DNA from: Desulfobacterales bacterium | GTDB lineage: Bacteria; Desulfobacterota; Desulfobacteria; Desulfobacterales; JAIPEE01 | Direction of reading: 5' to 3' | DNA: 33,966 bases | Assembly: GCA_021737275.1 (NCBI GenBank) | Contig: JAIPEE010000002.1 | Location: 179,525-213,490, forward strand | Shown here: piece after piece, positions 1 to 33,966 of the stretch | How positions within the stretch are numbered: position 1 is the first letter of the stretch | Layout of the letters: each line of letters opens with the position of its first letter | Notes under the pieces: generated by a model | Told to the model about the DNA's origin: nothing | The model's input: the letters and a program-made list of their open reading frames with translations, nothing else | The model's database searches: none | Program-made: the position numbers and the translations under genes

Positions 1-660
1 TGTATAATCCCACAACAGATCACCTGAAGCATAAGCCGGTTTTGCAGCAAAAATTGCTTCCAGGCCTTTACTGGCGACCAGTTTGTATAAAATAAACAGA
101 CTGAGCACTGTGACAATGATGGCAATAAAATAGGAGTAGTCACGAATGGCTTTAGCGCCCTGCCTTAATAACAGCCATGAAATAACGATTGCTGACAATG
201 AGCCTAATCCTGAAACGACAGGGACGGATGATTCGGCGATCCACCCGGCTTTAAGGGCGATGCTGCCTGTTGCCGTTCCCAGTAAAATCAACAACATGCA
301 GTTCCATCCGGCAATTGACGCATATTGTATAAAAATTGTAAAGTAGGAACCCCGTGTGCCAAACTGGGGTTTACTTGAAGTGATGGTATCAATGCCATAT
401 TTGACACTACCGGGAATCGTTGCCATTACCACAAAAAACATGGCAACTAAACTTCCGGCGATCATGGCGATGGTACCCATCTTGGCATCCAGATAGTAAG
501 ATACATATTCGCCAATGATATAACTCCAGGCTGCTACGCCCGCGCTGATGGCAACGGCTGTCAGGCCCCATGCCCCCCAGGTTCGTTCACCCGGTAAAAT
601 CGGCCAGGTTCCTTCAATTGCCTCGTGCATTGCACTACTTTCAATTCCATTATCACTCAT
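1..660 (-). CDS. NCS1-type nucleobase/cofactor permease, N-terminal part (cut by window edge)
   Basis: The frame opens at an ATG at 658-660 and stays open for 220 codons to the left edge, so the C-terminal half is missing. Hydrophobic segments lie at about residues 31-50, 61-81, 106-133, 147-166 and 176-195. The sequence around residues 95-121 (SKPQFGTRGSYF, then QYASIAGWN) matches, from memory, the pattern of the NCS1 family of cytosine, purine, hydantoin and thiamine permeases, which are inner-membrane cation or proton symporters. The substrate cannot be assigned from half a protein. The start overlaps the stop of the upstream 53-residue membrane protein in an ATGA arrangement, which suggests translational coupling. 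The operon lies downstream of a sigma-54 promoter shared in type with the adjacent aldehyde dehydrogenase gene, so uptake and oxidation of one substrate are probably co-induced (inference). Confidence 0.75.
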   Translation of the reverse strand, partial: MSDNGIESSAMHEAIEGTWPILPGERTWGAWGLTAVAISAGVAAWSYIIGEYVSYYLDAKMGTIAMIAGSLVAMFFVVMATIPGSVKYGIDTITSSKPQFGTRGSYFTIFIQYASIAGWNCMLLILLGTATGSIALKAGWIAESSVPVVSGLGSLSAIVISWLLLRQGAKAIRDYSYFIAIIVTVLSLFILYKLVASKGLEAIFAAKPAYASGDLLWDYT

Positions 661-818
661 AGTGTCCACCCCCATAACATCAAAAGAAAAGGAATTATAA
701 GTCCAACAATAATCAGACCCCAATAATCTTTGCTGTTCAGTGATTCCCCTTCATAGGTGGGATCCTCAACCAGTTCGATCCGTTTGACAAGTTCAGGATC
801 CAGGTTTTCTCGTACCAT
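657..818 (-). CDS. Small single-helix membrane protein coupled to the permease
   Basis: This 53-residue reading frame starts at ATG 816-818 behind a strong ribosome-binding site (AGGGAGG, 5-6 bases upstream). It stops at 657-659, sharing four bases (ATGA) with the permease start. The product has a charged N-terminal half (MVRENLDPELVKRIELVEDP, a short linker, then NSKDYWG) and one C-terminal membrane helix at about residues 34-52 (GLIIVGLIIPFLLMLWGWTL). No signal peptide is visible. I do not recognise the family. Position, coupling and topology suggest a small accessory subunit of the permease, as known for some other symporters that need a one-helix partner; that role is inference. The frame is too short for many gene finders. 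Confidence 0.75.
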   Translation of the reverse strand: MVRENLDPELVKRIELVEDPTYEGESLNSKDYWGLIIVGLIIPFLLMLWGWTL

Positions 819-991
819 TATGACCTCCCTCCAAATAATTAATATTATTAAAACTGCAATAACCGGAACTATACCGGCTTTTGCGGGTTGTTATGCTGTT
901 GGGGATGAAAAATAATATAATTTCAATATCAAAATATAAAAAATATACTGGTACTTCAGTCGATGAGTAATAACTTTCTCTTTATATATGA

Positions 992-1016
992 ACAGCCCTT
1001 TTTAATAAGGCGCTGT
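992..1016 (-). promoter_or_regulatory. Leader stem-loop, copy A
   Basis: On the minus strand, arms ACAGC and GCTGT enclose an inner stem CCTT/AAGG, with one bulged G and the loop ATTAAA. It lies about 30 bases after the predicted sigma-54 transcription start and is kept, with changes, in copy B at 2920-2943. It may act in mRNA stability or attenuation; the function is unknown. Confidence 0.5.
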
Positions 1017-1055
1017 TTTATCAGCAAGGTTGAAAAATGATTTCTTAGTTTTAAA

Positions 1056-1071
1056 TGCATACGATGTGCCA
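1056..1071 (-). promoter_or_regulatory. Sigma-54 (-24/-12) promoter for the permease operon
   Basis: The minus strand reads TGGCACATCGTATGCA. It has the GG at -24 and GC at -12 at the spacing of the known sigma-54 consensus TGGCACG-N4-TTGCA. Transcription should start near 1046, leaving a leader of roughly 230 bases before the small membrane protein gene. Copy B has the same element with only one base different. Confidence 0.85.
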
Positions 1072-1110
1072 GTTCGGATTTTTACATATAATATATTTTT
1101 AAATATATGA

Positions 1111-1123
1111 AATCAATAGTTTT
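1111..1123. promoter_or_regulatory. Putative IHF site, copy A
   Basis: AATCAATAGTTTT matches the IHF consensus WATCAA-N4-TTR at all but the last base. It sits between promoter and enhancers, where IHF bends DNA in many sigma-54 systems. The same 13 bases are unchanged in copy B although the flanks have diverged. An overlapping dyad TCAATA-N5-TATTGA is also conserved. Confidence 0.6.
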
Positions 1124-1171
1124 TATTGAAAATTAACAAAATTATTAACAAAATTGAAATAAACAAAACAC

Positions 1172-1183
1172 GACAACAAAGTC
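1172..1183. promoter_or_regulatory. Proximal enhancer site (UAS), copy A
   Basis: GACAACAAAGTC is a GAC-N6-GTC dyad about 100 bp upstream of the -24 element. It matches the proximal site in copy B and resembles the distal sites, so all four probably bind the Fis-type helix-turn-helix of the regulator encoded at 3179-4954. Confidence 0.6.
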
Positions 1184-1237
1184 ATATTTTCTGTTTGTTT
1201 AAGTTATAAATCGTTGGAATAACATCAATATTTTAAA

Positions 1238-1255
1238 AATGACAATAATGTCATT
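1238..1255. promoter_or_regulatory. Distal enhancer site (UAS), copy A
   Basis: AATGACAATAATGTCATT is a perfect dyad with seven-base arms and a four-base centre, the most symmetrical of the four candidate sites. It is about 70 bp from the proximal site, the same spacing as in copy B. It lies about 170 bp upstream of the promoter, a typical enhancer distance. Confidence 0.7.
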
Positions 1256-1295
1256 ATTTAGGACTATAAAGGCTATACTTTTTGATTTTTCTCAT
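1251..1295 (-). pseudogene. Remnant of the 3' end of a sigma-54 regulator gene
   Basis: Read on the minus strand, this stretch encodes MRKIKKYSLYSPK followed by TAA TGA. The intact regulator at 3179-4954 ends RKIKKHGLSSPKL and TGA. The match ends at the same stop and runs into the same enhancer dyad, so copy A carries a decayed copy of the last dozen codons. Upstream of it no clear homology to the regulator is seen. It shows that the promoter module was duplicated together with the end of the regulator gene, or that a second regulator gene once stood here. Confidence 0.65.
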
Positions 1296-1345
1296 GTGGC
1301 AGAAATACCTCATCAATTTATTTAGTATAATATTTAGTTTATAGC

Positions 1346-1383
1346 TATGCGGCAATAAGATTACGGACACTTATTGCCGCATA
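1346..1383 (-). terminator. Hairpin downstream of the aldehyde dehydrogenase gene
   Basis: A perfect 14 bp stem (TATGCGGCAATAAG with its complement) and a 10-base loop lies 14 bases after the dehydrogenase stop codon. No clear U-tract follows on the minus strand, so it may be a weak terminator or a 3'-end stabiliser that separates the two sigma-54 transcripts. Confidence 0.6.
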
Positions 1384-1397
1384 AACCCACTGAGAGA

Positions 1398-2849
1398 TTA
1401 ATACTTAGCCCTGCTGACATCCATGACGATCTGCTTGGTCTCCGATAATCCGTTGAGTATCCAGGGACCAAGTATTCTACCGTTACCGGAGTTCTTCATG
1501 CCACCGAACGGAACCAGATAATCCCAGTAATTCGTATGCTCATTGACCAGTACAGTACCATGGTCAAGATTGTCGGCAAAATACCACGCATTATTCAGTC
1601 CAGAAGTAAAGACCGCGGAGCTCAGGCCGTAAATTGTATTATTCGCAATTTCAACGGCTTCTTCTCTTGTTGAGAATTTGATTATCGGAGCAACCGGGCC
1701 AAATGTTTCTTCAAAATTCAATTCCGCATCTTTCGTAACATCCACAAGTACTGTAGGTTCAAAATACAGATCCTTGCAGTTGCCACCAAGCACAAGTTTG
1801 GCGCCTTTTTTAACAGCATCGGCGATATGGCGTTTGATTTTTTCAATGCCTTCCTTATCGTGAAGCGGCCCAATATCGGTCTTTTCATCAAAAGGATCGC
1901 CGCAAACAAGCTTAGATGCTTTTTCGATGAATTTTTTTGTAAATTCATCGTATACGGCTTCATGGACCAGTAATCTTTCTGCACCGCAGCAAACCTGGCC
2001 GCAGTTATAATAAATGCCTATCATACAAGCATCAACGCCCGCGTCTATATCGGCATCATCCATAATGATCATCGGTCCGTTGCCACCCAGTTCCATAACT
2101 CTTCTCTTGAGCCCGGATACTTTGCAGGCAATCAGGCCGACTTCGGTGCTTCCGGTAAAGGTAATGGCATCAACGAGTTCATGCTCGAATAGCTGTGTGC
2201 CGACTCTGCCGGAGCCCAAAACAAAATTGAAGACTCCCGGGGGCAGGCCTGCTTCATCGAATATCTTTACCATGAGCTGACAACTGAAGGGACAAAATGA
2301 CGTCGGCTTGAATACGTCCGTATTACCCAGCATAAGGGCGTAGGGAACATATTCCAGGGTAAGTGCTATAGGGAAATTCCACGGTGTAATGGTTGCGACA
2401 ACTCCGATTGCCTCCTGCCGCACCATTATTTTTTTATTGTTTGACTTCTCTTCCGTACTGGGTGGCATAGAGTTTCGGAATCTCTTAACTTCTTCTATGG
2501 CGTCGTTAATATTAGGTAGTCCCAGATGATATATCTCTTCTATTGCTTCGGCATGTATTTTGCCCATTTCCAAAACCATCAGCCTGGCCATTTCGTCTCC
2601 ATATTTTTCGAAACCGATTTTAGAGGCCTTCCTCAGTATCTCCCCTTTTTCCTTGATAGATACAAATTTCCAGCTCTTTTGTGCCTCTTTTGCGCATTTT
2701 ACAGCATAGTCAACCTGTTCCGTCGATGCTTCTTTAAAAGTACCAATCACTTTTCCATTAATTGGGCTGACGACTTCCCTTAAAGGGCCATCACCCTCGA
2801 CCCATTCGCCGTTGATAAAGCATTTTGCAGTTAGCATTTCTTTTGACAT
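1398..2849 (-). CDS. NAD(P)-dependent aldehyde dehydrogenase
   Basis: This 483-residue protein has the normal length for the aldehyde dehydrogenase superfamily, which oxidises aldehydes to carboxylates in the cytosol. Visible motifs are TPWNFP with N158, the cofactor lysine K181 in FKPTS, FTGSTEVG at about 231-238, the general base E253 in MELGGN, and the catalytic cysteine C287 in NCGQVC (followed by another Cys). The ATG follows a strong GGAGG site. A sigma-54 promoter lies about 130 bp upstream (2982-2997) and a 14 bp hairpin follows the stop. Flanking by a permease and a sigma-54 regulator points to oxidation of an aldehyde made from an imported compound. The substrate cannot be named from sequence. 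Confidence 0.93.
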   Translation of the reverse strand: MSKEMLTAKCFINGEWVEGDGPLREVVSPINGKVIGTFKEASTEQVDYAVKCAKEAQKSWKFVSIKEKGEILRKASKIGFEKYGDEMARLMVLEMGKIHAEAIEEIYHLGLPNINDAIEEVKRFRNSMPPSTEEKSNNKKIMVRQEAIGVVATITPWNFPIALTLEYVPYALMLGNTDVFKPTSFCPFSCQLMVKIFDEAGLPPGVFNFVLGSGRVGTQLFEHELVDAITFTGSTEVGLIACKVSGLKRRVMELGGNGPMIIMDDADIDAGVDACMIGIYYNCGQVCCGAERLLVHEAVYDEFTKKFIEKASKLVCGDPFDEKTDIGPLHDKEGIEKIKRHIADAVKKGAKLVLGGNCKDLYFEPTVLVDVTKDAELNFEETFGPVAPIIKFSTREEAVEIANNTIYGLSSAVFTSGLNNAWYFADNLDHGTVLVNEHTNYWDYLVPFGGMKNSGNGRILGPWILNGLSETKQIVMDVSRAKY

Positions 2850-2919
2850 TGTAATACCTCCTTCTTAGTTGATAGTTTTGGTACTTCAGCCGATGGACAA
2901 TAGCTTTTTCTTTATATAA

Positions 2920-2943
2920 ACAGCCTTTTTGTTAAGGTGCTGT
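2920..2943 (-). promoter_or_regulatory. Leader stem-loop, copy B
   Basis: The minus strand can fold as ACAG/CTGT around CCTT/AAGG with a CA bulge and loop AACAAA. Compared with copy A, the loop and bulge differ while the paired arms are kept, which fits selection for RNA structure. Confidence 0.5.
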
Positions 2944-2981
2944 ATTATCAGCAAGGTTGGAAGTTTATACTTTTCATAATC

Positions 2982-2997
2982 TGCATACGACGTGCCA
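2982..2997 (-). promoter_or_regulatory. Sigma-54 (-24/-12) promoter for the aldehyde dehydrogenase gene
   Basis: The minus strand reads TGGCACGTCGTATGCA, a near-perfect match to the sigma-54 consensus at both the -24 (TGGCACG) and -12 (TGC) elements. The predicted start is near 2972, giving a leader of about 120 bases. Confidence 0.88.
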
Positions 2998-3036
2998 GAT
3001 TGGATTTTGAAATACAATATATTTTTAACTATTTGA

Positions 3037-3049
3037 AATCAATAGTTTT
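3037..3049. promoter_or_regulatory. Putative IHF site, copy B
   Basis: AATCAATAGTTTT is identical to the copy A site and lies about 45 bp upstream of the -24 element, between promoter and enhancers. Confidence 0.6.
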
Positions 3050-3095
3050 TATTGAAAATTAGCAAATTTATTAAAAGAATGGAAATATATTAAAG

Positions 3096-3111
3096 ATGAC
3101 AAGAAAGTCAT
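3096..3111. promoter_or_regulatory. Proximal enhancer site (UAS), copy B
   Basis: ATGACAAGAAAGTCAT is a perfect ATGAC-N6-GTCAT dyad about 100 bp upstream of the promoter, at the same relative place as 1172-1183 in copy A. Confidence 0.65.
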
Positions 3112-3168
3112 ATGTTTTGCTTATTTAAGCTATAAATTACTGAAATAATATCAATATTTTAAAAAAAA

Positions 3169-3180
3169 GACAACAATGTC
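3169..3180. promoter_or_regulatory. Distal enhancer site (UAS), copy B, overlapping the regulator stop codon
   Basis: GACAACAATGTC is a GACA-N4-TGTC dyad. On the minus strand the regulator's TGA stop (3179-3181) is the first part of the site, so the enhancer and the end of the coding sequence share bases. Confidence 0.6.
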
Positions 3181-4954
3181 ATAATTTGGGACTGCTAAGG
3201 CCATGTTTCTTGATTTTTCTCAGAAGTGTTCGGTAATTGATATCAAGTATGTTAGAAACATCACGCCTGCGCCACCGATGCTTTTCCAGTAAACTTTGAA
3301 TTACTTTTTTTTCAACATCGTCTACAAAAGATTGCAGCGGTTTTTCATCAAAGCGGTTAAAATCGATATTTTCCGGAATCTGTTGAAAATCATCTGTCTC
3401 TGTTGAACTGATGTCCATAAAGTCTATTTTATTCAGCGTAACATATCGTTGGACAACATTTTGCAGTTCCCTGACATTTCCGGGCCAGTCATAATTCTGA
3501 ATCGCATCTATGATATTTTGTGAGTTGACATTAATGTTTTTATCCGTTTCCTGTTTCAGGAAATGGTATACAAGCAGGGGAATATCCTCTTTTCTTTCTC
3601 TTAATGGCGGCAGACTCAGTGGGATAATGTGAATCCGGTAAAAGAAATCTTCACGCATGGCGCCGGATTTAATAAGTCTTTTTAAGCTCTTATTGGTGGC
3701 CGCAATAATTCTGACGCTCGGTATCTTAACTTCATTGCTGCCAACCGGTGTATAGCCGCTTCCCTCGATTGCCCGCAATAGTTTTACCTGTAAATTCAGG
3801 TTGATTTCACCGATTTCGTCCAAGAACAGGGTGCCGCCTTCAGCAATATCAAGATAGCCCGGTTTATCCGAGTTGGCGCCGGTGAAGGCCCCCTTTTTAT
3901 ATCCGAAAAATTCACTTTCAATAAGATGCTCCGGTATGGCACCACAGTTAACCGGTACAAAACGGTTTGTATGACGGGAACCCATTTTATGGATAGCACG
4001 TGCAGCCAGTTCCTTGCCGGTACCGGATTCTCCATAGATAATGACATTGGCATCAGAGTTGGCTGCCTGCAGAATAATGTCAAAAACTTGTTGCATGGCA
4101 TCACTTCTGCCGACGATATCGCAAAATTTATAGGAGTTTTTGATATTATATTTCAGAAGTTTATTTTCCCTGTTGAGCTGCAGCTCCAGCATTTTCTGCT
4201 CTGTTACATCAGTGATAAATCCTTCCAGTGCAACAAGTTTTCCCGTTTTTGAAAAAACCCCGATACCCTGTTCCCATACCCACTTTACTTCTCCGGATTT
4301 TGTGATAATGCGGAAAGTAAGCTCAAACGGTTTTTTGGTTCCAAAGGTTTTCTGAGAATCTTTTCTAATTCTTTCAACGTCATCCGGATGTACAATATCA
4401 CAATAAGGAATAACATTGTCATTAATCAGATCAGAGGGTTTATAACCGGTGAGTTCAAGACAGCCATCACTTACCACCTCCATTGTCCAGTTATGATTGT
4501 TTTTGCAGCGGTAAGCAAGACCCGGAAGGTTGCTCATCAATGTGGAAAGCCGCCGCTCACTTTCGGTAAGCGCTGATTCCGCCTTAACACGGGGTGTGAC
4601 ATCCCTGGATATACTGATCGGTAAGAGCTTGCCGTCCCACAATGATTGAGTGATCTTGGTTTCAACCGGTATCAGGTTTCCGGTTTTGGTGACAAATGGC
4701 ATGTCGCCGATAAAATGTTTTTTCGTCAACATGTCATGCAGTAAATCATTTGCTTCTGTTTTACGATCTTCCGGGTACAAATCAATTATATGCATTGCCG
4801 TAAGTTCATCAAAGGAATAACCAAGACACAAAAATACAGCAGGGTTGGTATAAATGATATTGCCTTCATTATCCAGAATAATGATGAAATCTAAAAGATT
4901 ATCAAAAAATGTAATCAGATCCTGGCCGGAAATATTTTTCAAACGCTCTTTCAT
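3179..4954 (-). CDS. Sigma-54-dependent transcriptional activator with two PAS domains
   Basis: This 591-residue enhancer-binding protein has PAS sensor domains at about 13-125 and 135-255 and an AAA+ sigma-54 interaction domain from about 278 to 510. That domain shows Walker A GESGTGKE (308-315), the sigma-54-contacting GAFTGA loop (355-360) and Walker B GGTLFLDE (373-380). A Fis-type helix-turn-helix lies at about 550-585. There is no receiver domain or membrane helix, so it likely senses a cytosolic ligand or redox signal through PAS rather than a kinase. The ATG has AGGA upstream. It sits 38 bp after the DUF11 gene and directly upstream of the module controlling the aldehyde dehydrogenase, and its own stop codon overlaps an enhancer site. 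It most likely activates both copies of the module. Confidence 0.93.
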   Translation of the reverse strand: MKERLKNISGQDLITFFDNLLDFIIILDNEGNIIYTNPAVFLCLGYSFDELTAMHIIDLYPEDRKTEANDLLHDMLTKKHFIGDMPFVTKTGNLIPVETKITQSLWDGKLLPISISRDVTPRVKAESALTESERRLSTLMSNLPGLAYRCKNNHNWTMEVVSDGCLELTGYKPSDLINDNVIPYCDIVHPDDVERIRKDSQKTFGTKKPFELTFRIITKSGEVKWVWEQGIGVFSKTGKLVALEGFITDVTEQKMLELQLNRENKLLKYNIKNSYKFCDIVGRSDAMQQVFDIILQAANSDANVIIYGESGTGKELAARAIHKMGSRHTNRFVPVNCGAIPEHLIESEFFGYKKGAFTGANSDKPGYLDIAEGGTLFLDEIGEINLNLQVKLLRAIEGSGYTPVGSNEVKIPSVRIIAATNKSLKRLIKSGAMREDFFYRIHIIPLSLPPLRERKEDIPLLVYHFLKQETDKNINVNSQNIIDAIQNYDWPGNVRELQNVVQRYVTLNKIDFMDISSTETDDFQQIPENIDFNRFDEKPLQSFVDDVEKKVIQSLLEKHRWRRRDVSNILDINYRTLLRKIKKHGLSSPKL

Positions 4955-4992
4955 AAGGGGTTTCCTCTGACCGATATTAAAGAACAGTTCAA

Positions 4993-5796
4993 TTATTGGC
5001 TAACCCGGGTTCTCTCTTCAACGGTTATTCGGTTTTTAAGGCCATCACATGACACTGTGGCAGTATTGATACCCATGCCTTCCTTAACAGCTTTACAAGT
5101 TACCTTATAAATATATTTGATGCCGGGCTTAAGGGCGATAATTACCGGAAACTGTATAAGTTTACCCTGAATGGTTGTTGGTGCCGGGACTGCAAAATTA
5201 TATGTCATATTCTGCGGAATTACATTGTTAAGACGAACATTTCTGCATGTAACCGACCCCTCATTTTTGACGACAAGGACATAGGTTATAAGTGAGCCCG
5301 GCATGATGGGATCTTCCGTATCGTAAGCTGTAAATGTTAACTGAGGCAATACATTTTCAGGCTCTTTGGATAAACTGCCTGATGCCAGTACTTGTACAAA
5401 TGTTTTATCACGGGTGATGACAATCTTTTTCGAATATACATCCGTAATATTAATATATGTACCGGATTTAACCGCATCAACCGTGAACTGAAATGTTCTT
5501 TTGTCTCCAGGCATGAGATTATCTAACGGCCATTTAAGACTGATGCCATTAAGATTATTATGATAGTTCAGGCCGGGCGGTATTTCATTAATGAGATCCA
5601 GATCGGTAACAGCGTCTTTCCCGGCATTTATAACCGTAATTTCAAAAGTTACCTTTTCGCCGGACTCAACCTGTTCAGGTGCTTTTGTTATGACGTATAT
5701 ATCAGCCCCCAACGTATCTTCAGGCAAAAAGGATATTAGTGAAATTGAAAATATTAATATTGAAAAAAACAGAATGGACTTGAAAGTCGTTATCAT
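4993..5796 (-). CDS. Secreted DUF11-repeat protein
   Basis: The ATG at 5794-5796 follows GGAGG at ideal spacing. A TTG four codons upstream is open but overlaps the ribosome-binding site. The 267-residue product has an N-terminal signal-like helix (ILFFSILIFSISLISF), then two beta-rich repeats at about 30-140 and 155-262. Each carries the DUF11 pattern (VESGEKVTFEITVINAGKDA, later MPGSLITYVLVVKNEGSVTC). DUF11 repeats occur in cell-surface and extracellular proteins of unclear function. No C-terminal anchor is seen. It is the first gene before the sigma-54 regulator (38 bp gap) and probably shares its transcript from the promoter at 5839-5868. Its role there is unknown. Confidence 0.8.
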   Translation of the reverse strand: MITTFKSILFFSILIFSISLISFLPEDTLGADIYVITKAPEQVESGEKVTFEITVINAGKDAVTDLDLINEIPPGLNYHNNLNGISLKWPLDNLMPGDKRTFQFTVDAVKSGTYINITDVYSKKIVITRDKTFVQVLASGSLSKEPENVLPQLTFTAYDTEDPIMPGSLITYVLVVKNEGSVTCRNVRLNNVIPQNMTYNFAVPAPTTIQGKLIQFPVIIALKPGIKYIYKVTCKAVKEGMGINTATVSCDGLKNRITVEERTRVSQ

Positions 5797-5838
5797 CAAA
5801 ACCTCCAAAAAAGGGCCGGTTTATTGTATTAAATTAAA

Positions 5839-5868
5839 TTTATACATGATGAAACGCTGTATAGTCAA
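5839..5868 (-). promoter_or_regulatory. Sigma-70-type promoter for the DUF11-regulator operon
   Basis: On the minus strand TTGACT-N18-TATAAA lies about 40 bp upstream of the DUF11 start. It is the best housekeeping-type match in the 303-base gap 5797-6099. Confidence 0.6.
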
Positions 5869-6016
5869 TATTTTTGGTGGGATTGAAACTTGGAATGAAT
5901 ACTGATATGAAGATTCAAGCTTTTCCTTTTTTCCCGGTTGTAACAAAAAATAAAATGACCAATTGGTTTTCGTGTTGAGAAGTTTTTCAAATTTTTTTGA
6001 GGGTATGTAATAAGAA

Positions 6017-6035
6017 ATTTGATTTAATATCAAAT
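6017..6035. promoter_or_regulatory. 19 bp palindrome upstream of the DUF924 gene, possible operator
   Basis: ATTTGATTTAATATCAAAT has perfect seven-base arms and a five-base centre, 64 bp before the next ATG. No matching promoter elements could be placed with confidence, and AT-rich chance dyads are common. Confidence 0.35.
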
Positions 6036-6099
6036 ACTGCAAAATGGCGGAACCATATCTATTTGTGGAAATCAGAACAGGCAAATTAAGGATGATGTA

Positions 6100-6714
6100 A
6101 TGAATACCGGAAAAAACATTGAAGAAATTCTGTCGTTCTGGTTCAGGGATAGTGATCTTAATCCTGATAAAGCTAAAGAGCGGTTCCAGGTCTGGTTTAA
6201 CGCAACACCTGAATTTGACCATGAAATTAAAGAGCGGTTTGAAGCGTTGATGATAAAAGCCGGATCATCGGAACTCGAAAACTGGAAAAATACACCGGAG
6301 GGTTGTCTTGCATTAATTATTCTGCTTGATCAGTTTACCCGGAATGTCTATCGCAAAACCAAAGCAGCTTTCTCAGGAGACAGCCTGGCTATCCAGATAG
6401 CAAAGCATGGTGTTGAAATGGGATTCGATGAAAGGTTGTCGGTGCTTTATCGTGTATTTATGTATATGCCGTTTATGCATTCAGAAGTTATTGAAGATCA
6501 GGAGCGGAGTGTAGCGCTTTTTGAAAAACTGGAAGCTGAATCTGCATCAGACTGGAAAGAGGTTTTTTCCGGTAACGTATATTATGCCCGGGAGCACAGA
6601 GAGGTTGTAAAAAGATTCGGACGTTTTCCACACAGGAACAGGGCATCGGGACGAGAGAGTACAATGGAAGAGTTGGAATATCTTGAAAAGGGGGGCGAGC
6701 GTTATGGGCAATAA
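6100..6714 (+). CDS. DUF924 family protein
   Basis: This 204-residue soluble, mostly helical protein matches the DUF924 family: the N-terminal ILSFWF, the central LALIILLDQFTRNVYR and the later YMPFMHSE are its characteristic blocks. The fold is TPR-like and the biochemical function is not established. The ATG is preceded by AAGGATGATGTA. Length is normal for the family. It heads a plus-strand group with gmhA (105 bp downstream) and is divergent from the DUF11 operon. Nothing links it functionally to its neighbours. Confidence 0.88.
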   Translation: MNTGKNIEEILSFWFRDSDLNPDKAKERFQVWFNATPEFDHEIKERFEALMIKAGSSELENWKNTPEGCLALIILLDQFTRNVYRKTKAAFSGDSLAIQIAKHGVEMGFDERLSVLYRVFMYMPFMHSEVIEDQERSVALFEKLEAESASDWKEVFSGNVYYAREHREVVKRFGRFPHRNRASGRESTMEELEYLEKGGERYGQ

Positions 6715-6819
6715 TATTAAAATAATTAGTTAGGCTTGCCCGATATCATGTTGTAGTTTATAAGTATCAGCTCAGCTTGAGGATGGTAAAATATTAAAAC
6801 TATATAATCGGGAAGAGCC

Positions 6820-7407
6820 ATGAAAAAACACATATTAAGCAGTCTGACAGAAGCATCCGGCGCGCTCGAACAGTTGATGGATAATAATAAAACCATTACC
6901 GCAATCGGGAAAGCGGCAAAGGCTTTAATTACATGTTTTGAAAATAATGGACAGGTGTTCAGTTGCGGTAATGGCGGTTCTATGTGTGATGCCATGCATT
7001 TTGCTGAAGAGCTGTCCGGAAAGTTCAGAAAAGAGCGAAAAGGGCTTCCGGCGACAGCTATAAGCGATCCCGGCCATATCAGCTGTGTTTCAAATGATTA
7101 TGGATATGAGGTAATTTTTTCACGTTATATGGAAAGTCATGGAAAACCGGGCGACTGTCTGCTGGCCATCAGCACCAGTGGTTCAAGCATGAACATTATG
7201 AAGGCCGTTGAGGCAGCAAAAAAGAAAGAGATGACCGTTATTTCTCTTACCGGGAGAATTCAATCAGCTATAGGTGTTTTTGCCGATGTTGATATTTGTA
7301 CACCGGGCGGGCATTATGCTGACCGCGTTCAGGAACTTCACATCAAGGTTATTCATATTCTGATAGAGTTAATAGAGAGAAAGCTTTTTCCAAAAAATTA
7401 TAAATAA
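6820..7407 (+). CDS. gmhA: D-sedoheptulose-7-phosphate isomerase (phosphoheptose isomerase)
   Basis: GmhA converts sedoheptulose 7-phosphate to D-glycero-D-manno-heptose 7-phosphate, the first step of ADP-heptose synthesis for lipopolysaccharide core. The 195-residue protein has the single SIS domain: SCGNGGSMCDAMHFAEELSG (48-67), AISDPGHISCVSND (80-93), STSGSSMN (118-125) and the C-terminal catalytic helix QELHIKVIHILIELIE with H174. The active-site Glu of HFAEE is present. One oddity is Met55 where E. coli GmhA, as I recall it, has His in GNGGSHCDAMHF. Such SIS proteins can also belong to the GDP-heptose branch. No other heptose gene is in the window. Confidence 0.87.
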   Translation: MKKHILSSLTEASGALEQLMDNNKTITAIGKAAKALITCFENNGQVFSCGNGGSMCDAMHFAEELSGKFRKERKGLPATAISDPGHISCVSNDYGYEVIFSRYMESHGKPGDCLLAISTSGSSMNIMKAVEAAKKKEMTVISLTGRIQSAIGVFADVDICTPGGHYADRVQELHIKVIHILIELIERKLFPKNYK

Positions 7408-7433
7408 TTGATTACAAACTAAAGGAGTTTGAT

Positions 7434-7850
7434 ATGAAAGAAAAATCTTATATTGCAATCGTTCAGTGTGATATCGTTAAGGAAAGATGTTCCGGCTATC
7501 GTTGTGAAAAAGCTTTTTTTGATCGTACGGATGGATTTGCCCGGTACTCCAAAGATATGGAACTGCGTTCAATCTATATGACTTGTGGGGGATGTTGCGG
7601 CAGAGGTATTCATCGTAAACTGGATGAGCTGACCCGATCGATCAAAGAAAAGGAGGGGATTGAAAAAGATCAGATCGCCGTCCATTTCAGCTCATGCATC
7701 ACTAAAGATAATTATCATGCACCGCCATGTCCGCACCTTGATTACCTGAAAACACTGGTAGTGGATAAACTCGGCTTAGATTTGTGTGAAGAGACATCAA
7801 TAAGCAATATGTCGGAAAAATTGAGACAGAAAGGGATTTATGCCTCTTAA
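7434..7850 (+). CDS. CGGC-domain protein (putative metal-binding)
   Basis: This 138-residue cytosolic protein carries the signature CGGCCGRG at 51-58, plus Cys12, Cys19, Cys24, Cys103 (SSC) and Cys114 (PPCPH). That layout fits the CGGC domain family, presumed to bind a metal through conserved cysteines; no reaction is known. AAAGGAG lies just upstream of the ATG. It follows gmhA by 26 bp and may share its transcript, although no functional link is obvious. Confidence 0.8.
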   Translation: MKEKSYIAIVQCDIVKERCSGYRCEKAFFDRTDGFARYSKDMELRSIYMTCGGCCGRGIHRKLDELTRSIKEKEGIEKDQIAVHFSSCITKDNYHAPPCPHLDYLKTLVVDKLGLDLCEETSISNMSEKLRQKGIYAS

Positions 7851-7887
7851 TTTTTTGAAATTTTCGAAAAATTGATTCAAAACCGGC

Positions 7888-7916
7888 TTGAAATATTATT
7901 ATTTTTTCTCTATACT
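7888..7916 (+). promoter_or_regulatory. Sigma-70-type promoter for the receiver-GGDEF gene
   Basis: TTGAAA-N17-TATACT lies 66 bp before the ATG at 7983. Both hexamers match the consensus well and the spacing is optimal. Confidence 0.7.
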
Positions 7917-7982
7917 ATAGGATTATTCGGTTCAGACAAATAGATCCAATAAGTAGCATTTAGTAAATTAAGGAAGAAATTA

Positions 7983-9623
7983 ATGATAAAAGCCTCGATG
8001 GATTCTATACTCATAGTTGACAATAATATTGAAAATACCGGCCCTCTGAAAAAGCTGCTGGATATAAACGGGTTTCGGCCCGTTGTAGTGAAAAACGGAA
8101 TTCAGGCGATAGAATATCTGAAAAAAGAGAATTCGATCTCTTTGATTTTGTCGGATATCACCATTCCCCAGATGAATGGATATGAATTATGCGGCTGGCT
8201 GAAAAAAGAGCCGGAAACAAAAATTATTCCCGTAATTTTTCTGACTGAAAAGTGTGAAACGCCAGATATTGTCAAGGGTTTTGAAGCCGGTGCATCAGAC
8301 TACATAACTAAACCCTTCAGCGATGAAGAACTATTAGCCCGCATAAAAACACATATTTTATTTAAAAAAGCAGTTCAACAGGAACAGGAGAAAAAAAGGC
8401 GTATAAAAGAACGTTCCCTGCGTGATGGACTTACCGGGCTTTATAACCGTTATTATCTGAATGATTTTTTTGAACAGGAGTTTAAACGGACACAACGTTA
8501 TGAAGCCGATCTTTCCTGTCTTTTGTTGGATCTGGATTTTTTTAAGGAGATAAATGATACCCATGGACACCCTTTTGGTGATTTCGTTTTAAAAGCGTTT
8601 GCCGGATTTTTAAAGGAAAATATCCGGTTACATGACATGGCATTCAGGTATGGCGGTGAAGAGTTTCTTATTATTCTGCCCCAGACGAATATAAAAGGCG
8701 CACAGGTTGTTGCTGAAAAGATTCGAACCCGGTGTGAAACGAATAAAATCAGCGATGGGAAGGACAAGGTGTCTTTGACGGTCAGTATCGGTCTTGTCTC
8801 AAAAAGATACCATTCACCCGATTGCTGGGAAAATCTCGTGGGACTTGCCGATAAGGCACTTTATAAAGCTAAATCCGGGGGGCGGAACAGGGTTGTTATT
8901 TATAACGATGATACGATTAATACGCCCATTGATGAAGATACGAAAATTAATATTCTAAAAGATCGACTTTCTCACGCACTTGAAAAGACAAAAGTTGCAT
9001 CTCTTGAATCCCTTTCACTTCTGGTTCGTGATCATGGCGGAGCCCTTTTTCAGCGGCATAATCAGCTTGTCCATCTGTGTATAGAGCAGATCTGTTCAAA
9101 ACTCCAGTTGCCGCCCAATATTACCGAGATATTTAAACGCTCATCTTCTTTAGAAAACTGTTTCAAGGTTTTGTTGAAAGGGATCATGGTAAACCGTTCA
9201 AAAGAATTAACCGGTAAAGAGCGGGATGCCATTAAAAATTATCCCTACATGCTGGTCGAACTGACCAGTATGTTTGATTTTTTTTCCGATGAACGGTCTG
9301 TACTTTTATACCACCATGAGCGTTATGACGGCACCGGCTATCCTGAAAGGCTCAAAGGGGAGCAGATTCCCATTGGTGCCCGGATTTTTTTCATGGTTGA
9401 CTCCTTTATTGCAATGTTGTCCGATCGACCCTACCGTAAAAGGTTAACCGATGAAAATGTAGTAAAGGAGTTGGCTGATAATGCCGGAACACAGTTTGAT
9501 CCTATGCTGGTTTTGGTTTTTTTAGACATTATAACTGAAAATGAATTGATATGTGTCAGTGAAGAGATACTTTCTGAAGCTAAAAGTAAGGTAAGCCGGG
9601 CGATTAAAAAGTTATCACGTTGA
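7983..9623 (+). CDS. Response regulator: receiver-GGDEF diguanylate cyclase with degenerate HD-GYP domain
   Basis: This 546-residue cytosolic signalling protein has a receiver domain (about 7-125) with phosphoacceptor D58 and K110. A GGDEF domain (about 146-308) follows, with GGEEF at 224-228 and an inhibitory I-site RLHD at 215-218 five residues before it, so it should make c-di-GMP and be product-inhibited. The C-terminal region (about 330-546) resembles HD-GYP: it keeps LTGKERDAIKNYP, HHERYDGTGYP (444-454) and VDSFIAMLSDRPYR. The expected His-Asp pair is absent, with SSSLENCFK at 387-395 where LLHDIGK would stand. The phosphodiesterase half is therefore probably inactive or a sensor. It is followed 48 bp later by an HDOD gene. 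The cognate kinase is not in the window. Confidence 0.92.
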   Translation: MIKASMDSILIVDNNIENTGPLKKLLDINGFRPVVVKNGIQAIEYLKKENSISLILSDITIPQMNGYELCGWLKKEPETKIIPVIFLTEKCETPDIVKGFEAGASDYITKPFSDEELLARIKTHILFKKAVQQEQEKKRRIKERSLRDGLTGLYNRYYLNDFFEQEFKRTQRYEADLSCLLLDLDFFKEINDTHGHPFGDFVLKAFAGFLKENIRLHDMAFRYGGEEFLIILPQTNIKGAQVVAEKIRTRCETNKISDGKDKVSLTVSIGLVSKRYHSPDCWENLVGLADKALYKAKSGGRNRVVIYNDDTINTPIDEDTKINILKDRLSHALEKTKVASLESLSLLVRDHGGALFQRHNQLVHLCIEQICSKLQLPPNITEIFKRSSSLENCFKVLLKGIMVNRSKELTGKERDAIKNYPYMLVELTSMFDFFSDERSVLLYHHERYDGTGYPERLKGEQIPIGARIFFMVDSFIAMLSDRPYRKRLTDENVVKELADNAGTQFDPMLVLVFLDIITENELICVSEEILSEAKSKVSRAIKKLSR

Positions 9624-9671
9624 TAATAGTAAGCGTACATCTAAAAATTTGAATTTCAGGAGAATGGAGTT

Positions 9672-10556
9672 ATGTGTTCCGAAAATATCGCCGCATTAAC
9701 AACTTGCATCCAGTCATTTCCCACACTGCCCACAGTCGTCAACCGGGTTATGGAAATAACGGCCAACCCCGAAAGCTCCGCCAGTGAACTTATGGCTGTT
9801 ATCCGTCCGGATGTTTCCCTTACGGCCGTAATATTAAAAACATCAAATTCTGCTTTTTTCGGTTTGTCACGAAAAGTCAGCACACTTGAACAGGCCATTA
9901 CTATTCTCGGATTTAAAGAGATACGCAATGTTGTAATTGCCAGGGCCGTTTTTGACAGTTTCAAGCATCTGAAAAAAGACAAACAGTTTAATATCAATAT
10001 ATTCTGGGAGCATAGCTTTGTGTGTGGCCTTGCGGCTAAAATTATTGCAAAGGAGCTTAAGTATCCGGCCAATGAATTTTTTATTGCCGGTCTTATCCAC
10101 GATATCGGTAAACTGGTTATGTATATGACTTTACCCGGCCAGTATTCACTGCTGCTTGAAGAAAGTAAAGCTGAGGGTAAAAGAGAGCTGGAACTTGAAA
10201 TAGATAAATTTGGACTAACCCATGATGATGTCGGGATGCGTTTATTGAAACGATGGCTGTTTCCTGACAATCTCATCGCAGCCGTCGGTTATCATCATCG
10301 TCTTGAAGAACAGCAGGAAGAAGTGGCATTTTCCATAATTATACATGTCGCTGATATTTTGGCTCACCTTTCAGAATCTGCAACGGAAGACTCCGATGAA
10401 CAGCCTGATATTACAGCCTCCTTTTATCCGGAGATTCTAAAAATAGCAACAGCTCATGGTATCATATGGGTTGAAGATGATCTGAACGGATTCCGTCAAC
10501 AACTGGAAGAGCGCAAGGTACAAGAGTCAGACGCACTCAGTCTTTTTATGATTTGA
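9672..10556 (+). CDS. HDOD domain signalling protein
   Basis: This 294-residue protein is built on one HDOD domain (about 12-210), an HD-superfamily output module common in bacterial signalling. Landmarks are FPTLPTVVNRVMEI at the start, ILKTSNSAFFGLSRKVSTLE (54-73) and GLIHDIGKLVM with the HD pair at 143-144, followed by GYHHRLEE. Many HDOD proteins lack the HD pair, so its presence here leaves open a hydrolase activity. It is downstream of the receiver-GGDEF gene in the same direction (48 bp gap) and 25 bp before an oxidoreductase gene. A role in relaying the c-di-GMP or phosphorelay signal is inferred from this pairing. Confidence 0.9.
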   Translation: MCSENIAALTTCIQSFPTLPTVVNRVMEITANPESSASELMAVIRPDVSLTAVILKTSNSAFFGLSRKVSTLEQAITILGFKEIRNVVIARAVFDSFKHLKKDKQFNINIFWEHSFVCGLAAKIIAKELKYPANEFFIAGLIHDIGKLVMYMTLPGQYSLLLEESKAEGKRELELEIDKFGLTHDDVGMRLLKRWLFPDNLIAAVGYHHRLEEQQEEVAFSIIIHVADILAHLSESATEDSDEQPDITASFYPEILKIATAHGIIWVEDDLNGFRQQLEERKVQESDALSLFMI

Positions 10557-10581
10557 CACCTTATAATCAAATACAAGGGGA

Positions 10582-11757
10582 ATGCTCTTGAAAGGACAGC
10601 TTGTTCTTGTCGGCGGCGGTCACGCCCACATGGTTACCTTGGCAAATATAAGAAGATTTGTCGATAAGGGCTATGGTGTTACTGTTATCGGGCCATCAGA
10701 CTACCATTACTATTCCGGCATGGGGCCGGGGATGCTCGGCAAAACCTATGCACCGGAAGATATCCGATTCGCCACCGGAAATGTAGTGGAAAAACAGGGC
10801 GGGCAATTTGTTCCGGGATCGGCCACTCATATTGATCCAAAATTAAGAATCGTAAAATTGGCATCCGGTGAAGATATCGTATACGATGTGCTTTCCGTTA
10901 ATGCCGGAAGTTATGTACCCCAATCACTGGTAACTGAAGATAAGGGCGACATCTTTTCAGTTAAACCCATTGAAACACTTCAAAAAGCCCGATCCCGAAT
11001 TATTGAACTGACATCTCAAAAAAAGATTTTAATTGCAATTGTCGGCGGTGGCCCGTCTTCTACAGAGATCGCCGGAAATGTCTGGCAGCTTGTAAAACAT
11101 ATTCAAAGCCATATGCCGGTGATAAAAATTTTTTCAGGAGGGCCTTTTATGGGGCGCTTTCCGGATAAAATTCGTAAAAGCGCTTTGGCCATTATGGTGC
11201 AGCGAAATATTGAAGTTCATGATGGTGATTACGTTAAGGAGATCAAAACCGGAACGATTCGGATGGAATCCGGCAAAACGCATTTAGCGGATGTTATCTT
11301 TCTTGCATCGGGGGTAAGGTCGTCTGCAATATTCAGAGATTCCGGTATACCGGTCGGCCCGGATGATGGCATGATTGTCAACAAGTATCTGCAATGCCCC
11401 CGGCATCCGGAAATATTCGGCGGCGGTGACTGTATCTATTTCCAGGATGAACCACTTGATAAAGTCGGTGTATATGCTGTTCGTGAAAACCCGATATTAT
11501 GTCATAATCTGATGGCGGCTCTTGAAGGGTCAGTATTAAAAGCCTTTGACCCGGGAGGCCCGTATTTACTTGTTTTCAATATGGGTGGGGGTATCGGCAT
11601 ACTGAACAAACGGTGGATCACATTCAGCGGCCGGCTTGCTTTTAAAATTAAAGATTATATTGATCGCAGATTTATGATGAAGTTTCAAGCGATTGAACAA
11701 TATGGTGGAAAAGATATTGAAGGAGTAAGCAGTGAGAATAATCCGATTTTTAGATGA
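10582..11757 (+). CDS. NDH-2-like FAD/NAD(P)-dependent oxidoreductase
   Basis: This flavoprotein of about 391 residues has the two-dinucleotide-fold layout of type II NADH dehydrogenases and relatives. The N-terminal FAD fold is LVLVGGGHAHMVTL, the second fold is IAIVGGGPSSTEIAG, and FGGGDC comes before the C-terminal region. It ends with the NDH-2-type block SGRLAFKIKDYIDRRFM. It could oxidise NAD(P)H with quinone or another acceptor; the GGGHAH start also recalls proteins related to the domain N-terminal to SelD. No CxxC redox disulfide is seen. The ATG at 10582 is only about a base from AAGGGG, while a TTG at 10588 is ideally spaced, so translation may start two codons later. Its 3' end overlaps the FAH gene by 26 bp. 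Confidence 0.85.
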   Translation: MLLKGQLVLVGGGHAHMVTLANIRRFVDKGYGVTVIGPSDYHYYSGMGPGMLGKTYAPEDIRFATGNVVEKQGGQFVPGSATHIDPKLRIVKLASGEDIVYDVLSVNAGSYVPQSLVTEDKGDIFSVKPIETLQKARSRIIELTSQKKILIAIVGGGPSSTEIAGNVWQLVKHIQSHMPVIKIFSGGPFMGRFPDKIRKSALAIMVQRNIEVHDGDYVKEIKTGTIRMESGKTHLADVIFLASGVRSSAIFRDSGIPVGPDDGMIVNKYLQCPRHPEIFGGGDCIYFQDEPLDKVGVYAVRENPILCHNLMAALEGSVLKAFDPGGPYLLVFNMGGGIGILNKRWITFSGRLAFKIKDYIDRRFMMKFQAIEQYGGKDIEGVSSENNPIFR

Positions 11758-12535
11758 AAATGATGAAGTGTATTTCGGATACAATTATCATGATGGTATT
11801 GCAACACTTCTGGAAGGCGATCTTTTCGGTGATCTGATTGATACCGGGGAAAAGATCCAGGTGAAAAAAATTCTTGCCCCCCTTCAACCGCAAGCCATTT
11901 TATGTATCGGACTTAATTATCATCAGCATGCAAAGGAATTTAAATCACAAACTCCTGAATACCCGGCCCTGTTTATGAAAAATCCGGCGGCGATAGCCCA
12001 TCCGGAAGATCCCATTGTTTTGCCACCATCATGTATGAATCCGCCGGAAGTGGATTATGAAGCGGAGCTGGTTATTGTGATCGGAAAGAGGGCCAAAGAT
12101 GTTTCTGCTGCAAATGCATTAGATTATGTGTTCGGCTACACTATTGGTAATGACGTGTCTGCAAGAAACTGGCAGAAAGATCGTTGCGGCGGACAATGGG
12201 TGCGCGGTAAAAGTTTTGATACTTTCTGCCCGCTGGGACCTGTAGTTGTTACCCGCGATGAAATACCCGACCCCCAGGCGCTTCAAATCAAAAGTATTTT
12301 AAATGGTCAAGTCATGCAGGATGGAAATACAGCCGACATGATTTTTACCGTTGCCGGGTTGATTGAAACACTTTCGAGTTATACAACACTTCTGCCCGGG
12401 ACCGTTATTCTTACCGGCACACCAAGCGGTGTCGGGTTTGCACGAAAGCCGCCTGTATTTCTGATGCCGGGAGATACCATTGAAATGGTTATCGATAATA
12501 TCGGTATTCTGAGAAATTCAGTTATTTCAGGGTAA
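11732..12535 (+). CDS. Fumarylacetoacetate hydrolase (FAH) family enzyme
   Basis: This 267-residue protein starts at GTG 11732 behind AAGGAG, inside the end of the upstream oxidoreductase gene, so the two are translationally linked. The FAH fold occupies about 50-265. Metal ligands E110 and E112 (PPEVDYEAELVIVIG) and D141 (GYTIGNDVSARNWQ), and the block TVILTGTPSGVGFA, are all present. Family members hydrolyse or decarboxylate beta-diketo and oxo-acids (acylpyruvases, fumarylpyruvate hydrolases, oxaloacetate decarboxylases, isomerases). An N-terminal extension of about 50 residues is typical of the subgroup with a Rossmann-like leader. The exact substrate cannot be assigned. A 232-base spacer separates it from the next gene. 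Confidence 0.9.
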   Translation: MRIIRFLDENDEVYFGYNYHDGIATLLEGDLFGDLIDTGEKIQVKKILAPLQPQAILCIGLNYHQHAKEFKSQTPEYPALFMKNPAAIAHPEDPIVLPPSCMNPPEVDYEAELVIVIGKRAKDVSAANALDYVFGYTIGNDVSARNWQKDRCGGQWVRGKSFDTFCPLGPVVVTRDEIPDPQALQIKSILNGQVMQDGNTADMIFTVAGLIETLSSYTTLLPGTVILTGTPSGVGFARKPPVFLMPGDTIEMVIDNIGILRNSVISG

Positions 12536-12767
12536 AATACTGAAATTATATTAATAAATAATAGATATAAACTCTTCATTGATTTGTTATACCCGTATGT
12601 GATAATTAAATTCCATAGTTTCCGGAATTTGATTTAGCTCCGTTTCCTGTATTTTTTTCGTAATTAAATATCTTGCACGAAAATAACCATTTTTGTCTAA
12701 ACTATTTCAACATCTTTAGCCGGCCGGGAACATTGTTTTTCATGATAACCTGAAATTGGCGGAAACC

Positions 12768-13985
12768 ATGACAAATATAGATTTCAGGCAGATTGTACAT
12801 GCTCTTTCCGATATGCTTGATTTGGTCGGTATAGACGATGTCCAGCACGGCAAGCGAGTTGCATTTATGGCAGTAGAGTGTGGGCGATATATGGGAATGA
12901 ATGATGCAATGCTCGATACGATATACCATGCTGCACTCATCCATGATTGTGGGGTCTCCTCTTCAAATATGCACACTTATCTTGTTACAGAGCTGAACTG
13001 GGATAAATCGGAAGATCACTGTTTGTGTGGAGAAGCTTTACTTTCAGGTCACCATTTGTTTGCTGATTATGCACCGATAATATTATACCATCATACACAT
13101 TGGGATATTCTGAAAGATAAAAACCTGCCTGATGACATCAAGCTGATAGCCAACTGTATTTATATGGCGGACCGCATTGATGCACTGGTAGTCCGGAATT
13201 CGGGTAAAAATTTGCTGTTATCCCGTGATATTATCAGAAATACGATCAGAAAATATAAAAGCACTTTTTTTTCTCCGGAACTGGTCGATATTTTTTTAAA
13301 TATTTCTCAAAATGAAATATTTTGGCTTATGCTTGATCCCCGGCATATTTCAACGTACATCTGTGATATGTCAAAGGTTTCAAAAGTGATAGAAATAAAT
13401 GAGGGCGCTTTTCTGGAAATTGCAAAACTGTTTGCAAGTGTTGTAGATGCAAAAAGCACTTTTACTGCTGAACATTCCTTTGGCGTGGCAAAATTATCAA
13501 AACTGATTGGTAAACTGGCGGGACTCGATAATGAGGTGTGTTCAATACTGGAGATTTCAGGTCTGCTTCATGATCTTGGAAAGTTGAATGTACCGGATGA
13601 GATTCTGGATAAGCCGGCCCGGCTTACAATTGATGAACGTGCAGTGATGATGCACCACAGCTTTGAAAGTTATCAGATTTTAAAGCGGATTGACGGGTTT
13701 GAAACAATTGCAAAACTGGCGGCTTTTCATCATGAGACATTAAGCGGCCAGGGATATCCTTTTCATCTTGAAGATGCCGGCCTTCCTTTAGAGGCTCGAA
13801 TAATTGCCATTGCTGATATTTTTCAGGCACTGGCCCAAAATCGTCCATACCGGCTGTCTATGCCGCCATGGGATATCATGGGCATTCTGACAAGAATGAC
13901 CGAAGAAAATAAACTTGACGCAGAGATCGTTTCACTGGTTAATAATAATTTGCAGGGTTGTTGGGAAGCCGCAACCGGGAAATAG
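12768..13985 (+). CDS. Tandem HD / HD-GYP signalling protein
   Basis: The ATG at 12768 is chosen because the longer frame opens only with a TTG four codons earlier. The 405-residue product has two HD domains. The first (about 5-200) has AALIHDCG with the HD pair at 59-60 and YHHTHWDI, but no GYP. The second (about 215-395) is a fuller HD-GYP: GLLHDLGKLNVPDEIL (HD 268-269), LTIDERAVMMHH, HHETLSGQGYP (321-331, GQGYP instead of GTGYP) and IADIFQALAQNRPYR. HD-GYP domains hydrolyse c-di-GMP or related cyclic dinucleotides. It could oppose the diguanylate cyclase encoded at 7983-9623. It sits 49 bp before the aldehyde:ferredoxin oxidoreductase gene. Confidence 0.88.
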   Translation: MTNIDFRQIVHALSDMLDLVGIDDVQHGKRVAFMAVECGRYMGMNDAMLDTIYHAALIHDCGVSSSNMHTYLVTELNWDKSEDHCLCGEALLSGHHLFADYAPIILYHHTHWDILKDKNLPDDIKLIANCIYMADRIDALVVRNSGKNLLLSRDIIRNTIRKYKSTFFSPELVDIFLNISQNEIFWLMLDPRHISTYICDMSKVSKVIEINEGAFLEIAKLFASVVDAKSTFTAEHSFGVAKLSKLIGKLAGLDNEVCSILEISGLLHDLGKLNVPDEILDKPARLTIDERAVMMHHSFESYQILKRIDGFETIAKLAAFHHETLSGQGYPFHLEDAGLPLEARIIAIADIFQALAQNRPYRLSMPPWDIMGILTRMTEENKLDAEIVSLVNNNLQGCWEAATGK

Positions 13986-14034
13986 TAATATAGAGAGGGT
14001 TTGGTTTAAACGATATAACTATGGAGGAGAAAAA

Positions 14035-15762
14035 ATGTCTAAATTACTAAGAGTCAACACCAGAAAGAAAACATTTTTATTTGAAGAACCCGGAAATTCG
14101 ATTAGCTCTTTGGGCGGGAGAGGACTGACATCCCGGATGATTTTAGATGAAGTACCGGCTGATTGCCACCCCTTAAGCAGGGATAACAAGATAGTCATTG
14201 CCCCTGGAATTTTAACGGGCACACCTGCAGCAAATAGTTCAAGACTTTCGGTTGGCTCGAAGTCACCACTGACCGGCGGCATAAAGGAAAGTAATTCCGG
14301 AGGGCTTGTCTCCTATAAGCTGGCGAGGCTTGGTATAAAAGCCATTGTACTTGAAGATAAGCCGGAAGATGATGCCTGGTCCATGATCATCATCAAAAAA
14401 AATTCTGTAGAAATTCTGCCGGCCGATGAATATATCGGTAAGGGCACTAATGAAATGGTTGAAAAAATGTGGGCAAAATATGGTGATAAGGTCGGCGTTA
14501 TGTGTATTGGCGCCGCAGGAGAACAGCGGCTCTCTGCTGCCAGTATTCAGCTTGCAGATCCTCATGGCCGTCCCGGCCGGGCAATTGGCAGAGGCGGGCT
14601 GGGGGCTGTAATGGGTTCAAAAAAGATAAAAGTGATTATTGTTGATGATAAAGGTGCTGAAAAAGTTGAGATGGCTGATAAGGAAGCATTTAAGGCGGCC
14701 AGTAAAGCATGGGCAAAAATGCTTGCGGATCATCCTGTTACAGGCCAGGGCTTGCCGGGTTTCGGGACAGCCATTCTGGTAAATATTATCAATGAGGCGG
14801 GTGCTCTTCCGACCAAGAACTTTAGAAGCGGTCGTTTTGAGCATGCAAAAGATATCAGCGGAGAAAAGATGGTGGAGCTGATAAAGGAGAGAGGTGGAGT
14901 GGTTTCCGAAGGATGCTGTCCCGGATGTGTCATCAAATGTTCTCAGTCGTACAATGACAAGGATGGTAATTACCTGACATCCGGTTTTGAATATGAAACA
15001 ATCTGGGCAGCAGGTGCGCATACGATGATTAAGGATATGGATGATATCGCCATGCTTGATCGGATATGTGATGATGTCGGCGTCGATACTATTGATTGCT
15101 GTGTTGCGCTGGGTATTGCCATGGAGGGCGGTGTTATTGAATGGGGTGATGGTAAAGCTGCCATTGAGCTGTTAAAGAAAGTCGGCACTGATGATCCCAT
15201 GGGAAGGATTATAGGAAATGGCGCCCATTTTACCGGTCAGGCACTGGGTGTCGATCGTGTACCGACCTGTAAAAAACAGGCACTGCCTGCATATGATCCC
15301 AGGGCCGTAAAGGGCGTTGGTGTAACATATGCTACGACGCCTATGGGTGCAGACCACACTGCCGGTTACGGTGTTACTGCAAATATTTTATCGGTAGGTG
15401 GTACTGTTGATCCATTTGAAAAGCCGGGCAATATTGACCTTTCAAAAAATCTTCAGATTGCCACTGCGGCAGTTGATTCGGCAGGCTTCTGCCTGTTTGT
15501 TGCCTTTGCTGTTTTGGATACCGAAAACGCACTGCAGCTAATTGCAGATATGGTAAACGGCCGTTACGGCACCCGTATTACGCCGGACGATATTATTGAA
15601 CTGGGCAAGTCGGTGCTTAAAAGTGAATATGAATTTAATGAGAAAGCCGGCTTTACAAAGGTTGATGACCAGTTGCCCGCATTTTTCAAGGAGCAGTTCC
15701 CGCCGCATAATGTGACTTGGGATTATAGTATTGATGAGCTCCAGGAGGCGAAAAATTTCTAA
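14035..15762 (+). CDS. Tungsten-dependent aldehyde:ferredoxin oxidoreductase family protein
   Basis: The ATG at 14035 follows GGAGGAGAAAAA; the frame extends upstream but without a start of similar quality. The 575-residue length and blocks match the AOR family, which uses a bis-pterin tungsten cofactor and a [4Fe-4S] cluster to interconvert aldehydes and acids with ferredoxin. Cluster ligands are C295-x2-C298-x3-C302 and C486 (DSAGFC). GGRGLTSRMI (27-36), GRGGLGAVMGSKKIK (185-199) and the MGADHTAGYG block (437-446) are also visible. It is slightly shorter than the ~600-residue archaeal enzymes, as in many bacterial homologues. The next gene, 3 bp away, encodes a MoaD-like protein, a frequent companion of AORs. 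The physiological substrate is unknown. Confidence 0.93.
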   Translation: MSKLLRVNTRKKTFLFEEPGNSISSLGGRGLTSRMILDEVPADCHPLSRDNKIVIAPGILTGTPAANSSRLSVGSKSPLTGGIKESNSGGLVSYKLARLGIKAIVLEDKPEDDAWSMIIIKKNSVEILPADEYIGKGTNEMVEKMWAKYGDKVGVMCIGAAGEQRLSAASIQLADPHGRPGRAIGRGGLGAVMGSKKIKVIIVDDKGAEKVEMADKEAFKAASKAWAKMLADHPVTGQGLPGFGTAILVNIINEAGALPTKNFRSGRFEHAKDISGEKMVELIKERGGVVSEGCCPGCVIKCSQSYNDKDGNYLTSGFEYETIWAAGAHTMIKDMDDIAMLDRICDDVGVDTIDCCVALGIAMEGGVIEWGDGKAAIELLKKVGTDDPMGRIIGNGAHFTGQALGVDRVPTCKKQALPAYDPRAVKGVGVTYATTPMGADHTAGYGVTANILSVGGTVDPFEKPGNIDLSKNLQIATAAVDSAGFCLFVAFAVLDTENALQLIADMVNGRYGTRITPDDIIELGKSVLKSEYEFNEKAGFTKVDDQLPAFFKEQFPPHNVTWDYSIDELQEAKNF

Positions 15763-15765
15763 CGG

Positions 15766-15999
15766 ATGCCGATAATCATTTCCATAAACTTATTTGCGTC
15801 ACTCGGGCGGTTTACACCGCCCGGGGGTAATAATTATTCTGTAGATGATGAGACAACTGTTCAGATACTTCTTGAGAAACTGGGTGTCCCCCTTGATGAG
15901 GCAAAACTGGTTTTTGTTAACGGCATTAAAAGCGGGTTAAACAGTATCTTAAAAGATGGTGACCGAGTTGGGATTTTCCCGCCGGTGGGTGGGGGGTAA
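15766..15999 (+). CDS. MoaD/ThiS-family sulfur carrier, AOR-linked
   Basis: This 77-residue ubiquitin-fold protein starts 3 bp after the AOR stop. An AGGAGG about 20 bases upstream lies inside the AOR coding end, so translation is probably coupled. It has the family's features: hydrophobic first strand, TTVQILLEKLGVP helix, VFVNGI, LKDGDRVGIFPPVGGG. It ends in Gly-Gly-Gly rather than the usual Gly-Gly, which matters because the terminal glycine is adenylated and thiocarboxylated. MoaD proteins supply sulfur for pterin dithiolene formation. This copy is likely dedicated to the tungsten cofactor of the AOR (inference from linkage). Confidence 0.88.
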   Translation: MPIIISINLFASLGRFTPPGGNNYSVDDETTVQILLEKLGVPLDEAKLVFVNGIKSGLNSILKDGDRVGIFPPVGGG

Positions 16000-16002
16000 A
16001 AA

Positions 16003-16210
16003 GAAGTTCTGAGGACTGAGTAATGAGTATAGAAAGTAAGGTGTGAGAAATAAGGCGTAAAGGGAGCAAAAAAGAAAGATTTTTTACAAAAAGATCTTTA
16101 CTTTTTTTCTTGAAATTTTATTTTTTTCAGCACTCAGCACTCAGCACTCAGCACTCAGCACTCAGCACTCAGCACTCAGCACTCAGCACTCAGCACTCAG
16201 CACTCAGCAC
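16003..16210. repeat. Heptamer hairpin element between convergent genes
   Basis: The left part (16003-16028) reads as degenerate GTxxTGA units (GTTCTGA, GGACTGA, GTAATGA). The right part is a perfect array of 12 TCAGCAC units at 16127-16210. TCAGCAC is the reverse complement of GTGCTGA, so the two sides can pair imperfectly across the AT-rich middle. The element fills the 218-base space between the MoaD-like gene and the oppositely oriented DUF255 gene, where a bidirectional terminator is expected. A related element lies at 33412-33575. Confidence 0.75.
16127..16210. repeat. Perfect 12 x 7 bp tandem repeat (TCAGCAC)
   Basis: Twelve uninterrupted identical heptamers cover 84 bp. A seven-base period in non-coding DNA with no drift suggests recent slippage expansion, so copy number is likely to vary between strains. 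Confidence 0.97.
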
Positions 16211-16217
16211 ATAAAAT

Positions 16218-18401
16218 TCATTTCTGACTTCGAATCAAAGTCCTAAACATTTCCGGATCGGTTGTCGGCAGTTTACAAACACCCGCCTCACAGACATAAA
16301 CTGTAATTTTACCATCTATGGCTGTTTTCCCCTTGATCAAAGGAAGAATCTTGTTGTGCGATTCAAGATCATTACCTTCAGACACAACATCTATAATCCT
16401 GCTCGGCAAAAACTGCTTTGAGATAATATCTAAAAATAACCCGGCATCATTATTTTCATCCGGCGTTACAATAATAATCTCTCTTGGCTTATCAAGGTAG
16501 TAATCAACAGCCAGAAGCATTTCAGACATGGCAACAGGATTTGGTGTCTGTACTCCCAGAAAAGCTTTCATCGCTTTTTCAGCACGTTTTATATATTCTG
16601 CTTTTGTTGTAAATCTGCCAAGACGCAAAAGATTCATGATAGCTACAGCATTACCGGAGGGTATGGCACCATCATAACTGGGTTTTTCCCGGGTGATCAG
16701 CGCTTCCTGATCTTTTCCGGTTCTGAAAAAACCGCCATTTTCATGATCTTCATAATTCTCCTTGAGGATATCATCCAGCTTGATGGCCGTTTCAAGCCAT
16801 TTTATATTACTTCCTGATTCAAAAAGATCAAGCAGTCCGGCAATAAAAAAAGCGTAGTCGGCAAGATAAGCTTTGTTGCCGGAGATACTATCTTTAAAGC
16901 TTCTATGGAGCCGTTCATCTTTAAAGAGGTTATCCATAATAAATTGTGCGGCATTTTCCGCCTGTTTAGTATAACCCTCTTTCTGCAGGACAAGTCCGGC
17001 AAAAGCATAAGCAGAGATCATAAGACCATTCCAGGATACAATGATTTTTTCATCTCGAAGCGGGGCAGGGCGATTTTGCCTTTCCGTATAAAGTTTTTCT
17101 TTTGAGGTCTCTACAATTTCGTTGAGATCTGTCAGTGAGATGTTGAAAGCCGTTGCTGTGTCTTCTGCTGCATTCGGAGTATGAAGAATATACCGGCCTT
17201 CAAAATTGGCTATAGGTCCAACTGCATAATAATGTTTTACTATGTCAGCTTTTTCTTTTCCCAAAACCGTTTCAAGCTCTTCAGGTGTCCATGTAAAAAA
17301 GTATCCCTCTTCGCGACGGCCTTTGGGTGTGAGACTGTCGGCATCAGTTGCCGCATAAAATGCACCGTCCGGTGCAGCCATATCCTTTTTAACATATGCC
17401 AGTATTTCTTCGGTAACACGTTTAAAAGCCTCATTTCCTGTTACCTGATAACCTTCAAGGTAGGCCTTGACGAGCAGGGCATTATCATAAAGCATCTTTT
17501 CAAAATGCGGTACCAGCCACTGTTCATCTATAGCATAGCGGTGAAAACCGCCGCCTGCATGATCATATATGCCGCCACCGGCCATTTTTTCAAGTGTCTG
17601 TTCAGCCATAAAAAGTGATACCTTGTCACCGGTTTTGTGATATTGTCTTAACAACAGTCTTATGGGCAGGGTGCTGGGGAATTTAGGCGCACCTGAAAGT
17701 CCGCCGTATACATTGTCAAAGTGTTCCTTATAGAAATTTATTGCCTGGTCTACCGGTTTTTTATCGGGTAGATACGTGCCGGGCGCAGGTGCCGGCATTT
17801 TATTAATTGCCGCCATTATTTCCTGGCCGGCCCGGATTACTTTTTCGCCATCAGTTTTATAAAAATCATTAAGCTTTCTCAACAACGTGTAAAAGCCAGG
17901 TGCACCCGGTCTGTCTCCATCTCTTGCAGGAAAATAAGTGCCGCCATAAAAAGGTTTTTTATCCGGTGTCAGCCAGATATTCATGGGCCAGCCGCCGCCG
18001 CCCGTGATGGCTTGAACAGCACTCATATAAACCGCATCAATATCCGGCCGTTCCTCTCTGTCCACCTTGATGGCAATAAAATTTTTATTGAGATAAAGGG
18101 CAATCTCTTCGTCTTCAAAAGATTCCTCTTCCATGACATGGCACCAGTGGCATGTTGAGTAGCCGACACTGAGAAGAACCGGACGGTTCAAGCTCCTTGC
18201 TGTTTCAAAGGCTTCCTTCCCCCACGGATACCAGTTGACGGGATTGTGTGCATGCTGGATAAGGTAGGGGCTGGCTTCAAGAAAAAGCCGGTTTGTATAT
18301 TTTGCCCATCCATCAGGTGAAAGGTGTTTGGTTCGGGGCTTGTATGCAGGTCCCTTTAACTGTTTCATCGCTTCTATTTTTTCTAAAATATGGTTATTCA
18401 T
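16218..18401 (-). CDS. Thioredoxin-domain protein of the DUF255/YyaL (SPATA20-like) family
   Basis: I prefer the ATG at 18399-18401, which has AGGAG about 8 bases upstream. An in-frame ATG at 18479 has no ribosome-binding site and would add 26 residues. The 727-residue product has an N-terminal thioredoxin-like domain (about 34-190) opening with [21 protein letters not shown] and a redox motif C84-H-W-C87. An alpha/alpha-barrel-like region (about 235-700) follows, with [18 protein letters not shown] and SWNGLMISA, as in glycosidase or epimerase folds. The family is widespread but its reaction is unknown. The product should be cytosolic, with no signal peptide. The gene is convergent with the AOR-MoaD operon and stops 8 bp from the heptamer array. 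Confidence 0.9.
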
Positions 18402-18480
18402 TTTATATGCTCCTGAAAGTAAATTCGGGTGAATAGCATCGGGAATTGATCCGCTCTGATCAATTCTGTTTGTATTCATC

Positions 18481-18755
18481 TTATATACCCATATATATCA
18501 GTGTTAATTTTTTCCATTCCAGTGCCTTTTGTGGAGCAAACACAGGGATTTGAAAAATGTCGTGCATGTTAATACTAAACATAATCATGATATTGACCAT
18601 TGCAAAATGAGCCACCGGGCTTGAGTTGATCTCTCCAAAGAGTCTGCCCCTGACAATGGCATATAAATACCTATGGTTGTAAATGTGATAGCGATGCCGG
18701 CAACATGGCAAAGGGATATAACGAGAAAAAAGGCCTTTATTTGTTCTGATGTGTC
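18481..18755 (-). pseudogene. Possible frameshifted remnant of a small membrane protein
   Basis: Two overlapping minus-strand frames look membrane-like and would join into one protein after a single frameshift near 18640. The first is FLVISLCHVAGIAITFTTIG, then IYMPLSGADS. The second is SSPVAHFAMVNIMIMFSIN and on to [10 protein letters not shown], with its stop at 18481. Neither has a good start or ribosome-binding site. I do not recognise the family and chance open frames cannot be excluded. The rest of the 18402-18977 gap is AT-rich and holds the promoter at 18892-18921. Confidence 0.25.
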
Positions 18756-18891
18756 TACCGTTTAAAATATCTCAATTTTTTATAAAAAATTTCTTGTTTA
18801 ATCACAGATGGTTATGTAGGTAAGTGCGGAAGTTGAAATAAAAGATGATTTTTTGTAGCTAAATCAACTGTGTAGACTTTTAAAAATTGAA

Positions 18892-18921
18892 ATGACATTG
18901 ATATTTTTTCCATGCTATAGT
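18892..18921 (+). promoter_or_regulatory. Sigma-70-type promoter for the NAD synthetase operon
   Basis: ATGACA-N18-TATAGT lies 56 bp before the nadE start; five of six bases match in the -35 and five of six in the -10 element. Confidence 0.6.
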
Positions 18922-18977
18922 AGCAATAAGATATTAATAATCCATTATTAACCCATTCATTAATCCGAGATAAAATC

Positions 18978-20618
18978 ATGAAAATTGCAATAGTTCAGCT
19001 AAATACGGTTATCGGATATTATAAATATAATACAAATAAAATTATAGAGTATGCAGAAAAGGCAAAGGAGATGGACTGCGACCTTGTCGTATTTTCCGAG
19101 ATGGCCATTTCCGGTTACCCGCCCAGGGATCTGCTTGAAAAAAGAGATTTTGTGGATGCAAATTTGGCCGCACTTGAAAAAATAGTTAAAAATATCAAGG
19201 GTATCGGCGTCATTTGTGGATATGTGGATAAAAATATCTCCGAAATAGGTAACCCCTTGTATAATGCCGCCGTGCTGTTTGAAAATGGCAAAATAATTCA
19301 TAAGGATTATAAGCGGCTTTTGCCCACTTATGATATTTTTGATGAGAGTCGTTATTTTGAACCTGGTACAGATTGCTCTACTTTTGAATATAAAGGGCAT
19401 AAAATTGGTCTGACCATTTGTGAGGATGCCTGGAACGATAAAGAGATCTTCAAAAAGAGGATTTACCATGTTGATCCTGTGGCAAAAATGGCTGAAGAAG
19501 GTGCGGATCTGATCATCAATATATCAGCCTCACCGTTTTATGACGGGAAAAGAGCATTTAAAACAAATATGCTGCATGCAATTTCGAAGAAATACAACGT
19601 ATCGTTTGTCTATTCGAATCAGGTTGGCGGAAATGACAGCATCCTGTTTGACGGTTCGAGCATGGCATTTAACGCGTCAGGTAAAGTTGCGGCTGAAGCT
19701 TCGGATTTTGAAGAAGATATTATCTGCTTTGATACAAAAAATGGGACCGGAGATATTAAAAGTATTCCGAGAACAGATGCGGATGCCATTTATCGGGCGC
19801 TTGTTATGGGTACCCGGGATTATATGACTAAATGCGGATTTTCAAAAGCAGTTATCGGCCTGAGCGGTGGTATTGATTCAGCATTAACCGCCTGTGTTGC
19901 GGCTGATGCTCTTGGGAGCAAGAATGTTTTTACGGTATTTATGCCTTCCCGTTATACGTCTCAGAATAATTTCGAAGATACCCGTCAACTGGCTGAGAAT
20001 CTTGGCGTTCGTTACCATACCATTCCCATAGATAAAATGTTCAAAGAATATTTGCCGTATATCTCTCCCGGATTTGATGAAAAGAACCCCGGCGTGACTG
20101 AACAGAACATCCAGGCCCGCATCAGAGGGACCATCGTGATGGCGATATCAAACCGGGATGGCAGTATGGTCCTTTCAACCGGTAATAAATCGGAATCGGC
20201 CGTTGGATACTGTACGCTTTATGGCGATATGAACGGTGGTCTGGCTGTCATTTCTGATGTTCCGAAAATCCGGGTTTATGAACTGTCCCGTTTTATAAAT
20301 GAGACTGAAGAGATCATTCCCCAGCGCATTATAGACAAGGCGCCGTCAGCGGAGCTGAAGCCGGATCAGACTGATCAGGATGATTTGCCGTCCTATGATG
20401 TGCTGGATGCAATTTTAAAGGGCTATATAGAGGATCTTAAGAGTGTGGATGAACTGGTTGACATGGGATATGAAAAATCCGTGGTGATGGATATTATAAA
20501 AAGAGTTCACAGAAATGAATATAAACGGCAGCAGGCAGCACCAGGGCTTAAAGTAACATCCAAGGCTTTTGGCTATGGTCGGCGGTACCCGTTAGCGCAG
20601 AAATATATGCCTGAATAA
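18978..20618 (+). CDS. nadE: Glutamine-dependent NAD(+) synthetase
   Basis: NadE amidates deamido-NAD to NAD in the cytosol using ATP and glutamine. The 546-residue protein has the two expected parts. A nitrilase-type glutaminase domain (1-255) has the catalytic triad E41 (FSEMAISGYPPRDLL), K112 (DYKRLLPTYDIFDESRYF) and C148 (GLTICEDAW). A synthetase domain (about 270-546) has the ATP-pyrophosphatase P-loop SGGIDS (296-301), STGNKSE, and a C-terminal NEYKRQQAAPGLKVTSKAFG block. Length is normal for the glutamine-dependent type. It is followed 51 bp later by the flavoredoxin gene, probably on the same transcript. Confidence 0.96.
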   Translation: MKIAIVQLNTVIGYYKYNTNKIIEYAEKAKEMDCDLVVFSEMAISGYPPRDLLEKRDFVDANLAALEKIVKNIKGIGVICGYVDKNISEIGNPLYNAAVLFENGKIIHKDYKRLLPTYDIFDESRYFEPGTDCSTFEYKGHKIGLTICEDAWNDKEIFKKRIYHVDPVAKMAEEGADLIINISASPFYDGKRAFKTNMLHAISKKYNVSFVYSNQVGGNDSILFDGSSMAFNASGKVAAEASDFEEDIICFDTKNGTGDIKSIPRTDADAIYRALVMGTRDYMTKCGFSKAVIGLSGGIDSALTACVAADALGSKNVFTVFMPSRYTSQNNFEDTRQLAENLGVRYHTIPIDKMFKEYLPYISPGFDEKNPGVTEQNIQARIRGTIVMAISNRDGSMVLSTGNKSESAVGYCTLYGDMNGGLAVISDVPKIRVYELSRFINETEEIIPQRIIDKAPSAELKPDQTDQDDLPSYDVLDAILKGYIEDLKSVDELVDMGYEKSVVMDIIKRVHRNEYKRQQAAPGLKVTSKAFGYGRRYPLAQKYMPE

Positions 20619-20669
20619 TATAAATTAATTATAGAAGATGCTTTAAGAAAAAAAGGAAGGATAATACTG

Positions 20670-21239
20670 ATGAAAAAATCACTGGGTGCAAAAACAATTC
20701 TTTATCCGACACCGGCACTGGCCATTGGTTCATACGACAAGGATAAAAAACCCAATGTTATGACAGCGGCATGGGGCGGGATCTGTTGCTCTAAACCGCC
20801 ATGCGTAGCCGTATCCATCAGAAAAGCAAGGTACACATATGGCAATATCCTTGAACATAAGGCATTTACTGTAAATATTCCCTCTGTTGAACATGTTGAA
20901 GCCATCGATTATTTTGGCATTACTTCCGGTCGAAAAAAAGATAAGTTTAAAGCGGCAGGAATGACGCCCGTTAAAAGTGAAAAAGTTGATGCGCCCTATA
21001 TTGAAGAATTTCCTGTTATTCTGGAATGCAAGTTACTTCAGGTGGTGGAACTGGGTGTCCATTTTCAGTTTATCGGTGAGATTATTGATGTGATGGTTGA
21101 TGAGGATATGCTGGATGATAAGGGTGTACCGGATATGAAAAAAATAAAACCGATCCTGTTTGCCCCGGAAATTACAGCATATTACGGTATTGGTGAATTT
21201 CTTGGAAAGGCTTTTTCAATTGGCAAGAATATATCATAG
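20670..21239 (+). CDS. Flavoredoxin-type flavin reductase family protein
   Basis: This 189-residue FMN-binding split-barrel protein resembles flavoredoxins of sulfate reducers and archaea. It has the early block [20 protein letters not shown], then [40 protein letters not shown] and [14 protein letters not shown]. Such proteins carry FMN and pass electrons between NAD(P)H, ferredoxin or other partners. A short GGAAGG precedes the ATG. Position behind nadE suggests shared transcription rather than a known pathway. The 288-base space after it holds only the hairpin at 21393-21420. Confidence 0.9.
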
Positions 21240-21392
21240 ATGCCGATAAAACGGTTATTGTCCACAGACAGTTATCAGTGTTATAAAAATTAAAAACAAA
21301 AGGGCATAAGAGTGGTGCGGTTTGCAGAACTTTTCTGATATTTATCAATAATGGATAATCAGAATGACAGGGGTTGAATAGGAACTACAAAA

Positions 21393-21420
21393 GTTTCTCT
21401 GCACCAACGTGCAGAGAAAC
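21393..21420 (-). terminator. Terminator hairpin for the cytochrome gene
   Basis: A perfect 12 bp stem (GTTTCTCTGCAC and its complement) with a four-base loop is followed on the minus strand by TTTTGTAG. It lies about 110 bp after the cytochrome stop and may also stop transcripts coming from flavoredoxin. Confidence 0.75.
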
Positions 21421-21527
21421 TATGATTGAAGGTGTATTTCTTTTTCTAACAGGTAAAAAGACTGTATAGCAAATGCGAACAGTGTTTGTGAAAGTCAGCG
21501 GTTCAGGTTTTGCAAAACAGTTAAAAA

Positions 21528-21989
21528 TCAGTCTTTTGGATGGCACTCATTACAACCGGTCGGGCCTTCGGGGAGTAATTCAGGTGCCAATATAGTTTTA
21601 TCTGCCTCTGTCGCCTTATTTTTCATTTTGATTTCTTTATGGCAGTCAATACACTGAGTATGAAAAGCTTCTTTATAATATTTGGTTGAAGCCATTTCAT
21701 CATTCTTAACGACCTCAGTCCGGTCATGACATCCAGAGGTCATACAGCCAACAACTTCAGTTGTGCCGGACCAGCTGTGATGGCAAGTTTTACAGTTGTA
21801 GTCAAAATGAACACCATGGGGAAAATCCACGTCAGCTTTTTTTGCTTCAACACCGTCCGGGGCACTCAGTGTAATTGTCCCTAGCGGAACAATCAGATCG
21901 CCTTCAGTTTCCTGTGCAAAACCGTTATATAAACCACCACTCAAAACAACCATCATCAGACACAATACCAAAATCCGAACTTTATGCAT
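21528..21989 (-). CDS. Tetraheme cytochrome c3 family protein, periplasmic
   Basis: I choose the ATG at 21987-21989, which follows AGGAGG at good spacing and gives a clean signal peptide (MHKVRILVLCLMMVVLSG, then GLYNGFA). Upstream in-frame ATGs add a poorly charged extension. The mature protein has four covalent heme sites: CKTCH (66-70), CMTSGCH (82-88, the CX4CH spacing typical of cytochrome c3), CIDCH (113-117) and CNECH (146-150). Likely distal ligands include H58, H61 and H110. Class III cytochromes shuttle electrons from periplasmic hydrogenases or formate dehydrogenases to membrane complexes. It has its own promoter and terminator and is divergent from the methyltransferase gene. Confidence 0.93.
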   Translation of the reverse strand: MHKVRILVLCLMMVVLSGGLYNGFAQETEGDLIVPLGTITLSAPDGVEAKKADVDFPHGVHFDYNCKTCHHSWSGTTEVVGCMTSGCHDRTEVVKNDEMASTKYYKEAFHTQCIDCHKEIKMKNKATEADKTILAPELLPEGPTGCNECHPKD

Positions 21990-22032
21990 CCTCATCCTCC
22001 TAATAATGCTAATATATATTAAATTTATGCCT

Positions 22033-22061
22033 GCTATAATACGTCTATCCAAAACTTTCAA
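22033..22061 (-). promoter_or_regulatory. Sigma-70-type promoter for the cytochrome gene
   Basis: The minus strand reads TTGAAA-N17-TATAGC about 45 bp upstream of the cytochrome ATG. Apart from this and the promoter at 22251, the 321-base divergent region 21990-22310 shows only an AAGAAGAATT duplication near 22231. Confidence 0.5.
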
Positions 22062-22250
22062 CGAAATATTTAATATTATGAGTTTTTGTCAAGCATTGAT
22101 CGGGCTAAGTCTTTATAATTAGTTGATATTATGAGATTTTTAACTGTATTGAATATGATAATTCAACAGCATATAATTCATATCCACATGACCATGAACT
22201 TCTGTCAGAAACAAAACACCCGGAGCCATTAAGAAGAATTAAGAAGAACG

Positions 22251-22280
22251 TTGTGATTTGTCTATTGATCATGATATAAT
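22251..22280 (+). promoter_or_regulatory. Sigma-70-type promoter for the methyltransferase-AmrS operon
   Basis: TTGTGA-N18-TATAAT has a perfect -10 element. The predicted start near 22287 favours the ATG at 22311 over the one at 22299. Confidence 0.6.
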
Positions 22281-22310
22281 AATTAATTATTGTAATTAAT
22301 GAGACTTTCC

Positions 22311-23060
22311 ATGGGATATATTTTTAACTTTCATGATGCCTGCGCTTACGAGCGCTGGTTTGCTGAGCCTGCCAACAGGCCTGCAACTGAAATGGGCATC
22401 CGCCTCATGTGTGAGATGATCAATCCTCATAAAGGTACTTCCCTGCTTAATATCGGTTGTGGCACCGGTCATGAACTTTTGCCCGTACTTGATATGGGTA
22501 TTGAAGTTTCCAATATTGATCCATCCCCTTATATGATTGATATTACATTAAAAACTCTTCAAAACAGATCAGACTATCACCGCGGCTTTGCTGAATCACT
22601 GCCGTTTGATGACAATAGTTTTAATTATGTCTCCATAATTTCAACACTTGAGTTTGTAAATGATTATGTCAAAACAATTGAAGAGGCATGTCGTGTTGCC
22701 AAAGACAGGGTGTATCTTGGTATATTTAACAAACTGGCTATTAAAGATATTCAGCTCAGCATGAAGTATTTCTATTCAGACAGTGTCTGTAAGAAGGCAC
22801 ACCTGTATACTATATGGGAACTCAAAAGAACAATCCGACAGATATTGGGTGATGTACCCATTGAATGGAAATCGGTTTTACGGTTTCCGGCGACACCCTG
22901 CCGCAAAAAATCCCGATCAATTGAAAAGAATTTTATTATGGATCGGTTTCCTTTTGGCGCTTTCGTCGGGATAGCCATCACACCGGTACCACGTTTTAAA
23001 ACAAGACCACTATCAATGAAATATTCGGCTAACGTATCTGACGGTGCTTTTGTCAGTTAG
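22311..23060 (+). CDS. Class I SAM-dependent methyltransferase
   Basis: Two in-frame ATGs (22299, 22311) are possible and neither has a clear ribosome-binding site; 22311 leaves a more normal leader after the promoter. The ~249-residue protein has a type 11 methyltransferase fold: motif I LLNIGCGTGHELLP binds S-adenosylmethionine, followed by acidic ISNIDPS-like strand 2 (NIDPSPYMI), FAESLPFDDNSFNYVSII and TLEFVNDY. The substrate is unknown. It lies 37 bp before the AmrS radical SAM gene in the same direction, so the two probably form an operon. The initial FHDACAYERWF is typical of a small subgroup found beside such genes (recollection, not checked). Confidence 0.85.
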   Translation: MGYIFNFHDACAYERWFAEPANRPATEMGIRLMCEMINPHKGTSLLNIGCGTGHELLPVLDMGIEVSNIDPSPYMIDITLKTLQNRSDYHRGFAESLPFDDNSFNYVSIISTLEFVNDYVKTIEEACRVAKDRVYLGIFNKLAIKDIQLSMKYFYSDSVCKKAHLYTIWELKRTIRQILGDVPIEWKSVLRFPATPCRKKSRSIEKNFIMDRFPFGAFVGIAITPVPRFKTRPLSMKYSANVSDGAFVS

Positions 23061-23097
23061 GCCTTGCCTGTTCAATCTGCAAATGGAGAAAACATGG

Positions 23098-24117
23098 ATG
23101 GAAGCGCTTCTTTATGAAAAGCTGGAAGATAAAAAGGTTCGGTGTAACCTTTGTCATCATCACTGTGTTATAAAAGATGGGAACCGGGGTATCTGCAGTG
23201 TACGGGAAAACCGGGGGGGTATTCTTGAATCTCTAGTTTACGGGAAATTGATTGCCCGGCATATTGACCCCATAGAGAAAAAACCACTTTTTCATTACCT
23301 GCCGGGGAGTCTTTCTTATTCCATTTCAACTGTCGGTTGTAATTTCAGATGTCTGTTTTGCCAGAATGCCGATATTGCACAGATGCCTTCTGACAGAAAG
23401 GGGATGATCATGGGTGATTACTGTTCGCCTGAAGGTGTCGTTACAGAAGCGTTTGAGGGTAACTGTAAGACAATCGCCTATACCTATACAGAGCCCACTG
23501 TTTATTTTGAAACCGCTCTTGATACAGCAAAAATTGCACATGGAAAAGGGATCAAAAATGTTTTTGTAACAAACGGTTACATGACACCTGAGGCGGTCAG
23601 GCTGATCAGCCCGTATCTGGATGCCGCCAATGTTGATCTGAAGGCCTTTAATGATGATTTTTATAAAAAAATATGTGGTGCTCGCCGGACTTATGTTCTG
23701 GAGACACTCAAAGAGATGAAGGCCCAGGGGATATTTCTTGAAATTACCACGTTAATTGTCCCCGGACTGAATGACGATATGAAAGAATTGGGCGCACTTG
23801 CCGATTTTATTGTAAAAGCGCTCGGGCCTGAAGTGCCGTGGCATATCAGCAGATTTCATCCAACCTATAAACTGATAGACAGGCCTGCAACCCCACACGC
23901 CACGCTGATTAAAGCGCGGGAGATTGGTATAAAGGCCGGTCTCAGATACGTCTATACCGGTAATGTCCCCGGAGATGAAGGCGAACACACTTACTGTTAT
24001 CAATGTGGGAAACTTTTGCTAAAACGTATGGGTTTTTGTGTCCGGCAAAATTTTATTCAGGATGGATGTTGCCCTGATTGCGGGGCGGTGATCGACATTG
24101 TTTTTCACCGCAACTGA
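23098..24117 (+). CDS. amrS: AmmeMemoRadiSam-type radical SAM enzyme (AmrS, COG1180 family)
   Basis: I choose the ATG at 23098: GGAG lies 9 bases upstream, and the resulting MEALLYEKLEDKKVRCNLC is the usual start of the family; a GTG at 23044 would add 18 residues. The 339-residue protein has an N-terminal Cys cluster (CNLCHHHC, GICSVREN), the radical SAM motif C81-x3-C85-x2-C88, YTYTEPTVYFE, NVDLKAF and WHISRFHPTY. It ends in a zinc-ribbon-like region (CYQCG, CCPDCG). AmrS normally co-occurs with AMMECR1- and Memo-domain proteins in a poorly understood system. Neither partner is in this window. Pyruvate formate-lyase activases are the nearest relatives. Confidence 0.9.
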   Translation: MEALLYEKLEDKKVRCNLCHHHCVIKDGNRGICSVRENRGGILESLVYGKLIARHIDPIEKKPLFHYLPGSLSYSISTVGCNFRCLFCQNADIAQMPSDRKGMIMGDYCSPEGVVTEAFEGNCKTIAYTYTEPTVYFETALDTAKIAHGKGIKNVFVTNGYMTPEAVRLISPYLDAANVDLKAFNDDFYKKICGARRTYVLETLKEMKAQGIFLEITTLIVPGLNDDMKELGALADFIVKALGPEVPWHISRFHPTYKLIDRPATPHATLIKAREIGIKAGLRYVYTGNVPGDEGEHTYCYQCGKLLLKRMGFCVRQNFIQDGCCPDCGAVIDIVFHRN

Positions 24118-24152
24118 GGTAACTTTTAATTATCATTTCATAAACTATTCAT

Positions 24153-24169
24153 ATAACCTGTTGGGTTAT
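24153..24169 (+). terminator. Weak hairpin after amrS
   Basis: A six-base stem ATAACC/GGTTAT with a five-base loop is followed by an AT-rich run without a clear U-tract. It is a weak terminator candidate only. Confidence 0.25.
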
Positions 24170-24198
24170 TAATATATATTAATCCGTAATACTCTGAC

Positions 24199-24227
24199 TT
24201 GACCAAAATAACCGGTTGGTGTATATT
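24199..24227 (+). promoter_or_regulatory. Sigma-70-type promoter for citrate synthase
   Basis: TTGACC-N17-TATATT lies 77 bp upstream of the citrate synthase ATG, with optimal spacing and good matches in both hexamers. Confidence 0.7.
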
Positions 24228-24304
24228 TACCTTTTGTTAGAAATGACTGCATTTTATTTTTCTGTAACGACAGTCCCTGAATATAAATTAATGAGGTAGA
24301 TAGT

Positions 24305-25588
24305 ATGGCTGAATACGCAACATTAGAAATAGAAGGAAAAAAATATAAATTTCCTATAATTACCGGCTCTGAAGGTGAAAAAGGAATAGACATCTCAGCT
24401 TTGCGCCGGCAAACCGGATATATTACACTGGATACCGGTTACGGTAATACCGGAAGCTGTAAAAGCTCCATTACATTTATGGATGGCGAAAAGGGTATTC
24501 TGCGTTACAGGGGTATCCCTGTTGAACAACTGGCCGAATATTCAACTTTTACTGAGACATCCTATTTGCTGCTTAACGGAAAGCTTCCAACACGAAATGA
24601 GCTCAACAAGTTTTCCGTCATGCTCAATGATCTTTCGCTTGTCCATGAGGATATGCAGACTTTTTTTCAGAATTTTCCAAGGGCATCTCATCCCATGGGA
24701 ATTCTTTCATCAATGGTTAATGCATTGAGAAGTTTTTATCCTGAACTGAAAGATGAAGACGATGATATAGAAAAGACCATGCCGCGACTGTTAGCCAAGA
24801 TTCGTACTATGGCAGCTATGGCGTTTAAAATTTCCCGTGGTTACAAGGTGGTTTATCCAAGACCGGATCTGTCTTATTGTGCTAACTTTCTAAATATGAT
24901 GTTTGACAGCCCGGTCAAGCCTTATGAGGTCGACCCGGATGTTGTAAAGGCGCTGAATGCCTTCTGGATTCTCCATGCGGACCATGAGCAGAACTGTTCA
25001 ACCTCTGCGGTTCGTGTTGTCGGCAGTGGGCGTGTTAATCTTTATGCGGCTGTTTCAGCCGGTATGGCTGCACTCTGGGGCCCACTTCATGGCGGTGCAA
25101 ATCAGGCCGTTATCGAAATGCTCAATGATATTCATAAAAGCGGTACCAAACTGAAAAAAGTTATTGAACGGGCCAAGGACAAAAATGATCCTTTCCGCCT
25201 GATGGGTTTTGGACACAGGGTCTACAAGACATATGATCCCCGCGCCAAAATTATGAAAAAAATGGTTGATAACTATTTTGCAAAAAACAAACTTGAAGAT
25301 CCTCTCCTGAATCTTGCTAAAGAGCTTGAAGAGGTTGCGTTAACTGATGAATACTTTATCAGCAGAAACCTCTATCCCAATGTAGATTTCTACAGCGGCA
25401 CTTTTTTAAGAGCGATCAATATTCCGACTAACATGTTTACAGTGATGTTTGCCATTGGTCGTCTACCCGGATGGATTTCCCAGTGGAAGGAAAGTATTGA
25501 TGATCCGGACTGGAAGATCAGCCGGCCGCGTCAGATCTATACAGGGCCGACAGAGCAGCAGTTTGTTTTAATCGATGAACGCGAATGA
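24305..25588 (+). CDS. gltA: Citrate synthase
   Basis: Citrate synthase condenses acetyl-CoA and oxaloacetate to citrate in the TCA cycle. At 427 residues it matches the longer, hexameric Gram-negative type with an N-terminal beta-rich extension (ATLEIEGKKYKFPIITGSEG). Active-site blocks are visible: ILHADHEQN, WGPLHGGANQAV (catalytic His), GFGHRVYKTYDPRA (catalytic His and Arg) and PNVDFYSG (catalytic Asp). The enzyme is the Si type, not the Re-citrate synthase some anaerobes use. It is a single-gene unit with its own promoter. Its TGA stop is the first three bases of a long palindrome at 25586-25732. Confidence 0.96.
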   Translation: MAEYATLEIEGKKYKFPIITGSEGEKGIDISALRRQTGYITLDTGYGNTGSCKSSITFMDGEKGILRYRGIPVEQLAEYSTFTETSYLLLNGKLPTRNELNKFSVMLNDLSLVHEDMQTFFQNFPRASHPMGILSSMVNALRSFYPELKDEDDDIEKTMPRLLAKIRTMAAMAFKISRGYKVVYPRPDLSYCANFLNMMFDSPVKPYEVDPDVVKALNAFWILHADHEQNCSTSAVRVVGSGRVNLYAAVSAGMAALWGPLHGGANQAVIEMLNDIHKSGTKLKKVIERAKDKNDPFRLMGFGHRVYKTYDPRAKIMKKMVDNYFAKNKLEDPLLNLAKELEEVALTDEYFISRNLYPNVDFYSGTFLRAINIPTNMFTVMFAIGRLPGWISQWKESIDDPDWKISRPRQIYTGPTEQQFVLIDERE

Positions 25589-25732
25589 GACCGATAAAAA
25601 ATGTTCCCCTTTGGCCAACCACGGCGTTGGTCTGAACTTTTTAATCCTCGAAAGACTACAAGTACTCCTTCGGTTAAAAAGTCCAGCCCGCCTTGATTTT
25701 GACCAAAATTGAACACTTTTTAAATGGTCTCA
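25586..25732. repeat. 147 bp imperfect palindrome
   Basis: The outer ends are TGAGACC (25586-25592) and GGTCTCA (25726-25732). Inside them, AAAAATGTTC pairs with GAACACTTTTT. AACTTTTTAA (25635-25644) pairs with TTAAAAAGTC (25674-25683). All three pairs share one centre at 25659. A smaller hairpin CCAAC/GTTGG lies in the left arm only. It fills half the gap between the convergent gltA and His/Met-rich genes. No protein is encoded. It could be a bidirectional terminator or a MITE-like non-autonomous element. Confidence 0.8.
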
Positions 25733-25750
25733 AGAGAAATAAGAAAATAT

Positions 25751-25783
25751 AAAGGTGCTTACTATATATTGGTAAGTGCCTTT
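25751..25783 (-). terminator. Terminator hairpin of the metal-efflux operon
   Basis: A 12-base stem with two G-U pairs as RNA (AAAGGTGCTTAC against GTAAGTGCCTTT) and a nine-base loop is followed on the minus strand by ATATTTTCTTATTT. It lies about 85 bp beyond the last gene of the operon. Confidence 0.65.
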
Positions 25784-25867
25784 ATCCATTTGATAAATAA
25801 AGTAAAATCATAATATATTTCATGATATCCTTTGAAAAATAAAAGTATCGGTATTTGTAATGAAATA

Positions 25868-26344
25868 CTATTTGTGATCATACCAAAACTTAGCCACATG
25901 TTTATTTCCATTTTCTTTGAATAAGCAAATCACACCATACCTTCCTTTTTCATCAAATATAAAGTTGGATGCATACATGCCGTTGAAATCTTTTAGTTTT
26001 GCGACCTGTTCCTTTCCGGATGGGTTGATGATTTTTATCTTACCGGCTACGTTCATTATTTGATGATCCATTTTATCATGCATGAATTTTACCATGATGT
26101 GATGGGTGTTGCCTTCAGGGTCTGTCATGTTTATGCCGGCCAGACTCATCACCTGGAAGTCGGCAAGAATGCCGTCAACGGTTTCTTTGTGCCTGAAAGT
26201 ATCCATTGATGGGTGATTTGTTGTCGGGTGATCCATTGTGGCGTGATCTGCTGATGGATGTTCCGCAGTTGGATGGTCTCCGGCAAAGGCGGTTCCAAGG
26301 CTAATTAAAAATATCATTATAAGTAATATTAAAAGTTTTTTCAT
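25868..26344 (-). CDS. Secreted His/Met-rich protein closing the metal-efflux operon
   Basis: This 158-residue protein has a clear signal peptide (MKKLLILLIMIFLISLGTAF, cut after AFA) and GGAGGAAGAACA before its ATG. The mature N-terminus (about 21-47) is a run of five imperfect HP[ST]-type repeats, each with a histidine (DHPTAEHPSADHATMDHP and on), then a folded part of about 105 residues with MVKFMHDKMDHQIMNVAGKI. The histidine and methionine content fits periplasmic Cu/Ag or Zn binding. It lies 78 bp after the RND pump gene, where E. coli-type systems encode the unrelated CusF chaperone elsewhere in the operon. I do not recognise the family; a metallochaperone role is inferred from context and composition. 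Confidence 0.8.
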   Translation of the reverse strand: MKKLLILLIMIFLISLGTAFAGDHPTAEHPSADHATMDHPTTNHPSMDTFRHKETVDGILADFQVMSLAGINMTDPEGNTHHIMVKFMHDKMDHQIMNVAGKIKIINPSGKEQVAKLKDFNGMYASNFIFDEKGRYGVICLFKENGNKHVAKFWYDHK

Positions 26345-26422
26345 TGTTCTTCCTCCATTATAGTTATGTGCTAATTTAATGTTTTGTAAGTTTTTCCATA
26401 AGTTTTTTTCAGAATGACATCA

Positions 26423-29400
26423 TTATTTGGATAATTTCCATCCCTTCCAGATGCCGTATATGGCCGGTACTACGATAAGGGTCAGGATGGTAGCGCTCAC
26501 CATACCGCCAACCATGGGCGCTGCCATTCTCTTCATGACGCCTGCGCCTGTACCGTGACTCCACATAATAGGCATGAGCCCAGCCATAGTTGTGACTACG
26601 GTCATTATTTTCGGCCGGACGCGCAGTACGGCACCTTCCATGATTGCTTCATTAAGGTGAGTTCGATTGAAAGCTCTACCATGACGTTTTTTAAATTTTT
26701 TATATGAGATATCAAGATAAATCAGCATCACGACTCCGGTCTCAGCGGCTACACCGGCCAGTGCAATGAATCCGACACCGACAGCTATGCTCATGTTATA
26801 ACCCAGCAGGTACATAAGCCACATGCCGCCAGTCATTGCAAATGGCACACTGAGCATGACGATCAGACTTTCGGTTATATTTTTAAAATTAAAAAAGAGC
26901 AGAAGAAAGATGATAAACAGCGTTGCCGGTACAACAATCAACAGCCTTTTCTGTGCCCGCTCCATATACTCATACTGTCCGCTCCATTTCAGGCTGTAGC
27001 CGGGCGGCAGTTTGATTTTTTCCTGGATAACCTCTCTGGCATTTTTGACAAATGTTCCAATATCAATACCGGTAATGTCGATATACACCCAGGCCGTGTT
27101 TCGGGCATTTTCACTTTTGATGGCGGAAGCGCCTTTAATAATGCGGATATCTGCCACCTGTGTAATGGGTATCTGTGCGCCGTCTGGTGTCGGAATCAGA
27201 ATTCGTTTCAACTTTTCAGGAGAATCTCTGAGTTCAGAACCATATCGCAGGTTGACCGGATATCTTTCCAGACCCTCGACTGTACTGGTAATATTCATAC
27301 CACCGACAGCGGACATTATAATATCCTGTACGTCACCAACGGTCAGGCCATAGCGGGCCGCCGCTTCACGATTGATCAGGAAATCAAAAAAGTTGCCGCC
27401 AGTTACCCGTTCTGCATAAACGCTGAGTGTTCCCGGTACATCGCGCATGGTTGCTTCAATCTCTTCACCAATGGAATTGAGCACATTCAGATCTTCACCC
27501 ATAATTTTAATACCGACGGGTGTTTTGATGCCGGTAGAAAGCATATCGATGCGTGTTTTGATGGGCATGGTCCAGGCATTGGTCAGGCCCGGAAACTGAA
27601 TGGCCTTATCCAGCTCATCAATCAACTTTTCAACCGTCATTCCGTCGCGCCATTCCGATTCGGGTCTCAGCATGATGGTAGTCTCAATCATGGAAAGCGG
27701 TGCCGGATCAGTAGCGGTTTCAGCACGGCCGACTTTCCCGAATACATGATGCACTTCAGGAAAAGAGGCAATAATCCGGTCCGTCTGCTGCAGCAGTTCC
27801 TTTGCCTTGGTAATGGAGATACCCGGTAATGTTGTCGGCATATATAAAAGGTCGCCTTCATACAGGGGTGGCATAAATTCAGAACCGGTCCTCTTCCATG
27901 GAATAACGGTGACGGCCAGAATTAATACAGCTATAATAATTACGACCGGTTTAGCTTTCAGCACCAGATCAATAACAGGTCTGTATATCCATATCAAAAA
28001 ACGGTTAATCGGGTTTTCATGTTCGGAACGAATACGTCCGCGAATGAGAAAGCCCATCATGACCGGAACAATGGTGACTGCAAGAAAAGCGGAACCCACC
28101 ATGGCATAAGTCTTCGTAAATGCCAGTGGTTTGAAAAGCCTTCCTTCCTGGGCTTCTAACGTAAACACCGGTAAAAAGCTGACAGCAATAATCAGCAGGG
28201 AGAAAAAGAGCGCCGGTCCCACTTCACGGGCGGCATCTGAAATCAGTTCCCAGCGGGGTTTGGTGTCGCCGTATGCTTCAATATGCTTATGCGCGTTCTC
28301 TATCATGACAATGGCTGCATCCACCATGGCCCCGATGGCAATGGCGATACCGCCCAGACTCATAATATTGGCGTTGATACCCTGCCTTTCCATGATAATG
28401 AAGCTGATTAGTACGGCCACCGGCAGTGTGAAGATAATGACAAATGCGCTTCTGAAATGAAAAAGAAAGAGAACGCATACGATGGCGACAACAATACTTT
28501 CTTCCGTTAATGTCCGTTTCAGATTATTAATGGCGCGTTTAATCAGATCAGAACGGTCGTACACGGCCTTAATGGTGACGCCTTCCGGTAGACTGTGCTT
28601 AAGTTCATCCAAACGGGTTTTGACATTTTCGATAACGGTGAGCGCATTTTCCCCATACCGCATCACAATGATGCCGCCGACCACTTCGCCATTGCCATTA
28701 TAATCGGCAATGCCGCGTCTTAATTCAGGGCCGATCCTCACGGTGGCCACATTACGCAGCAGAATAGGCACACCCCGCTTATCCACGCCCAGCGGGATAC
28801 GCTGAAGGTCTTCAATGCTTTTAATATAACCCAGACCGCGCACCATAAATTCGGTTTCGCCCATCTCCACAAGCCGGCCCCCAACATCATTATTACTTTG
28901 CTGAATAGCCATTCTCACTTTTTGGAGCGGAATTTTAAATGCAATCAGTTTATTGGGATCGACAATTACCTGGTACTGTTTGATATAGCCGCCAATGGAA
29001 GCCACTTCAGATACGCCCGATACACCGGTCAGCTCATACCTGAGAAACCAGTCCTGAATGGATCTTAGCTGGGAAAGGTCATGGCGATCACTTTCAAGGA
29101 TATATTCATAAACCCATCCCACACCGGTTGCATCCGGACCCAGCGAAGGTGTAACACCTGAGGGAAGGCGTTTTGATACATAGTTCAGATATTCCAGAAC
29201 ACGACTGCGCGCCCAGTAAAGATCCGTACCGTCTTCAAAAATAATGTAGACAAATGAGAAGCCGAAAAAGGAATAGCCGCGAACCACTTTGGCATGCGGC
29301 ACCGCCAGCATGGCGGTTGTCAGTGGATAAGTAACCTGATCTTCTACTACCTGAGGTGCCTGGCCCGGATACTCTGTAAATATAATTACCTGAACATCAG

Positions 29401-29527
29401 AAAGATCCGGAATAGCATCCAGCGGTATCCGCAGCATAGCTATGATTCCAGCCGCAATAACTAAAACCGTTATAAGGACGACCAGAAACTTGTTATCTAT
29501 TGAAAATCTGATTACTTTATCTATCAT
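26423..29527 (-). CDS. cusA: Heavy-metal efflux RND transporter, inner-membrane pump (CusA/CzcA family)
   Basis: This 1034-residue protein is the proton-driven inner-membrane pump of a tripartite heavy-metal exporter. The N-terminal helix, the periplasmic start IPLDAIPDLSDVQVIIFTEY, GYSFFGFSFVYIIFEDGTD, the TM4 proton-relay GAMVDAAIVMIEN and the double twelve-helix RND layout are all present. ETTIMLRPESEWR and RIDMLSTGIKTPVGIKIMG match the monovalent-cation (Cu/Ag) CusA branch more than CzcA, but this is a judgement by eye. As I recall E. coli CusA, the Met in RIDML is a substrate ligand and is kept, whereas the Met in RYGMTV is Leu here. It follows the adaptor gene by 108 bp that contain a tiered hairpin. 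Confidence 0.92.
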   Translation of the reverse strand: MIDKVIRFSIDNKFLVVLITVLVIAAGIIAMLRIPLDAIPDLSDVQVIIFTEYPGQAPQVVEDQVTYPLTTAMLAVPHAKVVRGYSFFGFSFVYIIFEDGTDLYWARSRVLEYLNYVSKRLPSGVTPSLGPDATGVGWVYEYILESDRHDLSQLRSIQDWFLRYELTGVSGVSEVASIGGYIKQYQVIVDPNKLIAFKIPLQKVRMAIQQSNNDVGGRLVEMGETEFMVRGLGYIKSIEDLQRIPLGVDKRGVPILLRNVATVRIGPELRRGIADYNGNGEVVGGIIVMRYGENALTVIENVKTRLDELKHSLPEGVTIKAVYDRSDLIKRAINNLKRTLTEESIVVAIVCVLFLFHFRSAFVIIFTLPVAVLISFIIMERQGINANIMSLGGIAIAIGAMVDAAIVMIENAHKHIEAYGDTKPRWELISDAAREVGPALFFSLLIIAVSFLPVFTLEAQEGRLFKPLAFTKTYAMVGSAFLAVTIVPVMMGFLIRGRIRSEHENPINRFLIWIYRPVIDLVLKAKPVVIIIAVLILAVTVIPWKRTGSEFMPPLYEGDLLYMPTTLPGISITKAKELLQQTDRIIASFPEVHHVFGKVGRAETATDPAPLSMIETTIMLRPESEWRDGMTVEKLIDELDKAIQFPGLTNAWTMPIKTRIDMLSTGIKTPVGIKIMGEDLNVLNSIGEEIEATMRDVPGTLSVYAERVTGGNFFDFLINREAAARYGLTVGDVQDIIMSAVGGMNITSTVEGLERYPVNLRYGSELRDSPEKLKRILIPTPDGAQIPITQVADIRIIKGASAIKSENARNTAWVYIDITGIDIGTFVKNAREVIQEKIKLPPGYSLKWSGQYEYMERAQKRLLIVVPATLFIIFLLLFFNFKNITESLIVMLSVPFAMTGGMWLMYLLGYNMSIAVGVGFIALAGVAAETGVVMLIYLDISYKKFKKRHGRAFNRTHLNEAIMEGAVLRVRPKIMTVVTTMAGLMPIMWSHGTGAGVMKRMAAPMVGGMVSATILTLIVVPAIYGIWKGWKLSK

Positions 29528-29559
29528 GTGAACACCTGCTTCGCCTTAAATTTCTTAAC

Positions 29560-29613
29560 CTTAATCGGACTCTTAATCCCTCATTTGAAAACCCGATTAA
29601 GATTACGATTAAG
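29560..29613 (-). promoter_or_regulatory. Two-tier intercistronic hairpin between cusB and cusA
   Basis: Two CTTAATC units (29560-29566, 29572-29578) and two GATTAAG units (29595-29601, 29607-29613) are spaced symmetrically. They can form an outer and an inner seven-base stem with a five-base internal loop and a 16-base loop. No U-tract follows, so it may protect or process the mRNA between adaptor and pump genes. Confidence 0.6.
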
Positions 29614-29635
29614 AATACCCCAAAATATTTAATTT

Positions 29636-31033
29636 TTACTCACCCATCGTGAGATCCGTCATATCCAAATCATCGTCCATCGTCATATCACTCATATCCA
29701 GATCATCATCTTCATCGCCTGCTGTTCCCTGCTTTACATCCAGCATCTTCTGAATGGCTTCACGTAGGCGACTTTCCGAGTCGAGCATAAACTGGGCGGA
29801 TACAACAATTTGCTCACCTTCTTTTAAACCTTCCAGAACCTGAAACTCATTCTGATTGCCTTCAAGACCGAGTATTACTTCCCGGGGCTCAAATTTGCCT
29901 TTACCCAGTGAAACAAACACAACTTTGCGAACACCGCTGTTTATTACGGCATCCTGGGGAATAACAAGAGCTTCAGTTTCTGTGACTGACTGGAGATAGA
30001 TATTGGCATACATACCCGGCTTCAACTGACCATCCTGATTGGGAAATGACAGCCTTAGCTTGGCGGTCCGGGTTCGCGGCTCAAGATAAGGATAGATATA
30101 CAGAACCTGTCCTGAAAATTTCTTGCCGGGCACATAGGCTAGCTCCATTTCAGCAGGCATGTTGTCTTTTACCCATGGCAGTTCATATTCATAAACATGT
30201 ACATCCACCCAGACATCGGAAAGATCGGCAATCTCAAATTGGTGTTCGCCCGCTTTTACAAACTGGCCGGCAAACGCATTCTTCTTTACAATAACACCTG
30301 AAGCAGGTGAATATATTACCATTGTTTTGCTTGCTTTACCGGATTCTTCCAGCCTTTGAATCTGGCGGTCATTGAGATCCCAGTATTTCAAACGGGTGCG
30401 GGAAGCATTCCGCAAACGTTTTGCACTCTCCTGGATTGTCGGGTAGGCGCTGTCTGACAGTTTTCGATATTGCTGCAGGGCAAGGAGATATTCTTCCTGT
30501 GCGGAAACCAGTTCAGGGCTGTATATTTCAAACAGGGGCCGGCCTTTTTTTACCTGAACACCTACGAAATCAGCATAAAGTTTTTCGATCCAGCCGCTGA
30601 ACTTTGTATTAACGGTATGAATTCCGGTTTCATTATAAGTTATGTTACCAAATGTCCGGATCTCCTTTATCAGGTGTTTTTTACTAACTTCCCCAAGCCG
30701 GAGACCCATATTCTGAACTGTAACCGGATCAATGCGAATGGTTGAAGTAGCTTCCTTTTCTCCGCCTGCTTCTCCATAGACCGGAACCAGATCCATGCCC
30801 ATGGGCGACTGGCCGGGCTCATTACGTATATAGGAAGGGTCCATGGGCGCGGCCCAGTACTTTATATTCTTACCGGTTTTGGGATCAATCATTCCCGCTT
30901 TCAATGGTTCGTCAGCAGCTGTTGCTTCCTGAATGATCTCGAAATTTTTCAGGTCATGATTTGTTCCAAATATGAACAATCCGGACATGATCAGAAAAAG
31001 TAATGCGGAAAGTGTTATAAATAGTCTTCTCAT
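29636..31033 (-). CDS. cusB: RND efflux periplasmic adaptor with heavy-metal-binding domain (CusB family)
   Basis: The ATG at 31031-31033 has GGGGAG upstream and overlaps the TolC-family stop (ATGA); a TTG five codons earlier is less likely. The 465-residue protein has an N-terminal membrane anchor or signal (about 3-23), then a heavy-metal-binding domain at about 59-86 with YWAAPMDP and GQSPMGMDLVPVY. Barrel-sandwich, alpha-hairpin and beta-barrel parts typical of adaptors occupy about 110-415. Such proteins link pump and outer-membrane channel and hand over metal. An unusual C-terminal tail (about 440-465) has two tandem 11-residue units, DDDLDMSDMTM and DDDLDMTDLTM, acidic and Met-rich, which could be an extra metal-binding segment. 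Confidence 0.92.
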   Translation of the reverse strand: MRRLFITLSALLFLIMSGLFIFGTNHDLKNFEIIQEATAADEPLKAGMIDPKTGKNIKYWAAPMDPSYIRNEPGQSPMGMDLVPVYGEAGGEKEATSTIRIDPVTVQNMGLRLGEVSKKHLIKEIRTFGNITYNETGIHTVNTKFSGWIEKLYADFVGVQVKKGRPLFEIYSPELVSAQEEYLLALQQYRKLSDSAYPTIQESAKRLRNASRTRLKYWDLNDRQIQRLEESGKASKTMVIYSPASGVIVKKNAFAGQFVKAGEHQFEIADLSDVWVDVHVYEYELPWVKDNMPAEMELAYVPGKKFSGQVLYIYPYLEPRTRTAKLRLSFPNQDGQLKPGMYANIYLQSVTETEALVIPQDAVINSGVRKVVFVSLGKGKFEPREVILGLEGNQNEFQVLEGLKEGEQIVVSAQFMLDSESRLREAIQKMLDVKQGTAGDEDDDLDMSDMTMDDDLDMTDLTMGE

Positions 31034-32349
31034 GAATTGTCTCCCCAAAGAATCTCCTGATGGATTGTACCGCCCAGCACCTTTTCGAGCTCTGTAATCT
31101 TCTGATAAATTTCGAAGAGGTATTGTTGTTTCTGAAGTTCAAACCGTAAAAGTCTGATCTGGGCATTTATCATGGTGTTAAATTCGAGTTTGCCGACTTC
31201 ATATGCAGATAGGGCGGAGCGGGCCCATTGATCAGCCTGAAGGATCAATGCATCATTCACCAGATTATATTTTTCCTGATAACTGTTGATTTCACCAGCC
31301 AGCGCATCAACGCGGTGGGAGAGCGCTTTAATCAGACCTTGATAAGACTTCAGGGCGGCCTCTTTTCCCTTTATTGAAGCGGATAGATTTTTGCTCTGTT
31401 TTGTTGTTTGCCAGAGGGGAATATTTATCACAACAGCACCCGAAAGAAAGTCCGGCAGATCACGGCCGGTCATATCTTCATCCCGATAACCATATGAAAC
31501 TTTAAAATCCATGTCAGGGTAGTAATCTTTTTCAGCCAGATCGATACCGGCTTCAGCCATGTCTATTTCTGCCTGTTTGACGGCAATCCAGGGGTTAGTC
31601 TGTATAGCCTGTTCCTGGAGTTTTTTTATGTCTAATGTCAGATCCGGGTAATCAGGTAAGTTTGGCGGAACGACAGCTATAAATTGCCGGCGGTTTATAA
31701 GCTCATTAATCTTGTTTTCAAGGGAGCGGCGGTTTTTATCCAACATGATTTTTTCATCCATCAACCAGGTTGCTTCCACCTGTGCCTGCAGCACATCCTG
31801 TTGAAGCCCCTTGCCGACCGAATACTTGGTCTCTGCAACCCGGAGAATTTGCTGCATCATCTCTGTCATTTTAAAATTGATATCCTGACTGTAGGCAATA
31901 TAACCCAATCCGTACCAGGCCGACGCAATCGCTGTGGAGAGCTCTATCTTTTTTGCTTCCAGAACTGCTTCCTGACGAACGGCATTTAAAGCTACGCGCT
32001 TGGATTTAAGATTTAGTTCACCAAACCACGGGATTCTCTGTGAAATAAACAGTTGTGCCTGGGTCATGGGTTCCTGACTCAGGCTGAAGGTATCTGTCGG
32101 CACACTCAGCAGGCCAAGCCCCAGTTTAGGATCATCAAGGCTGCCGGCCACAGAAACCTGATCCTGTAACGCACCAACCTGTGCCTCAAGGCTCTGGATA
32201 TCGTTATTAAGCGTTAACCCTTCTTCAATGAGCGATGCCAGTTCGGGTGATGCAGATACTGACACCTCAGCCTTTACAAGTGTGTTGAAAAAGCCTGAAA
32301 AGATGAAAACGCCCAATATTAGAATAAATATTTTTAGTCGCATAACCAT
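31030..32349 (-). CDS. cusC: TolC-family outer-membrane channel of the metal-efflux system (CusC-like)
   Basis: The ATG at 32347-32349 is preceded by GGAG seven bases upstream; an ATG seven codons earlier would lie over that site. The 439-residue protein has a signal peptide (MVMRLKIFILILGVFIFSGF, cut after VKA) and two outer-membrane-efflux repeats of long amphipathic helices (about 35-225 and 240-430). It has ISQRIPWFGELNLKSK and the second-half SGAVVINIPLW as in CusC/CzcC-type channels. No lipoprotein cysteine is seen. It is the first gene of the operon and is translationally coupled to the adaptor. Confidence 0.9.
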   Translation of the reverse strand: MVMRLKIFILILGVFIFSGFFNTLVKAEVSVSASPELASLIEEGLTLNNDIQSLEAQVGALQDQVSVAGSLDDPKLGLGLLSVPTDTFSLSQEPMTQAQLFISQRIPWFGELNLKSKRVALNAVRQEAVLEAKKIELSTAIASAWYGLGYIAYSQDINFKMTEMMQQILRVAETKYSVGKGLQQDVLQAQVEATWLMDEKIMLDKNRRSLENKINELINRRQFIAVVPPNLPDYPDLTLDIKKLQEQAIQTNPWIAVKQAEIDMAEAGIDLAEKDYYPDMDFKVSYGYRDEDMTGRDLPDFLSGAVVINIPLWQTTKQSKNLSASIKGKEAALKSYQGLIKALSHRVDALAGEINSYQEKYNLVNDALILQADQWARSALSAYEVGKLEFNTMINAQIRLLRFELQKQQYLFEIYQKITELEKVLGGTIHQEILWGDNS

Positions 32350-32442
32350 TTTTGAGCTCCTGATAAACATTTAGGTGACGTTGGTTTATTAATAAAACAA
32401 AGCAATAAATATGCCACAATGTGGTATAAAAAATAAACGTTT

Positions 32443-32477
32443 ATTATAACGCACTATAATTGTTAAGTTAATCTTAA
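32443..32477 (-). promoter_or_regulatory. Promoter and overlapping palindromic operator of the metal-efflux operon
   Basis: The minus strand has TTAACT-N17-TATAAT (-10 at 32443-32448, -35 at 32466-32471), about 95 bp upstream of cusC. The palindrome TTAAGATTAACTTAA (32463-32477) covers the -35 element, where a response regulator or repressor would act. Downstream lies another dyad, CCACAATGTGG (32414-32424). No CueR-like spacing was recognised. In 32478-32725 I see nothing else except the ribosome-binding site of the next gene. Confidence 0.5.
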
Positions 32478-32725
32478 AAATAATTATTTGCAGTATTATT
32501 ATTATGTTGAATATGTGTATAATTATTACCCGGAGAAGATCTGCTGACGCATTGATGCGGGTAGTTAGGATACAAATATAAATCTATAATCTTAATGGAG
32601 AGAGCTGATTGTGGTTGAATTTTTTTATATGGCATGGCATTTTGGTGATTCACAACACTACGAGAAAAATGGTCAAACAAAACAAAATGTTTCTATTATA
32701 AATTATTTCAAATCGGAGGATTATT

Positions 32726-33379
32726 ATGAGCAATCCCATTGATCAGTACTGGAAGGTTAAGTTAGGTGAGCTGAAAAACACACTCGAAGAGAATAAGTTT
32801 GAAGTTTTTCTGGCAGAAAATGCAGCAGATGCCAAAAGGGTTGTGCTTGAAAAGATTATTTCTGAACTAAAACCCAGAAGTGTTTCATGGGGTGGTTCTA
32901 TGACCTTCACCGCCACATCTCTTTATGAAGAGTTGAAGGAGAACCCGGATCTTGTGGTAATTGACACCTTTGACAGAAAGGTGTCCAGGGAAAAAGCACT
33001 GGAAAGAAGACGCCAGGCACTGGTGGTTGATCTGTTTATTACCGGCAGCAATGCCATTACCCAGGATGGCCGGCTTGTAAATCTGGATATGATCGGCAAC
33101 CGTGTAGCGGCCATAACATTTGGCCCCAATAACGTCATTATTCTGGCCGGCCGAAACAAGATTGTACCGGATCTTGAAGCCGCTATGCTCAGAATAAAAG
33201 ATTATGCGGCTCCGGCCAATGTTATGCGCCTTTCTTTAAAAAACCCATGTGCTAAAACAGGCATCTGTATGGATTGTAGAAGCCCGGATCGAATTTGCAA
33301 TCACTGGACCATTACGGAAAAATCGTTTCCGGAAAAACGGATCAAGATTGTGTTGATAAATGAGGATCTGGGATTGTAA
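32726..33379 (+). CDS. LUD-domain protein (LutC/YkgG-like)
   Basis: This 217-residue protein belongs to the LUD (DUF162) family, whose best-known members are the LutC/LutB subunits of the lactate utilisation complex. Family blocks are SVSWGGSMTF (about 54-63), VDLFITGSNAITQDGRLVNLDMIGNRVAAITFGP and the following IILAGRNKIV. The C-terminus has a cysteine group, NPCAKTGICMDC and DRICN, typical of the stand-alone subgroup and possibly a metal or cluster site. GGAGG precedes the ATG. No lutA or lutB gene is adjacent, so a lactate role is not shown. It is divergent from the metal-efflux operon. Confidence 0.9.
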   Translation: MSNPIDQYWKVKLGELKNTLEENKFEVFLAENAADAKRVVLEKIISELKPRSVSWGGSMTFTATSLYEELKENPDLVVIDTFDRKVSREKALERRRQALVVDLFITGSNAITQDGRLVNLDMIGNRVAAITFGPNNVIILAGRNKIVPDLEAAMLRIKDYAAPANVMRLSLKNPCAKTGICMDCRSPDRICNHWTITEKSFPEKRIKIVLINEDLGL

Positions 33380-33411
33380 TATATGGTAATGAGCCATGAG
33401 AAAAAAATAAA

Positions 33412-33575
33412 GTACTGAGCGACGAATTCTGATAAAAGAATGAGATGAGTAAAATGAGACGGAATAACAGTATTTTGCCCTTATTTTCTCATTACTCAGA
33501 ACTCAGTACTTTTTTTATTTTTGCTTCAGCACTCAGTACCTTTTCAATTTCTTCGTCAGTACTTTTTTTATCTCT
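33412..33575. repeat. Second heptamer hairpin element, after the LUD gene
   Basis: The left arm starts GTACTGAG at 33412 with drifting units (ATTCTGA, ATGAG, ATGAG) to about 33460. The right arm is CTCATTACTCAGAACTCAGT and ends ACT at 33510, followed by TTTTTTTATTTTT, which makes a plausible terminator. Further right-arm-like units follow: TCAGCACTCAGTACC (33526-33540) and TCAGTACTTTTTTT (33556-33569). The units are the same heptamer family as at 16003-16210, but degenerate and not expanded. Confidence 0.65.
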
Positions 33576-33687
33576 CACTCGGAACTTGTTTTTCTTTTCC
33601 TAAAACTTAATCTAATTCTGACCTCAAAAAGTGTTTTTATAGTGCCAAAAAATCATCCCGGCCACGACATATGGGACATTTCAATTC

Positions 33688-33716
33688 TTGACACACAACA
33701 AATATTAATTTATACA
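33688..33716 (+). promoter_or_regulatory. Strong sigma-70-type promoter pointing to the right edge
   Basis: TTGACA-N17-TATACA has a perfect -35 element and optimal spacing. Just downstream, TTAAGATTAACTCTAA (33733-33748) shares its first 12 bases with the operator of the metal-efflux operon. The gene it serves lies beyond the window or is the small frame at 33826. Confidence 0.6.
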
Positions 33717-33966
33717 CAAGTTGGTGAAAACTTTAAGATTAACTCTAAGTTTTGACTGTCTTTTGCCCGTCAGGGTGATTCATTAACAGGTTTGTTTTAT
33801 AATCAGATTTCAGGGAGGTATTTCTTGAAACTAAAGTTTAGAGTTACAGCTCCACCTGGCATCTCATTTTATAGGTGGATGATTTTTAACAATTTGCTCT
33901 TTTACAATTAACGGTGCACCCTTTACTACAGTCAGGTACAAAATGGCTCATTTGGCGGTTTGAATT

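Follow-up and report, generated by a model that had tools for sequence, protein, structure and literature searches.

The window, that is, the whole stretch of 33,966 nucleotides from a Desulfobacterales bacterium that was analysed, begins on the minus strand with an operon whose first gene encodes a small membrane protein and whose second encodes a permease. The features of this region are as follows.

1..660, minus strand: NCS1-type permease, N-terminal 220 residues; its start overlaps the small-gene stop and it extends beyond the window
657..818, minus strand: small gene, first of the operon; 53-residue one-helix protein with an ATG start
824..832, minus strand: Shine-Dalgarno region GGAGGGAGG, 5 bases ahead of the small-gene ATG
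949..1239, minus strand: small-gene leader, with a second copy at 2879-3165 preceding the aldehyde dehydrogenase gene
1056..1071, minus strand: sigma-54-type promoter site upstream of the small gene; consensus match, 19/21 points
1398..2849, minus strand: aldehyde dehydrogenase (PF00171)
2982-2997: predicted sigma-54-type site of the aldehyde dehydrogenase gene, 20/21 points
3179..4954, minus strand: PAS-domain sigma-54 activator, adjoining both transcription units

The product of the minus-strand frame 657-818 is MVRENLDPELVKRIELVEDPTYEGESLNSKDYWGLIIVGLIIPFLLMLWGWTL. The strong ribosome-binding site and the ATGA overlap described in a first-pass annotation are both seen in the minus-strand sequence, with GGGAGG 5 bases 5′ of the ATG and the small-gene stop overlapping the permease ATG at 660. 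The single membrane helix is likewise recovered: the highest 19-residue Kyte-Doolittle mean is 2.36, and AlphaFold2, run with four sequences, predicts helices at 8-18 and 29-52 (mean pLDDT 74), the second being the membrane helix, in a protein of fewer than 100 residues. Every Lys and Arg precedes this helix. A short helix comes before the membrane helix, with an E-L-x-[KR]-R segment common to family members. The description "unannotated" holds in part; homologues are entered in the 11 public records examined, where they go without a name, as "hypothetical protein".

The whole permease, completed from the contig (L003:14755-16185:-), has 476 residues. It passes the Pfam model PF02133 with 78.3 bits (cut-off 23.5), in keeping with its earlier assignment to NCS1, and lies far below the cut-off of the NCBIfam ncs1 model TIGR00800 (79.1 against 353.1 bits), while a profile of 18 permeases from its clade, defined below, has Mhp1 (4.4e-31) and CodB (6.2e-14) among its matches; it is therefore a divergent NCS1 member. 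Identity with the other clade permeases ranges from 23 to 77%. AlphaFold2 run on three permease sequences only gave a pLDDT of 40.7, too poor for judging the fold (Mhp1/LeuT). The same genome holds a second clade permease, of 23-24% identity (L014, G000:C43:5218-6564), and a one-helix frame stops 127 bases short of this gene on its upstream side; a downstream frame there resembles, by eye, an aldehyde ferredoxin oxidoreductase, and chemoreceptor genes lie close by. The third NCS1 gene of the genome (L040) is without a small partner.

On the 3′ side of the permease follow an FAD oxidoreductase (top NCBIfam match PadH-like, under the cut-off), a 4Fe-4S protein and an aldehyde ferredoxin oxidoreductase, which we take together to resemble the NAD-coupled AorABC enzyme. 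A second aldehyde ferredoxin oxidoreductase gene (PF01314 and PF02730) lies apart from the operon at 13915-15762. The two copies of the leader, of ~290 bases with three segments 84-87% identical, each carry a sigma-54-type site, and the remainder of the duplicated sequence may hold activator sites; the PAS-domain activator likely regulates both transcription units. The window has seven sigma-54-type sites scoring at least 18 points in total, so that some of them must be chance matches. In ten relatives, a scan reaching at most 900 bases ahead of the permease found sites in L072 (21 points), L004 (19) and L006 (where the 18-point site does not precede the small gene), and none in L005, L020, L022, L023, L024, L026 or L014.

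Relatives of the locus were collected by permease similarity, blind to the small gene. A one-helix frame adjoins the permease in all 31 clade loci so obtained (L007, which is the window, L004, L005, L006, L014, L020-L024, L026-L036 and L067-L076), many of which are closely related, amounting in our judgement to about a dozen independent lineages. They come from Bacillota, Actinomycetota, alpha-, beta- and gamma-Pseudomonadota and one metagenome-assembled genome titled Deltaproteobacteria (Myxococcota in the tree labels). The frame is open in 29 of the 31 and interrupted by a stop in two (L033 and L075), and it lies upstream of the permease in 30. The exception is L006 of Brevibacillus, where it has a start of its own 50 bases 3′ of the permease; a gene just upstream of this permease (L006:4285-5571) is by eye reverse-transcriptase-like, perhaps part of a group II intron, and might be linked to the move. 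The two starts are coupled in many loci, by ATGA in the window and several relatives, with gaps elsewhere of up to ~120 bases, and 127 in L014. The clade is patchy in its distribution and frequently plasmid-borne. The first-pass annotation had proposed other Desulfobacterota as the place to search for relatives; a close permease (E ≤ 1e-60) occurs in none of 394 other genomes of the phylum.

A blind filter for frames of 40-95 residues, with hydropathy of at least 1.6 and within 120 bases of the permease, picked out 25 of the 30 loci of this clade and 1 of 34 assessable loci from other NCS1 branches. All five clade loci that it missed were identified otherwise: L014 and L023 were seen in other inspection, L068 is annotated, and L033 and L075 were later found to be interrupted. 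The control set comprised 36 loci (L008-L013 and L037-L066), from which L008 and L046 were left out because they start 6 bases before the permease. The only control frame, in L051, has no match to the family profile at E ≤ 1 and is thus unrelated, and in E. coli K-12 no small gene is annotated next to codB or allW. A tree was built from 64 permeases, excluding L008 and the fragment L065 (its long branches include L014 and L072). All 28 rows labelled as bearing the small gene fall inside one clade of 30 rows with support 100/99, the remaining two being L033 and L075, scored as lacking the gene that was found there afterwards. The trait requires 2 changes on this tree against a mean of 21.2 when shuffled, and none of 500 shuffles was as low. 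The gene is thus linked to a single transporter clade.

Plasmids give the same picture. Three small proteins, compared by tblastn with 72,556 plasmid records, matched 13, 3 and 19 places. Each of these 35 is fewer than 120 bases 5′ of the matched start of a clade permease, on the same strand. They make up 35 of 41 permease-bearing records; inspection extended to those of Arthrobacter, pYKAM101 and B. badius and to one of Thioclava, two further Thioclava records lying outside this coverage. The Neobacillus small protein had no match among the plasmid records, as a single-sequence search misses distant types. Conservation beside homologous permeases, set beforehand as the test on which the frame would stand or fall, is thus found at every one of the 31 loci and 35 plasmid positions. 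Six of 60 Neobacillus genomes have the permease, and it is these six that have the small family (E ≤ 1.3e-14; next match 0.0116). As five of them contributed to the profile and the sixth is nearly identical, the informative part is the absence from the remaining genomes. Across 398 Bacilli, three genomes match the small-family profile at E ≤ 0.003, two of them in the training set. In the third (G543) an NCS1 permease gene follows immediately after the small gene, and a divergent sigma-54 activator adjoins them; this small-gene copy is outside the training set and resembles L072, which is in it.

Homology within the small family was assessed with profiles built without one cluster at a time and scored against 6,916 frames, eight held-out rows being listed for each run. 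The profile lacking the window and L004 recovers the window frame at E 8.6e-11 and L004 at 2.9e-13. Values for other held-out members are similarly low in L006 (1.7e-12), L024 (1e-12), L028 (8.6e-13) and L023 (1.9e-6), and rise through Neobacillus (3.7e-9 to 5.2e-6), L027 (4.6e-5), L026 (5.7e-4) and the rhizobia (0.0017 to 0.055, with four of eight loci among the matches listed) to L072 (0.037) and L071 (0.053). For the Rhizobium/Burkholderia type, L034 and L067 alone are among the matches listed, at 1.0 and 1.1, and L014 varies from 0.0057 to 6.8 across training sets. The small protein of plasmid KHPS2, in no training set, scores from 4.1e-11 to 0.065, and the best unrelated frame among the matches listed scores 0.12, or 0.033 with smaller training sets. 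By profile alone, therefore, the homology of the Rhizobium/Burkholderia type and of L014 is marginal, and given these weak values their membership, and to a lesser degree that of L071 and L072, rests mainly on position, size and the common segment. No Pfam or NCBIfam model covers any of 25 members beyond single chance-level matches (best E 0.012 and 0.0095), and the small protein compared with family and PDB profiles also gives chance-level matches only.

The codon changes are those of purifying selection on the small protein. Nei-Gojobori dN/dS of the small gene lies between 0.11 and 0.71 over 28 pairs, below 1 in every one, so that the neutral-like pattern named in advance as telling against the frame is not what we find. 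For the window and L004 it is 0.19, at a dS of 1.5, which is near saturation. In 27 of the 28 pairs dN of the small protein exceeds that of the permease. A chance or neutral frame at 657-818 was considered as well, and is ruled out by the held-out profile match together with dN/dS.

One member of the permease clade appears to be a transporter of known substrate. MetT, the NCS1 metformin importer of Aminobacter sp. NyZ550, was described in 2026 and placed by its authors in a separate NCS1 clade (PMC13390362). On the Pseudomonas plasmids KHPS1, MET-2 and KHPS2 near-identical permeases lie beside a TetR regulator, accompanied in the two longer plasmid stretches by HypA, HypB and a gene of agmatinase type. 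The plasmid permease carries the sites of the forward and left-arm primers published for metT and is therefore MetT or nearly so; for L033 and L075 the identification rests on these primer matches and the gene neighbours. Both fall inside the same 30-row clade as the window permease and, as in the window, a small-family gene immediately precedes each of them, although L033 shares 30% identity with the window permease and has different gene neighbours. Whereas the small gene is open in the window, it is interrupted in two of the three metformin plasmids. KHPS1 and MET-2 have an in-frame stop between the two helices, in natural contrast to KHPS2, where the gene is open, encodes 63 residues and is annotated "hypothetical protein". 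The word "obligatory", used of the subunit in the first-pass annotation, is difficult to maintain in view of these alleles. An ATG visible beyond the stop makes them candidates for restart giving the helix alone.

In the accessible text of the MetT paper the small neighbour goes unmentioned (PMC13390362). With the primers placed on the Pseudomonas sequence, the small gene falls inside the left arm of the metT deletion, which probably left it in place. As the complementing clone begins at metT (PMC13390362), the published metT work is not a test of the partner. Two MetT homologues, given as synthesised permease genes, failed to complement, which the accessible text explains by pocket residues or expression (PMC13390362). 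A 2022 plasmid paper has, in its accessible part, one hypothetical protein in the shared region (PMC9800807), which may or may not be the small gene, and the accessible parts of three further papers do not mention a small neighbour (PMC11399263, PMC11647477, PMC11271267).

The genes neighbouring clade permeases encode agmatinase-type enzymes, choline dehydrogenase, haem-dependent N-demethylase and, often, aldehyde dehydrogenases. In L094 (5767-9780) and L072 (7982-11338) the permease is beside genes for a haem-dependent oxidative N-demethylase (PF11927/DUF3445) and aldehyde dehydrogenase, hinting at N-methylated amines as substrates. Taken with MetT, these neighbours suggest that the clade transports small organic cations (amines, guanidines), and the window permease would do so too.

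We consider it probable that the product of 657-818 is a single-span auxiliary subunit dedicated to the permease encoded after it, within an organic-cation branch of NCS1. This is based on the presence of the frame in 31 of 31 loci, the 25 of 30 against 1 of 34 in the blind comparison, the single clade in the tree, the 35 of 35 plasmid positions and dN/dS, as well as on the co-occurrence in Neobacillus, the G543 copy and retention after the change of gene order in Brevibacillus. Against it stand the interrupted plasmid copies, the faster change relative to the permease and the types with marginal profile matches. We infer that the small protein associates physically with the permease and is needed by it. 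It would more likely sit in the membrane with its N terminus inside, as all Lys and Arg precede the helix, and the coupled starts would give similar amounts of the two proteins. The single helix may then pack beside the 12-helix permease, where it would stabilise the permease or bias its conformations rather than line the substrate path. A strict need is doubtful given the interrupted alleles, unless restart beyond the stop yields a helix-only peptide.

Other explanations fit parts of these data. The small protein could belong to the same pathway without binding the permease, for example as an anchor for an enzyme or regulator; the segment before the helix could bind a cytoplasmic partner, and aldehyde dehydrogenases and ureohydrolases recur as neighbours. 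These enzymes vary among loci, however, while the permease is constant and all 35 plasmid matches are tied to it, and we regard such a role as unlikely. Still less probable is a leader frame, whose translation loads ribosomes onto the nascent permease or anchors it and whose peptide has no lasting role. The ATGA coupling in the window and several relatives and the upstream position of most copies fit such a frame; the Brevibacillus copy lying downstream with its own start, the selection on amino acids and the gaps reaching ~120 bases, 127 in L014, do not. The two interrupted copies and the patchy, often plasmid-borne clade might suggest a dispensable relic carried along with the operon; with dN/dS below 1 in 28 of 28 pairs, and the gene kept beside permeases with as little as 23% and at most 77% identity to that of the window, this is very improbable.

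A stronger form of the auxiliary-subunit reading, which we put forward tentatively and regard as rather doubtful, is that this NCS1 branch is a two-component transporter, most members of which reach full activity only with the one-helix protein as a subunit that regulates or gates them. If so, the MetT homologues that failed may have lacked their own partner, and the interrupted plasmids would contain either a permease recently freed from its partner or a helix made by restart. Should the partner be conserved across the branch, assays of lone permeases, those of metformin uptake included, may miss a subunit. Such small natural pairs would allow a test of what one extra helix does to a transporter, and annotators could replace "hypothetical protein" with the name of a family.

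The solved NCS1 transporters Mhp1 and CodB are known as model single-chain symporters. Both are matched by the clade profile, and codB, unlike the clade permease genes, has no annotated small neighbour. Small partners are known from other symporters: MetS of MetP in the NSS family, YjcH and the DUF4212 proteins in the SSS family, and YhdT of PanF. The first-pass annotation knew of none for NCS1 permeases, and in the open-access literature (subscription papers being outside the scope) we likewise found no report of a one-helix partner, nor is there a Pfam or NCBIfam family. The small family resembles MetS, YjcH, the DUF4212 proteins and YhdT in being a short membrane protein encoded beside one symporter gene, and is distinguished from them by the transporter family that it accompanies and by the Pfam and NCBIfam models, as judged on 25 members. 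A tiny symporter partner is therefore of a known kind, while one for NCS1 appears, as far as could be seen, to be new, and with it NCS1 would join the symporter families that have such partners.
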